The translations under genes and the position numbers were made by a program. A stretch of 64,000 nt of DNA from Rhodococcus erythropolis NBRC 15567 (GTDB lineage Bacteria; Actinomycetota; Actinomycetes; Mycobacteriales; Mycobacteriaceae), in NCBI RefSeq assembly GCF_001552595.1, contig NZ_BCRM01000003.1, positions 186,001-250,000 on the forward strand, given 5' to 3'. Below, piece after piece: positions 1 to 64,000 of this stretch; position 1 is the first letter of the stretch; each line of letters starts with the position of its first letter. The notes beneath the pieces were generated by a model, which was given only the letters and a program-made list of their open reading frames with translations, was not told where the DNA came from and did not search any database.

Positions 1-1
1 G

Positions 2-1117
2 GTGGCCGCGACTGCTTATCCCCTTCCCAAGACCGACGAGTCTTCGTCGAGTCAGGGAGTCGGTGCCGTCACACTGGTCGGTGTGAATCCCGACGACGGA
101 AGTCCGCTGTGGAAAACGCGAATCGGCGGAGTCATCGGCCAGTGCAGTCAGCAGAACGAATCCACGATCATCGCGTGCTGGGGCGATCGACGGATGATCT
201 TTGTCGATACCGCGACCGGAACTCTTATGTCCGACCTCGGAACCGACTTCGATCTCAATGGCGCCGTCATCACCGGAGACACCGTGTACACGTCCGGCGA
301 AAGGATGGACGGAACGATTCGAACACGAATTCTCGCCAGCGGCAACACAACCAACTTAACGGCCAACTTCGTTCGCACCTTCGAACCAAGTGAGAAGTTC
401 GGGGCCGTCTACACGGTCCCTCACACCGACACTGTCATTGCGATGGAACAGGGCGATGGCGGGGACCCACAGTACCGCTATCGAATCTACGATCTGGATT
501 CCGGCGCCGAACGATTCAGATTCGAGGGCGATTCGCTTGTCCCGGCCGGGAATGGATTGTTCCTGACTAGTGTCGGCGGCAGGTCAGGTTATGCAGGAAC
601 CCAAAACCTCTTGGCTTCCGATGGATCCACGATTCGTGCGATACCGATTCCCTCGTACTCATCGTCGTCCTACCCAAGTAAGTCCTCGACGGGCCTGCCG
701 ATGTTTCTCGGCGACGGCGCCTACGACCCGGATTCCGGTGACGAACTTTGGCGCAGTTCACAAATCGTCAATACCGAGATGGCCGGGACGGGAAGCGCCA
801 TCGCCGCAGTGGTAGGTAAAACAATCCTGGTCACGTCGCCGGAGACGCGCACAATCTCGGGTCTCGACATCGAGAGTGGCCGACAGCTGTGGCAAACACC
901 CTGGCAAGACGCGTACTGGGTTCGCAACGGCGCGACCGACGGCGACTACTTCGTCTTCAGCGACTACACCGGAATGCATTCGATCAGGGCTCGCGACGGA
1001 AAGATGATGTGGTCGGTTCCCCTTCCCCCAGAAGTCGATCCGCGCGGAGTCGTCGTCTCGAATGCCGGCAAAAACGTGTCGTTCTCCTGGCAGAATCATT
1101 TCACCGTTTGGCGATAG
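2..1117 (+). CDS. PQQ-like beta-propeller repeat protein, 5' end at window edge
   Basis: The frame is open from base 2, so the true N-terminus may lie outside the window; the GTG at base 2 is only the first possible start seen. The 371 residues carry repeated blades of the type G-x-x-L-W, for example near residue 35 (SPLWKTRIGG), 250 (GDELWRSS), 297 (GRQLWQT) and 335 (GKMMWSVP). This is the pattern of PQQ-like/BamB-like seven- or eight-bladed propellers, which in actinobacteria are usually exported or membrane-anchored proteins of unknown role. No signal peptide is visible in the part present, consistent with a missing N-terminus. No catalytic function can be assigned. Confidence 0.75.
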   Translation: MAATAYPLPKTDESSSSQGVGAVTLVGVNPDDGSPLWKTRIGGVIGQCSQQNESTIIACWGDRRMIFVDTATGTLMSDLGTDFDLNGAVITGDTVYTSGERMDGTIRTRILASGNTTNLTANFVRTFEPSEKFGAVYTVPHTDTVIAMEQGDGGDPQYRYRIYDLDSGAERFRFEGDSLVPAGNGLFLTSVGGRSGYAGTQNLLASDGSTIRAIPIPSYSSSSYPSKSSTGLPMFLGDGAYDPDSGDELWRSSQIVNTEMAGTGSAIAAVVGKTILVTSPETRTISGLDIESGRQLWQTPWQDAYWVRNGATDGDYFVFSDYTGMHSIRARDGKMMWSVPLPPEVDPRGVVVSNAGKNVSFSWQNHFTVWR

Positions 1118-1373
1118 GCCGGCAACATCACCGATACTGTGTCGCACTGACCAGCCAGTTCAGCAGCAAGCAAAGGGCTAGACGTGCAGCATGAATGGCC
1201 ACAATCCAGTCTGGCGCGTTTGTTCAATTTCGGGGGAACGATCTCGAACAACTGCATATATCTCCGCGACTCCAATTTCGGAAAGATCAGACCAGACCTG
1301 CAGTGAAGGGGTGCGTAAAAATCGCACCGACTCAGGTATCTGATCCAATCCAACCGTAAAGGGAGCCAACGGG

Positions 1374-1691
1374 ATGGACGCGAAATCCCCTATTTGCAGT
1401 CGGCAACAAATTGTCCAGTTTGCGCGCAAACATCTGCGTACCGGGGGACCGAACTCAGACCAAATTCGTCGTCATTTCGGTTTGCAAAAACGCGCGTTCT
1501 TCACGCAGCTCGACACCCATCTGGACGATTCTGCACTTTCAATGCCCGAAAAAGTTGCACTCCGCCGCATCTGCCGACAGGAGGATAGAAGGTGCCCGAT
1601 CAAACGTATGAACGTCTCAGCAGGTCAAGCCAACCCACCCCGGCCGATGTACGACGCGCTTCCTTTCCCACCCCAGAACCATCATGCTTGA
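1374..1691 (+). CDS. small hypothetical protein, possibly helix-turn-helix (DUF3263-like)
   Basis: This is a 105-residue ORF with a purine-rich site (AGGGAG) eight bases before the ATG. Residues 12-65 read like a compact helical DNA-binding module: the stretch GGPNSDQIRRHFGLQKRAFF resembles the 'GAKEQAIRELFG-S-RYYQ' core of the actinobacterial DUF3263 family. The C-terminal 30 residues look unstructured and may be non-coding read-through. It stands alone between the propeller gene and the convergent PucR gene. The resemblance is from memory of the family, not a search, so both the coding status and the family are uncertain. Confidence 0.4.
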   Translation: MDAKSPICSRQQIVQFARKHLRTGGPNSDQIRRHFGLQKRAFFTQLDTHLDDSALSMPEKVALRRICRQEDRRCPIKRMNVSAGQANPPRPMYDALPFPPQNHHA

Positions 1692-1757
1692 CGATCGAAA
1701 GCCCCGAACTACGTTGAGCCGCTGGATTCTTCCGCAGTCCCCTCTTCTCGGTTGGGA

Positions 1758-3077
1758 TCATCGGAGATCTAACAACCGCGCGACTTTCAGACTTAAATGC
1801 AATGCCAACCGGTCGTCGCCGTTTGCCAAGTCTGCGCGTGTTATCTCCTGAATTCGCCGCAAACGATAGTACAAGCTCCCTCGATGCACACAGAGCGCCT
1901 CGGACGTTCGCTTTACGTCACCGGCATTGTCCAAAAAGCTCTCCAGCGTCGCGAGAAGAGCCTCACTTTTTGAGTCCTCATGGCTGAGCAAGGACTGCAA
2001 ACCTGAGTGAATACTGTTCTCGAGTCGATCCTCCGACAGTTCGGCCAGAAGTCCGTAGACGCCGAGATCCCGATAACGCACAACATTTCCGAGCACCTTG
2101 ACGACCTGGGCCACATCTGCGGAACGTCTGGACTCTTCGTAGGATTCGCGCACGTCTGCAACCGAGGTTCGCGGTTCACCGATACCAACCCAACATTCGA
2201 TGTTCTGGCGTCCACTTTCAGACAAGACTCGCTCCCGGGCTGCCACGATCAGCGAGTCCAGATGGGTTTGAGTCGAACGTTCGGCCACCGATACGATCAA
2301 CAGACTGTGGTCGGGGCGGTCGAGTTGGATTGCACTGTTCCGCGGGAGCCTCCGCCGAAGCTGATCGACGCCGACGGCAACACTCAGACGATCTCTTTCG
2401 GTCAATGTCGACCGGTCCACGGGACGAAGCAACATAGTGACCGCGACTGCTGGACCCGCAGCCATCAAGCCCTCATCAGCCAATCTGCTTGCCGCGTCCT
2501 CGCGCAGCGACCGCTCGCCAGACAGTACGTCTCGAGTAAGTTCCCGCTCCCGACTTCGGGACAACTCGTCCAGCAACTGTTCGCGATGAAGGATCATCGC
2601 CGCCGCATCAGCCGTGCGCCTCAAGACCTCGGCTTGATCCTCGTCAACTTCGCCCTCTGAAGTCAACAGCCAGACGAAGCCCAGCAGCGCATTGCGGTAC
2701 CGGATCGGCATCCCGACCCGGCCAAGGGTCAGCCCTAGTCCTTCGTTGACGGGAACAGTGAAGAGATCGAGGGCTTCACGGCCTCCACTCGCGTAGATGA
2801 AGTCTACAATCTCGCGTGAAACATTCCGCTGTAGAACGGAATTCATTCTGACTGAATCGACGGCACTGTCATGCGAGTTGTACGCGAGGAGACGGATCTG
2901 TGCATCATCGATCGCAACGGAACGGTCCAGTCGGCGCCCGGTAGTATCCACCAAATGCTGTAGTTCTCCGGCCATGGTCGAACTGTACGAGCCACGCTCG
3001 CCGTTTTGCAACATATGACTAAATTCGTCCGCGACAATTTGAACGAATGACAGTGATGCAACTAACTTTCGCGCCAT
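1758..3077 (-). CDS. PucR/CdaR-family transcriptional regulator
   Basis: The 439-residue product (from the ATG at 3077) has the PucR architecture: an N-terminal sensory region, a central CdaR/GGDEF-like domain, and a C-terminal helix-turn-helix ending in DVKRTSEALCVHRGSLYYRL followed by a terminal helix (LALHLSLKVARLLDLR). Such proteins usually activate adjacent catabolic or transport genes in response to a metabolite. The open frame continues to 3428, but that extension is Cys/Arg-rich and would overlap the divergent transporter start, so I rejected it. ATG 2975 (MAGELQ) is another possible start. It is divergent from the MHS transporter at 3393 and probably controls it and the FAD oxidoreductase. 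Confidence 0.85.
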   Translation of the reverse strand: MARKLVASLSFVQIVADEFSHMLQNGERGSYSSTMAGELQHLVDTTGRRLDRSVAIDDAQIRLLAYNSHDSAVDSVRMNSVLQRNVSREIVDFIYASGGREALDLFTVPVNEGLGLTLGRVGMPIRYRNALLGFVWLLTSEGEVDEDQAEVLRRTADAAAMILHREQLLDELSRSRERELTRDVLSGERSLREDAASRLADEGLMAAGPAVAVTMLLRPVDRSTLTERDRLSVAVGVDQLRRRLPRNSAIQLDRPDHSLLIVSVAERSTQTHLDSLIVAARERVLSESGRQNIECWVGIGEPRTSVADVRESYEESRRSADVAQVVKVLGNVVRYRDLGVYGLLAELSEDRLENSIHSGLQSLLSHEDSKSEALLATLESFLDNAGDVKRTSEALCVHRGSLYYRLRRIQEITRADLANGDDRLALHLSLKVARLLDLR

Positions 3078-3392
3078 AGGCTCGCTACATGCCGAAGCAC
3101 ATGAGACCCGGAACGTGTTCACTCGGCCAGCGACCAGGCATACCCAGCACCGACAGGTTGCACGACAGCGACGAGATTCGTTGCAGCCGTGAGATTTGCG
3201 TTGAGGGCCGAAGCCAGCCGACGCGCTCTCGCGCGAGAAAGCGTCGTCCCTGATCCGGAATCGATCGCAACCTCCGTTCGCCAGATCAACGTGGGTCCGG
3301 TCGGCCTCTTCAATTTCGCATGCCCCGAACGGCATCGGCCACCGTGACGTCGCAAAACCGTTGCCATTCAGCATATCCCGAGAGGAATCATC
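3078..3392. promoter_or_regulatory. divergent intergenic region between pucR-type gene and MHS transporter
   Basis: This 315-bp gap separates divergent starts and must hold the promoters of both genes. I see no long inverted repeat or clear operator. The transporter has a good ribosome site (GAGAGG) just before 3393. Confidence 0.5.
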
Positions 3393-4733
3393 ATGACCGG
3401 CACAGCAAATGCTCCTGTAGCGCATCAAATCGAGACTTCACCTGGACGTCGATCGGCGCGCCGTAGGGCCCTGATTGCCGGCGCGACAGGCAACATCGTC
3501 GAATGGTTCGATTTCACGATCTACGGTTTCACTGCCGCAGTTCTCGCGACAGTGTTCTTCCCTCCGGAGTTCGGCAGTGGCGCACTGCTTGCCACCTTCG
3601 CTCTTTACGGAGTCGCATTCTTGGCCAGACCTGCCGGCGGCATATTCTTCGGAAGACTGGGTGACCGCCTCGGCCGACGGAGGTCACTGTCCCTGGCAAT
3701 TACCCTCATGGGTTGCTCGACAGCGGCTATCGGCCTCCTACCGACATATGCTTCGATCGGTGTTGCAGCACCGCTGTTGCTGCTGCTCTGTCGCTTGGTT
3801 CAAGGATTCTCAGCCGGTGGCGAATACACCGGAGCGGCAACCTTCGTCGTCGAGCATGCGCCGTCTCACCGCCGAGGCTTGTACGCAGGGATTATCAGCT
3901 CTTCGTCGTTCGTCGGCAGCATCTTGGCCACGGTCACAGTCTTGTCATTCAGCTTGGTCGGCACTGAGTCCTTTGCCGACGGGGGATGGCGTTGGCCGTT
4001 CATCATCGGAGGCGTTGTCGCCATGGTGGGACTGTTCATGAGGCTTGCGGTCGAGGAAACTCCGGCTTTCAAGGAAATGAAAGAAAACGATTCCCTTCCA
4101 ACCCGCCCTCTCACAGATCTGTTCCGCAATCACTGGCGGACTCTGCTCACGTCATTCGTGTATTTCGCCTCGCTCGGTGTCGTTACTCATATGCTGCTCG
4201 GCTACATGCCGACATTTCTGATTCTTTCAGCCGACGTTTCGAGCACGGTGGCACTGCTGATGACAACCGGCGCTTTGGTTCTCGCAGTCCCGCTGTTCAT
4301 CTTCTTCGGCGCCACGGTCGACCGAATCGGCCGGAGACCTCTCGTCAGAATCGGCATGGTGATGTCAGTTTTCGTTTCAGTGCCCAGCTACATGCTCATC
4401 GGCACCGGAAACATTTTCGCGATTGCCATTGCACTGGCTGCTCTGGTCATCGCGCTTTCCCTACTCGCGTCCGCTTTGCTCGTAATCCTCGAAATGATGC
4501 CGACGCATGCTCGATTCACCGGCACGGCAATCCCCTACAACATCGCATATGCGCTCTTTGCAGGAACTGCGCCGCTGGTGTGCGCAGCACTGGTCAACGC
4601 CACTGGAAGCGATCTGTCGCCTGCCTTCTACGCGACCGCCATCGCTTTGATCGCACTTCCCATTCTGTGGCGAGGGATTCCGGAATCGAAAGACTGGTCT
4701 GCCACGCGGGGCAGCTCGACGAAACATTTCTGA
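3393..4733 (+). CDS. MHS-family MFS transporter (metabolite:H+ symporter)
   Basis: The 446-residue protein has twelve hydrophobic segments and the metabolite:H+ symporter signature: GNIVEWFDFTIYG in TM1, the loop GRLGDRLGRRRSL between TM2 and TM3, and GFSAGGEYTGAATFVVE in the TM4/5 region. The family (ProP, KgtP, ShiA relatives) imports small organic acids, betaines or sugar acids with protons. The ATG follows GAGAGGAATCATC. It is divergent from a PucR regulator and precedes an FAD-dependent amine/amino-acid oxidase-like gene by 256 bp, suggesting uptake of that enzyme's substrate. The substrate itself cannot be read from sequence. Confidence 0.88.
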   Translation: MTGTANAPVAHQIETSPGRRSARRRALIAGATGNIVEWFDFTIYGFTAAVLATVFFPPEFGSGALLATFALYGVAFLARPAGGIFFGRLGDRLGRRRSLSLAITLMGCSTAAIGLLPTYASIGVAAPLLLLLCRLVQGFSAGGEYTGAATFVVEHAPSHRRGLYAGIISSSSFVGSILATVTVLSFSLVGTESFADGGWRWPFIIGGVVAMVGLFMRLAVEETPAFKEMKENDSLPTRPLTDLFRNHWRTLLTSFVYFASLGVVTHMLLGYMPTFLILSADVSSTVALLMTTGALVLAVPLFIFFGATVDRIGRRPLVRIGMVMSVFVSVPSYMLIGTGNIFAIAIALAALVIALSLLASALLVILEMMPTHARFTGTAIPYNIAYALFAGTAPLVCAALVNATGSDLSPAFYATAIALIALPILWRGIPESKDWSATRGSSTKHF

Positions 4734-4989
4734 CAACGGACGCGCCACGGCTGTGATTTTTTGAGCAGCTGTCGATAGCGTTCCGATGGCCGTCACGAGA
4801 GAGTTGAGGACGACGGACACCTCTGGACTTTCAGGTACCAAATCCATTAAGGCAGAGCCGAATCCGAGAAGTCGGGATGCGGGTCTCCAGAGGAAGTCGA
4901 CGGCGTCGGAATTACCAGAACCCAAGCTCGCCGGATCGAATAGCTGCGCTTCGATCCGGCGAAGCCATCAGTAGAAAGAGGGGCCGAAA

Positions 4990-6300
4990 GTGCCTACCGA
5001 CAAGACCGATGCAGTTGTGGTCGGAGCTGGAGTGATCGGCAGCTCCATCGCCTACGAACTGGCCGCTCGAGGCTACGAAGTCCTGGTCATCGACAAGTCT
5101 GGTGGTCCGGGCTACGGCTCGACCAGTGCATCCAGTGCGGTCATCCGGTTCAACTACTCCACATTCGACGGTATGGCTGCGGCTTGGGAGTCGCTGCATT
5201 GCTGGCAAAACTGGAACGAGCATCTCAACGCGACAGTCGACGGCGCGCTTGCGAAGTTTCGGCAATGCGGGATGGCACTGCTCGATGTCGACGTCGCACC
5301 CCACGCGCGCACGATTGGACTGTTCGAGAAGATCGGAATCGACTACCAACTTTGGGACGCAACGACACTCGTCGAAAAGATTCCCGGTATCGACGCAGGT
5401 AAATACTATCCACCGAAGCCAGTCGACTCGGAGTCCTTCTTCGCAGATGCGGAAACCACGCTCGGCGCGCTGTACACACCGCAGGCGGGGTTCGTCGACG
5501 ACCCGCAACTGGCAGCCGCGAATCTTGCTGCGGCAGCACGTTCGCACGGTGCGGTTTTCGCATACAACACGCGTGTGGTGGCAGTCGAGCAGTTGCCTGA
5601 CGGCACCTGGCAGCTAGGGCTCGACGACGGGGAAAGTGTGAAATCCAAGATTGTCGTCAACGCCGCCGGCCCCTGGTCAGGAGCGTTCAACAAGCTGTCG
5701 AATGTCGGGTCCGACTTCAAGGTTTCGGTTCGGCCCTTGCGTCAGGAAGTCCATCACATCACCGCACCCACTGAGTACAACGACGACGAGATCCTCGGCC
5801 CGATGATCGCCGATTTGGATCTCGGAACCTACATGCGAGCCGAACCTGGAAACGGTTTCCTCGTCGGCGGAACCGAACCGGATTGCGATCCGCTCGAGTG
5901 GATCGACGATCCTGATACCGCAAACCCGAATCGCACTGTTGCCCGATTCGAAGCGCAGGTTTTCCGCGCCGCCAGGCGTTTCCCCACCCTGGAGGTCCCT
6001 TCACAACCGAAAGGTATTGCCGGCGTGTACGACGCAGCGTCTGACTGGACCCCGATCTACGACAAGACAGACAGACAAGGTTTCTACGTCGCCATGGGCA
6101 CCAGCGGGAACCAATTCAAAAATGCGCCCATCGCTGGGCGCCTCATGTCCAGGATCATCGACGAAGTGGAAGCTGGACACGATCACGACGCTGATCCCCT
6201 GACCTATGTCGGGATGCACACCGGGCTCGAAATCGACCTCGGCGCATTCTCCCGCCTTCGGGCACCCAATGCCGAGTCGACCGGGACGGTCATGGGTTAG
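4990..6300 (+). CDS. FAD-dependent oxidoreductase of the DAO family
   Basis: The 436 residues start with the dinucleotide-binding motif VVVGAGVIGSSIAYELAARG, continue with the glycine-rich STSASSAVIRFNYS that contacts FAD in DAO-family enzymes, and contain VVNAAGPWSG near residue 223 and GTSGNQFKNAPIAG near residue 377, both typical of sarcosine-oxidase or glycine/D-amino-acid-oxidase-like proteins. The reaction is probably oxidative deamination or demethylation of a secondary amine or amino acid. The GTG start at 4990 is preceded by AAAGAGGGG. It follows the MHS transporter in the same direction and ends at a strong palindrome. The true substrate is unknown. Confidence 0.85.
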   Translation: MPTDKTDAVVVGAGVIGSSIAYELAARGYEVLVIDKSGGPGYGSTSASSAVIRFNYSTFDGMAAAWESLHCWQNWNEHLNATVDGALAKFRQCGMALLDVDVAPHARTIGLFEKIGIDYQLWDATTLVEKIPGIDAGKYYPPKPVDSESFFADAETTLGALYTPQAGFVDDPQLAAANLAAAARSHGAVFAYNTRVVAVEQLPDGTWQLGLDDGESVKSKIVVNAAGPWSGAFNKLSNVGSDFKVSVRPLRQEVHHITAPTEYNDDEILGPMIADLDLGTYMRAEPGNGFLVGGTEPDCDPLEWIDDPDTANPNRTVARFEAQVFRAARRFPTLEVPSQPKGIAGVYDAASDWTPIYDKTDRQGFYVAMGTSGNQFKNAPIAGRLMSRIIDEVEAGHDHDADPLTYVGMHTGLEIDLGAFSRLRAPNAESTGTVMG

Positions 6301-6350
6301 AAGTCTTGTCCGGCTTGGAGAATCGACAGCCGCGACAACTGAATAGACAC

Positions 6351-6388
6351 GGCTGTGGGTGTCCACCACGTGGTGGACACCCACAGCC
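6351..6388. terminator. 38-bp perfect palindrome between convergent genes
   Basis: Two 19-base arms (GGCTGTGGGTGTCCACCAC and its exact reverse complement) abut with no spacer. The palindrome lies between the convergent stops of the FAD oxidoreductase (6300) and the esterase (6464). It is best read as a bidirectional transcription terminator, although no T-tract follows on the plus strand, so other roles cannot be excluded. Confidence 0.7.
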
Positions 6389-6463
6389 GACTTCTCCTTC
6401 AACGGCGTCTACGGAAAATCGCCCTAGAACGTGTCAGCGGCACATCGCCTCCGGGACGGAGAG

Positions 6464-7336
6464 CTAACGTGCATGGCAGGTCTTCAAGTAGCTCAGGAAC
6501 GATGCCTGCAGCCCGGTTACGTGCGTCTCGTGCAACAACGCGGTCGAAACATCCTGCGACCGTCCCTTGCCATGCAACTGCTCCACGACGGCGAGAACGT
6601 TGCGTGACAGTCCGCGATAGATCGGAATGGGTCCAGTCAGTTCGGCTTCGTTCAGCGTGACGTGCAGCTGCGGAACAACTGAGCCCACGCCACGCTCGGG
6701 CAGTGCCTCGACCAGTGTGTGGATCTGGCTGTCGGCGTTCACAACTCCGGGACTACCCGCACCGAAGGTCGCGAATGGGGGCGCGTCGCGCAGCCATGCG
6801 TAGAGGGCGAAAAGGCCTCCGTACGAGTACCCGAAGAGTCCGTGCCCGGACTCGCTGACACGTAGCTCCGACGAGTACAGGCGAGGGTGGAGTTCGTTGG
6901 TCAGGAAGTCGAGGAAGACGTCCCCGTGGGTGTCTGCCAGCTCCTCGAGGTAGGCGTCCACGTACTCCTGGGTCATTGCACCCGAGTCGCGAGCAGCGGC
7001 AAGAGTAGCCATCATTTCTTCGCCTACCGGTTCCCCAGGCGGCACGAGATCGCGGTTGCGGAGCCGTGCCCAGTTGGCGGCTTCCTCACCGGCATATCCG
7101 ACACTGACCTGAATGTACGGGGCGACCGTCAGGTACGGGTCTGCCTGCGTGACGATGAGCGGGGCGGTAAGACCTACAGCCCAGTTGCCGTCCATCACGT
7201 AGATCAGCGGTAAGGGATCCGTGGAGTCCGCGTAGCCGGGGGGTGTGGTCACCCAGACGCCGTAGCTGTGCCCCGACTTCGCCGTTATTTCGAAGTACTC
7301 CGTGTCTGCAAAACATCCGTGCAGCATTGCGCTCAT
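6464..7336 (-). CDS. alpha/beta-hydrolase, esterase-D/IroE-like
   Basis: The 290-residue protein begins with GHSYGVWVTTPPGYADST and LIYVMDGNW (residues 22-52), the start of the PF00756-type esterase fold in which the chain enters after a substrate-facing strand. The nucleophile elbow is GLFGYSYGGLFALYAW (GYSYGG, near residue 169), and a C-terminal ETHVTGLQASF probably supplies the catalytic histidine. No signal peptide is present, so it is cytoplasmic. Its ATG overlaps the stop of the upstream amidohydrolase by 4 bp, so the two are translationally coupled. The substrate is probably an ester or peptide-like compound handed on to or from the amidohydrolase. Confidence 0.82.
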   Translation of the reverse strand: MSAMLHGCFADTEYFEITAKSGHSYGVWVTTPPGYADSTDPLPLIYVMDGNWAVGLTAPLIVTQADPYLTVAPYIQVSVGYAGEEAANWARLRNRDLVPPGEPVGEEMMATLAAARDSGAMTQEYVDAYLEELADTHGDVFLDFLTNELHPRLYSSELRVSESGHGLFGYSYGGLFALYAWLRDAPPFATFGAGSPGVVNADSQIHTLVEALPERGVGSVVPQLHVTLNEAELTGPIPIYRGLSRNVLAVVEQLHGKGRSQDVSTALLHETHVTGLQASFLSYLKTCHAR

Positions 7337-8559
7337 CGAACGCCTCCCTTGACGATATTGCCGGACTTCACGACGAGAGCAGCCATGTCCGGATCGGCGA
7401 ACACCTTTGCGTCTCGGAGTGGGTCTTGCTGCCAGGCAACCATGTCCGCCTGCATACCGACGCGGATAGTCCCGACGGTTTCCCCGATACCGAGAATGTC
7501 GGCATTGACGCTGGTGGCCGAAACGAGTGCATGCATCGGCGACTCCAACTCCGCGCGCAAGCGCAACTCCTCACCTCGGCGCTTTTGGTGCGGCCCGATG
7601 AGGTCCGAGCCCAGGCCGATCCTCAGGCCTGCTGCGCGAGAGGCCTCGAGCGCTCTGGCCATGCGTTGACGCACTCCGGCTGCACGCTCTCGTATTGCCG
7701 GGTCCAGGTCCATGCTTTCGGTGTCCGTCAACTGCTCCACCACGGCGAAGGTGGGGACCAGAGCCACGTCGTGCTCGCGCATCAACTGGGCAGTCTCCGC
7801 GTCGATGTCGGTGCCGTGTTCCACGCACCGCACTCCCGCCCGCACTGCGTTGCGAATGCCCGCATTGTTGTGCGCGTGGACCGTGACGTAGGTGCCGCGC
7901 GACGCTGCTTCTTCCACTGCCACGGAGATTTCCTCGACGGTGAACTGTGTGTCGGTGAGGCGGTCATGGCCTCCGACGACACCGCCGGTGACGCACAGTT
8001 TCAGAAATGTTGCGCCTCGGCGGAACGATTCGCGCACGTTGCGTCGTAGCTCGTCGGCATTACCCGACATCAAGGACAAGGCGCAGAGCCCTGGAATGTG
8101 GTGCATGTTCCACAGCTCGGTCGGCTCCCATGCGGCCCCGTAGTAGCCGTGTCCACCGGTCTGGCACTGCACAGGACCACACGAGAGGACACGCGGACCA
8201 CGCACCTTGCCGCTCGCAATAACGTCGACGACTCCGCCGTCGATGCCACCGACGTCTCGCACCGTGGTGAAGCCAGCGTCGAGGGCATCGCCCGCGGTGG
8301 CGAAGATGCCCGCAGCCAGTTCGGCTGCCGAGAGCTCAAACCCGAATTGCCTTCGGATCGGACTCGAAATACCCAGGTGGACATGAGCATCGATCAGCCC
8401 CGGAGTCACAAGCATGCCGTCCAAGTCAACTGTCGTCGAACCCGACGGCGCCTGTCCGATCGCGGTGACAATGCCGCCGCTCACGCACACGTCGACTTCG
8501 ACCGGGTCGGTACCCGATCCATCCGCGACCATGCCGCCGGCAAACCATACGTCAGTCAA
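7333..8559 (-). CDS. amidohydrolase-superfamily metal-dependent hydrolase
   Basis: The 408-residue protein has the small beta-sandwich N-terminus (residues 1-52), then LVTPGLIDAHVHLGI with the metal-binding HxH, later TYVTVHAHNNAGIRNAV and CVEHGTDID carrying further histidines, and GLGSDLIGPHQKRRG with the catalytic aspartate (SD). This is the imidazolonepropionase/prolidase-like branch, which cleaves amide or cyclic imide bonds. It forms a two-gene operon with the esterase and is divergent from a TetR regulator at 8659, with 99 bp between them that probably hold a shared operator. The exact substrate is unknown. Confidence 0.86.
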   Translation of the reverse strand: MTDVWFAGGMVADGSGTDPVEVDVCVSGGIVTAIGQAPSGSTTVDLDGMLVTPGLIDAHVHLGISSPIRRQFGFELSAAELAAGIFATAGDALDAGFTTVRDVGGIDGGVVDVIASGKVRGPRVLSCGPVQCQTGGHGYYGAAWEPTELWNMHHIPGLCALSLMSGNADELRRNVRESFRRGATFLKLCVTGGVVGGHDRLTDTQFTVEEISVAVEEAASRGTYVTVHAHNNAGIRNAVRAGVRCVEHGTDIDAETAQLMREHDVALVPTFAVVEQLTDTESMDLDPAIRERAAGVRQRMARALEASRAAGLRIGLGSDLIGPHQKRRGEELRLRAELESPMHALVSATSVNADILGIGETVGTIRVGMQADMVAWQQDPLRDAKVFADPDMAALVVKSGNIVKGGVR

Positions 8560-8594
8560 ACGGACCTCCCGAGCATTAGAAAACCTCTTTCCTA

Positions 8595-8640
8595 AACACT
8601 GGTGAATTCGATATGCGGTACCGTACTCAACAGTGGTGAA
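8595..8640. promoter_or_regulatory. candidate TetR operator: near-identical 12-bp direct repeats
   Basis: AACACTGGTGAA (8595-8606) and AACAGTGGTGAA (8629-8640) differ at one base and start 34 bp apart in the divergent promoter region between the amidohydrolase and the TetR gene. Their placement suits an operator for autoregulation and control of the hydrolase operon. This is inference from position. Confidence 0.4.
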
Positions 8641-8658
8641 CCCGTCAATGGAGGTAGC

Positions 8659-9222
8659 GTGAGATCGCCGGTTGGGGAGGGTCGAGAGCGACTGTTACAG
8701 GCACTGTTCGACGAGTTCGGTGAAACCGGCCCAAGTCCGAAGCTGTCGATGCGCCAAGTAGCGGAGCGACTCGGAGTGCACCACACGCTTCTGACCTATC
8801 ACTTCGGATCACGACCAGGTCTCCTCAGCGCCGTACTGTCGGAAGCGCGCCGCCGTGACAACCTCGTCATCGCCGCGATGGGCAAAGATCTCGGGTTCGC
8901 AGCCCTGTGCAGGGCGATCTGGAGCTTCTACTCGAACGCCGAGCATGAAGATCGAAGCCGCACCTTTTTTCACCTGGCCGGACTTGCGGTGTACGAGCAC
9001 AAAGCATTTCAAGATTTCGCCGCCGACCTCGACGACTTGGCTCACCTCCTCGAAGTGGCAGCACTTCGCGAAGGATTCACAGTGGTGGATGCAAAGCAGC
9101 AGAGCATCATCGCAACCGCATGTCTGCGAGGACTGTTGCTGCAGAGGTTGCTCACCCCCGACGCCGAGGTCGACGCGGCAGCCGAGCGCTTCATCACCTC
9201 GTTGACAGCGTCCACCACGTAA
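8659..9222 (+). CDS. TetR/AcrR-family transcriptional regulator
   Basis: I place the start at GTG 8659 because GGAGG lies four bases upstream; the open frame runs back to 8602, but that part has no ribosome site and overlaps the repeat-containing operator. The 187 residues open with a TetR helix-turn-helix: ERLLQALFDEFGETGPSPKL, then SMRQVAERLGVHHTLLTYHF, the recognition helix ending in the family Y-H-F. The remainder is a helical ligand-binding domain. It is divergent from the amidohydrolase-esterase operon and is likely its repressor, released by that pathway's substrate. Confidence 0.85.
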   Translation: MRSPVGEGRERLLQALFDEFGETGPSPKLSMRQVAERLGVHHTLLTYHFGSRPGLLSAVLSEARRRDNLVIAAMGKDLGFAALCRAIWSFYSNAEHEDRSRTFFHLAGLAVYEHKAFQDFAADLDDLAHLLEVAALREGFTVVDAKQQSIIATACLRGLLLQRLLTPDAEVDAAAERFITSLTASTT

Positions 9223-9467
9223 GGCCGCACAACCGATCACCCTCGTTCGAAATCACCGACGCGGGGCCGTTTGCCATTGGCTCGGTCACGTTTCGGCGCG
9301 AGCCGGGTCTCTGAACCCCGGTTGAATGGTGGCCGATCGCACTTTCGACATCTGTACGAGCGAAGTGCCGAAAGATGCGACAAGTGAACCTATCCCGACC
9401 CAGCAGACACACGACATCATCGACAAGTCCGATGATTCACATGAGTTTCGAAAGTCAGGATTGAATT

Positions 9468-9836
9468 GTGACCATTACCTTCCGTGCCGCAGAGTTGAAC
9501 AGCGCAAGTGGGATCTTCCAGCAAGCACTGCTCGGCCAACCCAGTGCAGAGCCACTCGGCGGAGACATCATCACTCGTGCAGATGTCGAGTTCACCAGTG
9601 ACGACGGCCGCATTCAATCCGGAGTCTGGGAGAGCGAACCGGGAAAGTCGCGGTGGGAGTTCCTCACCCGCGGCGAGATCATCACTATCGTCTCCGGCGC
9701 CATGACCGTCGAGGAGGACGCCGGCGATCCCGTACATCTCGTTGCCGGTACGAGTGCAATCTTCCCAATCGGATGGAAGGGTACGTGGACGGTCACCGAG
9801 ACCGTACGCAAGGTGTTCGTCGTATACAACGTATGA
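9468..9836 (+). CDS. cupin_3 (DUF861) domain protein
   Basis: The 122-residue single-domain cupin contains RIQSGVWESEPGKSRWEFLT (residues 46-65), the W-E-x-x-P-G-K-x-x-W pattern of the EutQ/ureidoglycine-aminohydrolase-like cupin_3 group, followed by GEIITIVSGAMTVEED and GTSAIFPIGWKGTWTV. Small proteins of this group often sit beside amine and amino-acid oxidases. Here the nearest partner is the TetR gene 245 bp upstream and recD lies convergent downstream, so it is probably a single-gene unit starting at GTG 9468. No catalytic role is established. Confidence 0.75.
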   Translation: MTITFRAAELNSASGIFQQALLGQPSAEPLGGDIITRADVEFTSDDGRIQSGVWESEPGKSRWEFLTRGEIITIVSGAMTVEEDAGDPVHLVAGTSAIFPIGWKGTWTVTETVRKVFVVYNV

Positions 9837-9862
9837 CCAAGAGAATCCGCAACATCCGACTT

Positions 9863-11731
9863 TCACGGCCCGTCGTACGGACGGATCTCCCGACGCAGCC
9901 CACTTGCCCTGAGCACCTGTCGCTGAACTCCCGCCCTCACGGAATCCTCGGTGCCGATTACCCTCACATGGTTTCTGGCGCGAGTGATCGCCGTGTACAA
10001 CAACTCCCGGGTGAGCAGTGACGAAGCCTCGGCCGGCAGCATCACCGATACCGTGTCGTACTGGCTGCCCTGGCTCCGGTGAATCGTCATCGCGTAAACG
10101 GTCTGCACCGACGAGAGTTGGCTCGGGTGAATCAGAAACGCATCACTCCCCCGCTGGAATGCAGCAATAGGAACGCCATCCTCACGCTGCACGATCACCC
10201 CGGCATCCCCGTTGTAGATCTTGGCCTCGTAGTCGTTGGCCGTCACCAACAGGGGTTGGCCCGGATACCACCTCGTCGGGTCCAGGAATTGCCCTGATGC
10301 CGTGCCGACCCACTCCATCGCCTGCTGCGCCCACCGCCCGACACCGTACGGTCCGTCACGGTGCGCGCACAAAAGACGGTGCGATTCCAGTCCTTTCAGG
10401 GCGCCGATCGCATCACCCTCCTCGGCCGACCTCGTCACCACCTCTGAACTCACAACGATATCGGCGCGCAATGCGTCAACATCCTCGGGAGAGTGGAAGG
10501 AGACGGCGGGATCGCCACTACGCAGGATACGCAGAACCTCAGCGGAATCTCCCGCTCGCACTGCCCTGGCCAACGACGCGATGGTTCCGTCGAAGCGGCG
10601 CCCGCGTGAGAGTTGAATAATCCCGCCCCGCAGACGATCCTGCTCGTCCACACTCAGGGACTCTTCGGAACCGGTGGCCGTGAGGTCGTCACCCACCAAC
10701 TGTGTCAGCGCCGGATTTCCACTGACTTCTACCGGGCGGGCGACAAGATCAGCAAGAACAGCGCCGGCGTCGACTGAGGTCAACTGATCGGGATCGCCGA
10801 CGAGCAGTAGCCGGGCATCGGGGCGAACCGCTTCGAGCAGGCGCGCCATCAAGGTGAGGGAGACCATCGACGTCTCGTCGACGACGACCACGTCGTATGG
10901 AAGTCTGTTGGTCGCATTGTATTTGAAACGGCTCGAACTCCCCCGCTGCCAACCGAGCAGCCGGTGCAGGGTCATGGCCGCGAGTTCTTCGGGAAGGCCA
11001 AGGCTCGCGGTCTGCTCACGTACGGACTCTTGCAGACGTGCTGCGGCTTTGCCCGTCGGTGCGGCCAGCCCGATGCGAGCATTCAAACCCAGCTCCTCCG
11101 ACAGGAGAGCGAGAATACGTGCGACCGTATGGGTTTTGCCGGTTCCGGGCCCACCGGCGATGACCGTCGTCCACTGTGTCGCGGCAAGAGCAGCGGCTAT
11201 CCGTTGACGATCAGGGCTGGTGGTCGGCCCGTTCTCGTCGACGAACAGCGAATCCAGGCGCGTTCGGACCGCTTTCAGGTCGGCGGGCGGCCACGTGGAC
11301 GCACGCTCGTCGAGCACTCGCCGAATCGTCTGCTCCTGCAGAAAGTACCGATCGAGGTAGAGAAGCTCACCGTCGTCCGTGTCGACCAACCGGAGGGGCC
11401 TGAGCGGTCCGGCGTTGCCGCCGATCGCCAGAGGGCTCAGGCGAAGGGCGGCAACGATCTCCGACGGTTCGGGCCACGGCAACGACGTAAGTTCGTCTTC
11501 CGTCGCATTGTCGACGCTCACATCGCGCATCCGTCGTAGATCGAGGCACACCGAACCTGATCGCACGGCCCGAACTGCCAACGCCGCGGCCAGCATCACT
11601 TCTTCGGAAGTTTCACCGCCCAGGCTGCACACTCTCGTCGCGACATGAACGTCGGCGGCAACCAGAACCCCGGCTTCGTTGAAGATTCGCACGATCCCTT
11701 TGGCGCGCTGCGCCAATTGCGCCTCGGTCAT
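9863..11731 (-). CDS. recD: exodeoxyribonuclease V alpha subunit RecD
   Basis: This 622-residue superfamily-1B 5'-3' helicase is the third gene of the recC-recB-recD operon. Walker A is GGPGTGKTHTVARIL (near residue 192), Walker B is VVVDETSMVS, and the C-terminal motifs MTIHRSQGSQYDTV and LLYTAITRARNHVRVIG are the V/VI helicase motifs. Its length is close to the usual 600-620 residues. RecBCD processes double-strand ends and loads RecA in species that use this complex. Its ATG overlaps the recB stop by 4 bp, so the subunits are translationally coupled. Confidence 0.95.
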   Translation of the reverse strand: MTEAQLAQRAKGIVRIFNEAGVLVAADVHVATRVCSLGGETSEEVMLAAALAVRAVRSGSVCLDLRRMRDVSVDNATEDELTSLPWPEPSEIVAALRLSPLAIGGNAGPLRPLRLVDTDDGELLYLDRYFLQEQTIRRVLDERASTWPPADLKAVRTRLDSLFVDENGPTTSPDRQRIAAALAATQWTTVIAGGPGTGKTHTVARILALLSEELGLNARIGLAAPTGKAAARLQESVREQTASLGLPEELAAMTLHRLLGWQRGSSSRFKYNATNRLPYDVVVVDETSMVSLTLMARLLEAVRPDARLLLVGDPDQLTSVDAGAVLADLVARPVEVSGNPALTQLVGDDLTATGSEESLSVDEQDRLRGGIIQLSRGRRFDGTIASLARAVRAGDSAEVLRILRSGDPAVSFHSPEDVDALRADIVVSSEVVTRSAEEGDAIGALKGLESHRLLCAHRDGPYGVGRWAQQAMEWVGTASGQFLDPTRWYPGQPLLVTANDYEAKIYNGDAGVIVQREDGVPIAAFQRGSDAFLIHPSQLSSVQTVYAMTIHRSQGSQYDTVSVMLPAEASSLLTRELLYTAITRARNHVRVIGTEDSVRAGVQRQVLRASGLRREIRPYDGP

Positions 11732-14700
11732 CGAATCTTCTCCCCTACTGTGTGGGACGCATCAAGACCGGCCAGCAGATCCGATAGTTCAACCGTCAGC
11801 TGAGCAGGCGGTTTCCATTCGAATACACCACATTCCGGCGGACTGTCCGGGCCGAGCATCCCCCGCACGAATTGATACTGCGCGCCTCCGATATGGTGAT
11901 GCGGATCGTAGTCGGGCAGTCGCCACCGCAGATATCGATGCAGCGCAACCGAATACAGCAGTGCCTGCAAGGGATAGTGCGAGCGCATCATCTCCGTCGC
12001 CATGAGTTCGCGCGTGTAGTTGGCAGCCGTCAGATCGCCGCGGCCCAGCCGATTTGTCTTGTAGTCGACGATCACGAACGACGGGCCCGGGATCCGCAAG
12101 ACGGCGTCGATACTGCCCGTCAGGAACCCGCGCATCGGTGACGTCTCGACACGGTCAAGATGGTCGGCGTACGACGCCAGAATGTCGTCCGGGGGAAGGT
12201 GGCGCCTCAACAGTTCCGACACTCCGCGAAGTGTGACACTCATCGACACCGGATCGTCGCCACCGGCCAGTGGGAGTTCGAAATCGAGTTCGGGAAGACG
12301 ATCTTTCGGCGCGATCGTGGCCAAGGTTCCGAATCCCAGTGGAGTCTGCATCACCAGCAACAATGCATCCGCGAGTGCTTCGGAGTCGACCTCGGCCGCC
12401 CGAACCGAGACCGCCTCGGCGCAGCGTATACGGAGTTCCGCTCTCAGGTCTGAAGCAGCCGTATCCACCACCTCGAGCACTTCATGCACCAGCGTGCCGA
12501 ATGCGGCGCCCGCCGGAAGACCGTTCATCGGTGAAGGCAACGCCTCCAGCGGCGAGGGGGTGACGGTCCCGACGTCTACGGAATCCTCCGGCTCGTCGTC
12601 CTTTTCGGGATCCTCTACCTCACTGTCGGTGCTCGTGACCGCGTGGTGAGCTCCGGCGGTCAGTGCCGAGTACGACGTACGACGCCAGAGAGTGTCCAGG
12701 TCTCGATCGAAACGCGCCGCGGCCAGTTCGGTCACGTTCGCGGCTGCACCGGACCACTGGACGGGCGAGGGTGGATGTGGACCAACAGGTTCCACCGAGA
12801 TCACATCGGAAGCTGCTGCCGGCCACGTCGCGAGTCGTGCTGCGGTTGTACCGTCGTCGAGCACCTTCACTACCCGAGCAGGTTCGGCGATGCCGGGTGT
12901 ACGTCCGAGCATCAAGCGGTGCAGTGGCGAGCGGGAGGTCCCGTAGCTTGGCGCCCACCAGAGCACTAGTTGGCACTGCGCCCGGGTCAGCGCCACGTAC
13001 AGCAGCCGCAGTTCTTCGCCCGCTTCTTCAGCCTCCGCAACAGTCTTTCTGGCGTTGTGCCCCGGGCCTTCCTGCCCGCCGACGTCGAGGATGCGGCGCC
13101 CATCCGGATCGTGCAACAACTGCGTCGGAGAGTTGAAGCCGCCTACGCTCTCCCAACTGAACGGGACGTAGACGATCGGGAATTCGAGCCCTTTGGTGGC
13201 GTGCACGGTTGCGATTTGTACAGCGGCAGCATCGCTGTCGAGGCGACGGCTTCTGTCGGTTGCGCTCCCGGACGTCGGGTCCTTGATCCGATCGGAGAGC
13301 CAGCGAACCAATGCGCTCAACCCGAACGCTTCCTCGGTGGCGACGCGGCCGAGAAGTTGTGCGACGTGCCGCAGATCGGTGAAATCTCGTTCGCCGGACG
13401 GGGCCGCGAGTACACGCTTCTCCAGATTCGTTTCGGCGGAGATCCTTTCGAACACGGCTGCGAACCCGACGCGTGCGAACAACCCGGAGTATGAGCGCAG
13501 TTGACCCGCGAGTTCCGCGACGACGTTGTCGCCGTCGAGGTCCAATTCTTCGGCGGTGCGCCCGAAAATCGGAGAGAGGGCGGTCAACCGGACGCGATCA
13601 GACCGGTGCGGCTGCTCGATCGCCTGCAGCAGCCATAGCCACTGTGTTGCGCTGGGTGTCGCGAAAACACTGGAACCGCCGGTCAACACGGACGGTACAC
13701 CTACGGCATCGAGGGCATCGCGAATCATCGCCACCTGCTTGTGGGTGCGCACCAATACCGCGACGTCTCCCGGCTCGACCGGGCGCGGATCACCGTCGAC
13801 TGCCAAGCGGGCATCGCTGCCCAGCAGTCCGACCACGTCTGCTGCGACGTCGTCGGCGACGCGACTGCGAAGTCTGCCTACGGCCGGAAATCCCGAACGA
13901 TTGAGCGGTCCGGCTCCGGTACGCGCCAGATGGCGTACACGCATCGGCACCGGGCCGGACAACCGAGACTTCTTGTGCGAAGCCTCTACTGGATGCGCGA
14001 CGATGCCCTCGTTACCCAGTGCGGCGCCGCCGTAGAGGTGTTCGAGTGCCGCCAACAACCCTGGATCGCTGCGCCAATTGGTGGTCAACTCCTGGTGCGC
14101 ATCCGCCTGATTGACCGCATCGAGATAACTCAGGACTTCTGCCCCGCGGAACGCATAGATGGCTTGTTTGGGATCACCGACCAGGACCAGGGTGGTGTGA
14201 CCGTGGAAGGCCAACCGCAGAATGTCCCACTGCAACGGATCGGTGTCCTGGAACTCGTCGATCAGCACGACCTTGAACTTCTCGCGCACCCGACGGCACG
14301 CGACGGGGCCGTATTCCGGATCCGTCAACACGCCGTGCAGCAGCGTCAGGAGATCGTTGAAGTCGCGAATTCCTTTGGTCCGCTTACGTCGTTCAACCTC
14401 GAGACGAGCAGCCGCCGCGAACAGGACTCGCTGACCGGGAGCGGTCTCCTCCTCGCCGTCGGGTTCGAGAATTGCCTGGCCATCGCCGACTGCGCTTCGG
14501 GCAATGGCCAGCGCGTCCTTCGTGGAAAACGGTGGAGACGAGTCCGTCCGGCTGTAGCGGCTGAGGTACAAATCCGAGACGACCTCACTGATCAGGTCGT
14601 CGACCGACTCCACAAAAGTTGTGTCGGGTTCGCGTTCCCCGGCGATGCCGAGTCCGTCGAGCATCCTCTGACAGAAACTGTGGGTGGTCGTGATGGTGCC

Positions 14701-15045
14701 GGCGTCGAACTCCGCGAGAGCGCGCAGGAGTCGACGACGCCGCACGCCGATCTCCTCGTCGTCAGCTGTGGCGAGGTACGACACCAGATCATCATCCGAC
14801 CGCCTCGCCGCCTCCGGGTCGACCAGAGCGGCGGACACTCCGGCGAACCTCTCCCTGGCACGCTCACGAAGTTCCTGAGTGGCGGCCCGGCTGAATGTCA
14901 CCAGCAGAACTTGCGAAATGTCAGCGAGACCTTCGGCAACACAACGGGTCGCGAGTCCGACGATCGCGTAGGTCTTGCCAGTTCCGGCGCTCGCTTCCAA
15001 CACCGTGGTGCCGGTCGGTAGCGGCCCCAAAAGGTCGAAGTCCAC
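11728..15045 (-). CDS. recB: exodeoxyribonuclease V beta subunit RecB
   Basis: This 1105-residue UvrD-like 3'-5' helicase carries a C-terminal nuclease. Walker A is LEASAGTGKTYAIVG at residues 16-30, Walker B is VVLIDEFQDTDPLQWDILR near residue 260, and helicase motif VI is LRLLYVALTRAQCQLVLWW near residue 690. The nuclease domain shows GSIDAVLRIPG and FVIVDYKTNRLG (D and D-Y-K metal ligands), then HIGGAQYQFVRGM. All catalytic residues appear intact, so the subunit should be active. It lies three bases downstream of recC and overlaps recD by four. Confidence 0.95.
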   Translation of the reverse strand: MDFDLLGPLPTGTTVLEASAGTGKTYAIVGLATRCVAEGLADISQVLLVTFSRAATQELRERARERFAGVSAALVDPEAARRSDDDLVSYLATADDEEIGVRRRRLLRALAEFDAGTITTTHSFCQRMLDGLGIAGEREPDTTFVESVDDLISEVVSDLYLSRYSRTDSSPPFSTKDALAIARSAVGDGQAILEPDGEEETAPGQRVLFAAAARLEVERRKRTKGIRDFNDLLTLLHGVLTDPEYGPVACRRVREKFKVVLIDEFQDTDPLQWDILRLAFHGHTTLVLVGDPKQAIYAFRGAEVLSYLDAVNQADAHQELTTNWRSDPGLLAALEHLYGGAALGNEGIVAHPVEASHKKSRLSGPVPMRVRHLARTGAGPLNRSGFPAVGRLRSRVADDVAADVVGLLGSDARLAVDGDPRPVEPGDVAVLVRTHKQVAMIRDALDAVGVPSVLTGGSSVFATPSATQWLWLLQAIEQPHRSDRVRLTALSPIFGRTAEELDLDGDNVVAELAGQLRSYSGLFARVGFAAVFERISAETNLEKRVLAAPSGERDFTDLRHVAQLLGRVATEEAFGLSALVRWLSDRIKDPTSGSATDRSRRLDSDAAAVQIATVHATKGLEFPIVYVPFSWESVGGFNSPTQLLHDPDGRRILDVGGQEGPGHNARKTVAEAEEAGEELRLLYVALTRAQCQLVLWWAPSYGTSRSPLHRLMLGRTPGIAEPARVVKVLDDGTTAARLATWPAAASDVISVEPVGPHPPSPVQWSGAAANVTELAAARFDRDLDTLWRRTSYSALTAGAHHAVTSTDSEVEDPEKDDEPEDSVDVGTVTPSPLEALPSPMNGLPAGAAFGTLVHEVLEVVDTAASDLRAELRIRCAEAVSVRAAEVDSEALADALLLVMQTPLGFGTLATIAPKDRLPELDFELPLAGGDDPVSMSVTLRGVSELLRRHLPPDDILASYADHLDRVETSPMRGFLTGSIDAVLRIPGPSFVIVDYKTNRLGRGDLTAANYTRELMATEMMRSHYPLQALLYSVALHRYLRWRLPDYDPHHHIGGAQYQFVRGMLGPDSPPECGVFEWKPPAQLTVELSDLLAGLDASHTVGEKIR

Positions 15046-15048
15046 GGG

Positions 15049-18000
15049 TTACTCCGCTCTTTCGTTGGTCAGCAACGGATCCCACAGTCGTCGGGCGAGA
15101 ACTCCGAATCGAGTCGGTTCCTCGGCCCAGACGAATTCGTCGTCCGACGGCGGATCCGCAGCCAACTCCGCCAGTGTTCGAGCTTCTCCGAAAACGTAAG
15201 CGTTGCTCGGATCGATCATCTCGCCGTACTGCCCGGTCCACTGGGTGTCCGCACCGTTTGTCGCATCGTCGACCGACTCGCCACCAAAGCGTCGGCGCGC
15301 ATATTCGGCTGAAGTAGCGGCCCACATCGGCAACGGACGCTGCAGCCCCCGCTCGCGTAGGTCCACCAGTTGCTGCAGGATCTCGACCGCATTGCCTGGC
15401 GCATCGAGCACCGACCGTGCCGCTGCTATCTTTCCCCGACCCCGTCCGATGGAGACTGCATCGAGCGCACCGGGTCGTCCGTGCGCTTTCAAGGCGAGCA
15501 GGTTTATCCAGGCCGTCATTCGATGTTTAGGCGCCAGTGAGGAATACGACGCTCGCACCACTGAATTGCCGTGCACACCGGTTACCGTTCCGGTGAGACG
15601 ACGCCCGTCACCGAGGTCGATGTCGACGTCGACAGCCTCGGAGTCGCCCTCGAGGTGTGGCAATGCAAGACCGGCAAGTTGGTCTACCACCCACTCGACG
15701 TTGCCCAGAACCGAGGCGCCCAGGTTGTAGGGCGGCAAAGTACCGCGGCGCCACTCGGCTGCACGGAAATCCGCCGAGCTGCGTCCAGCCAAGCGCGAGA
15801 GAAGCATTCGGTCACCCAGAGCCCAGGTGGACAGTGGATCGAGCTCGGTTGCCAGCGAATCCGCGATGTCGTCGTCGAGTTCCGGTACCCGGACGCCGAG
15901 GCGTTGGCGCAGAAAACCACGGGCGGGGTGTACGAGGAAGTTCACCAGGTCGGCAAGGTTCACTTCCTTCGGATGCACCTCGAGTAGCTTGGCCGACAAG
16001 ACTGTCGGCAATTCGATCGGTGTTCCGGCAGCAGCCCTGGCACCGGCCAGCGCTGCCGTGTCGAAGCTGAACGGCTGATCCGGCGAGAAGTTTCGATTGT
16101 CGAACGACTGCAACGGGTGTCGAGTCAGCACCCCGTTGATCGCTTCCGGGCCCACCGTCGCACTGAGTACGTCGAGGAGGCCACTGAGGGGGATCGCCGG
16201 CGGTCTGACGACACCGGTGACCGGATCGGCACCGGTATACAACAGAATCAGATGCTCACCCGCAGACATCACGGCATCGAGAAGCAGTTGCCGGTCTTCA
16301 CTGCGCAGATCACGCTCCCCCACAACTGGATCACGGGACAAGATGTCGTCGCCGTCGACTCCACCGGTTCGAGGGAACACCTCGTCGTCGAGCCCGATCA
16401 GAACGACCACGCGATGCGGCACCGAACGCATCGGAACCATCGTGCACACCGTCAGTTCGCCGGTTCGGAAGTTGGCACGCGTAGGTCTGCCAGCGAGGCT
16501 GCGCGAGAGCATCGCGCGAACATCGGCCAGACGTAACACCGTCTCTCCGCCGAATTCGACAGCAGCTACAAGTTCGCGGTGGGCCCCCGCGCTCTGCCAG
16601 GAATCGGCGGGCGCAGTGTCGGTCAGTAGATCCAGGGCCCGCATCAGCACACGAAGCCATTCGGCCGGCGAATGTGGGCCGGCAAGATCGCGAAGCGAGA
16701 CTGCCAGGCGATCGACGAACTCTGCGAAACGTCCACTCAGATCGATGTCTGTGCCGTCCACGTCATCGAGTGGCAGCGCGAGATCCAACCAGGCATTTTC
16801 CGATTCGTCCGCGCTGACCCCCAACAAGATTCGGTCCATGGCGGTGTTGAAGGTGTTCTGCGGAAATGCATCGAGACCGAACGTGGCACGCTGCCGACTA
16901 CCGATTCCCCAGCGAGCACCCGCTTCCGTCGTCCATTCCCGCAGTCTTTCCAATTCGTCGTCGCCCCACGAAAAACGTGTGCGGACAGGCTCGGTCGCAA
17001 CAAGGTCGAGAACCTCACTGGCTGTGGCCCGGCCGTCGGCCAATTCGAGGAGAGAGCCGAGAACGGCCAGGACAGGATTGGTCTGACGTAATCCGCGGTC
17101 TGCCAGCTTTACTCGAAGAAGATGCCCCGGGTGTCCATGGACACCTTGCCCGAATGCAGCACGAACCAAGGGTGCGTACGTTTCGACGTCCGGGCACATC
17201 ACGAGTACGTCGCGTGGCTGCAATGTCGGGTCGTCCTCGAACAATCGGAGCAGACATTCGCGGAGCACCTCGACCTGCCGTGCCGGCCCGTGGCAAGCGT
17301 GGACCTGAACTGTCCCGTCCGGTTCCGCTGCAACGCTGGGAGCACGATCTGCGATGACATCGGCCTTGACCGTCGCCAGGAGGGATTTCGGGCCGGCTGG
17401 TTCGGGAAGATGCACCGACTCGAACTCGGCGGCACCGAGGCTGATCTGAAGTTCACGAACGTCGCGAGCAAGACTCGACAGCAACGGATTGGCAGATATC
17501 AGCGCTGACCCGTCTTCCGAACGTCGGATCGTGCTCTCACTTCGAGGCTGCATGCGCGAGCTCATCTTGGTCCACAGCGCGGGGCTGGGATGCGGGAGCC
17601 AGATGTGCACGTCCCGATTCGCACTGAGTGCGCTCAAGATCATTCGCTGATCGACCGGCAGCCGGGTCGGCCCGAAGACCGACAGACGTTCCGGTAGGTC
17701 GACCAAGGCCGGGTCCTCGACCAGCGCGCGGCTCACTTGCCCCAGTCGCTCTGCGGGCCCCGGAACGTCGATCTTGTCCGCGACGATGCACCACAGACGT
17801 GCCTGCCATTCGAAATCCTCCGACAGCGCCAATCCGTGTCCGTCGGTCAACCGCCCGGCGGCCCAGTCGATCAGCATCTGTGGGCGTTGCGCGGCATAAC
17901 TGCGGAAGAGTTCGGTGACATGTGTGGCGGAGGCAAACCGTCGACCTTCACGATGGCCTTCGAGATGCTTCGCCAGGACTCCGCACCAGGGCTCGCCGAG

Positions 18001-18330
18001 GGACTCGTCGATCACGTCGAGAACCGTCCACACCAATCGCGTCGGCGACCATGGGTCGTCGTCAGCCGTGATTCCACTGACCGCAGCCACGGATTCCGCG
18101 ACCAGGCGCGCGGGTGAAGGAAACGCGATGTTCGCAGAAATTCCGTCCACTGCTGACGGTCCGGACGTACCTAGCTGGGAGGACAGCCGCTGATTGAGCC
18201 AACGCTCGACGCCCTTGGCCGGCACCGCAACAGTTTCCTGGGCGAATGGATCCGACAGCGGTGTACGGAGGAGCGTGGCCAACGCCGAGACCAAGGTGTC
18301 CGAACGCTCGGCCCGGTACAACTTCAGCAA
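15049..18330 (-). CDS. recC: exodeoxyribonuclease V gamma subunit RecC
   Basis: The 1093-residue protein begins with LKLYRAERSDTLVSALATLL and AVPAKGVERWLNQRLS, the characteristic RecC start, and holds the degenerate helicase-like fold that recognises Chi and splits the duplex in the RecBCD complex. The RVVVLIGLDDEVFPR segment (near residue 645) corresponds to the conserved 'iGlnd..fPR' of RecC. It is the first gene of the operon, so its upstream 97-bp gap to the divergent ABC ATPase gene contains the recCBD promoter. Length is normal for the family. Confidence 0.94.
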   Translation of the reverse strand: MLKLYRAERSDTLVSALATLLRTPLSDPFAQETVAVPAKGVERWLNQRLSSQLGTSGPSAVDGISANIAFPSPARLVAESVAAVSGITADDDPWSPTRLVWTVLDVIDESLGEPWCGVLAKHLEGHREGRRFASATHVTELFRSYAAQRPQMLIDWAAGRLTDGHGLALSEDFEWQARLWCIVADKIDVPGPAERLGQVSRALVEDPALVDLPERLSVFGPTRLPVDQRMILSALSANRDVHIWLPHPSPALWTKMSSRMQPRSESTIRRSEDGSALISANPLLSSLARDVRELQISLGAAEFESVHLPEPAGPKSLLATVKADVIADRAPSVAAEPDGTVQVHACHGPARQVEVLRECLLRLFEDDPTLQPRDVLVMCPDVETYAPLVRAAFGQGVHGHPGHLLRVKLADRGLRQTNPVLAVLGSLLELADGRATASEVLDLVATEPVRTRFSWGDDELERLREWTTEAGARWGIGSRQRATFGLDAFPQNTFNTAMDRILLGVSADESENAWLDLALPLDDVDGTDIDLSGRFAEFVDRLAVSLRDLAGPHSPAEWLRVLMRALDLLTDTAPADSWQSAGAHRELVAAVEFGGETVLRLADVRAMLSRSLAGRPTRANFRTGELTVCTMVPMRSVPHRVVVLIGLDDEVFPRTGGVDGDDILSRDPVVGERDLRSEDRQLLLDAVMSAGEHLILLYTGADPVTGVVRPPAIPLSGLLDVLSATVGPEAINGVLTRHPLQSFDNRNFSPDQPFSFDTAALAGARAAAGTPIELPTVLSAKLLEVHPKEVNLADLVNFLVHPARGFLRQRLGVRVPELDDDIADSLATELDPLSTWALGDRMLLSRLAGRSSADFRAAEWRRGTLPPYNLGASVLGNVEWVVDQLAGLALPHLEGDSEAVDVDIDLGDGRRLTGTVTGVHGNSVVRASYSSLAPKHRMTAWINLLALKAHGRPGALDAVSIGRGRGKIAAARSVLDAPGNAVEILQQLVDLRERGLQRPLPMWAATSAEYARRRFGGESVDDATNGADTQWTGQYGEMIDPSNAYVFGEARTLAELAADPPSDDEFVWAEEPTRFGVLARRLWDPLLTNERAE

Positions 18331-18427
18331 TCTTCGCTCCCCTCACTCCGTCCAGACGTCCATCTCACCACGGCGCTGTGACAGGAGACGCCGAACCAGC
18401 CTCACGCAGCGGTGACGCGCAGGCAAC

Positions 18428-19261
18428 ATGACCGCAACCGGACGTTCGTACTGTGCGGGAATGACCAGTCCCGTCACCACACCTCGCCCCGCTGGAACCG
18501 GTCTCGACATCTCCGGCCTCGGCAAGACCTTCGAGATGGGTCGTCGGTCGGTGACCGCGCTGACCGACGTGTCCCTTCAAACCAGCGAAGGATCCTTTCT
18601 GTCTCTGCTCGGGCCGTCCGGATGCGGGAAGTCCACCGTTCTCCGCATCCTTGCGGGCCTCGACACTCCGACGTCGGGAACAGCACTTGTCAACGGACAG
18701 TCGCCCGCCGAGTTACGCAAGCGCCGCGAACTCGGAATCGCCTTCCAGGATTCGGCTTTGCTGCCGTGGCGGACGGTGACCTCCAACATCAAACTGCCGC
18801 TTCAGGTTGCCGGCATCGATCCCGACCCCGACCAGATCGCCGACCTGATCGCTCTCGTCGGCCTCGAAGGATTCGAGAAGGCCAAGCCCGCTCAATTGTC
18901 CGGCGGTATGCGTCAGCGTGTGTCGATCGCACGATCGCTCGTGGTCAAGCCGAGTGTCCTCCTACTCGACGAACCCTTCGGCGCGCTGGACGACATGACC
19001 CGACAACGACTTAATATCGAATTGCTCAGGATCTGGACCGAGAAACCGGCGACCACGTTGATGGTGACTCACGGAATCGCCGAAGCCGTGTTCCTCTCCG
19101 ACGTCGTTGCCGTCATGACGCCGAGGCCCGGACGCGTCCTCGAAGTCGTGCCGATCGACCTGCCGCGCCCGCGTACTCCCGAGATGATGCGTACACCCGA
19201 GTTCCACGAGATCCACGACTACCTCTCCGGACTGCTCTTCGGAAAAGCAGGCGTCGCATGA
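18428..19261 (+). CDS. ABC transporter ATP-binding protein (SsuB/TauB type)
   Basis: The 277 residues include Walker [21 protein letters not shown], the Q-loop [14 protein letters not shown], the signature [15 protein letters not shown] and Walker [15 protein letters not shown], followed by the switch histidine ([14 protein letters not shown]). The 'LLPWRTV' Q-loop and overall length place it with ATPases of nitrate/sulfonate/taurine/thiamine-precursor importers. ATG 18461 is an alternative start, since neither has a strong ribosome site. It heads a four-gene operon with two permeases (4-bp overlaps) and a binding protein. Confidence 0.92.
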
Positions 19262-20088
19262 CAATTACCGATATCGAGAACGTCGCGACCGCGGCGGCGC
19301 AGCCATCTGTACCGCGCCGGATCCGATTGAAGCGTCCAACGTGGTTCGGCGGTGCAGTCGGCATCTGCGGACTGATCGCTCTCTGGTGGATTCTGGCGGC
19401 GGCCGGTGTTGCGGGAGGTACGATTCCGACGCCGTGGGTGGTTGTTTCAACGATGTTCGACGACGGTTGGTCGCTCTACGGACCCAATTTCACCGTCACG
19501 GCTTCCGGTGCGCTGCAGGGCTTTCTCTGGGGAAATCTGCTGGCGATCACGCTTGCCGTGCTTGTCGTCCTCATTCCGCCCATCGAGGGATTGGCCACAC
19601 AATTGGCGATCCTGAGCTACTGCACACCGCTGTTGGCGCTTGGCCCAATCATCCTGGTCGTCTTCGGCGGCCGGACCCCCACAATCTTTCTCGCCGCGAT
19701 GTACTGCTTCTTCACCACGATGGTCGGCACACTCGCAGGCCTGAGATCGGCAGACAAGACGAGCCTCGATCTCGTTGCCGCCTACGGTGGTGGGCGTTGG
19801 CAGAAGTTCACCAAAGTTCAATTGGTGAGCGCACTTCCGAGCACCTTTGCCGCCCTCAAGATTGCTGCACCCTCGGCCGTACTGGGTGCAATTCTCGGTG
19901 AGTATCTCGGCGGGGTGGACAGCGGGATCGGCGTCGCACTCACGGCCGCTCAGACGTCGTACAACGTCCCGCGAACGTGGGGAATGGCCATCGCCGCCGC
20001 CTTGCTGGCCGGCCTGGGATACGCCGTCGTCGCAGCGATCGCCCGGCTCGTCACCCCGTGGACGAACGCTCCGGGAGCACAGAAATGA
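19258..20088 (+). CDS. ABC transporter permease 1 (SsuC/TauC type)
   Basis: The 276 residues have about six membrane helices and the permease coupling loop [20 protein letters not shown] (EAA-like) followed by [20 protein letters not shown]. The N-terminal 25 residues are polar and cytoplasmic. It overlaps the ATPase by 4 bp and the second permease by 4 bp. The two permeases are related but clearly different, so they probably form a heterodimer, which is less common than the homodimer seen in the SsuABC and TauABC systems. Confidence 0.9.
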
Positions 20089-20882
20089 CCGCGGTACGAG
20101 GAACATTGAGATTCCTCGCTCCGATTGCCATCGCCTCGGCGCTGTTGCTTGTCATCTGGGTGGTCTTCCTCAACACCTTCCCCCAGGTCGGCCCGCGTGT
20201 GGGAAAGACGCCGGCCGACGTCTGGGAGTACCTGTTCTCCGGTCCTAAGTCCGCCGACGCTCGTTCGGGCATCATCGACAACCTGTTCATCACTCTGCGC
20301 GACGCCGGTGTCGGCTTTGCCGTCGGAATGACTGCCGCGCTCGTGGTGGCATCGATCTTCGTCGTTTCCCGCACTGTCGAACAGACTTTCATGCCCGTTG
20401 CAATGCTTCTACGATCTGTTCCTCTCGTTGCGATGACCCCGATCATCGTCCTGATATTCGGCCGCGGAATCGTGGGTGTGACGGTCATGGTTGCGATAGT
20501 GGTGTTCTTCCCAGCCCTCGTCATGATCATGGTCGGTCTACGTGCCGCTCCGGCTCAGGCACAAGACCTCATAGCTGCGTACGGTGGGAGTCGTTGGACC
20601 GCATTGCGAATGGTGTCCGTACCGTCCGCACTTCCGGCGGTGTTCGCCGCCGCTAGGGTGTCAGTGCCCGGCGCTTTGATCGGAGCACTCATCGGCGAAT
20701 GGCTCGGTAGCGGTCAAGGCTTGGGTTCGAGCATGATCAAAGCCATTCCGCGCTACCAGTACAACGAATTGTGGGCATCTATCGTGGTGATCACCGTGGT
20801 GTCGATCGTCCTCTACGCCGTGGTCGGGATCTTCGAAAGCATCGCTCTGTCTCGCTTCGGTCCTTCGGCGGGCAAGTCGTGA
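20085..20882 (+). CDS. ABC transporter permease 2 (SsuC/TauC type)
   Basis: I use ATG 20085, which overlaps the previous stop by 4 bp (ATGA); the open frame extends upstream to 19977 but lies inside permease 1. The 265 residues begin with a membrane helix (LRFLAPIAIASALLLVIWVV), contain about six helices, and show the EAA-like loop DLIAAYGGSRWTALRMVSVP with SALPAVFAAARVSVPGALIG. With permease 1 it probably makes the membrane channel of this importer. Confidence 0.9.
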   Translation: MTAVRGTLRFLAPIAIASALLLVIWVVFLNTFPQVGPRVGKTPADVWEYLFSGPKSADARSGIIDNLFITLRDAGVGFAVGMTAALVVASIFVVSRTVEQTFMPVAMLLRSVPLVAMTPIIVLIFGRGIVGVTVMVAIVVFFPALVMIMVGLRAAPAQAQDLIAAYGGSRWTALRMVSVPSALPAVFAAARVSVPGALIGALIGEWLGSGQGLGSSMIKAIPRYQYNELWASIVVITVVSIVLYAVVGIFESIALSRFGPSAGKS

Positions 20883-20948
20883 CATCTGTTAACACGACCT
20901 CAACAAACTCTCTCTCCCAAGCAAACTGAACGAAACCGACTGGCCCTA

Positions 20949-22043
20949 GTGTTCCGATTCATGACGCCATTCAAGCCCGTCCGCCAGCTGGACCGCAGGG
21001 CCTTCTTCCGCTACTCCGCGCTGACCGGCATCGCAGTCGCCGGTAGTGCGTCATTGCTCGCGTGTAGCAGTGACTCCAGCAGTTCGAGTGGCGGAACCAC
21101 GGACGACGGTTCCGAATTCGGAACAGTTGCAGTGCAGTTGTCCTGGATCAAGAACATCGAGTTCGCCGGCGAGTACTTCGCTCTCGACAAGGGGTACTAC
21201 AAGGATGCCGGGTTCGGGAATGTAGACCTGGTGGCAGGTGGCGCAGCCGGCACCGGCGTCGAAGCCGGCTTGGACACCGGCAAGGTGTGGATCGGAATGT
21301 CCGCACCGCAGCTCACAGCCCCCGCCGTACTCGACGGACTGGAGGCAAAAATCGTCGGGGCCACGTTCCAGAAGAATCCGTTTGCGATTGTCAGTTCCGC
21401 TGCGGCACCGATCAACTCACCGCAGGACATGATCGGCAAGAAGATCGGCGTCCAGGATTCCAATCAGCTCGTCTTCGGAGCTCTCCTGGCAGCAAACGGC
21501 CTGACCGAAAGCCAGATGACGATCGTGCCCGCGCAGTTCGATCCGAGCCCCCTGGCAAACGGCGAGGTGGACGGTTGGGTCTCCTACGTCACCAACGAGC
21601 CGATCACGCTGGCCGCCAAAGGTTTCCCCAACGCCCACTTCCTCTTCGCGGACTACAACCTGCCGTTGGTCGCCGAATCGTTCACGGTTCTCCAGTCCAC
21701 CATCGACAACGAGAGGGACAAGCTCAAGGCATTCCTGAAGGCCGAGATCCAGGGATGGAAGGATGCGGTCGCTGATCCGGCAGAGTCGGCACGGCTTGCC
21801 GTCGAGGTCTACGGCAAGGACCAGAACCTGGAACTCGAAGAGCAGATCAAGGAAGCCACCGCACAGAACGATCTTGTGGTGTCGGCAGATACCAAAGCAA
21901 ACGGGTTGTTCACGATGACACCCCAACTGATCGAACAGAACATCGCGGCACTGTCGAAAGCGGGGCTGGAGATTACGGCGGACCAACTGTTCGACATGTC
22001 GATCCTCGAAGAGGTGTACGCCGAGAATCCGGAGCTGATCTGA
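20949..22043 (+). CDS. ABC transporter substrate-binding lipoprotein (NMT1/THI5-like)
   Basis: The 364-residue protein starts with a twin-arginine signal (LDRRAFFRYSALTGIAVAG) ending in a lipobox (SLLAC, Cys near residue 38) and a serine-rich linker, so it is exported folded and lipid-anchored. The mature part has LSWIKNIEFAGEYFALDKGY and later VGATFQKNPFAIVSS, the pattern of NMT1/THI5-like and SsuA-like binding proteins for pyrimidines, flavins, sulfonates or similar small molecules. GTG 20949 and ATG 20961 are both possible starts. It is the last gene of the four-gene importer operon. The ligand is not assignable by eye. Confidence 0.88.
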   Translation: MFRFMTPFKPVRQLDRRAFFRYSALTGIAVAGSASLLACSSDSSSSSGGTTDDGSEFGTVAVQLSWIKNIEFAGEYFALDKGYYKDAGFGNVDLVAGGAAGTGVEAGLDTGKVWIGMSAPQLTAPAVLDGLEAKIVGATFQKNPFAIVSSAAAPINSPQDMIGKKIGVQDSNQLVFGALLAANGLTESQMTIVPAQFDPSPLANGEVDGWVSYVTNEPITLAAKGFPNAHFLFADYNLPLVAESFTVLQSTIDNERDKLKAFLKAEIQGWKDAVADPAESARLAVEVYGKDQNLELEEQIKEATAQNDLVVSADTKANGLFTMTPQLIEQNIAALSKAGLEITADQLFDMSILEEVYAENPELI

Positions 22044-22241
22044 CACCAGTGCCGAACGTTGATCCCAGATTTCTCGAGTTATCGAGTAGCTCCGACGCGG
22101 ACGTCTGACGTCTGACATTAAGCACCAGATAATCAGTTCAGGCCTATGGGTTTTGACCTCAGGCCTCGGCGGTGCTGGTGTCGTCGACGGTTGCCCACGA
22201 AGTTCTGGGGGCACCACGGGTCGAGACCGTTCGCCCCAGCG

Positions 22242-22955
22242 TCAAACGAGCCCAACCTGGCGCAGCCAGTCGTCGAGTGCACCCCCTGCCTCGGCCACTG
22301 CCTCCCCCCGAGCTGTGAATCCGGCGCCAATGATCGCGTCGGGACACAGTTCTTCGTAGACACTCGGCACTCCGGACAGCCCACTGACCGCGTGAGTGGT
22401 GATCGGATAGATGGTCACGCCAGCTAAATCCAGGGATTCGACGAACGTGTGCATGATCATCGGTGCGCTGCTGTTCCACACCGGGCTTGCCAGTAGAACG
22501 ATCGAATGTGTCCCGAAGGAGGACAGCTGGTTGGCAATGATGGGCCGCACGTCGTCGCGTTGCTCGTTCCTGTTCCTCTCGACCGTTTCCTCGTAGTCGA
22601 ACGGGTACGGGTCGGCCGGTTCGATCTTGTGCACGTCGCATGAGAGGCGACTACGGATCATCCCGACCAGAACCTCGGTGTTGCCAATCTCGAGTTCGGT
22701 CCGATCTCCGTAGTAATAGTTCTCTCCGGATCGCGAGAAGTAGGCGAGTAACACCGACCCGGATGCTGCGCGTCGGGTCGGGTCGGTGGTCCGGCTAGGC
22801 GCAGTACTCGTTGGTACGTTCACGCCAGAATCGGGGGCGCATCCGGCTGCGATTCCGGCCAACCCGGCCACCCCGAGGGCGAGAGTGCCCCCGACGGCGG
22901 ACCGTCGCGAAACTTGACGTGGTCGGTGGGATTGGCTGTGGGGTGTCTGCTGCAT
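22242..22955 (-). CDS. exported flavodoxin-like lipoprotein
   Basis: The 237 residues start with a Tat-type signal (QVSRRSAVGGTLALGVAGLA) and a lipobox-like GIAAGC (Cys near 39), then a Pro/Thr/Ser linker and a flavodoxin domain. VLLAYFSRSGENYYYGDRTE (residues 73-92) is the FMN-phosphate loop region of the flavodoxin_4 group, and VLLASPVWNSSAPMIMHTFV forms the second flavin-side segment. It probably binds FMN at the outer face of the membrane and acts in electron transfer or quinone reduction. An upstream site (22986-23010) matches motifs seen before other redox genes in this window. Confidence 0.82.
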   Translation of the reverse strand: MQQTPHSQSHRPRQVSRRSAVGGTLALGVAGLAGIAAGCAPDSGVNVPTSTAPSRTTDPTRRAASGSVLLAYFSRSGENYYYGDRTELEIGNTEVLVGMIRSRLSCDVHKIEPADPYPFDYEETVERNRNEQRDDVRPIIANQLSSFGTHSIVLLASPVWNSSAPMIMHTFVESLDLAGVTIYPITTHAVSGLSGVPSVYEELCPDAIIGAGFTARGEAVAEAGGALDDWLRQVGLV

Positions 22956-22985
22956 ACGTCCAGTAAAGAGTGATTCGGCGGCCGA

Positions 22986-23010
22986 GGGGAGTTACTGGCG
23001 TACCAGGTAC
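22986..23010. promoter_or_regulatory. GGGAGG-ACTGCC family operator, upstream of flavodoxin gene
   Basis: GGGGAGTTACTGGCGTACC, continuing to GTAC, aligns with the four other copies at 24329, 41489, 60178 and 63428. It lies about 30 bp before the start at 22955, a position suited to control of that gene. A nearby near-palindrome, GGTACTGCCAGTGCC (23006-23020), may be a second half site. This is the weakest of the five copies. Confidence 0.4.
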
Positions 23011-23050
23011 TGCCAGTGCCTGCCCGGAGGCTCGATGCTGTCTGCCACGT

Positions 23051-23863
23051 TCAGCGCATGCGCGGGTCGACGGAAGCGTGCACGTTGGCGAGAGCGCACA
23101 CTACCGCGGTACCCAGAGTCCCGCTCCGATCGAAAACGGTGACGGTGCTCGTACTGATTCCGTCTGTTTCGACGCGATCCGTTGCGGCGAGGCCGATCTC
23201 GAGTCCCTGCGGTAGCCGGGCGAGCGCGAGGGTGACGTCGGCATTGATGAACTGCATGCCTGCAGTTCCCCAGTTACCGACCACGCTCGCCACATCGGCT
23301 GCGCTGGCAGCGAATTGAAAGGCTGAAAGCGCTTCGTCCTCCGCCACCCGAACTCCCAACACCCACATGATTTTTCGGGTGCCGTTGTGGTCGGATGCCG
23401 GAGTGGACACCCATCCTGTGTCATCGCTGTAATGCAGCCGCGGCTCTTCGGTACCCGGGCTCAGATCAGTCGGTGGACACTGCAGCTGGCTAGTCTGTGA
23501 CCACACATCTGCGGTGGAGACATCCGGGTCGGGTTTGAGGAACAGTGCCCTGGCGGTGGCGACCTTGGTATCCCCTTGCAGCAGGTCTGCCTCGACAAGA
23601 CTGATCCGTTTACCGGTGCGAATAATCCTGACGTCCGCGTGACATCTATCCATTGTCGCAACGCGGCAGAGTTCCAGTGTCCAACGCACCGGCCGGAATT
23701 CGGAGTCTGGCACGGCATGCTCGACGGCGCGCGCGAGCGCACCACTGACAGCCAGCCCTCGCATCCTGTTCGGGCCCCAGTTGCCCGCCGCAGTGGGCAG
23801 TGGAGTTAGAACATCGCCGTGCGGCGTCCTGTCGACCGAGAAGAACGCCGGTTCGCCGGTCAT
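23051..23863 (-). CDS. acyl-CoA thioesterase-like double-hotdog protein
   Basis: The 270 residues contain an N-terminal hotdog half with RMRGLAVSGALARAVEHAVP and MDRCHADVRIIRTGKRISLV, and a C-terminal half with FINADVTLALARLPQGLEIG. This arrangement is typical of the TesB-like 'thioesterase family protein' group (PF13622) in actinobacteria. The expected reaction is hydrolysis of acyl-CoA or a related thioester in the cytoplasm. Its ATG overlaps the stop of the upstream cupin gene by 4 bp, so the two form an operon transcribed away from the SDR gene. Confidence 0.75.
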   Translation of the reverse strand: MTGEPAFFSVDRTPHGDVLTPLPTAAGNWGPNRMRGLAVSGALARAVEHAVPDSEFRPVRWTLELCRVATMDRCHADVRIIRTGKRISLVEADLLQGDTKVATARALFLKPDPDVSTADVWSQTSQLQCPPTDLSPGTEEPRLHYSDDTGWVSTPASDHNGTRKIMWVLGVRVAEDEALSAFQFAASAADVASVVGNWGTAGMQFINADVTLALARLPQGLEIGLAATDRVETDGISTSTVTVFDRSGTLGTAVVCALANVHASVDPRMR

Positions 23864-24258
23864 GCGCGATACTCGTCATCGGTGACGTGCTCGAACCAGG
23901 CGGTGGTGGTCGAAGGGTCTTCGGCGTTGTCGAGCATTGCAAGGTGTTCCATGAACGAGTCCGCGGAAGCTCCGTGCCAATGCTCCTCGTTCGGCGGGCA
24001 GTAGAGCGTCTGACCCTGATGTGCTTCCATTTTCGTACCACCTCGAGTGCCGACCCAGGCCACGCCCTGGGTAATGTGCAGCGTCTGCCCCACCGCGTGC
24101 GAATGCCACGCCGTGCGCGCTCCAGGAGCGAATCGCACCTTCGCGACGGTCATGCGCTGACCGTCCTCGCGGGGAAACGCGATCGGGTCGAGCCAGACGT
24201 CCCCGGCGAATCGTGCTGCGGGATTCTTGACTGTCGGCTTCTGCGGGTCGATCTCCAT
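23860..24258 (-). CDS. cupin-domain protein, quercetinase/carboxymuconolactone type
   Basis: The 132-residue single cupin shows motif 1 GARTAWHSHAVGQTLHITQG (residues 46-65), with two His and a Gln in place of the usual third metal ligand Glu, and motif 2 CPPNEEHWHGASADSFMEH. These ligands suggest metal binding. Homologous small cupins accompany SDR, flavodoxin and carboxymuconolactone decarboxylase genes in many actinobacteria, which is the setting here. It is coupled to the thioesterase gene by a 4-bp overlap and divergent from the SDR, sharing the region with the operator at 24329. Confidence 0.78.
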   Translation of the reverse strand: MEIDPQKPTVKNPAARFAGDVWLDPIAFPREDGQRMTVAKVRFAPGARTAWHSHAVGQTLHITQGVAWVGTRGGTKMEAHQGQTLYCPPNEEHWHGASADSFMEHLAMLDNAEDPSTTTAWFEHVTDDEYRA

Positions 24259-24328
24259 CGTCTGCCTTTCGAGTCGTTGTGCGTGTGCCCCCGGATCACA
24301 CCGACGGTACGACCCGTCGTGCCAACCA

Positions 24329-24353
24329 GGGAGGCACTGCTGTTACCTGTATC
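24329..24353. promoter_or_regulatory. GGGAGG-ACTGCC family operator in cupin/SDR divergent region
   Basis: GGGAGGCACTGCTGTTACC followed by TGTATC closely matches the copies at 41489 and 63428. It lies 71 bp from the cupin start and 72 bp from the SDR start, so one factor could control both directions. Confidence 0.5.
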
Positions 24354-24424
24354 GGCAAGCCCTCCCACCCGCACGAGAGGCCAGGTTGACTGGTCTCACC
24401 GAAGACCCGAACGAAAGGAACATC

Positions 24425-25153
24425 GTGACCTCTTCCATTGCAGGTGTAGCCGTTATCACCGGAGCGTCGTCCGGAATCGGTGAGGCGACGGCGCGCCATC
24501 TCCACGCCGCCGGTTTCAAGGTTGCACTCCTCGCACGTCGGCGCGATCGCATCGACGCGCTCGCAGCAGACCTCGGCGACGGCGCGCTTGCCATCGAGGC
24601 TGACGTCACCGACCGCGATGCCCTCGTTGCTGCGGCGGAGCAGGTCAAGAAGGAACTCGGTGGCGCCGACGTGCTCGTCAACAACGCCGGCGTGATGCTC
24701 CTCGGGCCGTTCTCGGCGGACCAGCGTGGGGACTATCGGCAGATGATCGAGGTGAACCTTCTCGGCGCCATAACCACCACCGAAGTCTTCCTCGACCAGC
24801 TCACCGCCAGCGGCCGCGCGGACATCATCAATATCTCGTCCGTGGCCGGCCGCACCGCTCGGTCCGGAAACGGCGTCTATGCGGCGACCAAGTGGGGGAT
24901 CAACGGTTGGTCGGAAGCTCTTCGGCAGGAGCTGCTTCCGACTGTGCGCGTCACCTTGATCGAGCCCGGCGTCGTCGCTACCGAACTTCCGACCCATATC
25001 ACCCACGAGTCGACCAACACTGCGGTCAACGAGATGTACAGCAAGGCCGAGGTGACTGCCGATGACATCGCTGAGGTCATTGCGTTCGCCATCGGTCGGC
25101 CTCGTCACCTGGCCATCAACGAAATTCTCCTGCGCCCGTCCACCCAGGTCTGA
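24425..25153 (+). CDS. short-chain dehydrogenase/reductase (SDR)
   Basis: The start is GTG 24425, preceded by GAAAGGAACATC; upstream open frame is not coding. The 242 residues carry the NADP-binding motif AVITGASSGIGEATARHLHA, the structural NNAG (VLVNNAGVML), the catalytic Ser in IINISSVAGRTA and the YAATK motif (VYAATKWGINGW) with Tyr and Lys. RRRD after beta-2 (LARRRDRIDAL) suggests NADPH preference. It is probably a clavulanate-dehydrogenase-like ketone reductase of unknown substrate. It is convergent with the iron-ADH-like gene, only 9 bp away. Confidence 0.9.
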   Translation: MTSSIAGVAVITGASSGIGEATARHLHAAGFKVALLARRRDRIDALAADLGDGALAIEADVTDRDALVAAAEQVKKELGGADVLVNNAGVMLLGPFSADQRGDYRQMIEVNLLGAITTTEVFLDQLTASGRADIINISSVAGRTARSGNGVYAATKWGINGWSEALRQELLPTVRVTLIEPGVVATELPTHITHESTNTAVNEMYSKAEVTADDIAEVIAFAIGRPRHLAINEILLRPSTQV

Positions 25154-25162
25154 TTCTGCGAG

Positions 25163-26335
25163 TTACCAAGCGGCCGTCAGTAATTCGATGAGTTGCTGAC
25201 GGTCCACGGCGCGGGGTCCGGTCGTGATCGACCAGTCGTCCAGTGCGTGGTCCGCGACCTCGGCGATGTCGTCGTTCTCGACGCCGATATCACGCAGACG
25301 GGTGGGCACCCCGAATACCTCGAGCAGGCGCTCGATTTCAGCGATGACACCGTCGACACTTCGGTCGACGATCCCGAGGCCTGCCCCCATGCCTGCGATA
25401 CGTTCGGCGGCTACGGGCACATTCCAGCGCGTGACATGTGGAAGCATCAGCGCTTCGACGACGCCGTTGGATGCCGAGGACCTGGGTCCGATCGCATGCG
25501 AAAGCGCCTGTGCAAGTCCGCCACCGGTGAAATCACTACCTTGACCACTCAGCAACGACGACAGCATCAGGTTCAGCCGCGGCTGTGCACCCTTGGGGTC
25601 GGACGCAAGCCGGGGCAGCCACTCGTTGACGCCACGAAGCGCTCCCATCAGCAGGGCGTCCGCGAGGGGGTCGGTTGTACTGGATTGCAGGCCCTCGATC
25701 GCCATGGAGAATACGTTCAGAGAGGCCGACCAGGCGAGCCGTTCCGGTGCCGTCACGGCCATGACCGGGTCGAGGATGACCCCCTGCGCGCGCGCCTTCG
25801 GGTCGAACAATGCCAGCCGTTCTCCGGTCTCCGGATCGCGCACCGCAGCACCAGCTTTCGCGTAGGCGCTCGTCGGAGTACTGGGGACGACCCACTGCGG
25901 TAGCTTCGGAGCCGACAGGCGCGGGCTCGTAAGTTTTCCGTCGGCTCCGCGCTGGGTGCACAGCTCGCGGATGTCCTTGTCCTCGGCCAGCAGAATGGAC
26001 GATGCACGCGCGGTGACGACCGACGATCCACCGCCGACTGCGATGATCGCGTCCGCTTTCATGTCTTCGAGGTACTGACGCGCGTTGTTCACCGCCGGTA
26101 GCGGGCTGTGCTCGACGACGCCGTCGAACAGCCCGACGAGTTTCGATCCCAGGGCGTCGTACAACCGCTGCATCGCCTCGGGGTAGTCGAGGATGGGCTT
26201 GACCGTGATCACGACCGCTCGGCTCGCTCCGACGCGGTCGAGCTCACGGGGAAGCGCGGACATGGCCTTCTCGCCGGCAAACGTGCGGAAGGCAGGTGTC
26301 GCGTGGCGCAATTCGAGGTTCGGAGTGTCGGTCAT
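25163..26335 (-). CDS. iron-ADH/maleylacetate-reductase-fold protein with altered metal site
   Basis: The 390 residues follow the family plan: a nucleotide-binding N-domain with DAIIAVGGGSSVVTARA (residues 94-110), VVPSTPTSAYAKAGAAV, then the helical C-domain. Family members normally bind a metal through an Asp and three His. Here the first segment reads SASLNVFSMAIEGL, with Asn in place of Asp and Met in place of His; the second keeps LSHAIG, but the last His-Gly is replaced by SNGVVEALMLPHV. Maleylacetate reductases also lack the Asp, so a metal-independent reductase is possible. It is the last gene of the operon behind the Zn-ADH and CoA transferase. Confidence 0.82.
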   Translation of the reverse strand: MTDTPNLELRHATPAFRTFAGEKAMSALPRELDRVGASRAVVITVKPILDYPEAMQRLYDALGSKLVGLFDGVVEHSPLPAVNNARQYLEDMKADAIIAVGGGSSVVTARASSILLAEDKDIRELCTQRGADGKLTSPRLSAPKLPQWVVPSTPTSAYAKAGAAVRDPETGERLALFDPKARAQGVILDPVMAVTAPERLAWSASLNVFSMAIEGLQSSTTDPLADALLMGALRGVNEWLPRLASDPKGAQPRLNLMLSSLLSGQGSDFTGGGLAQALSHAIGPRSSASNGVVEALMLPHVTRWNVPVAAERIAGMGAGLGIVDRSVDGVIAEIERLLEVFGVPTRLRDIGVENDDIAEVADHALDDWSITTGPRAVDRQQLIELLTAAW

Positions 26336-26386
26336 GTGAGTGTTTCGCTTTCTCGAAGTTCTGGATTGTCAGTCAAAAGGTGACGG

Positions 26387-27412
26387 TCAGAAGGTGAAGA
26401 CGCCCTTGCCGGACGTCTGCTTGTCGAATTCCGCGTATGCCTCCACGGCGTCGGCGAGGGTCCAGCGATGACTGAAGAGATCATCGACCGGCAGATGGTG
26501 CCGATCGACGAAATTCGCGCACTGAATCTGCTGAACGCTCGACAGCGACCACGACGTGGCAATGGTGACCTGACGCGAGAGGAACTTGCGGACGTCGACC
26601 TCGATGCGCCCGCCGAGACCGACGACGCCCAGTCGGCCCCACGGGGCGAGAGATTCCAGCGCGGCAGTCGCTGCGGCTGTCGCACCGGAAGTTTCGATCG
26701 CCACCGTGGCTCCGCCGCTGGTGAGTTGCTTGATCATCGAGACCGGGTCCACCGAGCCCGAGTTGATCGTCTCCGCGGCCCCGAAGGCACGGGCCTGTTC
26801 GAGTCGGCTGTCGGCGAGATCGACTGCGATGACTCGAGCGCCACGCGCAGTGGCCAACATCGTGGCGGATAAACCGACCGGCCCCTGGCCGAACACGACG
26901 AGGTCCGCCCCACCGACGTCGCCCACCCGATCGAGTGCGCCCCAGGCGGTGCCCGTACCGCAACCGATGGCGGCCGCCGCGATATCGGACAAGCTGTCGG
27001 ACAGCGGCAGGACGGACTGCGTAGAGACCGTCATGAAGGGAGCGTGCGCACCGTGTGCCGACTTGCCGTACACCGTCGCCGGACCGGTAGTGCACATCTG
27101 TGTCCATCCCGACCTGCAGGCCTCACAACCGCCGCACCCGGCGTAGTGATGGACCATCACGCGTTGGCCGACGGCGAACCGCACGGGGTCGACGCCGGCA
27201 CCGAGTTCCTCGATCACACCCGCCGGCTCGTGGCCGCCGATACACACCGGCGCGTCGGGCGCGCTCGCCTCTGCTCGGTAATAGTGGAGGTCGGACCCGC
27301 ACATTCCGGAGGCAGTTACACGAAGCAACACCTCGCCCGGACCAGGATTCGGATCGGAGAAATCGCGCAACGAGATCTGCCGATCGCCTTCGAATACCAA
27401 GCCCTGCATCAT
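26387..27412 (-). CDS. zinc-dependent alcohol dehydrogenase (MDR family)
   Basis: The 341-residue protein has the catalytic-zinc motif SGMCGSDLHYY (Cys near 38) and GGHEPAGVIEELG, the structural-zinc cysteines GCGGCEACRSGWTQMC (residues 93-108), and the cofactor site DLVVFGQGPVGLSATMLATA followed by VIAVDLADSRL, where the Asp suggests NAD rather than NADP. It should oxidise a secondary or primary alcohol. It lies 51 bp upstream of the iron-ADH-like gene and 35 bp downstream of the CoA transferase, in an operon headed by the tandem operator at 28650. Confidence 0.9.
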   Translation of the reverse strand: MMQGLVFEGDRQISLRDFSDPNPGPGEVLLRVTASGMCGSDLHYYRAEASAPDAPVCIGGHEPAGVIEELGAGVDPVRFAVGQRVMVHHYAGCGGCEACRSGWTQMCTTGPATVYGKSAHGAHAPFMTVSTQSVLPLSDSLSDIAAAAIGCGTGTAWGALDRVGDVGGADLVVFGQGPVGLSATMLATARGARVIAVDLADSRLEQARAFGAAETINSGSVDPVSMIKQLTSGGATVAIETSGATAAATAALESLAPWGRLGVVGLGGRIEVDVRKFLSRQVTIATSWSLSSVQQIQCANFVDRHHLPVDDLFSHRWTLADAVEAYAEFDKQTSGKGVFTF

Positions 27413-27447
27413 GATCTACCTTTCGATTGCCTTCTTGGTTACAAAAC

Positions 27448-28635
27448 TCAGATCGCGCCTTCGAAGTGGAGGGCTGCGACCTCGTCCTCCGTCATTCCGA
27501 GTTCGTCCCGCAGGATCGTGTCGGTGTCGGCACCGAGTCCGTGCGCACGATCCGGCTCGACCATCGGAGAGTCGGACAAAAACAACGGACTGCCCAGCGT
27601 CAACCACCTGCCCGACTCGTCGTCCATCCACCTCAGCACCCCACGCGCCTGAACGTGCGGATCATCCATCAGTTCGGCGAGGCTGAGCACCGGTGCGGTC
27701 GGGATTCCCGTCCTCGACAGAAGGTGTGCGACTTCCTGCTTGGTGTGCGCTGACGTCCACCGCTCCACCAGCACGTCCACCTCGTCCGAGTGCGCTGTAC
27801 GACCCGACATGGTGCTGTACCGATCGTCCTTGGCATCCGGGTCGTCCATGACTCCGCACAACCTCTCCCAGTGAGATTGGGTGGGACACAGCACTGTCAC
27901 CCAGCCGTCGGTGGTCCGGTACGCGTTGTAGGGCACCACGGCGAGCCCGCCGTGCCGGTTGCCCGTGCGCTCGGGCATGGCGCCGTTGCTGTTGATGTGA
28001 CCGGCAATGTTCGACGACAGCGCCGGAAGGATCGCATCCTGCAGCGCGACCTCGACGTGTTGTCCGCGGCCGGTGTGTTCACGTTGATACAGCGCGGCCA
28101 GGACCCCGCTGAACATGTGGGTGCCTGCCATGAAGTCCACGACTGACGGTCCGGTGCGCACGGGTGCGCCTTCCATGAACCCCGTCGTGCTCATGATCGC
28201 GGTGCGGGCCTGAATTGTCAGATCCATCGCGGGTTCACCCGCATAGGGTCCGAACGATCCGAAGCCGGTTCCCGACGCCATGATCAGCCGTGGGTTGATC
28301 GCGCACAGAGCGTCGTATCCCAGCCCGAACCTGTCCATCGCGCCGGGCGAGAGGTTCTGGATGAGAACGTCGGCTTGCTCGACCAACTTGCGAACGATCT
28401 CTTGCCCCTTGGGATGCTTGAGGTCGACCTTCATCGCCCGTTTTCCGGAGTTCAGCATGGTGAACTGCACGGATGAGCCGTCGTGGTCGGCGCTCGGCAG
28501 CCGGCGGTAGGGATCGCCCTCGGGAGCCTCGATCTTGATCACGTCTGCGCCCAGACGAGCGAGCAACATGGAGCAGTAGGGGGCGAAGTAGAACTGACCT
28601 ACACAGATGACCTTCACACCGCTGAGTGCCGGCAT
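27448..28635 (-). CDS. CaiB/BaiF family III CoA transferase
   Basis: The 395-residue protein starts ALSGVKVICVGQFYFAPYCS and continues LGADVIKIEAPEGDPYRRLP, the standard class III start. The catalytic aspartate region is VDFMAGTHMFSGVLAALYQR, followed by GRGQHVEVALQDA. Such enzymes move CoA between carboxylic acids, here probably activating a pathway acid. The ATG is preceded by GGAGGTCTGCCG. The tandem operator (28650-28685) begins only 15 bp upstream, so bound protein would sit over or next to the promoter. First gene of a three-gene operon. Confidence 0.9.
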   Translation of the reverse strand: MPALSGVKVICVGQFYFAPYCSMLLARLGADVIKIEAPEGDPYRRLPSADHDGSSVQFTMLNSGKRAMKVDLKHPKGQEIVRKLVEQADVLIQNLSPGAMDRFGLGYDALCAINPRLIMASGTGFGSFGPYAGEPAMDLTIQARTAIMSTTGFMEGAPVRTGPSVVDFMAGTHMFSGVLAALYQREHTGRGQHVEVALQDAILPALSSNIAGHINSNGAMPERTGNRHGGLAVVPYNAYRTTDGWVTVLCPTQSHWERLCGVMDDPDAKDDRYSTMSGRTAHSDEVDVLVERWTSAHTKQEVAHLLSRTGIPTAPVLSLAELMDDPHVQARGVLRWMDDESGRWLTLGSPLFLSDSPMVEPDRAHGLGADTDTILRDELGMTEDEVAALHFEGAI

Positions 28636-28649
28636 CGGCAGACCTCCAA

Positions 28650-28685
28650 CTTCGTATTTACGGACAATGGTTTGTTATTAAGAAC
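28650..28685. promoter_or_regulatory. tandem 16-bp operator, copy pair a (CoA-transferase operon)
   Basis: CTTCGTATTTACGGAC (28650-28665) and GTTTGTTATTAAGAAC (28670-28685) are two copies of the cluster's 16-bp palindrome, starting exactly 20 bp apart. They lie 15 bp before the CoA transferase start, within the divergent region shared with the aldehyde dehydrogenase gene. Confidence 0.7.
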
Positions 28686-28797
28686 ACTAGGACGGCCGCA
28701 ACGTGCTGTCAATCACTGGGCGTCAAGTGGCCCACGCTGCAACATCAAGAGATCGTGAGCCTTGACACAGTCCGCAGGCGGTCGATACGTTCAAAGT

Positions 28798-28833
28798 ATC
28801 CATAAATCAGGACTGATGTTTCTATATAAGAAC
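28798..28833. promoter_or_regulatory. tandem 16-bp operator, copy pair g (aldehyde dehydrogenase)
   Basis: ATCCATAAATCAGGAC (28798-28813) and GTTTCTATATAAGAAC (28818-28833), again 20 bp start to start, lie 126 bp upstream of the aldehyde dehydrogenase ATG. The first copy is the more degenerate one and was found by predicting its place from the 20-bp rule. Confidence 0.62.
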
Positions 28834-28959
28834 ACAGAATGGAGTGAGAACGAATCCCGTCATTCCTTCGGGGCCGACTCACCCCACCTGCACGAGACAA
28901 CCGATTCGATCACTGCCCGCATAAGCGTGGACCGAAAGATCAATTCAAGAGGAGAAACG

Positions 28960-30453
28960 ATGTCGCTCTCACCAGCAAATGCTTGGGCGTACCCGGAGAG
29001 CCTGAAGGAAGCGGACAGCGTGCCGATGCTCGTCGACGGCGCCTGGATCGAGGCCGCATCCGGCGAGACGTTCCCGACCTACGACCCGGGCACCGGTGAG
29101 GTGATCGCGAACGTGGCGCTCGCCGGGGAAAAGGACACCGATTTCGCAGTCGCTGCGGCGCGGCGCGCGTTCGACGAACAACGGTGGATGCGCCTGGCTC
29201 CTCAGCAGAGGGGCGCGATCCTCTGGCAGGCCGGGCAGATCATGCGGGACAACGTGGATGCTCTCGCCGCGCTGGAGAGCCGCAACATGGGAATTCCCGT
29301 TCCGCAGGCACGGTCGATGGTGCTCGAAGCGGCGGCTCAATATCAGTACTACGGCGGCTGGGCGGACAAGATCCACGGTCAGACCATCGATCTGGGACCC
29401 GGGGAGAAGCGCATCCAGGGTTACACGCTCCGCGAGCCGGTCGGCGTCGTCGCGATGATCGTCCCGTGGAACGCTCCCATCATCTCTGCGTCGAAGAAGC
29501 TCGCTCCCGCCCTTGCGGCCGGGTGCACGTGCGTGCTCAAGCCCGCCGACGAAACCCCACTGACTGCGCTGTGGCTGGGACAAATTCTCACCGAGGCCGG
29601 CGTGCCAGACGGCGTGGTGAACGTGATCACCGGCCCCGGTCCGACAGTGGGCGCTGCCCTGACTGCCCACCCGGATGTCGACGCCGTGGCGTTCACCGGT
29701 TCCACCGACGTCGGCCGAACCATTGTCCACGCGTCGACGGGCAACATGAAGAAGCTCTCGCTCGAGCTCGGCGGCAAGTCGCCGGTCATCGTGATGCCTG
29801 ACGCCGACCTCGCCGCCGCAATTCCCGGAGTTGCGGGTGCGGTGTTCTGGAACACGGGCCAGGTGTGCGCTGCAGGAACGCGACTGTTCGTTCACGAGTC
29901 GGTCTACGACGAAGTGGTCAACGGTGTCGCGGCCGAGGGCCGCAAACTGCGCATCGGATACGGAACCCAGCCCGACGTGGATCTCGGACCGTTGATTTCC
30001 CGCAAACAGCTCGACCGGGTCACGTCCTACGTCGATGCCGGTGTCAACGCCGGCGCAACCGTCCTCTCCGGTGGCAACCGCGTAGGCGACGCAGGGTACT
30101 TCTTCGAACCGACCGTACTCGTCGACGTCGATCAGTCGATGAGCGTCATGCGCGAGGAGATCTTCGGACCGGTCCTCGGTGTGATGCCGTTCTCGGACAT
30201 CGACGAAGCAGTGGCGCTCGCCAACGACAGCTCCTATGGGCTCGCTTCGAGTGTATGGACAGCGGACGGCTCGGTCGGCCACTCCATTGCCCGACGTCTA
30301 CGTGCGGGCCGCGTGGGAATCAACGTCCATCGCGCCGGTGGTGTGTACATGCCTGCGGGCGGCTACCGGCAGTCGGGATGGGGCCGAGAGAACGGACTGG
30401 ACGGCCTCGACAGCTACCTCGAGACGAAGTCCGTGGTGTCGACGCTGGCGTAA
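28960..30453 (+). CDS. NAD(P)-dependent aldehyde dehydrogenase
   Basis: The start is ATG 28960, behind AGAGGAGAAACG; the frame stays open back to 28762 but that part spans the operator and is not coding. The 497 residues contain VAMIVPWNAPIISASKKLAP with the catalytic Asn, FTGSTDVGR, LSLELGGKSPVIV with the general-base Glu, and NTGQVCAAGTRLFV with the nucleophilic Cys. This is the phenylacetaldehyde/betaine-type ALDH subgroup, oxidising an aldehyde to an acid. It is divergent from the CoA transferase operon and followed 76 bp later by the MaoC-ligase-ECH-IclR operon. Confidence 0.92.
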   Translation: MSLSPANAWAYPESLKEADSVPMLVDGAWIEAASGETFPTYDPGTGEVIANVALAGEKDTDFAVAAARRAFDEQRWMRLAPQQRGAILWQAGQIMRDNVDALAALESRNMGIPVPQARSMVLEAAAQYQYYGGWADKIHGQTIDLGPGEKRIQGYTLREPVGVVAMIVPWNAPIISASKKLAPALAAGCTCVLKPADETPLTALWLGQILTEAGVPDGVVNVITGPGPTVGAALTAHPDVDAVAFTGSTDVGRTIVHASTGNMKKLSLELGGKSPVIVMPDADLAAAIPGVAGAVFWNTGQVCAAGTRLFVHESVYDEVVNGVAAEGRKLRIGYGTQPDVDLGPLISRKQLDRVTSYVDAGVNAGATVLSGGNRVGDAGYFFEPTVLVDVDQSMSVMREEIFGPVLGVMPFSDIDEAVALANDSSYGLASSVWTADGSVGHSIARRLRAGRVGINVHRAGGVYMPAGGYRQSGWGRENGLDGLDSYLETKSVVSTLA

Positions 30454-30486
30454 TTCGCCATTGACCAGAGCAGATACGGCATATAA

Positions 30487-30522
30487 GTTCTTAAATACGA
30501 ACTTTCTTTTCTAATTACGGAC
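30487..30522. promoter_or_regulatory. tandem 16-bp operator, copy pair b (MaoC/ligase/ECH/IclR operon)
   Basis: GTTCTTAAATACGAAC (30487-30502) and TTTTCTAATTACGGAC (30507-30522) start 20 bp apart. The second copy ends 7 bp before the ATG at 30530, so the operator covers the place of the ribosome site as well as the promoter end. This operon also encodes the IclR regulator, which would make the control autoregulatory. Confidence 0.7.
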
Positions 30523-30529
30523 GGACACT

Positions 30530-31702
30530 ATGACGCAGACTGCAGAACCTGAAATCGGCAAGAGCCTGGCAGAGGGCAAGTTCACGGACGAGATGCTCGA
30601 GAAGATGCGTGCGTTGATCGGCACCGAGCTACGCACGGCCGGTTCCGTGAACAACGAATACGCCACACGTTTGGCAATCCTTCGGTTCGCCGAGGGCATC
30701 GGCGACGACAACCCGCTGTGGACGGACGAGGCATACGCCGCCGGCACTGCGCACGGCGAACTCATCGCTCCCCCGAGTTTCATCTTCGCCTGCCTCGGCT
30801 CCGTCCAGGTCGGATGGCCCGGACTGGGCGGCTTCCACGCCGAGACCAACATGGAGTTCCACCACCCCATCAGGGTCGGGGACAAGATCACCGCGCGCGT
30901 GGTGTTCGACGGATTCGACGGGCCCATCGACGCCAGCAAGTTCGCCGGCCGCCGCATCAAGGATTACCTGCGGCAGGAATACCGGAACCAGAACGACGAA
31001 CTTGTCGCCACGTTCATCTGCTCCCGCATGCGATTCGAGCGCACCGAGATGCAGGCCAAGCGAGAGTCACGCAAGATCGAATTGCCACACCCGTGGACCG
31101 ATGCCGAACTGGCGAGGGTCGACGCCGATGTGCTGGCGGAGTCGCCACGCGGCGCCGAGAAGCGCTACTGGGACGACGTTCAGGTGGGCGACGACCTCGG
31201 CATCATCACCAAGGGCCCGATCGGTCTGACGGACGAGATCGCGTTCGTCGCCTCCGGTGCCGCACCGATCCCCCGGCTCGCCGCACACGGTGTCGCTCTG
31301 CGCCGATACAAGAAGCACCCCAAGTGGGCATTCCGAGACCCGAACACGCACGCACTCGAGCCCGTGTACTCGGTCCACTACAACGATTACGCCGCGAGCC
31401 TCCAGGGCGCACAGATGGCCTATGACGTGGGCATCCAACGCACCTGCTGGCAGATTCATCACCTGACCAACTGGATGGGCGACGACGGGTTCTTGAAATC
31501 GCTGCACGACCAGTACCGTTCGCACGTCTACCTCTCCGACGTGGTCAGGCTCGGGGGCAAGGTCACGGAAAAGCTTGTCGACGGCGACGGCGATCATGTG
31601 GTCAAGGTCGAGACCTGGGCGACCAACCAGCGCGAGCAGTCCGTGATGCCCGGTTCGGCGGTCATCCGTCTCCCCTACCGCGCCGAGGCGGCTGCGAAGT
31701 GA
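30530..31702 (+). CDS. MaoC-like hydratase with N-terminal FAS1-like dehydratase domain
   Basis: The 390 residues form a double-hotdog protein. The N-terminal half has YATRLAILRFAEGIGDDNPL and APPSFIFACLG, the 'MaoC_dehydrat_N' pattern; the C-terminal half has VYSVHYNDYAASLQGAQMAY and LSDVVRLGGKVTEKLVDGDG. Proteins of this kind hydrate enoyl-CoA thioesters or act as dehydratases on hydroxyacyl-CoA. It is the first gene of a four-gene operon and overlaps the acyl-CoA ligase by 4 bp, so it probably acts on the ligase's product chain. Its ribosome site is poor and overlaps the operator region. Confidence 0.83.
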   Translation: MTQTAEPEIGKSLAEGKFTDEMLEKMRALIGTELRTAGSVNNEYATRLAILRFAEGIGDDNPLWTDEAYAAGTAHGELIAPPSFIFACLGSVQVGWPGLGGFHAETNMEFHHPIRVGDKITARVVFDGFDGPIDASKFAGRRIKDYLRQEYRNQNDELVATFICSRMRFERTEMQAKRESRKIELPHPWTDAELARVDADVLAESPRGAEKRYWDDVQVGDDLGIITKGPIGLTDEIAFVASGAAPIPRLAAHGVALRRYKKHPKWAFRDPNTHALEPVYSVHYNDYAASLQGAQMAYDVGIQRTCWQIHHLTNWMGDDGFLKSLHDQYRSHVYLSDVVRLGGKVTEKLVDGDGDHVVKVETWATNQREQSVMPGSAVIRLPYRAEAAAK

Positions 31703-33303
31703 CCACCACGCAAGCCGCGAGATCGGCCACGTCGAAGTCCGAAAGATGGGGCTCCGACATCGAACCCGTGACGGTCGGCGACCTGACATTCCGGATGTAC
31801 TCCGAGCGTCCGCACCGGCTGGGATCGCTCCTCACGTTTGCGTCCCGGTGGGGGGACCGCGCGCACATCGTGCAGGGTGAGCGGGTGGTGACGTTCGAGC
31901 AGTTCCGCGCATCGGTCGATGCCCGCGCCCACGAGTTCACCTCTGCCGGAATCGGATCCGGCGATCGGGTCGTTCTGCTGGGGTTCAACAGCCCGGAGTG
32001 GATCGTCAACTTCTGGGCCACCGTAGCTGTGGGCGGCGTCGCCGTTCTCGCCAATGCGTGGTGGAGCGAGGAAGAGTTGGTCAGCTCCCTCGAACTCGTG
32101 GAACCTGTGTTGGTCCTCGCGGACGAGCGCATCGCTTCCCGCGTTCCGGACCGATACAAGGTCGCCACGTGGTCGCCCACGGCCGATCCGTCGCCGACCG
32201 CAGCCACTCCGTTCGTTGACCCAGGCACAGCCGAAGAGGACCCAGCGGTGGTGATTTTCACGTCGGGAACCTCGGGCAAGCCCAAAGGTGTTGTCCTGTC
32301 TCACCGTTCATTGCTCTCCGGACTGCAGATGCTGCTCGACATCACTCGGCGACTACCCCACCTGGTCGACGAGACGGCCGGCGAGTCCGCACTGCACACC
32401 GGTCCGATGTTCCACGTCGGCGGCGTCCAGACCCTGCTGCGGGCGATCTGCGTCGGAGACACGCTTGTCATGCCTGCCGGCCGATTCGACCCCGCCGAAG
32501 CCATCCGGCTCGTCGAGGACTGGAAGATCCGACGATGGAGTGCGGTGCCCACCATGGTCACCCGCGTGCTCGAACATCCCGACGTTCGGACTCGTGACCT
32601 GACAACGCTGCGAGCTGTCACCGTCGGCGGAGCCCCTGTTGGCGCAGAGTTTCTCGAACGACTGCGCACCGGGTTGCCCGGCGTCGAACCTCGCGTCGCC
32701 ACCGGCTACGGACTGACCGAGAACGGTGGCCAGGGAGTGGCGGCGTCCGGCAAGGACACCGTCAAACACCCAGGGACGACCGGACGGGCTCTGCCGTGCG
32801 TCGAGATCTCCATCGCACCGCGACCCGAACTCCCCGACGGTGAGATCCTGCTGCGCAGCCCCACCCAGATGCTCGGTTATCTCGGCGAAATCGAATCCCC
32901 GATCGACAGCGACGGTTGGTTGCACACCGGCGACCTGGGACACCTCGACGACGAGGGGTACCTCTGGATCACCGGCCGATCCAAGGACATGATCATCCGG
33001 GGCGGCGAGAACATTGCCCCGGCTTCTGTCGAGGCCGCACTCGTACGCCTGCCCGAGGTCAAGGACGCGGTCGTCTTCGGGGTACCGCACTCGGATCTCG
33101 GTGAGGAAGTGGCGGCGGCTCTCGTACTCGAGTCCGATGTCGACCCGACGCAGTTCGGTGATCGACTGCGCGGCACCATCGCCTCGTTCGCCGTCCCCAC
33201 GCGATGGATCGTCGTCACCGAGGATTTTCCGGTCAACCACGCAGGCAAGATCGACAAGAACGCCGTCGTTGCCGATGCACGCACGAAGGTGGAGTCCCGA
33301 TGA
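31699..33303 (+). CDS. AMP-forming acyl-CoA synthetase (acid-thiol ligase)
   Basis: The 534-residue ANL-superfamily enzyme has the P-loop VVIFTSGTSGKPKGVVLSH (near residues 184-202), VATGYGLTENGG (A5), GWLHTGDLGHLDDEGYLWIT (A7), GRSKDMIIRGGENIAP (A8) and the catalytic lysine in NHAGKIDKNAVV (A10). It should adenylate a carboxylic acid and form its CoA ester. Its overlaps with both neighbours are 4 bp (ATGA/GTGA type). Substrate pocket residues do not allow me to name the acid; short-chain, aromatic and alicyclic acids are all possible. Confidence 0.9.
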   Translation: MTTTQAARSATSKSERWGSDIEPVTVGDLTFRMYSERPHRLGSLLTFASRWGDRAHIVQGERVVTFEQFRASVDARAHEFTSAGIGSGDRVVLLGFNSPEWIVNFWATVAVGGVAVLANAWWSEEELVSSLELVEPVLVLADERIASRVPDRYKVATWSPTADPSPTAATPFVDPGTAEEDPAVVIFTSGTSGKPKGVVLSHRSLLSGLQMLLDITRRLPHLVDETAGESALHTGPMFHVGGVQTLLRAICVGDTLVMPAGRFDPAEAIRLVEDWKIRRWSAVPTMVTRVLEHPDVRTRDLTTLRAVTVGGAPVGAEFLERLRTGLPGVEPRVATGYGLTENGGQGVAASGKDTVKHPGTTGRALPCVEISIAPRPELPDGEILLRSPTQMLGYLGEIESPIDSDGWLHTGDLGHLDDEGYLWITGRSKDMIIRGGENIAPASVEAALVRLPEVKDAVVFGVPHSDLGEEVAAALVLESDVDPTQFGDRLRGTIASFAVPTRWIVVTEDFPVNHAGKIDKNAVVADARTKVESR

Positions 33304-34073
33304 CGACTACAGCCGAGACCGTCACCACCGAGACGATCGCAGTCGATGTGCAAGGCAACGTCGGGATCGTCGAGATACGCCGCGGGCCACACAACTTCTT
33401 CGATGAGAACAGCCTGAAGGAGTTGGCGGACGCGCTCGTCAACCTCGACACAGATCCATCCGTGCGCGTCGTGGTTCTGTGCGCGGAGGGCAAGAGCTTC
33501 TGCGCGGGCGCCGATTTGCGCGGCGTCGATCAGCACATGCTGCGACGCGTCTATCGCGCGGCGTCGCAATTGTTCACCACTCGCAAACCGATCATCGCGG
33601 CCATTCAGGGCGCGGCGGTCGGCGGCGGACTCGGACTCGCGATGGCGGCGGATTTCCGCGTGGCCGGGCCCAGGGCACGGCTCACTGCGAACTTCGCTCG
33701 GCTGGGCTTTCATCACGGGTTCGGACTGTCGGTGACGTTGCCGGCGGCAATCGGCCAGCAATACGCACTCGACTTGCTGTATTCCGGCCGTAATGTCGAC
33801 GCGGCGGAAGCGCTCGCGCTCGGGCTCGTCGACCGAATCACCGATGACGATCCCCGCACCACGGCTCTCGACTGGGCGACGGATATCGCCCGGTCGGCGC
33901 CGTTGTCCCTCACCGCAATCAGGTCCACCCTCCGGCGTGACCTGGCCTCGCGTGTGGTCGCAGCGCTGGACGAGGAAGCTACGGCGCAGACCGCACTTCT
34001 TCACTCTGCTGACTTCGCTGAAGGTGTAGCCGCATCCATCGGGAAGAGACCACCGGAATTCAGCGGATCATGA
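33300..34073 (+). CDS. enoyl-CoA hydratase/isomerase family protein
   Basis: From ATG 33300 (4-bp overlap with the ligase) the product has 257 residues with the crotonase fold: CAEGKSFCAGADLRGVD and KPIIAAIQGAAVGGGLGLAM provide the two oxyanion-hole peptide NH groups. The segment after them reads NFARLGFHHGFGLSVTLPAA, where classic hydratases have a Glu (PE-LG-PG-G). The usual first catalytic Glu is therefore not evident, so it may be an isomerase, hydrolase or C-C lyase of this superfamily instead of a true hydratase. It lies between the ligase and IclR genes. Confidence 0.88.
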   Translation: MTTTAETVTTETIAVDVQGNVGIVEIRRGPHNFFDENSLKELADALVNLDTDPSVRVVVLCAEGKSFCAGADLRGVDQHMLRRVYRAASQLFTTRKPIIAAIQGAAVGGGLGLAMAADFRVAGPRARLTANFARLGFHHGFGLSVTLPAAIGQQYALDLLYSGRNVDAAEALALGLVDRITDDDPRTTALDWATDIARSAPLSLTAIRSTLRRDLASRVVAALDEEATAQTALLHSADFAEGVAASIGKRPPEFSGS

Positions 34074-34119
34074 TCGCCGACCTGCGGCGGACGAGGACCT
34101 ACAGTGAGGATGAGGTTAA

Positions 34120-34890
34120 ATGGTGGCTGTGACCGAGGAACCGAGTGCAGGCCAAGACCGCGAACCTCAGAACCATCGCACGATCGACCGTGTGACACGC
34201 ATCCTCGAAGAGGTCGTCTACAACCCCGGCATGACCTTCGCCGAGCTGTCGCGCGCGATCGACGCGCCGAAGAGCTCCGTGTACGGCTTCATCCGTGGTC
34301 TCGTCGCCGCAGGTTGGTTGTATCAGGACAACACTCGTTTCTACATCGGACCCGCGTTGCACGGCTTGACCTTGGCCAGTGGACATCTGCGCGCCGGGTC
34401 CGTCACTGACGCCGATCTGCAGGCGCTACACGAGGCGGCCGGAGTCACCGTGTTCCTCGGAGTTCAGGCGGGAGACGATCTCATCTACGTCTCCGAGGTC
34501 GGTGCCGATCTCCTCGCGGGTTTCGCAGCTCGGTCCAACATCCGACGCGGGTTGCTCGAGACAGCCGGCGGCAAGGCGTTGCTCGCGGAACTGGCCCCCG
34601 AACATCGCGACGCCTATTTGCGTCGGCGTGGGCGCGAGGAGAACGATCTAGTCGACGAATTCCTCACCCAGTACGACGACATCAAACGCACCGGAATCGC
34701 CCAGAACACCTTGCACAACGGCACCCGCTACGCACTCGCCACCGTCGTGCGCGGCCCGAACGGGAAGGCGGCGGCCGAAGTCACTCTGGTCGGCCCCACG
34801 TCCCGCATGGAGCCTCGGGCGGACGAACTTCGCGCCCTGCTGCTCGAACATGTTCAGAAGTGGCAGAACCGCGCCACGAAGACCCGTTGA
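34120..34890 (+). CDS. IclR-family transcriptional regulator, candidate master of the cluster
   Basis: The 256 residues start with a winged helix-turn-helix: TIDRVTRILEEVV, MTFAELSRAIDAPKSSVYGF and IRGLVAAGWLYQDNTRFYIG (residues 18-72), then the IclR effector domain (GVTVFLGVQAGDDLIYVSEV, LLETAGGKALLAEL, NGTRYALATVVRGPNGKAAA). It is the only transcription factor between 25 and 56 kb. Family members bind pairs of palindromic sites as dimers of dimers, which fits the seven tandem operators. It is the last gene of the ligase operon, which itself has such an operator. Whether it represses or activates cannot be told. Confidence 0.9.
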   Translation: MVAVTEEPSAGQDREPQNHRTIDRVTRILEEVVYNPGMTFAELSRAIDAPKSSVYGFIRGLVAAGWLYQDNTRFYIGPALHGLTLASGHLRAGSVTDADLQALHEAAGVTVFLGVQAGDDLIYVSEVGADLLAGFAARSNIRRGLLETAGGKALLAELAPEHRDAYLRRRGREENDLVDEFLTQYDDIKRTGIAQNTLHNGTRYALATVVRGPNGKAAAEVTLVGPTSRMEPRADELRALLLEHVQKWQNRATKTR

Positions 34891-34907
34891 ATCGTTGATT
34901 CAACGGG
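34883..34907. terminator. hairpin overlapping the iclR stop codon
   Basis: CCCGTTGAATC and GATTCAACGGG form perfect 11-bp arms around a 3-base loop (GTT). The first arm includes the TGA stop of the IclR gene and the structure lies 9 bp from the convergent stop at 34916, so it can serve as terminator for both strands. Confidence 0.65.
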
Positions 34908-34915
34908 CGCCCGTT

Positions 34916-35590
34916 TCACATCGGGCGCAACGACTCGTCGAGCGTGAGCCATAGCGGCTCACCGGTGGATATCTGAATCTGATCCGCCTCGGACCTGGGT
35001 ATGCCATGCAGGTGAATCAACAACGTGCGCAGCACATTCCCGTGAGCGACAACCAAAACTGTCTTTCCCGACCGTAAGTCGGGAACAACGGAGCCCGTCC
35101 AGTGCGGCAGCAGCCTGGTCGTAACGTCGTGGAGCGATTCCGTCTTCGGCACATCCACGCATGACGATTGGTAACGGATCTCACGGTCCTGCCCCCATGG
35201 CGATCCCGGTTCGAGGGGAGGCGGCGCCTCGTCGAACGATCGACGCCATCGCTTGAATTGATCCGCGCCGAACTTGTCTCGAATATCCCCACGGCTGCAA
35301 CCCTGCAGCGCGCCGTAGTGTCGTTCGTTGAGCCGCCACGTGCGGCGTACCGGAATCCAGTGGCGATCCGTCGTGTCGAGAACGGTGTTTGCTGTCGAGA
35401 TCGCCCGTCGCAGAAGCGAAGTGTGTACGACATCAGGAAGGACGGCTGCCTCTGTGATTGCGTGGCCGGCGCGGATCGCCTCTTCGCGACCGCCATCGGT
35501 CAGTGGAATGTCCACCCATCCAGCGAACCTGTCGTCGGCATTCCACGTGCTTTCGCCGTGGCGCAACAGGATCAGATGTGTGCCGGGCAT
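34916..35590 (-). CDS. BPG-dependent phosphoglycerate mutase-like histidine phosphatase
   Basis: ATG 35590 follows AGGAGATTCAGT; the open frame upstream runs into the MFS gene and is rejected. The 224 residues contain ILLRHGESTWNADDRFAGW with the phospho-accepting His, LNERHYGALQGCSRGDIRDK as in GpmA, and VLVVAHGNVLRTLLIHL with the second His. The protein looks like cofactor-dependent GpmA but sits at the end of a catabolic operon, not in a glycolytic setting, and is shorter than the usual 230-250 residues. It may be an extra mutase or a phosphatase acting on a pathway-linked phosphate ester. Confidence 0.82.
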   Translation of the reverse strand: MPGTHLILLRHGESTWNADDRFAGWVDIPLTDGGREEAIRAGHAITEAAVLPDVVHTSLLRRAISTANTVLDTTDRHWIPVRRTWRLNERHYGALQGCSRGDIRDKFGADQFKRWRRSFDEAPPPLEPGSPWGQDREIRYQSSCVDVPKTESLHDVTTRLLPHWTGSVVPDLRSGKTVLVVAHGNVLRTLLIHLHGIPRSEADQIQISTGEPLWLTLDESLRPM

Positions 35591-35669
35591 ACTGAATCTC
35601 CTCGTGTTCCACCGACGTCGATCGCCGCTGCGCCCGGTCGGGGCGCAGCGGCGATCGGGTCGGATTCTC

Positions 35670-37040
35670 TCAACTGGGGGTGGGGGCCGCGGATCGACGT
35701 GACACTTCATCCGAGTCGAGTTCGTACTGTTTGGTCTCACCGATCACGAGAACACAGATGATGGAGACCAAAGCGATGCCCGCCATAACACACCCGAATG
35801 CGAAGCTTCCCCAGGTGGAGATGATCGGTGTCGCGATCAGGGGCGGAATTGCTCCACCGAGCATTCCGGCCAGGCTGTAGCTCAATCCCGTTGCAGTATA
35901 ACGGTATCGAGTCGCAAATTGCTCGGACAGGAATGCGCCGAGCGGCCCTGTCGCGAGCCCGGAGATGAACATCGTGACCGGCACGCCGAGGGCGAACGCA
36001 AGATGCGATCGGGTATCGAGAAGCGGGAACAGGGTCAGCGTCCAGATGACGGCTAGGACACCGGCGATCAAAATCATCCGGCGACGGCCGATACGGTCCG
36101 ACAACACGGCACCGAGGAGAACGGCGACCGAAATCGCCACGCCGCCGAGAACGGCGATCGTCAACACGAACGGGCGTTCCAACTCCAGGGTGCCACTTCC
36201 GTAGCTGACCAGGTATGGACCACCCACGTAGGTGAGCGACAGGGTCATCGCGGTGGCGCCGGTGGCCAACAGGATCTGCAGAGGCTGATGCTTGAACGCG
36301 TCGAAGAACGGGGTGCGGGTGACGCCTACGACCTTGGCTTGCTTTGCGAACACCGGTGTTTCGTCGATCGAGAGCCGAACCCAGAGGCCGACACCGATCA
36401 GTAGGAAGCTGGCGAGGAACGGCACACGCCAACCCCAGTTCAGGAACGTCTCGTCGCTCATCGTCAGCGCCGTGATCAAGAATGTGGCATTGGACAGGAT
36501 GATGGCGATGCCACCGCCGAACGACGGGAAGGATGACCAGAAGCCGCGTTTGGCTTTCGGTGAGTGTTCCGAGACGAACAGGACTGCGCCGCCCCACTCG
36601 CCACCGGCCGCGAGCCCCTGCAAGATGCGCAGGAACACAATGATGATCGGTGCTGCCACACCGATCGTGTTCGCCGTGGGCATGAGACCGACCAGAACGG
36701 TCGAGATGCCCATCAGGAGCATCGTGGCGATCAGCGTCTTCTTACGGCCGATCTTGTCACCGAAATGGCCGAACAGAATACTACCGAACGGCCGGGCGAC
36801 GAATGCCACACCGAGTGTCGCGAACGAAGCCACAGTTCCAGCAGCGGTGCCGAGCGCAGGGAAGAACAACGTCGGGAACACCAGTGCCGCAGCGGTTCCG
36901 TATATACCGAAATCGTAGAACTCGATGACGGTGCCGACGAAGCTGGCTGCAGCCACCTTCTTCATCTTCGGTGGCGTGGTAGCGCCGGTCGACGGTGGCG
37001 GCACGGCGGGATCCGTGACTGCGTCCGATCTCTGTGTCAT
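35670..37040 (-). CDS. MHS-family MFS transporter
   Basis: The 456-residue protein has twelve membrane helices and MHS signatures: VGTVIEFYDFGIYGTAAALV in TM1, GHFGDKIGRKKTLIATMLLM, and GLAAGGEWGGAVLFVSE. It closely resembles the transporter at 48800 in this window, and the two are obvious paralogues. It should import an organic acid or zwitterion with protons. It lies in the operon started by the 3-hydroxyisobutyrate-dehydrogenase-like gene (38413), 30 bp after the carboxymuconolactone decarboxylase-like gene. Confidence 0.9.
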   Translation of the reverse strand: MTQRSDAVTDPAVPPPSTGATTPPKMKKVAAASFVGTVIEFYDFGIYGTAAALVFPTLFFPALGTAAGTVASFATLGVAFVARPFGSILFGHFGDKIGRKKTLIATMLLMGISTVLVGLMPTANTIGVAAPIIIVFLRILQGLAAGGEWGGAVLFVSEHSPKAKRGFWSSFPSFGGGIAIILSNATFLITALTMSDETFLNWGWRVPFLASFLLIGVGLWVRLSIDETPVFAKQAKVVGVTRTPFFDAFKHQPLQILLATGATAMTLSLTYVGGPYLVSYGSGTLELERPFVLTIAVLGGVAISVAVLLGAVLSDRIGRRRMILIAGVLAVIWTLTLFPLLDTRSHLAFALGVPVTMFISGLATGPLGAFLSEQFATRYRYTATGLSYSLAGMLGGAIPPLIATPIISTWGSFAFGCVMAGIALVSIICVLVIGETKQYELDSDEVSRRSAAPTPS

Positions 37041-37070
37041 GGGGTGTAGCTCCTAGTTGGAGGGAATGAA

Positions 37071-37451
37071 TCAGTCGAGATGCCCACCGGCGCGAAGAAC
37101 TTCCTCGGCTACCCGGAAAGCCTCTCCGGCGGCGGGAAGTCCGCAGTACACCGCGGTCTGGAGCAGAATCTCCTTCAGTTCGTCGACGGTGCACCCATTG
37201 GTGAGAGCGCCCTCGATGTGGTGTGCCAGCTGAGCCGGCCGATTCAACGCCGTCAGCATTGCGATGTTGAGAATGCTCCGCTGCTTGCGGCTGATGCCGT
37301 CACGTGACCAGGTGCGCCCGAAGCACACCTCCTCCGAGTAGTCCTGAATGACGTCGTTGAAGGAGTTGCGCTTCTTGTCCTTCTTCTCGACGTAATCGGG
37401 GCCCATCAGTTCGCCCAAGATCTGACGGCCGGTTTCTCTGGTGGTGCTCAA
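37071..37451 (-). CDS. carboxymuconolactone decarboxylase family protein
   Basis: The 126-residue all-helical protein reads like PcaC: FGRTWSRDGISRKQRSILNI, NRPAQLAHHIEGALTNGCTV and LQTAVYCGLPAAGEAFRVAE. The His-rich segment and EILLQ helix match gamma-carboxymuconolactone decarboxylases, though no other beta-ketoadipate genes are nearby, so a different lactone or keto-acid substrate is more likely. The gene is 35 bp downstream of the 3-hydroxyisobutyrate-dehydrogenase-like gene and 30 bp upstream of the MHS transporter, in the operon with operator c. Confidence 0.85.
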   Translation of the reverse strand: MSTTRETGRQILGELMGPDYVEKKDKKRNSFNDVIQDYSEEVCFGRTWSRDGISRKQRSILNIAMLTALNRPAQLAHHIEGALTNGCTVDELKEILLQTAVYCGLPAAGEAFRVAEEVLRAGGHLD

Positions 37452-37486
37452 CGCGTGCTCCTATGGGGTAGAGGGTGGGGGAAAAA

Positions 37487-38413
37487 TCAGCCGCGGTCGA
37501 GGACACTCTGGACCTCGTCGGCAGACAGCTTGATGGTGACGCCGGCGCGTTCGTTCTGGAGCTCCATCGGAGACTGCGAATCGCGTCCTCCCCATCCGCG
37601 CGAAAGCGCTTCCTTGAAGTCCGCCTGCGCGAGTTCGGCGAGTCGCATCGGAACGTCGTGCTCTTCGGCCAACTCGAGCGAGAGCCGAAGATCTTTGTCC
37701 GCCAACGCCAAAGCGAAGGAAGCCGGTTCGTACGCGCCCTGCAGGTACCGATCACCGATGCGGTCGAACGTGCGCGCGCGTCCGATGGCACCTTGACGCA
37801 TCGCGTGCCAGAGCGACTCGGGCTCGACCCCGGCTTTCACACCCATTGTCATGACCTCGGCGATGGCCGCCCGGATGGTGATGCTGGCGCAGTTGTGGAC
37901 GAGCTTGGCCACGTTGCCGGCTCCGACCTCTCCGACGTACAGGACCTTGTCTCCGATGGCATCGAGGATGCTGCCGTGCTGTTCGAACGAATCCTTGTCA
38001 CCGCCGATGTAGATGGCGAGCTTGCCCGACTTGGCCCCTTTGGGTCCGCCACTGACCGGTGCATCGAAGAGTTCGATCCCGGCCGCGCGGCATGCGACGT
38101 CTACCTCTCGGACGACCGTCGGGGAGTTGGTGGTCAGGTCGTACCAGACGGCCCCGCGGTGCAGCGTGCTGATCAAACCGTTCTCGCCCAGCCCGACCTC
38201 TTTCATCTGGACCGGGCCAGGGAGGGAGGTGAAGACGATGTCGACCGACCTACCGAGGTCCGCGATCGACTCCGCCCACGTTGCGCCGGCGTCGACGAAC
38301 TCTGTTCCACGGTCACGATCGAGATCGAAGACGATCAGGTCGTAGCCCGCCTTCAGGAGGTTGTGCGCCATCCCTGACCCCATACCTCCGAGGCCGATGA
38401 ACCCTACCTTCAT
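37487..38413 (-). CDS. 3-hydroxyisobutyrate dehydrogenase-family oxidoreductase
   Basis: I start it at ATG 38413 (MKVGFIGLGGMGSGMAHNL), which follows AGGAGAGGAA; an earlier ATG at 38437 is less well placed. The 308 residues have the Rossmann motif GLGGMGSGMA, the substrate-binding FDAPVSGGPKGAKSGKLAIY and the catalytic lysine in GNVAKLVHNCASI. The enzyme should oxidise a beta-hydroxy acid to a semialdehyde, or reduce in the reverse sense, with NAD(P). Gene order suggests it feeds one of the cluster's aldehyde dehydrogenases. The tandem operator c is 55 bp upstream. Confidence 0.9.
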   Translation of the reverse strand: MKVGFIGLGGMGSGMAHNLLKAGYDLIVFDLDRDRGTEFVDAGATWAESIADLGRSVDIVFTSLPGPVQMKEVGLGENGLISTLHRGAVWYDLTTNSPTVVREVDVACRAAGIELFDAPVSGGPKGAKSGKLAIYIGGDKDSFEQHGSILDAIGDKVLYVGEVGAGNVAKLVHNCASITIRAAIAEVMTMGVKAGVEPESLWHAMRQGAIGRARTFDRIGDRYLQGAYEPASFALALADKDLRLSLELAEEHDVPMRLAELAQADFKEALSRGWGGRDSQSPMELQNERAGVTIKLSADEVQSVLDRG

Positions 38414-38468
38414 GAGCGATTTCCTCTCCTGCGTCAACCGAGTACGACACTGAACGGCTCTCCGTATT

Positions 38469-38504
38469 GTGCGTATATACGTATTTGTGTTCCTTATCAG
38501 GAAC
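38469..38504. promoter_or_regulatory. tandem 16-bp operator, copy pair c (38413 operon)
   Basis: GTGCGTATATACGTAT (38469-38484) and GTTCCTTATCAGGAAC (38489-38504) start 20 bp apart and end 55 bp upstream of the ATG at 38413. The second copy is a nearly perfect palindrome. The surrounding 38414-38712 stretch holds no other gene. Confidence 0.68.
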
Positions 38505-38712
38505 CAATGTGAACACTAATGTGGTCGCAGTCACTCGTCAAGGTGCACGGATCTCGCTGTCACATATGCGACCCCCAGGGAGCGCCCGACACGGAACAAG
38601 CAACGGAAACCAGATACGCGCCTTCGAGGACTGCGTGGATGAAACTCCATACAGGCGTGAGTGTTTCAGCGCACGCGCAGTGGAGCCACCTTCAGGTCAA
38701 CCGACGAACGCA

Positions 38713-38744
38713 ATGCGCCCCGCACCTCGAGGTGCGGGGCGCAT
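38713..38744. terminator. 32-bp perfect palindrome downstream of CAD-type dehydrogenase
   Basis: ATGCGCCCCGCACCTC and its exact reverse complement abut to form 16-bp arms. It lies 14 bp beyond the stop at 38759 on the minus strand, where a factor-independent terminator for the ALDH/ADH operon is expected, and separates it from the next operon's promoter. Confidence 0.72.
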
Positions 38745-38758
38745 CGGGCGACCGTTAC

Positions 38759-39811
38759 TTACCGTTGCGTCGCAAGCGTTCCTACGTCGAGCACCATTCG
38801 GTACCGAACGTCTCCGGCGGCGACGCGGTCGTACGCGCTGTCGATCTCGTCGGCGCCCACTGTTTCGATTTCGGCGACGATCGAGTGCTCGGCGCAAAAG
38901 TCGAGCATCTCCTGCGTTTCTCCGATTCCGCCGACCAAAGTGCCCGCCAGCGAGCGGCGGTTGTAAAACAACGAGAACACGTCCAAGCTGACCGGATTGT
39001 GCGGAACCCCGAGCTGAACGAACGTCCCGTCGAGGGCCAGCATCTTCAGAAACAAGTCGTAGTCGAGGTTTGCCGGCACGGTGGACACGATCAGCTCGAA
39101 GGCGCCTTCGAATTCCTTGAAGATTCCGGCGTCGGTCGACAGACGATAGTCGTCGGCGCCAAGCCTGATCGCGTCGTCATGCTTGTCCATCGTCAGATCG
39201 AACACTGTGGTGTGGGCTCCGAGAGCCCGAGCGATCGCCACTCCGACATGGCCGAGGCCGCCGAATCCGACGATCGCTATCCGAGACCCCGGTCCCGCTT
39301 TCCAGTGTCGCAGTGGCGAATACATGGTGATCCCAGCGCACAGCAGTGGCGCTGCCTGGTCGAGCGGGATGGCATCGGGGATGCGCAGGACATATCCCTC
39401 GTCCACGACGATCTTCTCACTGTATCCGCCGAGAGTAATTCGCCCGTCTCGCCCCATGGAGTTGTAGGTGCGCACGTGATCTTTGCGGCAGTACGGTTCC
39501 AAACCCGCTCGGCAGTAATCACATTCGCGGCACGAGTCCACGATGCAACCGACGCCGACGCGGTCACCCACCGCAAACTTGGTGACATCGGAGCCGACCT
39601 TTGACACGACTCCGGCGATCTCATGTCCAGGAACGAGCGGATAGTGCGTGGTCCCGAACTCGCTCCGCGCCCGTGACACGTCGGTATGACAGATCCCCGA
39701 GAATGCAATGTCGATCACCACATCTCCGGGACCAGGATCGCGTCGCTCGATCACCACTGCTTCGAAGGGAGCTCCCGGGGCAGACGTGGAGCGGGCATTC
39801 ACTGTGAACAT
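38759..39811 (-). CDS. zinc-dependent alcohol dehydrogenase, cinnamyl-alcohol/YahK type
   Basis: ATG 39811 follows GAGGTCAACGAG. The 350 residues show FSGICHTDVSRARSEFG (catalytic Cys), LVPGHEIAGVVSKVG (His-Glu), DSCRECDYCRAGLEPYCRKD (structural-zinc cysteines), YNSMGRDGRITLGGYSEKIV and the Rossmann IAIVGFGGLGHVGVAIARAL. These are hallmarks of the CAD/AdhA/YahK family, which oxidises or reduces primary alcohols and aldehydes, often aromatic or medium chain, usually with NADP. It is 31 bp downstream of an aldehyde dehydrogenase gene, making an alcohol-aldehyde-acid pair in one operon. Confidence 0.92.
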   Translation of the reverse strand: MFTVNARSTSAPGAPFEAVVIERRDPGPGDVVIDIAFSGICHTDVSRARSEFGTTHYPLVPGHEIAGVVSKVGSDVTKFAVGDRVGVGCIVDSCRECDYCRAGLEPYCRKDHVRTYNSMGRDGRITLGGYSEKIVVDEGYVLRIPDAIPLDQAAPLLCAGITMYSPLRHWKAGPGSRIAIVGFGGLGHVGVAIARALGAHTTVFDLTMDKHDDAIRLGADDYRLSTDAGIFKEFEGAFELIVSTVPANLDYDLFLKMLALDGTFVQLGVPHNPVSLDVFSLFYNRRSLAGTLVGGIGETQEMLDFCAEHSIVAEIETVGADEIDSAYDRVAAGDVRYRMVLDVGTLATQR

Positions 39812-39842
39812 CTCGTTGACCTCGTTTCGAAAAGTCTGCTGA

Positions 39843-41255
39843 TCAGCCGACCGACTTGTACTCGAGGAACTCTTCGATACCGTACCGGCCGAATTCGCGT
39901 CCGATACCGGACAATTTGAACCCTCCGTGCGGAGCGTGCGGGTTGATCGGCGACCCGTTGATGCGTATACGTCCGGCACGCAGCCTTTTGGCGAGTGACT
40001 TCGCCCGCTCGGCGTCGCCCGCCCAAATCGCCCCTGCAAGACCGTAATCGGTGTCGTTGGCGATACGGAAGGCGTCGTCCTCGTCGTCGAACGGCACGAT
40101 GACGATGACGGGACCGAAGATCTCTTCGCGAGCGATACGCGAGGTATTGTCACCCGAAAACACTGTCGGGCGGACGAAGAAACCCGTCTCCAGGCCCTCG
40201 GGGGCTTCGGGTCCACCGGTCAGCAGACGGACGCCTTCGGACAGGCCGGACTCGATGTAACCCCGGATACGATCTCGTTGATTCACGTTGGCAACCGGCC
40301 CGAGAGTAGTGGCGGGGTCGTACGGGTCGCCAAGAACGAAACTCTCGGCCTTGCGTACGGCGAGTTCTTCCGCCTCGGCGAGTCGCGCACGCGGAACCAG
40401 CATGCGCGAGAGACCACCACACACCTGGCCGGAGTTGCGGAACGCGTCGTCTATCCCGTCGTCGACGGCGGCAGCCAGATCGGCGTCCTCGAGAATGACA
40501 TTGGCGGACTTACCTCCGAGCTCGAGGGCAACCTTCTTGACCGAGCGCGACGCCAATTCCATGACACGGCTACCAGCGCGGACTGATCCCGTCAGCGAGA
40601 TCATGTCGACGAGCGGGTGCGTCACCAATGCTTCACCGACGACCGGTCCATCGCCGGAGACGAGGTTGAACACACCGTCCGGCAGTCCGGCCTCGGCAAC
40701 CATCTCGGCGAAGATGAACGAACTCAGTGGCGCAACTTCGGTGCCCTTGAGAACCACGGTGCAACCGGCTGCAATAGCCGCTCCCGCCTTCATGCAGACC
40801 ATGCGCATCGGTCCGTTCCAAGGCGTGATCGCGGCGACCACGCCGGCGGCGTCTCGCGTCACCGTCGTGTTCCCGATCTCCTCGTCCCAGACAATGGTCG
40901 GCAGGCTCTCTGCAATGCTCTCGAGGTCCTGCACTGCTCCTGCTGCCTGGGAAACCGCTGCGATGTGGGCGGGTTGTCCGATCTCGCTCACGATGGCCGC
41001 CGTGATCTCATCGGCCCGGTCGGCGGTGAGCTTCGCCAGCTTCTGCAGCACCGCAATGCGCTCCTCCACCGAAGTCCGGGACCAGGCGGGAAACGCGGCC
41101 GCAGCCGCTTTTACTGCCTTGTCTACGTCCTCCACCGTGCCCGCCGGAATCGTCGCAACGGGCTCCTCTGTCACCGGGTTGACGACGGTGAGGACATCGG
41201 TCCCCGTAGACGGCACCCACGCGCCGTTGATGTAGATCTGATCGCGTTCGATCAC
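39843..41255 (-). CDS. aldehyde dehydrogenase (paralogue of 44567)
   Basis: The start is GTG 41255, after GAGGAGTGTGTCTG; the longer frame to 41405 crosses the operator and is rejected. The 470 residues contain VAAITPWNGPMRMVCMKAGA with the catalytic Asn, LTGSVRAGSRVMELASRSVK, VALELGGKSANVILEDADLA with the Glu, and FRNSGQVCGGLSRMLVPRA with the nucleophile Cys. The C-terminus (GIGREFGRYGIEEFLEYKSV) is shared with the paralogue at 44567. First gene of a two-gene operon with the CAD-type dehydrogenase; operator d is 53 bp upstream. Confidence 0.92.
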   Translation of the reverse strand: MIERDQIYINGAWVPSTGTDVLTVVNPVTEEPVATIPAGTVEDVDKAVKAAAAAFPAWSRTSVEERIAVLQKLAKLTADRADEITAAIVSEIGQPAHIAAVSQAAGAVQDLESIAESLPTIVWDEEIGNTTVTRDAAGVVAAITPWNGPMRMVCMKAGAAIAAGCTVVLKGTEVAPLSSFIFAEMVAEAGLPDGVFNLVSGDGPVVGEALVTHPLVDMISLTGSVRAGSRVMELASRSVKKVALELGGKSANVILEDADLAAAVDDGIDDAFRNSGQVCGGLSRMLVPRARLAEAEELAVRKAESFVLGDPYDPATTLGPVANVNQRDRIRGYIESGLSEGVRLLTGGPEAPEGLETGFFVRPTVFSGDNTSRIAREEIFGPVIVIVPFDDEDDAFRIANDTDYGLAGAIWAGDAERAKSLAKRLRAGRIRINGSPINPHAPHGGFKLSGIGREFGRYGIEEFLEYKSVG

Positions 41256-41308
41256 CAGACACACTCCTCGATCACCGAAATGGCGGTCGGTGGTCCGACC
41301 TTCCATTT

Positions 41309-41344
41309 GTTCAAATATGCGCACTGCAGTTCGTAATAAAGAAC
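41309..41344. promoter_or_regulatory. tandem 16-bp operator, copy pair d (ALDH/ADH operon)
   Basis: GTTCAAATATGCGCAC (41309-41324) and GTTCGTAATAAAGAAC (41329-41344) start 20 bp apart, 53 bp upstream of GTG 41255. The second copy has perfect GTTC/GAAC ends. The same gap also contains the other-type operator at 41489 for the divergent MFS gene. Confidence 0.7.
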
Positions 41345-41488
41345 ACCGCCGAGAGTAGCTGTGACCGGCGTCGCACGTCAAGGTTCGACGGACGGCTCCG
41401 ATCACGGGGCAGGGTCGGTTCAGCTGCAGTCGAGCTTCGGGGATGCCACACCCGAACTTCTCGACGGTAATGTCTTCGGACGCACAGA

Positions 41489-41513
41489 AGGAGGCACTGC
41501 CAGTACCTGTATC
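41489..41513. promoter_or_regulatory. GGGAGG-ACTGCC family operator upstream of MFS gene 41610
   Basis: AGGAGGCACTGCCAGTACC followed by TGTATC is the best-preserved copy of this second motif, about 96 bp before the start of the MFS transporter. It shares 22 of 25 positions with the copy at 24329 by direct comparison. Confidence 0.5.
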
Positions 41514-41609
41514 GACAGACCCTTCTCCTCTTCGAACCCGCGAGGTTGGCTGGGACGCGTAGCGATTTCCAGGACAACGGAGTTTTCGAATGAAGTGCGT
41601 GACCGTACG

Positions 41610-42854
41610 ATGATCAGCCCGTCGAGGGTCACCCTGCCACGCTCGGCTGCGTTCGTAGTCGCGTCGGCATCACTGATGCTGATCTTCCTTTCCTCCGGTA
41701 CACCTATCCCGCTGTACAACACCTTTCGCGTCGAGGACGGGCTGACCGACGCAGATCTGGCCCTCACGACGGTCACCTACCTGTGCGTGACCGCGCTGTC
41801 GCTCCTCATGTTCGGTCGCCTGTCCAACCATCTGGGGCGGCGCCCGATGGCGATCATGGCCATGGTTTCCTCGATCGCGGGCACTGCGATTCTGACGCAG
41901 GTCCACACGCTGCCCATGCTCGTCGGTGGCCGTGCACTTCAAGGCCTGGCGTGTGGGATCGCATCGAGTGCAATCGGCGCCATGGTGATCGATCTCGCTC
42001 CGACCCGGCGGTATCCATGGTTGCCTGCGGTGATCACCAGTAGTGCACCGGCATTCGCGATTCCCCTCGGAGCGCTCATCTCCGGAGCGCTCATCGAGTT
42101 CGGTCCGGCACCGCGCCAACTGGGCTTCACATCCGTCGCCGTGGTGCTCTCGTTCTTCACCCTGCTGATGTTCGCGTGCCCCGAATCCGGTCGGCGCCGA
42201 CCGGGCGCACTCCGATCGCTACTGCCCCGCGTGCACGTCCCCACGGGAGCCGGACGCGCAGTGCTCGCCGCCGGCGGCACCCTGGTCGCAACATGGTCGT
42301 TCAGCAGCTTCTACCAAGCGTTCGCGCCTGGTCTCACCGCGGACTACCTGGGTACCACCGACGCCCTGATGATCGCTGTAGTGTTCGCGTCGGTCGTCAT
42401 CCTGTCGCCGCTCGGCGGGATCTGCACCGGACGGTGGCGCCCCTCCTCGGCTCAGCGAATGGGTCTCGCCTTGTTCGTTGCCGGTGCCATCGGCGCCGTC
42501 GTCTCGCTACACTATGCAGCAATCGCGCCTTTCCTCATCGCCAGTGCCACTGCGGGTTTCGCACAGGGAGCCGCAAACAGCGGTGGTATGCGCGGCGTTC
42601 TGGCCGGCCTGCCGGCAGAAGACCGCGCCGGCACTTTGTCCACTCTCTATCTCATCTCCTACACCGGAGGTGCAGTGCCCGGTCTCGTCGCCGGGCGGTT
42701 GACGAATACGATCGCGTTGCCCGACATCGGAACCGGGTACGTCGTGGTCGTGATCGTTGCCTCGATCGTCGCTGTGCTGGCCGGACTCACTTCGTATCGA
42801 CCGCCCTCACGGACCGATGACTTCCGACCTGATCGCGTTGCCCATGTGTCGTGA
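41610..42854 (+). CDS. MFS transporter (drug/metabolite efflux-like)
   Basis: I use ATG 41610; the open frame back to 41361 is promoter DNA with two operators. The 414 residues have twelve hydrophobic helices, LSSGTPIPLYNTFRVEDGLT in the first loop and MFGRLSNHLGRRPMAIMAMV, the MFS motif A between TM2 and TM3. Proteins of this type export toxic or waste compounds. The coding region overlaps the convergent MFS gene at its 3' end by 48 bp. Regulation is likely through the second motif at 41489, not the tandem operator. Confidence 0.85.
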   Translation: MISPSRVTLPRSAAFVVASASLMLIFLSSGTPIPLYNTFRVEDGLTDADLALTTVTYLCVTALSLLMFGRLSNHLGRRPMAIMAMVSSIAGTAILTQVHTLPMLVGGRALQGLACGIASSAIGAMVIDLAPTRRYPWLPAVITSSAPAFAIPLGALISGALIEFGPAPRQLGFTSVAVVLSFFTLLMFACPESGRRRPGALRSLLPRVHVPTGAGRAVLAAGGTLVATWSFSSFYQAFAPGLTADYLGTTDALMIAVVFASVVILSPLGGICTGRWRPSSAQRMGLALFVAGAIGAVVSLHYAAIAPFLIASATAGFAQGAANSGGMRGVLAGLPAEDRAGTLSTLYLISYTGGAVPGLVAGRLTNTIALPDIGTGYVVVVIVASIVAVLAGLTSYRPPSRTDDFRPDRVAHVS

Positions 42855-44219
42855 GAAACCGATTCCGACGAGCAGCAGTGCAGAGACCCCGGCGATGAAC
42901 CACCCGGTGCGGTGCAGTCCGGCGTCGTCCACCACATTGCCTGCGGTCATCTGCAGTGTGACCACAGCGAGGTTCGCACCGATGAACGCCGCAGTGCGGT
43001 ACATTCCGATCGCGGTGCCCACCTCTTCGACCGTGGTCACCGAGTTAACCAGGCTCTGATTGCCGATGTTGTTGAACCCATTGGGTATTCCGAGGACCAA
43101 CGCAACGAGAGCGAGCACCACCAGTGGTGCCGTACTGCTCTCCACGAGCGCGATCAGAACACCCCCGACGCACAGCGCGAACGTGCCGATCAGCAACGTA
43201 ACCCGTGGGCCGTACCGTCGATAGGTCCGGGCTCCCAGTACGGTGGCGAAGACGCTCATGCCGGCCACGGGCAGCATCGTCAGGCCCGCTTCGATCGCGG
43301 TCATCCCCCGCGAGTATTGCAGCCACTGCGGAATGCCGAAGAAAATGAGGTAAAAGCACGAATAGGTGACGAGTGTTCGTGCGAGAGTCGCACTGAGAGC
43401 CCGGTTTCGGACCAGAGCCCGAACATCGATGAACGGTTCCGTTGCCCGCCGTTCCCACCACACGAACAGTGAGAGGAACACGACCGCCACGGGGAGCAAC
43501 CACCACGTCGGCTGCGCGCGCATCGACACCAACCACAGCATCGTTGACGTGATGGCCACCAGGAAGAGAGCAATACCCGGAACGTCCAACGCGTGCAGAG
43601 CGTTTCGCGCGGTCAAGCGGCCACTCTGCACTCCCCCGAGATCGGCGCGCAGTACCGCGATCGCACTGAGAACGACGACCGGCAGGTTGACCCACAGGAT
43701 TGACTGCCACCCGAACGTACCTACCAACAGTCCGCCCAAGGTCGGCCCCAATGCAGCGACCGACTGACCGCACATGACGAGGGTGGTGAGGGCAGTTCGC
43801 GACTGTCGCCGGTAGCGCTCGGCGTACGCGCGCACCATGGTCATCGCGTTCGGCATATGTACCGAAATTCCCATCGCAAGAACGACGTACGACGCGATCA
43901 GCATCGGCACACTTGGCGCGAACATGCCCGCCAGCGACCCGAGCGCCACGAGCACCAAGCCCGCAACGAACACCCTGCGGGCACCCAGCAACACACCCAG
44001 GCGGCCCGCCATCGGCGCGCACACCGCTGTGGTGATGTACATGGCCGAGATGATCCACGACACCCCCGCCGACGACCCGAATTGGGCAGCAATGCCAACT
44101 ATTGCCACTGCGATCATCGACGAGTTCAAGGGCTGGAGAACAGTCCCCGACGCCGCAGCGAAGCGCACTCGTACCGGAATCGCGCCCAGATGTGCACCGG
44201 AGGATACGGATGCCGTCAC
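42807..44219 (-). CDS. MFS transporter, DHA2-like (14-helix) type
   Basis: The open frame runs from 44252, but GTG 44219 overlaps the stop of a small upstream ORF as GTGA, so I place the start there, giving 470 residues. It has about fourteen hydrophobic segments with GVSWIISAMYITTAVCAPMA and GRLGVLLGARRVFVAGLVLV (motif A), and WQSILWVNLPVVVLSAIAVL in the middle, as in EmrB/QacA-type proton antiporters. It probably exports a hydrophobic compound. It is downstream of the ALDH-ADH-lactonase operon by about 220 bp and may be read through from it. Confidence 0.85.
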   Translation of the reverse strand: MTASVSSGAHLGAIPVRVRFAAASGTVLQPLNSSMIAVAIVGIAAQFGSSAGVSWIISAMYITTAVCAPMAGRLGVLLGARRVFVAGLVLVALGSLAGMFAPSVPMLIASYVVLAMGISVHMPNAMTMVRAYAERYRRQSRTALTTLVMCGQSVAALGPTLGGLLVGTFGWQSILWVNLPVVVLSAIAVLRADLGGVQSGRLTARNALHALDVPGIALFLVAITSTMLWLVSMRAQPTWWLLPVAVVFLSLFVWWERRATEPFIDVRALVRNRALSATLARTLVTYSCFYLIFFGIPQWLQYSRGMTAIEAGLTMLPVAGMSVFATVLGARTYRRYGPRVTLLIGTFALCVGGVLIALVESSTAPLVVLALVALVLGIPNGFNNIGNQSLVNSVTTVEEVGTAIGMYRTAAFIGANLAVVTLQMTAGNVVDDAGLHRTGWFIAGVSALLLVGIGFSRHMGNAIRSEVIGP

Positions 44220-44347
44220 GTTGAGACCAGCGGTTGATCGACGTCGCTGCATTCAGACTCGATCGCAGTAGCGAGCCATCCTCGTCGCTTGCCGCCGACC
44301 CGATCCAAGTGGGCCAGAGCCTGCAACTGGTCGATACGACCGTCCAT
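44216..44347 (-). CDS. 43-residue leader-type ORF coupled to the DHA2 transporter
   Basis: ATG 44347 is preceded by GAGAGGGTCCGAT, a good ribosome site, and encodes 43 residues (start MDGRIDQLQALAHLDRVGGK). Its TGA overlaps GTG 44219 of the transporter by the classical 4-bp GTGA arrangement, while that GTG has no ribosome site of its own. This favours translational coupling. The peptide is mainly polar with no membrane helix and I recognise no family. It may be a regulatory or leader peptide, or just a chance frame upstream of a transporter that really starts at 44252. Confidence 0.4.
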   Translation of the reverse strand: MDGRIDQLQALAHLDRVGGKRRGWLATAIESECSDVDQPLVST

Positions 44348-44566
44348 ATCGGACCCTCTCGTAGTAATTGATCAGCATTGCTGCCCACTCACCCCAGACG
44401 GTGCGGTTGCCCGAATGGCATATGCCTGTAAAAACCTTGCCTTCAAGACATCCCAGAGCCGACAGCGGTTGTTCGATGGTGGTGTGCAACTCGATCCGAC
44501 GCCGGACGCCTACCTGAGAAACCGGTGGTGCCGGAGAACCGAACTGATCCACGACTGAGCGCGGGC

Positions 44567-45985
44567 TCAGCCGTGAACCGACTGATATTCCAGGTAATCC
44601 TCGATGCCGTGACGTCCCATCTCCCGGCCGATGCCGGACAGCTTGAGGCCGCCATGCGGTGCACGCATGTCGATGGGTGCTCCGTTGATGCGAACGCGTC
44701 CGGTCCTGATGCGGGTCGCGACCGAGCGTGCCTTGTCCAGATCCCCGGCCCACACGCCGCCCGCGAGTCCGTAGTCGGAGTCGTTGGCTATCCGCACCGC
44801 GTCGGCCTCGTCGTCGAACGGAATGATCACCACAACCGGTCCGAAGACCTCCTCGCGTGCGATTCGGTCCTGATTCGTTCCGGTGAAGACCGTCGGGCGA
44901 ACATAGAAGCCCTTCTCGCCCAACCCGTCCGGCCGATCCAGTCCCCCGGTGACCAGCCGTACGCCCTCGTCGAGGGCTCGGCCGATGTGACTGCGGACCC
45001 GATCGTACTGAGCGCGGTTGGCGAGCGGACCGAGGTGGGTCGACGGGTCCACGGGATCTCCCACCACGAAGGACTCCGCCTTCGCCGCGGCGACTCGCTC
45101 GGCGTCGGCAACGCGGTCACGCGGCACCAGAATTCGTGTGAGTGCCCCGCACGCCTGGCCAGAGTTCCGGAATGCGTCCTCGATGCCGCCCGCAATTGCC
45201 TTCTCCAGATCGGCGTCGGCGAGGATGATGTTCGCGGACTTTCCGCCCAGCTCGAGCGCGACTCGCTTCACCGAGCGTGAAGCGAGCTCCATGACCCGGC
45301 TTCCCGCGCGCACCGAACCCGTCAGAGAGACCATGTCTATATCGGGATGCAGTGTGATCGCCTCTCCCACTTCGGGTCCCGTTCCCGTGACAATGTTGAG
45401 AACACCGGCCGGAAGACCCGCCTCCTCGGTGTACTTCGCCAGCAGAAAGGGCGTCAAAGGCGCCACCTCACTCGACTTGAGTACTACCGTGCAGCCGGCC
45501 GCGATGGCGGCGCCGGCTTTGAGGCATACCGATCGGATCGGGCCGTTCCAGGCGGTGATCGCTCCCACGACGCCGACGGGTAGTCGGCGGACGTTCGCGG
45601 TGCCCACTTGTTCTTCCCAGACGACGGTGGGCAGAGCGTCGGCGAAGTTACGTAAATCGTCGATCGTGGTCTGGGTCGACGCCTTCTGTGCCCAGGCGCG
45701 CGGCTGTCCGATCTCGGCCACGATCGAATCGGTGACTTCGTCACCGTTGCGCTCGATGATGTCCGCTAGAGATCTCAAGACGTCGACTCGATCGGCGACC
45801 GTGGACGTCGACCACTCGCCGAAGGCGCCGAAGGCTGCAGCGGCGGCAGTGTCGACGTCGGCGCTCGTTCCCCGCGCCACTTGGCCGATCAGTTCCTCAG
45901 TTGCCGGATTGACGATGTCGATGAACTCCGTGGCCGTCGAGTCGACCCATTTGCCGTTGGCGTAGAACTGCTCGTGACGAATCAT
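44567..45985 (-). CDS. aldehyde dehydrogenase (paralogue of 39843)
   Basis: From ATG 45985, which overlaps the stop of the Zn-ADH gene by 4 bp, the product has 472 residues with VGAITAWNGPIRSVCLKAGA (Asn), VALELGGKSANIILADADLE (Glu) and FRNSGQACGALTRILVPRD (Cys). In the Asn motif the usual Pro-Trp-Asn is Ala-Trp-Asn. The C-terminus GIGREMGRHGIEDYLEYQSV parallels the paralogue at 39843, so the two derive from one duplication. It is the last gene of the operon headed by operator e and works next to the Zn-ADH. Confidence 0.92.
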   Translation of the reverse strand: MIRHEQFYANGKWVDSTATEFIDIVNPATEELIGQVARGTSADVDTAAAAAFGAFGEWSTSTVADRVDVLRSLADIIERNGDEVTDSIVAEIGQPRAWAQKASTQTTIDDLRNFADALPTVVWEEQVGTANVRRLPVGVVGAITAWNGPIRSVCLKAGAAIAAGCTVVLKSSEVAPLTPFLLAKYTEEAGLPAGVLNIVTGTGPEVGEAITLHPDIDMVSLTGSVRAGSRVMELASRSVKRVALELGGKSANIILADADLEKAIAGGIEDAFRNSGQACGALTRILVPRDRVADAERVAAAKAESFVVGDPVDPSTHLGPLANRAQYDRVRSHIGRALDEGVRLVTGGLDRPDGLGEKGFYVRPTVFTGTNQDRIAREEVFGPVVVIIPFDDEADAVRIANDSDYGLAGGVWAGDLDKARSVATRIRTGRVRINGAPIDMRAPHGGLKLSGIGREMGRHGIEDYLEYQSVHG

Positions 45986-47130
45986 TGCTGCCCACTTTCC
46001 GTGAGTGTCGGGTCGATGACGGGTTTGATTGCGCTGAGATCCTGCATTGCGCGCAACGCATTCGAAACTTGATGCAGGCCGTACCGGCCGGTCAGCATCT
46101 GATCGAAATCGAAACGGTCCTGCGTCGACGACAGGAATTTCATTGCCTGCCAGTAGTGCGATTCGGACGCCGACATGGAGCCGATGATGTCGAGGTGATT
46201 TCGCATGATCTTGGACGGTTGGATCTCGGCGAGCTGAGGACCGACCTGACCGCCGATCAGGAAACGCCCACCTCGCCGCACCATGTCGAGACCCTCGGCG
46301 AACGCTGTGCGTCCGCCCGACCACTCCTGGACGATCTCGGCACCGTGGCCGCCGGTCAGTTCTCGGACCGCCGCCACACGGTCCTCGGACGAGGATGCGT
46401 CCTCGACCGAAACGACGTCGTGAGCACCCCACGCCGTGGCCAGTTTCAGACGGGCGTCGGGTGCCCCGACTACGATGATGCGCTCGGCACCCGACTGCGC
46501 CGCGAGCGCCGTGGCGAACAATCCCAGTGGGCCCGCGCCCTGAATCACCACCGTCTGCCAGGGCTGGATTCGGCCGAGTCGCTCGTACGCGTTGAACACC
46601 GTTCGGAGAGCACAGCTTCCGGCCGAAGACCATTCGGACTTCACGTTGTCCGGAACCAACACTTTCCTCGACGAGGGATAGACGTACGTGTACTCGGAAA
46701 ACGAACCGACAAGGTACGGATACTGCTCACAGTTGTCCCCGTAGTGCTTGCGATTGGCGCACAGGCTGGGCTGGTTCGCGACTGCACAGAAGTAGCACGA
46801 ACCGCAGCGACCGGGCCCGAACACGATGCGGTCTCCCACGGCTACATCTCCACCACCGACCAGCGGTACTCGCCCCTCACCGAGCGCCACCACCCTGCCA
46901 GTCATCTCGTGCCCGGGAATGACCGGCGGCACGATAGGGCGAATTCCGCCCGCGCTCAGCGAGCCGTCCCAGACGTGAACATCACTGCCGCACACCGTGG
47001 CTGCTTCGATACGAACCAAGGCGCCGCCTGGCTCCAGCTCCGGTATCGGCACCTCGCGCACTTCGAGATCGCCGCCGAATTCGGTGATCACTGCGGCCCG
47101 GCTGTACTCCGGGATTTCGTATTTGGACAT
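45982..47130 (-). CDS. zinc-binding alcohol dehydrogenase (MDR family)
   Basis: ATG 47130 (MSKYEIPEYSRAAVITEFGG) is preceded by GGAG; the frame to 47178 is rejected. The 382 residues contain ATVCGSDVHVWDGSL and GHEMTGRVVALGEG (catalytic zinc), GRCGSCYFCAVANQPSLCAN (structural zinc), a long insertion with the aromatic segment HYGDNCEQYPYLVGSFSEYT, and TVVIQGAGPLGLFATALAAQ for the cofactor. It resembles the larger L-threonine/sorbitol-dehydrogenase-like MDR enzymes. It is 64 bp downstream of a lactonase-like gene and coupled to an aldehyde dehydrogenase by a 4-bp overlap, giving a likely alcohol-to-acid module. Confidence 0.9.
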   Translation of the reverse strand: MSKYEIPEYSRAAVITEFGGDLEVREVPIPELEPGGALVRIEAATVCGSDVHVWDGSLSAGGIRPIVPPVIPGHEMTGRVVALGEGRVPLVGGGDVAVGDRIVFGPGRCGSCYFCAVANQPSLCANRKHYGDNCEQYPYLVGSFSEYTYVYPSSRKVLVPDNVKSEWSSAGSCALRTVFNAYERLGRIQPWQTVVIQGAGPLGLFATALAAQSGAERIIVVGAPDARLKLATAWGAHDVVSVEDASSSEDRVAAVRELTGGHGAEIVQEWSGGRTAFAEGLDMVRRGGRFLIGGQVGPQLAEIQPSKIMRNHLDIIGSMSASESHYWQAMKFLSSTQDRFDFDQMLTGRYGLHQVSNALRAMQDLSAIKPVIDPTLTESGQQ

Positions 47131-47194
47131 TGATTCTCCGTATTCAGGAATAACTGAAGCGCCTGCAAACGCCTTCAATGACGATGACCGAACT

Positions 47195-47947
47195 TCATTG
47201 CCCGAACTGGCCTTTCTCCAGCACCTTCGGGTCGTGGCTGGGCAGAGGTGTCCATCCTGTTTCCCTCAGGAACGCCAAGCTCGCTTTGTAGGCGTCAAGG
47301 TCGGAGAACCGGCCCGACGGCAGCGACTCGTCGAAGTTGCGGTAGGTGTCCACACAATCGCCGGTGATAACGAACGTGCCCGCGACGGTATCGACGCGGA
47401 CTCCCTGCGAACCGGGCGAGTGGCCCGGCAGGGGCACGACGCCGAGGCCAGGCGCGAGTTCGCAACTGCCGTCGACGGTTCGGATCCGGTCTTCCGCCAA
47501 CGAAAAGATGGGCGCTTCGTCAGCGTGAAAACCGTACGCAGGCATATGCGCCTCGCACGGAGCGTGTGCGTAAGCCAGTTCCTTCTCCTGCAACACGATT
47601 TCCGCGTTCGCGAACACGTTGTTGTTCGAGCAGTGGTCCCAGTGCAGGTGCGTGTTGATCACGAGATCGACGTCGGCGGGGTTCACACCGATCCTGTCGA
47701 GGACGTTGTCGATTCGATTCGATTCGGGCACCACGTATCCGAAGGGGGTCATGCGAAGGATTTTCTCCTCGTCGGCAGGGCCGCCGGTATCGACGATCAC
47801 CGTCCGCCCACCCGATCGCAGGACGTACATGATGAGCGGCATGTTCAGCGTGCGGCCGGACGTGTCCTGGTAGTAAATGTGTTCGACCGGAATGTCTGGC
47901 AGTAATCCGAGTTCGACGGCGTCGATCGTCCATCCAGCCGAAGTCAT
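47195..47947 (-). CDS. MBL-fold metallohydrolase, N-acyl-homoserine-lactonase-like (copy 2)
   Basis: ATG 47947 has AAGGAAG upstream; ATG 47980 would overlap the previous stop by 4 bp and is an alternative. The 250-residue metallo-beta-lactamase-fold enzyme has the binuclear-metal motif LVINTHLHWDHCSNN (HxHxDH), then LPGHSPGSQGVRVDT (His), TFVITGDCVDTYRN (Asp) and a terminal PSHDPKVLEKG (His). All metal ligands of the AHL-lactonase group are present. The family opens lactone rings. In this operon a catabolic lactone is a more likely substrate than a quorum-sensing signal. Confidence 0.88.
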   Translation of the reverse strand: MTSAGWTIDAVELGLLPDIPVEHIYYQDTSGRTLNMPLIMYVLRSGGRTVIVDTGGPADEEKILRMTPFGYVVPESNRIDNVLDRIGVNPADVDLVINTHLHWDHCSNNNVFANAEIVLQEKELAYAHAPCEAHMPAYGFHADEAPIFSLAEDRIRTVDGSCELAPGLGVVPLPGHSPGSQGVRVDTVAGTFVITGDCVDTYRNFDESLPSGRFSDLDAYKASLAFLRETGWTPLPSHDPKVLEKGQFGQ

Positions 47948-47976
47948 TTTCACGCTTCCTTTGTCATGTAGTTGTT

Positions 47977-48726
47977 TCATTCGAAGATCGCCCGCTCCAC
48001 GACCCGGAAGTCGTGACTGGGAATGACTTCACAGTCAAGCTTTTCGATTTTGCGCAGGCTTTCGTCGTAGGCGACGAGGTCGGTGAAGAGCCCTACCGGG
48101 ATGTGGTCCGCTTCGGCGTCGCCATTCCAGTTGTCGTACAGGTAGATACAGTCGCCGGCGATCAGGTATCGCGTCGACTCTGCTTCGACGAGAACGCCTT
48201 GCGATCCGGGCGTGTGCCCCGGCAGCGTGACGAGAGTGACGCCGGGTGCGATCACGGTGTCACCGTTCACCGTATCGATCCGGTCCTCGGCTCGCTTCCA
48301 CGAGGGTTCGATGTCGGCGGAGATCTCGAAGTGCTTGCAGTGCCACTGAAGTGGGTTCCGTGCGTAGTCGAGTTCGGACTGCTGAACCAGCACACGCGCG
48401 CGCGGGAACAAGTGGTTGTTCGAACTGTGGTCCCAATGCAGGTGGGTGTTGACGACCACCGCCACGTCCCGCACGTCGATTCCGGCGGCTCGCAACACTT
48501 CCTCCGGCCGCTCTTCAGTGGTCTGTTCCATATTGATCTTGTGGTCGTCCCACGCACGGGCGAGGTCTGCGCCGGTATCGACGACAATGGGCGAATCCCC
48601 TCCCTCGATCACGTACATGATGAGGGGAAGATCCTGGGTCTCCCCGTATCCACGCAGGTAGGTGAACGACGGTTTCGGCAGGCCGTACACTCGCCCGACG
48701 CAGAAGGCACGGATGGTCAATGACAT
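47977..48726 (-). CDS. MBL-fold metallohydrolase, N-acyl-homoserine-lactonase-like (copy 1)
   Basis: ATG 48726 follows TTGGAGCC; the longer frame to 48855 overlaps the MHS gene and is rejected. The 249 residues are a clear paralogue of the next gene: VVVNTHLHWDHSSNNHLFPR carries HxHxDH, LPGHTPGSQGVLVEA and YLIAGDCIYLYDNWNGD supply the next ligands, and PSHDFRVVERAIF the last. The two copies diverge in the loops lining the active site, which suggests two related substrates or stereoisomers. It lies 73 bp downstream of the MHS transporter, in the operon with operator e. Confidence 0.88.
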   Translation of the reverse strand: MSLTIRAFCVGRVYGLPKPSFTYLRGYGETQDLPLIMYVIEGGDSPIVVDTGADLARAWDDHKINMEQTTEERPEEVLRAAGIDVRDVAVVVNTHLHWDHSSNNHLFPRARVLVQQSELDYARNPLQWHCKHFEISADIEPSWKRAEDRIDTVNGDTVIAPGVTLVTLPGHTPGSQGVLVEAESTRYLIAGDCIYLYDNWNGDAEADHIPVGLFTDLVAYDESLRKIEKLDCEVIPSHDFRVVERAIFE

Positions 48727-48799
48727 TGATGGCTCCAACGAATCGATTGCTCGGAACGGTGCTCGACCGCTCGATGTCTCCGGGTGATTCGGTCCACGG

Positions 48800-50185
48800 T
48801 TACGAATCGCCTGCACGGTCCAACCCGACGCCCGGCGGGGCTTCGTCGAGCGCACGGCTGCGCGTCTCGCGCAGGACGTAGGTGCAGATCAAACCGACTG
48901 CGGCGTAGCACGCGAGGAACACTCCGAAGACCGCGCCACCGTACTTGCTGATCAGGGTTGCCGCGACGAGTGGCGGAACACCGCCTCCGAGAATCGCTGC
49001 GAGGCTGTAGGCAAGACCGGCGGCGGTTGCGCGGTATCGGGTCCGAAACAGCTCCGACAGGAACGATCCGCACACACCCCAGCCGTGTCCCGCGATAAAG
49101 AAGCTGACCGTGATCGCCAACCAGAACGCTGCCGGCGATCCGGTGTCCAGTAGCGGGAACAGAATCAGCGCCCAGGGGATGCCGATCAGGTTCACCACGA
49201 GCAGCACCGGTCGGCGACCGAATCGGTCCGACAGGATGGCCCCCGAGATCATCGACGCCCCGTTCACCACGTTGCCGAACACGCCCGCAGCGAGTACGCC
49301 CTGTTGGTTCAGATCGAGAGTCACTGTTCCGTAGTTGATCAAGTACGCGATGCCTATGTACCCGAACGCGAAGGACGACACGAAAGCTCCTGCGCCGAGC
49401 AGGATTTCCCGCCACTGGTGCGTCATCGCCTCCACGAACGGAAGGCTGCTTCGGCCCTGGCTCTCCATTTCGTCGGTGAATACGGGACTCTCCTCCAGCT
49501 TGAGCCGGACGTAGAGCCCCACCGAGACGAGCAGAATGCTGAGGAGGAAGGGCACTCGCCAGCCCCAGGCGATGAACGTCTCGTTGGACATGAGTAGGCC
49601 GGTCACGAAGAACGTCGACAGCGCGAGGATATTCGCCACCGCGCCGCCGAGATTGGTGAACATCGACCAGAAACCACGGCGCTCGCTCGGTGCGTTCTCC
49701 GATGTGAAGAGTGCTGCACCGGCCCATTCGCCGCCGGCTGCGAAGCCTTGAGCGATACGCAGGACGATCAGCACGATCGGCGCCACAACCCCGGCCGTAG
49801 CCGCGGTGGGTAACAGGCCGATGATGACCGTCGAGACACCCATCAACATCATCGTCGCGATCAACGTCTTCTTGCGCCCGAGGCGGTCTCCGAAGTGTCC
49901 GAACAGGACGCTACCGAACGGGCGAGCCACGAACGCGACGCCCAGGGTAGCGAAGGACACGATCGTGCCCGCATAGGTCCCCAATGCGGGGAAGAACGCG
50001 TCCGCGAACACCAATGCCGCTGCGGTTCCGAAGATTCCGAAGTCGTAGAACTCGATCACCGTGCCCATGAAGCTGGCGAACGCGACCCGCGACATCTTGT
50101 TCTTCTTCGGTGCGGACGCGTCCACCGTCGCCGTCGGTTCCGCAACGCCGCGTACGGCCGATGGGGGTGATGAATAATTCGTCAA
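48800..50185 (-). CDS. MHS-family MFS transporter (paralogue of 35670)
   Basis: The 461-residue protein with twelve helices has MGTVIEFYDFGIFGTAAALV, GHFGDRLGRKKTLIATMMLM and GFAAGGEWAGAALFTSENAP, mirroring the transporter at 35670. It heads the operon MHS transporter, two MBL hydrolases, Zn-ADH, ALDH, with operator e 63 bp upstream of its start. The coupling with lactonase genes suggests it imports the lactone or its hydroxy acid. No signal for substrate identity is visible. Confidence 0.9.
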   Translation of the reverse strand: MTNYSSPPSAVRGVAEPTATVDASAPKKNKMSRVAFASFMGTVIEFYDFGIFGTAAALVFADAFFPALGTYAGTIVSFATLGVAFVARPFGSVLFGHFGDRLGRKKTLIATMMLMGVSTVIIGLLPTAATAGVVAPIVLIVLRIAQGFAAGGEWAGAALFTSENAPSERRGFWSMFTNLGGAVANILALSTFFVTGLLMSNETFIAWGWRVPFLLSILLVSVGLYVRLKLEESPVFTDEMESQGRSSLPFVEAMTHQWREILLGAGAFVSSFAFGYIGIAYLINYGTVTLDLNQQGVLAAGVFGNVVNGASMISGAILSDRFGRRPVLLVVNLIGIPWALILFPLLDTGSPAAFWLAITVSFFIAGHGWGVCGSFLSELFRTRYRATAAGLAYSLAAILGGGVPPLVAATLISKYGGAVFGVFLACYAAVGLICTYVLRETRSRALDEAPPGVGLDRAGDS

Positions 50186-50248
50186 CAGAAAACTCCTCGT
50201 GAGCGAAAGGGCCTGAACGCAACCGCAGGCCTACCGAGTTACACACGA

Positions 50249-50284
50249 TTCCGTATATACGAACTTTCAGTCCGAATTGGGAAC
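50249..50284. promoter_or_regulatory. tandem 16-bp operator, copy pair e (MHS/lactonase operon)
   Basis: TTCCGTATATACGAAC (50249-50264) and AGTCCGAATTGGGAAC (50269-50284) start 20 bp apart. The first contains the perfect palindromic core CGTATATACG. The pair ends 63 bp upstream of ATG 50185; the rest of the 232-bp gap to 50418 holds nothing else I can identify. Confidence 0.7.
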
Positions 50285-50417
50285 GTAACGCAATGTAGCG
50301 CGCATCACATAGATGGTCAAGAGTGAAGTGAGCAGTACGGTGGGGTCGGCCCGAACGCATCGTCCCAAGCAGCCCCACCGCACGGTTGTCGGTTGGGTCG
50401 TCAGTTGTCTGCGACAG

Positions 50418-51770
50418 TCATCCGGCCAAGATGCCGGTCAGGCTTCGGACGTCATCCAGGCCCTCCAGCGCCATCGCAGACGTCACGAGCTCAGCAAACC
50501 GCTGTGCGCCCATGCGCGGTTCGAGCATCGACTGCCACTTCAGCTGCAGCAGGTCCCACGTGACATTGTTTTCGCGGAACCGATGCCCACGAGGATGTTC
50601 GATCAGCCGCGAGACTTCTCCGGAGTCGGTCCGGAGGGTGACCCGCGCCCCCCGGCCGTGCGGCTGCTCACGTTCCAGGTCGTCGTCGACATACACGGTG
50701 ACCGCTTTGCGAAGCCGAGAGACCTGCGGGCTCGCGAGCAGCGCAGACGAGTGTGCTTCTTCGAAGCCCAGTCGGCCCGCCACCATGGCGACGGACAACA
50801 TGTCCTGCATGCAGATGGTGGACATGTTGCGCGAGTCGACCACGCTGGCGGCGAACGAGGGCATGCCGACGGTGGCCGATCGCACCTGCTCTGCGGACAG
50901 ACCGTTATCTGCGAGCAGACTCAATGCCGCTTCGACCGCCGAATGGATCGGATAACCCGCGGCGTAGAACTTGAAGTTCGCGCCGAACACGGCGTAGTCC
51001 TCACCGAGGCCGTCGGTCAGCGCGGATTCGCGACCGGGCTCACCCCACGTGTCGATGATGCCCCCGGGTGCGCCGAAGATGTCGTCGACGCCTTCGAGAC
51101 CGGCAGCCGCTTGCAGTGCGCCTGCCACACCGGCCGTCGCCGGCTGCCCGCCTTTGGTGATGGATTTGCTGATATGACGGCGCTCACCGAAGAACGCGAC
51201 TGGACTCACCGCCTGCCCCAGCGTGAGGGCGGCTGCGTGCCTGGTGGTGTCGGCGTCGAGCCCGAGTAGTTTGGCCGACGCGACCGCCGCTCCGATCGAA
51301 TGCAGACACCCGGCGTACAAGCCGTGCTCCGACCGCATCCACGACAGGCCGCCGACCGCCGAGATAGTGCGACCCCCGGCCTCGAAGCCCGCCGCGACTG
51401 CGTCGACAAGGTCTGCACCGGAGGAACATTGGCGATCGGCCACAGCGACGGCGGCGGGGACGATGACGGTGGCCGGATGACCGGTGGCCCTGAAGTCCTC
51501 GGTCGCATGCGCGCAATCGAGCTCGGCCGCATGCCCGGCGGTGCCGTTGACGAACGCAGCCGTCACGGCCGCCATAGTGCGCGACGAATGAGCGATGCTG
51601 GACTCCCGTGACTCGCCGAGTGTGCCGGCGTACTGCAACGCAAGACGACCGGACGGAAGTTCCGCACCGACGTAAGCGCATCCCAGCTGGTCGAATATCA
51701 GCATCTTCGTGCGCTCCACCACGAGCGACGGTAGATCGGAATAGCGCTGCTCGACCAGATACTCGATCAT
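50418..51770 (-). CDS. MmgE/PrpD family protein (2-methylcitrate dehydratase-like)
   Basis: From ATG 51770 the product has 450 residues (the open frame to 52019 runs into the hydrolase gene). Family landmarks are VERTKMLIFDQLGCAYVGAE, FVNGTAGHAAELDCAHATED, GHPATVIVPAAVAVADRQ, and the C-terminal domain with FKFYAAGYPIHSAVEAALSL. The family includes 2-methylcitrate dehydratase, cis-aconitate decarboxylase and proteins of unknown reaction; no prpB or prpC is nearby, so a pathway-specific hydratase/dehydratase or decarboxylase is more likely. It is 32 bp downstream of an alpha/beta hydrolase gene. Confidence 0.88.
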   Translation of the reverse strand: MIEYLVEQRYSDLPSLVVERTKMLIFDQLGCAYVGAELPSGRLALQYAGTLGESRESSIAHSSRTMAAVTAAFVNGTAGHAAELDCAHATEDFRATGHPATVIVPAAVAVADRQCSSGADLVDAVAAGFEAGGRTISAVGGLSWMRSEHGLYAGCLHSIGAAVASAKLLGLDADTTRHAAALTLGQAVSPVAFFGERRHISKSITKGGQPATAGVAGALQAAAGLEGVDDIFGAPGGIIDTWGEPGRESALTDGLGEDYAVFGANFKFYAAGYPIHSAVEAALSLLADNGLSAEQVRSATVGMPSFAASVVDSRNMSTICMQDMLSVAMVAGRLGFEEAHSSALLASPQVSRLRKAVTVYVDDDLEREQPHGRGARVTLRTDSGEVSRLIEHPRGHRFRENNVTWDLLQLKWQSMLEPRMGAQRFAELVTSAMALEGLDDVRSLTGILAG

Positions 51771-51802
51771 CGTCGATTTTTCGCCGGTGCCGCCGTTGCG
51801 CG

Positions 51803-52567
51803 TCAATGGACGACCGCGGAAACTTCGCGCTCGGCCGCCGCAAGGAGCATTCCTGCCACATCCTCGGTGTGCGTCACCATCGCGTCGTGACTGGCAACCA
51901 GGGTCCACAACTCGAAGTTCGAATCGCCGGAGTGACTGCGCTCGAGCGCCCGCGCCGAGTCGATGTGTGCCACGCCATCTGCGTTCTGGCACAGTATGAA
52001 CACGGTCGGCTTCTCCCACACGCGCCGCACCTCACCGAGTCGGTCGGTGTAGGTCTTAAACGGCTGAGCTGTGATTCTGGGATTGACCCACGCGAGGTCA
52101 TCGGGATCGGTGATGCCCCAGTAGGACGCATCGGACGCGGGCACAAGCCATCCGTCCCCTTCCCGTTCGACGGTCCCCCTGATGCGCTCCTCTCGGCCTG
52201 GCGGTTGTAGGTCGAGGACCGACTCTCCCGACCTGGGCATGACCGCGTCCAAGAAGACGACCGACCGCACCCGGTCGCCGATCACCTCCATCGCGCCCGA
52301 CCCGACCATTCCGCCATAGCTGTGCATGACCAGCACCACGTCGGTGAGGTCTTCGAACTCGAACACCGCCACCAGATCTTTCACGTGCGTGTCGAGTCCG
52401 ACCTCCCGAGAAGCAAGATGCGCTCGGTCACCGAGGCCGGTCAGGGTCGGGGCGTACACCCCGTGACCTTCGGCTCGAAGCCTGTCTGCGACGCGCTGCC
52501 ACGACCAGCCGCCGTGCCTTCCGCCGTGTACGAGGACGAAGGTCGGTTTCTTGCTCGTAGTATTCAT
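51803..52567 (-). CDS. alpha/beta hydrolase (HNL/methylesterase-like)
   Basis: The 254-residue protein has the oxyanion strand FVLVHGGRHGGWSWQRVADR (residues 10-29), PTLTGLGDRAHLAS, the nucleophile elbow VLVMHSYGGMVGSGAME (Ser) and the catalytic His in VASHDAMVTHTEDVAGML. The GGRHGGWSW and MHSYGG motifs place it with salicylate methylesterase/hydroxynitrile-lyase-like hydrolases. It probably cleaves an ester in the pathway. It is 32 bp upstream of the MmgE/PrpD gene and downstream of the ABC importer operon, beyond a strong hairpin. Confidence 0.85.
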   Translation of the reverse strand: MNTTSKKPTFVLVHGGRHGGWSWQRVADRLRAEGHGVYAPTLTGLGDRAHLASREVGLDTHVKDLVAVFEFEDLTDVVLVMHSYGGMVGSGAMEVIGDRVRSVVFLDAVMPRSGESVLDLQPPGREERIRGTVEREGDGWLVPASDASYWGITDPDDLAWVNPRITAQPFKTYTDRLGEVRRVWEKPTVFILCQNADGVAHIDSARALERSHSGDSNFELWTLVASHDAMVTHTEDVAGMLLAAAEREVSAVVH

Positions 52568-52623
52568 TTCTTCTGTCTACCTTTCGATTCGACGCGCCTG
52601 CATCTGAAAAAGGAACAGACCGA

Positions 52624-52657
52624 CTTTCTCGCCGACGCCTGTGCGTCGGCGAGAAAG
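52624..52657 (-). terminator. strong hairpin after the ABC importer operon
   Basis: CTTTCTCGCCGACGC and its exact reverse complement form 15-bp arms around a 4-base loop (52639-52642). On the minus strand it follows the permease stop at 52683 and is itself followed by a T-rich stretch, so it fits a factor-independent terminator. Partial read-through could still feed the hydrolase and MmgE/PrpD genes, which have no tandem operator of their own. Confidence 0.75.
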
Positions 52658-52682
52658 CCAGTCTTGGGGAGGACTTTTGTCG

Positions 52683-53540
52683 TCAGCGCTCGGCTGTTTC
52701 TTTCCACATGAGCGCGCGGCGCGAGATCATGAAGACGATGCGGTCGAGGGCGAAGCTGATGGCTGCGAGCACTACCACCGAGGCGAAGGTGCCTGCGGCG
52801 TTGAACTGTGCTGCGTTGGACGAAAGCATGTACCCCAATCCCTCACTACCGGTGAGGAATTCCGCGACTACGACGCCAACGAGCGCGTGTGGCACGGCCA
52901 GCTTGAGGCTTGCCACCACCCACACGAGGGCCGACGGGAGTCGCACGCGCATCACAAGGTCCCATTGAGACGCACCGGCGATACGGACCTGGTCGATGAA
53001 TTCTTGCTTGACGTCTTTGATACCGAAATACACGTTGTAGAAGATCAGGAAGAAGACCACGATCGCCGACACACCGACCGCGAGCGACCTCCCGATTCCG
53101 AGCCACAGGATCAGCAGCGGCACTAAAGCCACGACGGGAATGCCGTATGCCGCAGCGACGAACGGCTCGAGGACCATCGAGACGGTCTTCGACATCGCGA
53201 ACAGGTAGCCGAGCACGAGGGCACTGATCCCACCGATGAGGAAACCCTGCGCGGCAGGCACCATCGTCGCCATGATGTTCGTCCACAGGCTGCCGTCGAG
53301 GATCCAATCCCAGATCTCTTCGGCCACCGCGGTCGGCTCGGGCAGATAGAACGTGTCAACGAGGGTGCCGGCCGCCACCGACCACAGAATCAGGAACACC
53401 ACCACGGCGCCGAGCCGAGAGGACGTCTGAATCCACGACTTTCGCTGACGCTTCTTCTTTCCCAGCATGCTCGCTTTCGCCACTGCCGCGACGGCGTCGT
53501 CCCGGTCCGGGGTGACCACTTCTTCGATGTTCGTACTCAT
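52683..53540 (-). CDS. ABC transporter permease (SsuC/TauC type)
   Basis: The 285-residue protein has a polar N-terminus of about 35 residues, then about six helices (LGAVVVFLILWSVAAGTLVD first) and the permease loop FIDQVRIAGASQWDLVMRVR followed by LPSALVWVVASLKLAVPHAL. A single permease gene is present, so the channel is probably a homodimer. Its ATG overlaps the ATPase stop by 4 bp. It is the last gene of the four-gene importer operon with two binding proteins. Confidence 0.9.
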   Translation of the reverse strand: MSTNIEEVVTPDRDDAVAAVAKASMLGKKKRQRKSWIQTSSRLGAVVVFLILWSVAAGTLVDTFYLPEPTAVAEEIWDWILDGSLWTNIMATMVPAAQGFLIGGISALVLGYLFAMSKTVSMVLEPFVAAAYGIPVVALVPLLILWLGIGRSLAVGVSAIVVFFLIFYNVYFGIKDVKQEFIDQVRIAGASQWDLVMRVRLPSALVWVVASLKLAVPHALVGVVVAEFLTGSEGLGYMLSSNAAQFNAAGTFASVVVLAAISFALDRIVFMISRRALMWKETAER

Positions 53541-54358
53541 GGCGTAATTCCTCGCGCTCTCTGCAACGACCGGTGCAGCGTTTGGCCGATTTCGCGGAAG
53601 CCTTCGTCGAAACGTAGGGTGTCGGGATCTCGCTCCGGGCCGAGATCGATGGGAATGTCGTCGATGATGTGGCCGGGCGAGCCGCCGATCACGACGACCC
53701 GCTCGGACAGCAGCGCAGCCTCTTCGAGGTCGTGTGTGACGAACAGGACTGCGACACCGGTGTCGCGGACAGCGGCCCGCAGGTCACGCTGGAGTTGTGC
53801 ACGCATCTGGGCGTCGAGCGCGGCGAACGGCTCGTCCATCAGCAGCAGTTCGGGCTTGTAGATCATTGCGCGAGCGAGCAGTCCGCGCTTCTTCATTCCG
53901 CCGGAGAGCTGCGCTGGGTAGCGGTGACCTGCGTGGTCCAACCCGAAATTCAGCAGCAGTTCGTCGACTCGGTCCTTTATCTCGCTCTTGGCGACCTTGC
54001 GCATCTTCAGCGGAAGACCGATGTTCGCGGCGAGTGTCAGCCACGGAAGCATGGTGTCTTCCTGTGTCACGTACCCGACCTGACGGTTGACGCTCGTGAT
54101 CTTCTTCCCACCGAAGAATATCTCGCCGCGGTTCGGCTTCAGCGTTCCCGCAGTCATGTTCAGCAGCGTCGACTTCCCGCAGCCCGACGGGCCGAGGAGG
54201 GTGACGAACTCTCCTTTGTCGACGCGAAGGGAGGTGTCCGACAGGACATCCACATCGCCGGTAAAGCTGACGGCGACCTTCTCCACACGCAGCAGATCCG
54301 TGGTGTCGATCTCCCGGTCCGACACGGCGGGTGCGTTTCTAGTCTTGAGCAGCGCCAT
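53537..54358 (-). CDS. ABC transporter ATP-binding protein (SsuB/TauB type)
   Basis: The 273 residues contain Walker [21 protein letters not shown], the Q-loop YVTQEDTMLPWLTLAANIGL, signature LSGGMKKRGLLARAM, Walker B ELLLMDEPFAALDAQMR and the switch His in FVTHDLEEAALLSE. It belongs to the nitrate/sulfonate/taurine ATPase group. Its ATG lies 20 bases inside the end of the second binding-protein gene, arising from the conserved codons for Val-Thr-Tyr, the same arrangement as between the two binding-protein genes. Confidence 0.92.
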   Translation of the reverse strand: MALLKTRNAPAVSDREIDTTDLLRVEKVAVSFTGDVDVLSDTSLRVDKGEFVTLLGPSGCGKSTLLNMTAGTLKPNRGEIFFGGKKITSVNRQVGYVTQEDTMLPWLTLAANIGLPLKMRKVAKSEIKDRVDELLLNFGLDHAGHRYPAQLSGGMKKRGLLARAMIYKPELLLMDEPFAALDAQMRAQLQRDLRAAVRDTGVAVLFVTHDLEEAALLSERVVVIGGSPGHIIDDIPIDLGPERDPDTLRFDEGFREIGQTLHRSLQRARGITP

Positions 54359-55421
54359 AAGTCACATCCTCGTAGTTGACATCGTCATATGCGGCTACTC
54401 CTTCGGGATCGTTCTCGACCCAGAAGTCGTAGGAAGAACGCGGGAAGGTCGGCGCGTCTGGGTAACCCCCCGCGGACTCCTCCCATGCCAGATCCCAGAC
54501 ACCTTGATCCAGTGCGGGGAAATACTCGGCCTTGAGGACAGGACCGAGGGCATCCCGTTCAGTCTTAAGTGCATCGAGCGCATCGGCCATCACGTCGCGG
54601 AACTTGTCGACGGACTCGGTGTTCTCGTTCACCCAATCGGTGCGTCCGACGATTGCGAGAACCGGAACGTCGGCCGTGGCTTCGATGTCACCGCGTGGAC
54701 CCGAAATCCACACCACCGCACCGCTGTTGATGATGGCCTGCTCGACGATGCCGCTGGCCGTTGCGATCGCGTCGAACTGACCCTGAGCCAGCCCGGTCAC
54801 CAGCGCGTTCGGATCCTGGATGCCAACCATCCTGACGTCCACGTCCGGGTTCATGCCGAACCTGCCCAACTCGTTCCTCAATAGGGTTTGGTAGGTCGAA
54901 CCGGAGGGGTTGGTGCCGATGGTCAACCCACGAAGTGCCTCCATCCGTTCCGCAACGGGTGCATCAGGAGTGATACCCAGACGGGCGATGACGTCTGGAC
55001 GGATCACCATGACCTGCTGATTGTTGGCGATCGAACCGAGGATCGTCAGCGGCGCCCCTTGGCGGATCGCCGCGAGAGCTGACGGTGGGCCCGCCAACGC
55101 CAGATCTGCATCTCGAGACAGCACCGCCTCGATGCTCAACGTGCTGGACACACCGGCCTGGTCGAGTTCGACGTCCAGGTCGTGAGCGGCGTCCAAGTCC
55201 TGCGCCGCCATCACGAGCGCAGTGGCATTCGTGAAGGTTGCGACGGACATCTTGATATCGACAGGCGTGACACCTTCGGCAGTGGTTCGTTTCTCGCTCC
55301 CGCATGCGCTGAGCGTCAAGATCAACGCCACTGCGGCAACGACGATACGCCTGGTTCGTGAGCCTGCCCCGGTAGCGCCGCAACTCGCCGCGGCGGTGTG
55401 TCTAGCCCTTCGCGGGTGCAT
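54339..55421 (-). CDS. ABC transporter substrate-binding lipoprotein, tandem copy 2
   Basis: The 360-residue protein has an N-terminal Arg-rich region, the signal IVVAAVALILTLSAC with a lipobox (Cys near residue 40), and an SsuA/NrtA-like binding domain. Long identical blocks such as SSTLSIEAVLSRDADLALAG, RMEALRGLTIGTNPSGSTYQ and INSGAVVWISGPRGDIEATA are shared with the neighbouring copy, so the genes are a recent tandem duplication. Differences concentrate in the first 80 residues and in VDVRMVGIQDP-type positions. The ligand is probably a pathway substrate; taurine-like or aromatic compounds are possible. Confidence 0.9.
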   Translation of the reverse strand: MHPRRARHTAAASCGATGAGSRTRRIVVAAVALILTLSACGSEKRTTAEGVTPVDIKMSVATFTNATALVMAAQDLDAAHDLDVELDQAGVSSTLSIEAVLSRDADLALAGPPSALAAIRQGAPLTILGSIANNQQVMVIRPDVIARLGITPDAPVAERMEALRGLTIGTNPSGSTYQTLLRNELGRFGMNPDVDVRMVGIQDPNALVTGLAQGQFDAIATASGIVEQAIINSGAVVWISGPRGDIEATADVPVLAIVGRTDWVNENTESVDKFRDVMADALDALKTERDALGPVLKAEYFPALDQGVWDLAWEESAGGYPDAPTFPRSSYDFWVENDPEGVAAYDDVNYEDVTYGAAQD

Positions 55422-56439
55422 AGGTCACATCCTCGTAGTTGGCATCTTCATACGCGGCAACACCTTTCGGATCGTTCTCGACCCAGAAGTCGTAGGAGGA
55501 GCGCGGGAAGGTGGGCTCGTCGGGGTACCCGCCTGCAGACTCCGCCCACGCCAGGTCCCAGACCCCTTGATCCGTCGCGGGAAAGTACTTTTCCTTGAGA
55601 ATCGGGCCGAGGGTGTCGCGGTCGGACTCGAGCGAATCGAGCGACTCCCCCATGGCGGCGCGGAACTTGTCGACGACTTCGGCGTTCTCGTTGACCCAAT
55701 CGGTGCGGCCGACCATGGCGAGAACCGGAACGTCGGCAGTCGCTTCGATGTCACCGCGCGGTCCCGAAATCCACACCACCGCACCACTGTTGATGATTGC
55801 CTGCTCGACGACACCGCTGGACGTCGCAACCGCGTCGAACTGCCCCTGAGCGAGACCCGTGACCAGAGCGTTGGAATCCTGGATGCCGATCAGCTTGACA
55901 TCGTTGTCGGGGTTCAATCCGTACCGACCCAACTCGTTTCGTAGGAGAGTTTGATAGGTGGAACCGGACGGATTGGTTCCGATCGTCAGGCCGCGGAGGG
56001 CTTCCATGCGCTTCTCGATCGGCGCGTCGGGAGTGATACCCAACCTATCGATTACGTCCTGTCGAATCACCAGCACCTGCAGGTTGTTCGCAGTCGAACC
56101 GAGGATGGTCAGCGGAGCACCTTCGCGCATCGCGGCCAGAATCGACGGCGGGCCAGCCAGAGCGAGGTCTGCGTCGCGGGAAAGGACTGCCTCGATGCTC
56201 AACGTGCTGGAAGCGCCGGCCATGTCGAACTGAACATCGAGGCCGTGAGCTGCGTCGATGTCCTGTGCGTCCATCGCGAGCGCACCGGCGATCGTAATAG
56301 TCGGGATAGACGTGTTCACGCGCAGTGACGTGACACCGTCAACCGTGGCCGGTTTGTCGTTACCCCCGCAGGCTGCCAGCGCCAGAATCGAGGTCACGGC
56401 AATAGCGGCCGCGCGGCGGCTCTGCTTGGTGGGTCTCAT
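55402..56439 (-). CDS. ABC transporter substrate-binding lipoprotein, tandem copy 1
   Basis: The 345-residue protein begins with RPTKQSRRAAAIAVTSILAL and lipobox LAAC (Cys near 24), then the SsuA/NrtA-like fold. It is the first gene of the importer operon, with operator f 53 bp upstream. Its last codons (EDVTYAPAKG) contain the ATG of copy 2, a 20-base overlap. The copies match in the hinge and most of the ligand-side segments but differ at the start of the mature domain (TSIPTITIAGALAMDAQDID against SVATFTNATALVMAAQDLD), a region that usually contacts ligand, so they may bind two related compounds. Confidence 0.9.
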   Translation of the reverse strand: MRPTKQSRRAAAIAVTSILALAACGGNDKPATVDGVTSLRVNTSIPTITIAGALAMDAQDIDAAHGLDVQFDMAGASSTLSIEAVLSRDADLALAGPPSILAAMREGAPLTILGSTANNLQVLVIRQDVIDRLGITPDAPIEKRMEALRGLTIGTNPSGSTYQTLLRNELGRYGLNPDNDVKLIGIQDSNALVTGLAQGQFDAVATSSGVVEQAIINSGAVVWISGPRGDIEATADVPVLAMVGRTDWVNENAEVVDKFRAAMGESLDSLESDRDTLGPILKEKYFPATDQGVWDLAWAESAGGYPDEPTFPRSSYDFWVENDPKGVAAYEDANYEDVTYAPAKG

Positions 56440-56492
56440 AGGTACTCTGCTTCTCCTCGATGAGCCAGTTCGGGAAATCGCATCCCCAAAAT

Positions 56493-56528
56493 GTTCGTAT
56501 TTACGATCACATGGTTGTGATTACGGAC
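56493..56528. promoter_or_regulatory. tandem 16-bp operator, copy pair f (ABC importer operon)
   Basis: GTTCGTATTTACGATC (56493-56508) and GGTTGTGATTACGGAC (56513-56528) start 20 bp apart and begin 53 bp upstream of ATG 56439, the same spacing as pairs c, d and e (53-63 bp). Confidence 0.7.
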
Positions 56529-57073
56529 ATAGGAAAACTAGCATGTGATCGTCACCACGTCCAGAGTGAGCTTTGGGTCCGATTGGGCTAACCATTGACT
56601 CGACTTGCCGCAGCCGACGCACACACTCGAAGCAGGGAGAACGAGCGAATTGATGCAGTTCAGTCCGTAAGACGTAAGATGTGTACGCACTCATCAGGTG
56701 AGAAACACGACCGCGTTGCCGATGTTTGCGGGCACCCCGACGCGCTCGGCCGCATGCTGACCCCACGGGCGCTGAAATAGGTCGCAGGCCAAGTAACCCG
56801 CCAACTACGTCACGGGAGGTCAATGCCGAGATGTCGCGTAAAAGTCTCCGTGGTGACGAACCCTGAAGGTCAGTGTTTTCCGATTGTGGTCGGTAGCCGA
56901 TCTCACGCCCATCGTGATGGACACGAGCACCACGAATAGGCGGTCAGGAAGAGAACTTTACAGCCCTTCCGGTGACCTGTTTCCGGGCCGGCGAATCGCA
57001 GATGAGATGGCGAGAACGATCAGGACCACCACCGCTTACTGCGACTTCACAGGAATATCCCTGTTGCGCATTC
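56529..57073. other. gene-poor region at the right edge of the catabolic supercluster
   Basis: I find no convincing gene in these 545 bases. Short frames exist (for example 56595-56780 and 56884-57111 on the plus strand), but they lack ribosome sites and protein-like composition. The region is noticeably richer in A+T toward 57060-57130. It may be a boundary of the inserted or assembled cluster; no repeats or integrase remnants are visible. Confidence 0.4.
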
Positions 57074-57208
57074 TCAAAGCGGTCGCGATTCCAAATATGT
57101 TGCAACACTGATTATCACAATGACAATTGCGAATATGACTACGTCTTTTCGAGTGATCCGAGGATCGAATTCGTCATCATTTCCGTCTAGGTCCGTGCGA
57201 GGGCCCAT
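57074..57208 (-). CDS. 44-residue single-pass membrane protein
   Basis: This small ORF starts at ATG 57208 inside the last codons of the DUF998 gene and overlaps it by 22 bases. GGTGATC, a good match to the 3' part of the ribosome-binding consensus, lies five bases before the ATG. The peptide has an acidic soluble start (MGPRTDLDGNDDEFDPRITR), a hydrophobic helix (VVIFAIVIVIISVATYL) and a short tail. It is therefore probably co-translated with the DUF998 membrane protein and may be a small partner of it. I recognise no family. Confidence 0.45.
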   Translation of the reverse strand: MGPRTDLDGNDDEFDPRITRKDVVIFAIVIVIISVATYLESRPL

Positions 57209-57855
57209 TTGCCGATCACCACCAGAGTTGCCGCTTCCGCTGCGGCGATCAGTCGTTCCGTGTAACCGAACGTGACGACGTCCCACCAGTCGACTCCAGT
57301 TGCCGCGTCAACACCCAGGGCATAGACGAGTGGTACAAAGGCCAGAATCGATATCACTCCGGCGATCAGCGTTCTCCGGGCACAGCGTGCATGATTTCGA
57401 TCCCGAAGCCATGGCCGCGCAAGCAATATCGCTGCGACCGGAAGGCTGAGAAATGCCAGAGCGCTGGCCGCCCAGTGGATGATGCCACTGATGCTCACCG
57501 GCTGGGACCAGTCTTGCTTGGGAAATGCTGCAATGCAGATCAGCCCGATGATCCACATTGCCATGGCGGCAGCAACGCCCGATTTCCAGACGGTGAGTTG
57601 TCGGCCGATGAGGGCGATCAGAAATCCGGCTGATCCGGCCGCCAGAAGGACTACCGCAGCGGTGAAGATCCAGCGACCGCCACCGAGACCGTGTGCGCTG
57701 ATAGTTGGTTCGAGCCTGCTGCCGGTTGTCACGATCGCGTGGACATCGAGTGACAGGAACAGCACAATGGACACGATGACGATGCCGAATCCTCCTTCGG
57801 CAATTCGCCTCGCTGGCCTCGATGTGGCCAGTTCTCGTTCTGCTGAATCTGTCAC
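57187..57855 (-). CDS. DUF998 domain membrane protein
   Basis: The 222-residue protein has about six hydrophobic segments. AAFPKQDWSQPVSISGIIHW (near residues 113-132), with the FP-x-D and later G-x-I-H-W pattern, is characteristic of DUF998/YwiC-like integral membrane proteins of unknown function. The C-terminal part has WDVVTFGYTERLIAAAEAAT. It is followed by a small overlapping membrane ORF. The neighbouring aldo-keto reductase is transcribed in the same direction 95 bp upstream of its start but no operon link is clear. Confidence 0.8.
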   Translation of the reverse strand: MTDSAERELATSRPARRIAEGGFGIVIVSIVLFLSLDVHAIVTTGSRLEPTISAHGLGGGRWIFTAAVVLLAAGSAGFLIALIGRQLTVWKSGVAAAMAMWIIGLICIAAFPKQDWSQPVSISGIIHWAASALAFLSLPVAAILLARPWLRDRNHARCARRTLIAGVISILAFVPLVYALGVDAATGVDWWDVVTFGYTERLIAAAEAATLVVIGKWALART

Positions 57856-57950
57856 AGGTCGATCTGCCTTCGTGGGAACAGCAATGCTGTTGTGTCGGTG
57901 ATCATTTGCCGAACATGCTCTGCGCCAGCGAGGCCAGCACTGTGACTGAA

Positions 57951-59219
<1,269 letters not shown>

Positions 59220-59356
59220 TCAGCTGCGCAGTTAATAAGGCCGATACTCGGCACCTCGACGCGCCTCGCAGCGTGGACAGGCCTTTCTTCCGCACCGAAG
59301 ACATCCACGGCATGGCAGACGTCATCGCCGGCATCTACTCGAGAGCACTCTAGGTA

Positions 59357-60145
59357 CTACGCCGGTCCGGACAGTTGGAAACGTCCACGAATGGCGTCGA
59401 GGTCACTGAGCACGCGTGGAGACTCGACGGCCAGTGGCAAGTTGTCGCGATCAAGTGGCCCGTCGAGAGTTGTTTCCGAATCCGGTTGAAGTGCGGCAAA
59501 AAGCGGAGTGAGGTCGCTCTGAGCCTCTCCCTGCTCAGCGACGAGTTCGAACGTCTTGTGGTCGGCCGTGTCCGCGTTCAGAGCGGCGATGAGGACTTCT
59601 GCGATCTGCTGGCGGGAGATCACGCCGTCAGAGGGATCACTTGCCCACCGTCGGTCACCCTGCAGCATGCCGACGTGATGTTCGTCTGGTTTGTTGTAGT
59701 CGAACCACCCCGGCCGCACGATCGTGTACGGCAAGCCACTTGCCCGTACCAGGCGTTCACCGCGGCGCTTCCAATCGTGGCCGGGCGTGGGTTTGGTGAC
59801 GCCGATCGTCGTCATCAGGGCAATCCGGGCCGGATGCTTCAAAGCGTCGAGCACGTTGCGGACAGCTCCGTAGTTGATCTGCTCAGCTTCACCGGCGCCG
59901 CCGTAGGTGCCATGTGTGAAGACGATCCCGTTGACTCCGTCGGAGACTTCCCCGAGCGTGTCGGGTCGAGTGAAATCGCCGACAGCGATTCGGGTGCCTT
60001 CTGGGAACAGGGAGGACTGGGCCGGGTCGCGAACGAGCGCCGTCGTGTCCAATCCGACGCGCATGGCTTCGGCCACGACAAGCTGGCCGATACTGCCTGA
60101 TGCTCCGACAATGAGTACCGAGTCCACCGAAAATCGTTGATCCAT
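59357..60145 (-). CDS. NmrA-like/SDR-type NAD(P)-binding protein
   Basis: ATG 60145 begins MDQRFSVDSVLIVGASGSIG; the frame upstream to 60211 crosses an operator and is not coding. The 262 residues contain the extended-SDR nucleotide site VLIVGASGSIGQLVVAEAMR, ALVRDPAQSSLF (Arg after beta-2, NADP-type), GVNGIVFTHGTYGGAGEAEQ and SGLPYTIVRPGWFDYNKPDE, but no clear YxxxK pair. This suits the atypical 'NAD(P)H-binding' NmrA/NAD-dependent epimerase-like group. It may be a sensor or quinone/flavin reductase. Operator D-type motif lies 32 bp upstream. Confidence 0.82.
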   Translation of the reverse strand: MDQRFSVDSVLIVGASGSIGQLVVAEAMRVGLDTTALVRDPAQSSLFPEGTRIAVGDFTRPDTLGEVSDGVNGIVFTHGTYGGAGEAEQINYGAVRNVLDALKHPARIALMTTIGVTKPTPGHDWKRRGERLVRASGLPYTIVRPGWFDYNKPDEHHVGMLQGDRRWASDPSDGVISRQQIAEVLIAALNADTADHKTFELVAEQGEAQSDLTPLFAALQPDSETTLDGPLDRDNLPLAVESPRVLSDLDAIRGRFQLSGPA

Positions 60146-60177
60146 ATTTTCGACGCTACGGCTGAGAGGGCCGAAGT

Positions 60178-60203
60178 GGGAGGAACCGTTGATACACCGA
60201 TAC
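60178..60203. promoter_or_regulatory. GGGAGG-ACTGCC family operator upstream of NmrA-like gene
   Basis: GGGAGGAACCGTTGATACACC followed by GATAC is a diverged copy of the second motif, 33 bp upstream of ATG 60145, in the narrow gap to the FMN-binding lipoprotein gene. Confidence 0.42.
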
Positions 60204-60217
60204 GCAGTCACCCCTTC

Positions 60218-60667
60218 CTACTCGGGCACGCGCGCCTGTTCACGAATCTTCGCGATGGCGTCGTTGAAACCATCGGCGCAACCGCTGGCGCCGGCCAGAA
60301 CGCCGACCTCCGCCTCATCGAGGCTCTTACCGATCACCGCTTCCGGTACAGCGGCAGCGAACCGCTCCTGGTAGCCGCGAGAAGTGTCGTTGTTCTCCGG
60401 CATCGGTTCGACGGCGACATCGCTGATCGTGTCGTCACTGAGCGTGACCGTGATGGTCATGTACGACGGCGCGCCACCGTAAATACCCCTCTCGGTAAAA
60501 GTGCCGTCTTCGTATTCGTTACTGCGCGAGTCCGTTTCGGCGATGCGAGAGCCCGTACCGTTCGACGGCGTGGTGGTGCCGGGATTGCTGCACCCGACAA
60601 CATGCAACAACACGGTCAGCGATGCGGCCGCGACAAAGGTCGCGCGAACAAAGTTGTGAGACTTCAT
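60218..60667 (-). CDS. FMN-binding domain lipoprotein
   Basis: The 149-residue protein (ATG 60667) has a lipoprotein signal (MKSHNFVRATFVAAASLTVL ending VVGC) and a small domain with YEDGTFTERGIYGGAPSYMT, ITVTLSDDTISDVAVEPMPE, and GKSLDEAEVGVLAGASGCAD. The VLAGASGCADGFNDAI segment resembles the FMN_bind (PF04205) site 'SGAT.T' where a flavin is attached to a Thr or Ser; here Ser-Gly-Cys replaces Ser-Gly-Ala-Thr. It is 50 bp downstream of the ApbE gene, whose product attaches FMN, so it is the likely acceptor. Confidence 0.75.
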   Translation of the reverse strand: MKSHNFVRATFVAAASLTVLLHVVGCSNPGTTTPSNGTGSRIAETDSRSNEYEDGTFTERGIYGGAPSYMTITVTLSDDTISDVAVEPMPENNDTSRGYQERFAAAVPEAVIGKSLDEAEVGVLAGASGCADGFNDAIAKIREQARVPE

Positions 60668-60717
60668 AGTTCCCCTTTCTGATGACTGTGAGCTGAGTTT
60701 CGGTACACGCCGGTATG

Positions 60718-61608
60718 TCAGAGGAAGAGCTCTCCGGCGAAGTCGTTCGACCATTGCACTCTGCCGTCGGCAAGCATGCGCACCCAGCTGAACTCGAAGG
60801 AACGCAAGGACTCTGGGGCACTGACAAACAATGCGGTCGCCAGCCCGTCGGCGGTCGCAGCGTCAGCGGCCATCACCCAGGTTGCGATAACGTCGGTAAC
60901 AGGTTGCCGAGTCCGTCCGTCGAGGACGTGGTGCAGCCCCTTCCCCCAGGCACGCCGGGTGGTGGCCGAGGCACACAGTGCTGCGTTCCGAAGGGGAACG
61001 GTGCCAATGACTCTCCCTGGCAAAGAAGGATGTGCCAGGCCGACGGTGAGCGGTTCCGGTCCGCAGTGTCGCAGATCGCCACTCCCGTCGACGAGGAATG
61101 CTCCGATACCGACATCCAGCAGCGTCTGGGCGATGAGATCGACCAAGTGTCCCTTGCCCGCCGCACCGACGTCGATCACCACCGGACGAACGGTGGTAAT
61201 CGTGGACTCAGTCCGGTCGATATCCGAAAGCCAATACTCCCTGCGCTGGCGTCGAGCGATCCCGACCTCGTCAGGCGCCAGTGTGTAATCGGCGTCATAA
61301 CCGAGCAGTTCGAGATCGCGTCCGACGAGCGGATCCACCGCGCCGCCCGTCGCGGCAACCAGCCGGTCGTACAGTTCGAATAGCGCTACGTCACACTCAG
61401 GGAACTCGTACTGTCCGCCGTTTTCGGCGTGCGCAATCCGGGTGATAAGCGAGTCCGCGCGGAATCGGGACCAGACGTGGTCGAAGTCTTCGGTGAGCGC
61501 GCCGATCCTTTGTCGCAACCCATCCAGCACCGGGTTCTCGGTTGTGATCGCCCAGTCGGTGCCGATTGCTTTGAACCGAAACACCGATCGAGCGTCCGCC
61601 CTTTTCAC
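60718..61608 (-). CDS. apbE: FAD:protein FMN transferase
   Basis: The 296-residue protein (GTG 61608) matches ApbE: FKAIGTDWAITTEN near the start, ALTEDFDHVWSRFRADSLIT, GGAVDPLVGRDLELLGYDAD, VVIDVGAAGKGHLVDLIAQT, VDGSGDLRHCG and TWVMAADAATADGLATALFV with the metal-binding Asp. ApbE transfers FMN from FAD to a Thr/Ser of target proteins outside the membrane. No obvious signal peptide is visible, so it may use another route or act inside. Directly downstream is a lipoprotein with an FMN-binding domain, its expected substrate. Confidence 0.88.
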   Translation of the reverse strand: MKRADARSVFRFKAIGTDWAITTENPVLDGLRQRIGALTEDFDHVWSRFRADSLITRIAHAENGGQYEFPECDVALFELYDRLVAATGGAVDPLVGRDLELLGYDADYTLAPDEVGIARRQRREYWLSDIDRTESTITTVRPVVIDVGAAGKGHLVDLIAQTLLDVGIGAFLVDGSGDLRHCGPEPLTVGLAHPSLPGRVIGTVPLRNAALCASATTRRAWGKGLHHVLDGRTRQPVTDVIATWVMAADAATADGLATALFVSAPESLRSFEFSWVRMLADGRVQWSNDFAGELFL

Positions 61609-61647
61609 TTCTGGCCCCGAGACCTGGGGTCCATCCGTCTCGTCCGT

Positions 61648-62529
61648 TCAGGCCTCAGGGATGTCCCGGTGGAACGCCTCGAGGGTCACCGAAACCGGGT
61701 CGGGACCGCCGCGCACGCCAGTGTTGAGCGCGTCGATTGCACCGAGTTGGGCGGTGCTGAGTTCGAAGTCGAACACATCGAAGTTCGACGCGATCCGCTC
61801 CGGGTTGACGGACTTGGGGATGGCCGACCGCCCCTCCTGCACATGCCAGCGCAACATGACCTGCGCGGGAGTCTTGCCATGAACGTCTGCAATCTCGCCG
61901 ATCACCGGATCATTGAACGTCGACCTGTCGCTGTCGCCTCGGTAGCTGGTGATCCCTCCCATCGGTGACCAAGCTTGGGTAAGCACGCCGTGCTCCGCAT
62001 TCGCCTTCTGCACCTCTGGCTGAGTGAAGTAGGGATGCACCTCGACTTGATTCACCGCAGGCACCACATCGGTCTGTTCGAGAAGCACTGCGAGGTCGCC
62101 TGGCATGAAATTACTGACACCGATCGCGCGAACCCTTCCATCCGTCAGCAGCGTCTCGAGCGCCTTGTAGGCGCCGACCGTCCTCCCGAAATCGGTGGTG
62201 AGGGGCTGATGCAGCAAGAGCAGGTCGATTTGTTCGACACCAAGCTTGCCCGCGCTCTTGTCGAACGCATGCAGAGCCTCGTCATAGCCGTAGTCACTGA
62301 TCCAGAGCTTCGTCTCGATGAACACTTCCGACCGATCCAACCCACTGCGACGGATTCCTTCACCCACCTCTCGTTCGTTGAAGTAGGAAGCCGCGGTGTC
62401 GATCAGTCGGTAACCGACGCGCAGCGCCGCGGCTACGGACGACGATGTGGTCTCCGGCGGGGTCTGGAAGACTCCGAAACCCAGAGCGGGCATTTCGATT
62501 CCGTTGTTCAAAGTGAGATTCATGCTCAT
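61648..62529 (-). CDS. aldo/keto reductase (2,5-diketo-D-gluconate reductase-like)
   Basis: ATG 62529 overlaps the XRE regulator stop by 4 bp; ATG 62523, two codons later, is better spaced from AAGGAA and may be the true start. The roughly 292-residue barrel has GFGVFQTPPE, YRLIDTAASYFNEREVGEGI (Asp/Tyr), VFIETKLWISDYGYD (Lys) and IDLLLLHQPLTTDFG (His), with IPKSVNPERIASNFDVFDFE for NADPH. This is the typical soluble AKR5-type reductase of small ketones or aldehydes. It is coupled to the regulator, so it is probably part of the regulator's own operon. Confidence 0.9.
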   Translation of the reverse strand: MSMNLTLNNGIEMPALGFGVFQTPPETTSSSVAAALRVGYRLIDTAASYFNEREVGEGIRRSGLDRSEVFIETKLWISDYGYDEALHAFDKSAGKLGVEQIDLLLLHQPLTTDFGRTVGAYKALETLLTDGRVRAIGVSNFMPGDLAVLLEQTDVVPAVNQVEVHPYFTQPEVQKANAEHGVLTQAWSPMGGITSYRGDSDRSTFNDPVIGEIADVHGKTPAQVMLRWHVQEGRSAIPKSVNPERIASNFDVFDFELSTAQLGAIDALNTGVRGGPDPVSVTLEAFHRDIPEA

Positions 62530-63395
62530 TTCCTTACGTCTGTTTTCGGTGGTGTCGTGGCAGCGAGACTGCCGAGGAGCTTGAGACGGTCTTCGGAGGC
62601 GCTGCCAGGTTCAGCGGTGTAGGCGAACATGAACCACTCCGGATTCGCCGGAAGGCCCATCGCTTCGTAGGACAATTCGAGATCGCCGACCGCAGGATGG
62701 TGGATACGTTTGATCCCCGCCCGATGGTGGCGAACATTGTGAGCTGCCCACCTGCGCCGGAAAGTCTCACTGCGCGTGACGAGTTCGCCAATCAGATCGG
62801 TCAACCGCCGATCGAGCGGATTCTGCCCGGCGTAGATGCGGAGCGTCGCGACGATGTCGTCGGCATTGCGCTCCCAGTCGGGGAAGAAGGTTTGCGCCGC
62901 AGGATCGAGAAAGGTGAATCGGGCGGAGTTTCCCTGGTTGGCCGGGTCATCGAAGAGGGGCGCGTACAGCGCCCGCCCAAGTGAGTTTGCGGCAACGAAG
63001 TCCATGCGCTGATCCCGCACCCACATCGGCGCGCCCGTCACCGAATCCAGGAAACGCTGCAAGGTGGGTTTTACGGTCTGCTCTCCGGGCCGGGTGCGTC
63101 GGCGCGGCGGTGGGGGTCCAGCGGCACGAGCAAGGTCAGCCAGATGGTCGATCTCGGCGTCGTCGAGCTGAAGGGCTTTGGCGATGCTGTCGAGAACTTC
63201 CGAAGAAACACCGGCCAGGTCGCCGCGCTCCATCCGGGCGTAGTACTCCACGCTTACACCAGCAAGAAAAGCGACTTCTTCTCGGCGCAGTCCGGACACC
63301 CGGCGACGACCGCCTCCGATAATCCCCGCCTGTTCCGGCTTGATCCGGTCCCTGCGAGTGCGCAGGAACTCAGATACTTGTGCACGATGGTCCAT
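62526..63395 (-). CDS. XRE-family regulator with MmyB-like ligand-binding domain
   Basis: The 289-residue protein has an N-terminal helix-turn-helix: RVSGLRREEVAFLAGVSVEY and ARMERGDLAGVSSEVLDSIA (residues 32-72), then a C-terminal PAS-like MmyB domain (MWVRDQRMDFVAANSLGRAL, FPDWERNADDIVATLRIYAG, LELSYEAMGLPANPEWFMFA). These regulators usually repress or activate an adjacent SDR or AKR gene in response to a small ligand. It is operonic with the aldo/keto reductase. A copy of the second motif lies 33 bp upstream, and others lie before the flavodoxin, cupin/SDR, MFS 41610 and NmrA-like genes. Confidence 0.9.
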   Translation of the reverse strand: MDHRAQVSEFLRTRRDRIKPEQAGIIGGGRRRVSGLRREEVAFLAGVSVEYYARMERGDLAGVSSEVLDSIAKALQLDDAEIDHLADLARAAGPPPPRRRTRPGEQTVKPTLQRFLDSVTGAPMWVRDQRMDFVAANSLGRALYAPLFDDPANQGNSARFTFLDPAAQTFFPDWERNADDIVATLRIYAGQNPLDRRLTDLIGELVTRSETFRRRWAAHNVRHHRAGIKRIHHPAVGDLELSYEAMGLPANPEWFMFAYTAEPGSASEDRLKLLGSLAATTPPKTDVRK

Positions 63396-63427
63396 ACCGT
63401 CGACGGTAGAGGCAGTGTTCCCGTTGT

Positions 63428-63453
63428 GGGAGGAACTGCCAATACACGGATGA
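63428..63453. promoter_or_regulatory. GGGAGG-ACTGCC family operator upstream of XRE regulator
   Basis: GGGAGGAACTGCCAATACACG followed by GATGA lies 33 bp upstream of ATG 63395, a position for autoregulation. It matches the copies at 24329 and 41489 best in the GGGAGG and ACTGCC blocks. Confidence 0.5.
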
Positions 63454-63539
63454 ATTTGAGCTTCCTTGCAGCTTCACAGTGCGATGAACGGGCCCGACAT
63501 GGTTTCTTCTTCCGGTGGTCTGACGATCTGACCGCCACG

Positions 63540-63986
63540 TCAGCCGAAGATCGACCTCAGATTCGCATTGATCAATGTATTGAGCCGCTTTCGCATCCTG
63601 ACAACCTCTGCCTCGGACGGTATGGGATCTTCGAGGAAGAGCGTCCAACGCAGCATCATGCTGTTTCCGACCGCCTCGATGTCGAATCGGATGACGGCGT
63701 CGGGGCGGTCCGGCCAGATCGACGACCAGATCACCAGCCCCGGTTCTTCCGCCCTGACGATCTCCGGTGCGATCTCGCTCTCGAGCAGTTCCAGCCAGTG
63801 CCGGGCGGGCTGGCGATACGGATCGATCAATGCCTCGAACATGAAGTGCGCAGGCGGCGGCTGGCTCCGGCGCCTCGTCGCGACTGCTGCATGGCACGAG
63901 CGTAACCGCCTCTCAAGGGCATACCTCTGCCTTCGCAGTGCTGGATCCACGAAAACTGGGATAAACCGGGCATCGACGGAGGACAC
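63540..63986 (-). CDS. SRPBCC (START/polyketide-cyclase-like) domain protein
   Basis: The frame gives up to 148 residues from GTG 63986, but the domain proper starts near residue 41: AHFMFEALIDPYRQPARHWL, GLVIWSSIWPDRPDAVIRFD, and SMMLRWTLFLEDPIPSEAEV followed by RMRKRLNTLINANLRSIFG. This is the small-ligand-binding SRPBCC fold with its long C-terminal helix. The first 40 residues look less protein-like and the true start is uncertain; no better start codon lies between them. It is a single gene upstream of the XRE regulator. Confidence 0.7.
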   Translation of the reverse strand: MSSVDARFIPVFVDPALRRQRYALERRLRSCHAAVATRRRSQPPPAHFMFEALIDPYRQPARHWLELLESEIAPEIVRAEEPGLVIWSSIWPDRPDAVIRFDIEAVGNSMMLRWTLFLEDPIPSEAEVVRMRKRLNTLINANLRSIFG

Positions 63987-64000
63987 TCAGGAGCACATCC

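Follow-up and report, generated by a model that had tools for sequence, protein, structure and literature searches.

A putative FMN-carrying lipoprotein and its neighbouring ApbE in an aldo/keto reductase-linked gene cluster of Rhodococcus erythropolis

ApbE enzymes attach FMN covalently to a substrate motif, D-x-x-[S/T]-G-A-[S/T], with the flavin placed on the last residue (PMC12052999). Among the closest described counterparts of the locus reported here are the NQR/RNF-like clusters (Meheust et al. 2021, PMC8238504), in which a homologous FMN domain likewise adjoins ApbE; those clusters carry an NqrB/RnfD-type membrane subunit, whereas the relatives of our locus carry aldo/keto reductase (AKR) genes (PMC8238504, PMC11334425). 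Flavodoxin_4 and FMN_red proteins flavinylated by ApbE are also substrates outside membrane complexes with a Ser/Thr acceptor, but their folds differ from that of our lipoprotein and they occur mainly in Firmicutes (PMC11334425). The cytosolic ApbE of Klebsiella resembles ours in having no signal peptide; its substrate is a soluble fumarate reductase, whereas here the candidate substrate bears an export signal (PMC12052999).

Among PF04205 (FMN_bind) proteins, SaFMN3-D2 and the C-terminal domains of NqrC and RnfG have the same three-strand, two-helix fold as the lipoprotein modeled below, and likewise place the acceptor motif directly ahead of the second helix. Identity between the lipoprotein and the listed solved FMN_bind structures is only 8–20%, its acceptor is a Ser in AGAS and not the Thr in SGAT of the solved domains, and, unlike the known PF04205 examples, it has no Pfam match and carries the domain alone on a lipoprotein. 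We regard the pair as related to, but diverged from, known FMN_bind/ApbE pairs. Its assignment as an FMN-type lipoprotein with its ApbE is supported by the conservation of synteny, by the fold and by the motif, and we consider it probable that this neighbouring ApbE places FMN on Ser128 of the lipoprotein. The genes lie in a window of 64,000 nucleotides (the whole stretch of DNA analysed) and comprise the following features:

62526..63395, minus strand: HTH regulator with an MmyB-like ligand-binding domain, overlapping the AKR1 start (PF17765, E 4.3e-57)
61648..62529, minus strand: aldo/keto reductase AKR1, DkgA-like, without an export signal (PF00248, E 4.8e-44)
60718..61608, minus strand: ApbE, FAD:protein FMN transferase, without a visible signal peptide (PF02424, E 8.8e-40)
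60218..60667, minus strand: FMN_bind-type lipoprotein of one domain, 149 aa, predicted ApbE substrate (open reading frame, ribosome-binding site, homologues, AlphaFold2 model)
60590..60667, minus strand: signal peptide and lipobox VVGC of the lipoprotein, with Cys26 (read from the sequence)
60221..60514, minus strand: FMN_bind-type domain, residues 52–149, three strands and two helices (alignment, AlphaFold2 model)
60278..60295, minus strand: putative flavinylation motif A125-G-A-S128-G-C130, predicted acceptor Ser128 (alignments)
59357..60211, minus strand: NmrA-like NAD(P)-binding protein (PF13460, E 2.3e-29; PF05368, E 2.7e-9)
57951..59165, minus strand: Tat-type lipoprotein aldo/keto reductase AKR2, with an SRRKFLL motif and a lipobox (PF00248, E 1e-62; signal read from the sequence)

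In the ORF table, apbE runs from 61608 to 60718 and the lipoprotein gene (149 codons) from 60667 to 60218, 50 bp further downstream on the same minus strand, which bears out the arrangement given in a preliminary description of this DNA. The gene order on the minus strand is HTH regulator, AKR1, apbE, lipoprotein, NmrA-like and Tat-type AKR2. Gaps of −4, 39, 50 and 6 bp, measured from the longest frames of the table and the lipoprotein ATG at 60667, separate the first five genes (regulator to NmrA-like), a spacing compatible with one operon; the longest NmrA-like frame begins 6 bp past the lipoprotein stop, and AKR2 follows 191 bp beyond the NmrA-like gene. The lipoprotein ATG is preceded by an RBS-like agaaagggg. 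A longer frame starting at 60754 was rejected as unnecessary, since it would run into apbE. Read by eye, the N-terminus, MKSHNFVRATFVAAASLTVLLHVVGC, resembles a lipoprotein signal with Cys at residue 26. AKR1 matched the NCBIfam DkgA model at E 6e-74 with 248.6 bits, under its equivalog cut-off of 425. In GC content, the cluster is unremarkable within 50–64 kb. Nearby, at 54339–56439, the window encodes two similar tandem NMT1-type substrate-binding lipoproteins (one of the two was scanned), upstream of an apparent ABC ATPase and permease at 52683–54358, as read from the ORF table.

Profile searches with the lipoprotein alone found nothing in Pfam at E≤1 or in NCBIfam at E≤0.1, which leaves it outside FMN_bind (PF04205) by profile membership, and PF04205 had no match at E≤0.001 anywhere in its own genome. 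Homologues came from plasmids, searched with tblastn (4 records), and from genome contigs, whose scan gave 334 relatives, of which the best 80 were used. PF04205 matched at E≤1 in 38 of 57 aligned family proteins, the window's among the 57, with a best E of 4.3e-6. An AlphaFold2 model built from 54 of the 57 aligned rows has three strands and two helices, with pLDDT block means of 86–98 from residue 51 onward. Among 993 PDB chains aligned with VIA-align, the top match was SaFMN3-D2 (PDB 8p2a; Z 10.5, rmsd 2.1 over 87 residues, chain length 89), a covalent FMN domain, followed by CPE2226 (Z 8.5), NqrC domains (8.0–8.4) and IscU chains (7.9–8.1). Since IscU chains reach such values, SaFMN3-D2 alone stands clear, and it is its Z of 10.5, above the look-alikes at about 8, that identifies the fold. 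Foldseek by E-value was weak: its best match (E 1.1e-2) was an iron–sulfur assembly complex chain, with CPE2226 second. Of the sequence profiles compared with the PDB, A2 gave three matches at E 0.61–1.5, none of them an FMN domain, and A4 ranked 8p2a first at E 0.19, a match used for the motif register only and not as evidence of homology. An FMN_bind-type fold is thereby well supported by the model, and the lipoprotein likely binds FMN. The FMN-binding label of the preliminary description accordingly fails in single-sequence models (Pfam, NCBIfam) and holds solely through the homologues and the fold.

The alignment of profile A4 to SaFMN3-D2 (E 0.19) pairs its SGAT with Ala125-Gly126-Ala127-Ser128, the A-G-[S/A]-S columns of the family. 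Counts were made over 86 rows, namely the window, 84 loci (L013–L096) and L007. Gly126 and Ser128 are invariant (86/86), and position 130 is Thr in 82 rows and Cys in four. These four rows, the window, L017 from Micromonospora, L030 from Microbacteriaceae (a long branch of odd composition) and L049 from Sphingomonas, are exactly the ones with Ala127; the Cys state, at acceptor+2, needs two changes on the tree. The preliminary description had set Ala-Ser-Gly-Cys (127–130) against the usual Ser-Gly-Ala-Thr; this register is two residues off, as the SaFMN3-D2 alignment and the conserved columns put SGAT on 125–128. Its suggestion of attachment through Ser survives as to the residue, Ser128, and not as to the register behind it. 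Since A-G-A-S already supplies an acceptor Ser, neither a Cys nor a non-covalent exception needs to be invoked, though the second keeps some probability.

In the window, the consensus D-x-x-[S/T]-G-A-[S/T] reads G-V-L-A-G-A-S: the last three residues fit, with a Ser/Thr-type acceptor at a conserved position, and positions 1 and 4 differ, Gly replacing Asp and Ala replacing the first Ser/Thr. The position of the motif Asp, residue 122, is also variable in the family (Gly 30, Ser 27 and Asp 26 of 86). This Asp has been called essential (PMC10722498); in a review, by contrast, losing it is described as having minor effects (PMC12052999). On the alignments, Ser128 is the predicted FMN acceptor.

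The window's ApbE scored 137.3 bits with PF02424, against a cut-off of 25.6, and relatives of it were found in the PDB. Its Ser214, His227 and Asp254 match the catalytic Ser-His-Asp triad, described in Vibrio cholerae ApbE as Ser241-His257-Asp285 (PMC12052999). Ser214 and His227 are identical in 6/6 aligned sequences; Asp254 was paired with the E. coli Asp by reading the alignment, and the E. coli numbering was transferred to Vibrio by equal spacing.

The lipoprotein export signal typical of characterised ApbEs is lacking in the window's enzyme, where only 25 hydrophilic residues separate the upstream stop from the domain and the highest 12-residue hydropathy is −0.34; E. coli ApbE, as a control, reaches 2.68 on the same measure. 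We applied this measure across the family as a crude hydropathy rule (12 residues, mean ≥1.6; ApbE starts 15–60 residues upstream), which differs from a trained predictor. By it, none of 78 ApbEs has an export signal, compared with 79 of 84 FMN proteins with a signal-like N-terminus or lipobox, and fewer than 35 residues precede the ApbE domain in 44 of the 78 frames. With the longest frames instead, L019 (1.9), L035 (1.6) and L079 (2.3) reach the threshold; read by eye, the frames of L019 and L035 begin like an AKR, and the upstream frame of L079 has 865 residues. Without any start condition, one ApbE, L075, reaches 1.64. In L013, the last third of the enzyme seems disrupted; the locus was still counted as having ApbE. 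The FMN proteins that fail the test are those of L019, L031, L034, L036 and L048. In the Paenibacillus thalictri loci L034 and L036, a 312-aa frame has the FMN domain at its C-terminal end; the N-termini of these long proteins resemble S-layer homology domains, presumably a fusion, which suggests cell-surface anchoring.

By the hydropathy rule, lack of a signal likewise extends to the ApbEs encoded at rhizobial, cyanobacterial, Bacteroidota and Bacillota loci. The idea that a signal-less ApbE is special to the window cluster was abandoned, because 27 of 29 other ApbE loci of the class (L098–L126) were not flagged either; the two flagged, L115 and L118, look like stretches near or inside the ApbE domain, and the E. 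coli row of this test is an invalid control, the profile having begun inside its signal. A signal-less ApbE may therefore be the rule in the class.

In a tree of the FMN domain only, which has few columns for its rows and an arbitrary root, the window falls in a 39-row clade (support 99/89) of Actinomycetota, Pseudomonadota, Cyanobacteriota, Bacillota and Bacteroidota, and the window and a Micromonospora row adjoin a Bacteroidota row (98/93). The list of AKR-clade loci had been set by eye from their neighbours, and these 38 loci and the window are the 39-row clade of the later tree. Neighbours were scored with tblastn (cut-off 1e-10), the queries being proteins of the window and reference proteins. 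The stretches fetched for this were no longer than about 12 kb, and some were shorter; the search for a nearby membrane partner covered the RnfD type. In the 38 other clade loci, AKR was detected in 36 (absent in L018 and L047), ApbE in 32 and RnfD in none; the window's own genome, too, has no NqrB/RnfD-type subunit by PF03116. In the 46 loci outside the clade, AKR was found in none, ApbE in all and RnfD in 42 (absent in L056, L058, L065 and L066). These 46 loci make up the remainder of the tree, not one demonstrated clade, and include the RnfD-linked loci of NQR/RNF-like type; of them, two Nocardiopsis rows lie closest to the AKR clade. As far as the titles and abstracts of the open-licence literature tell, an AKR–ApbE flavinylation arrangement was not found described, and the AKR-linked clade without an RnfD partner would be an undescribed arrangement within that literature.

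A Tat-type AKR was recognised in about 11 of the 38 clade loci (a pattern flagged 13, and L030 and L040 were dropped on reading). Other recurrent neighbours are alpha/beta hydrolases, MFS transporters, LysR regulators, cupins and carboxymuconolactone decarboxylase-type proteins. Two Agrobacterium plasmids have AKR genes on both sides of the locus and, between the FMN transferase and either a hydrolase or a protein of a peptidase family, a small protein annotated 'hypothetical protein'. The gene was present in 1 of 28 genomes of the genus, its own, and in a phylum sample at least 10 of 296 genomes had a match at E≤0.001, at least five of them, its own included, at E<1e-30 (with at most 12 candidates scored per genome). 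The presence in one of 28 genomes and the mixed-phylum tree suggest horizontal transfer. In the Micromonospora sp. CB01531 locus, a second copy of the FMN lipoprotein (L017:6877-7893) lies on the opposite strand, interrupted by unknown bases. The Cys130 variant from Microbacteriaceae PS02068 (L030) has no ApbE within its 12 kb, and a second contig of that assembly (L061) carries an FMN domain with ApbE and RnfD.

The preliminary description had joined the lipoprotein to a Tat-exported AKR and to a lipoprotein flavodoxin in a possible extracytoplasmic flavin redox chain. The former is present at 57951–59165, and its link to the lipoprotein is strengthened by the AKR genes that accompany the clade in 36 of the 38 other loci. 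The flavodoxin exists as a Tat-type lipoprotein with a Flavodoxin_4 domain at 22242–22955 (PF12682, E 2.5e-15), with no SGAT-like motif within its first 130 residues; the connection itself falls away, as the gene is about 37 kb distant and none of eight scanned neighbour proteins of related loci is a flavodoxin. It was dropped as a component of the system.

Searches of the own genome located ApbE matches in four places (five matches, two of them in one frame) and no match to the FMN_bind, NqrB/RnfD (PF03116) or DUF2271 models, these three families defining the substrate search. With no match to the three families, the lipoprotein beside apbE is the leading candidate for the substrate.

In the mechanism we propose, ApbE, lacking a visible signal, would take FAD in the cytosol and transfer FMN to Ser128 of the unexported, unfolded lipoprotein; the flavinylated precursor would then be exported and lipidated at Cys26, and outside the membrane the lipoprotein would act as a one-domain redox carrier for products of the cluster, including the Tat-type AKR. 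Computation gives the two paired genes, the fold, a motif whose acceptor Ser is invariant, the ApbE and AKR linkage across five phyla and the lack of a visible signal on ApbE; FMN attachment itself we infer. The contrast between 0/78 signal-positive ApbEs and 79/84 FMN proteins makes cytosolic flavinylation before export a likely reading, and for the order itself, modification ahead of export, we see about even odds. Export of a flavinylated precursor through Sec is not known to us. A 7-residue tag is enough for ApbE to act on, and one in vitro attempt failed with a target presumed to be completely folded (PMC12052999, PMC10722498), so that modification before folding is possible. A redox role together with the AKRs is put forward tentatively, and electrons would in that case pass from AKR to flavin in a putative extracytoplasmic redox chain. 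A bolder version, which we think rather improbable, is a horizontally spread flavinylation system without a membrane redox subunit, in which a cytosolic ApbE loads the precursor before export and the FMN domain exchanges electrons with a Tat-exported AKR that carries its nicotinamide cofactor out in the folded state, the bound nucleotide being regenerated outside the membrane.

Other readings of the pair have to be weighed against FMN on Ser128. The FMN_bind fold could have been kept while FMN is bound non-covalently or is absent and ApbE serves another protein. The two departures from the motif consensus, the position of the window protein below Pfam detection and the six of 38 AKR-clade loci without ApbE in the fetched stretch (one of them the Cys variant L030) would all suit such a case, but we judge it unlikely given an acceptor Ser conserved in every row, an ApbE in 78 of the 84 fetched stretches and an own genome without a match to the three known substrate families. 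The recurrence of Cys130 in 4/86 rows, always with Ala127 and by two changes on the tree, raises the thought of a flavin bound through or involving this residue, as a thioether or phosphorothioester. Such a linkage is very improbable: Ser128 is kept in all four Cys rows, Thr occupies position 130 in the 82 others, the known acceptor aligns with 128, and ApbE acceptors are Ser or Thr according to the review (PMC12052999). Cys130, two residues beyond SGAT, was accordingly discarded as an acceptor on the motif definition of that review and the SaFMN3-D2 alignment.

ApbE might also leave the cytosol by a route that needs no classical signal and attach the flavin outside the membrane; in favour of this, the majority of ApbEs characterised are periplasmic lipoproteins (PMC12052999). 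The absence of a hydrophobic N-terminus in all 78 ApbEs (from starts 15–60 residues upstream), the short stretch before the domain in 44 of them and the precedent of a cytosolic ApbE in Klebsiella (PMC12052999) argue against it, and we give it little credence. Finally, the pair could be what is left of an ordinary electron-transfer module of the NQR/RNF-like kind after loss of the membrane subunit at this locus; the outside-clade loci do combine the FMN domain, ApbE and RnfD-like genes (RnfD in 42/46), in a layout resembling the NQR/RNF-like clusters of PMC8238504. We find this quite doubtful, with RnfD nearby in 0/38 AKR-clade loci and no PF03116 match in the own genome: AKR linkage replaces RnfD across five phyla, which speaks for a stable arrangement and not a local loss.

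Systems of this kind, whose FMN domain escapes Pfam and whose ApbE has no signal, could be overlooked in surveys. Genomes with an orphan apbE remain, as a published survey notes, and the AKR-linked clade may supply a partner for some of them. The pairing of a signal-less ApbE with an exported substrate in five phyla raises the question of whether FMN is attached before export. Elsewhere in the own genome, on contig C29, another signal-less ApbE gene (5812–6753) lies beside a gene that we take to encode a ferric-reductase-type membrane protein. Its start is overlapped by a 91-aa Ser/Thr-rich frame (L142:5540-5815) with a hydrophobic N-terminal stretch, which ends in KLSSGSSTSHARSAGS and is a possible domain-less ApbE substrate.
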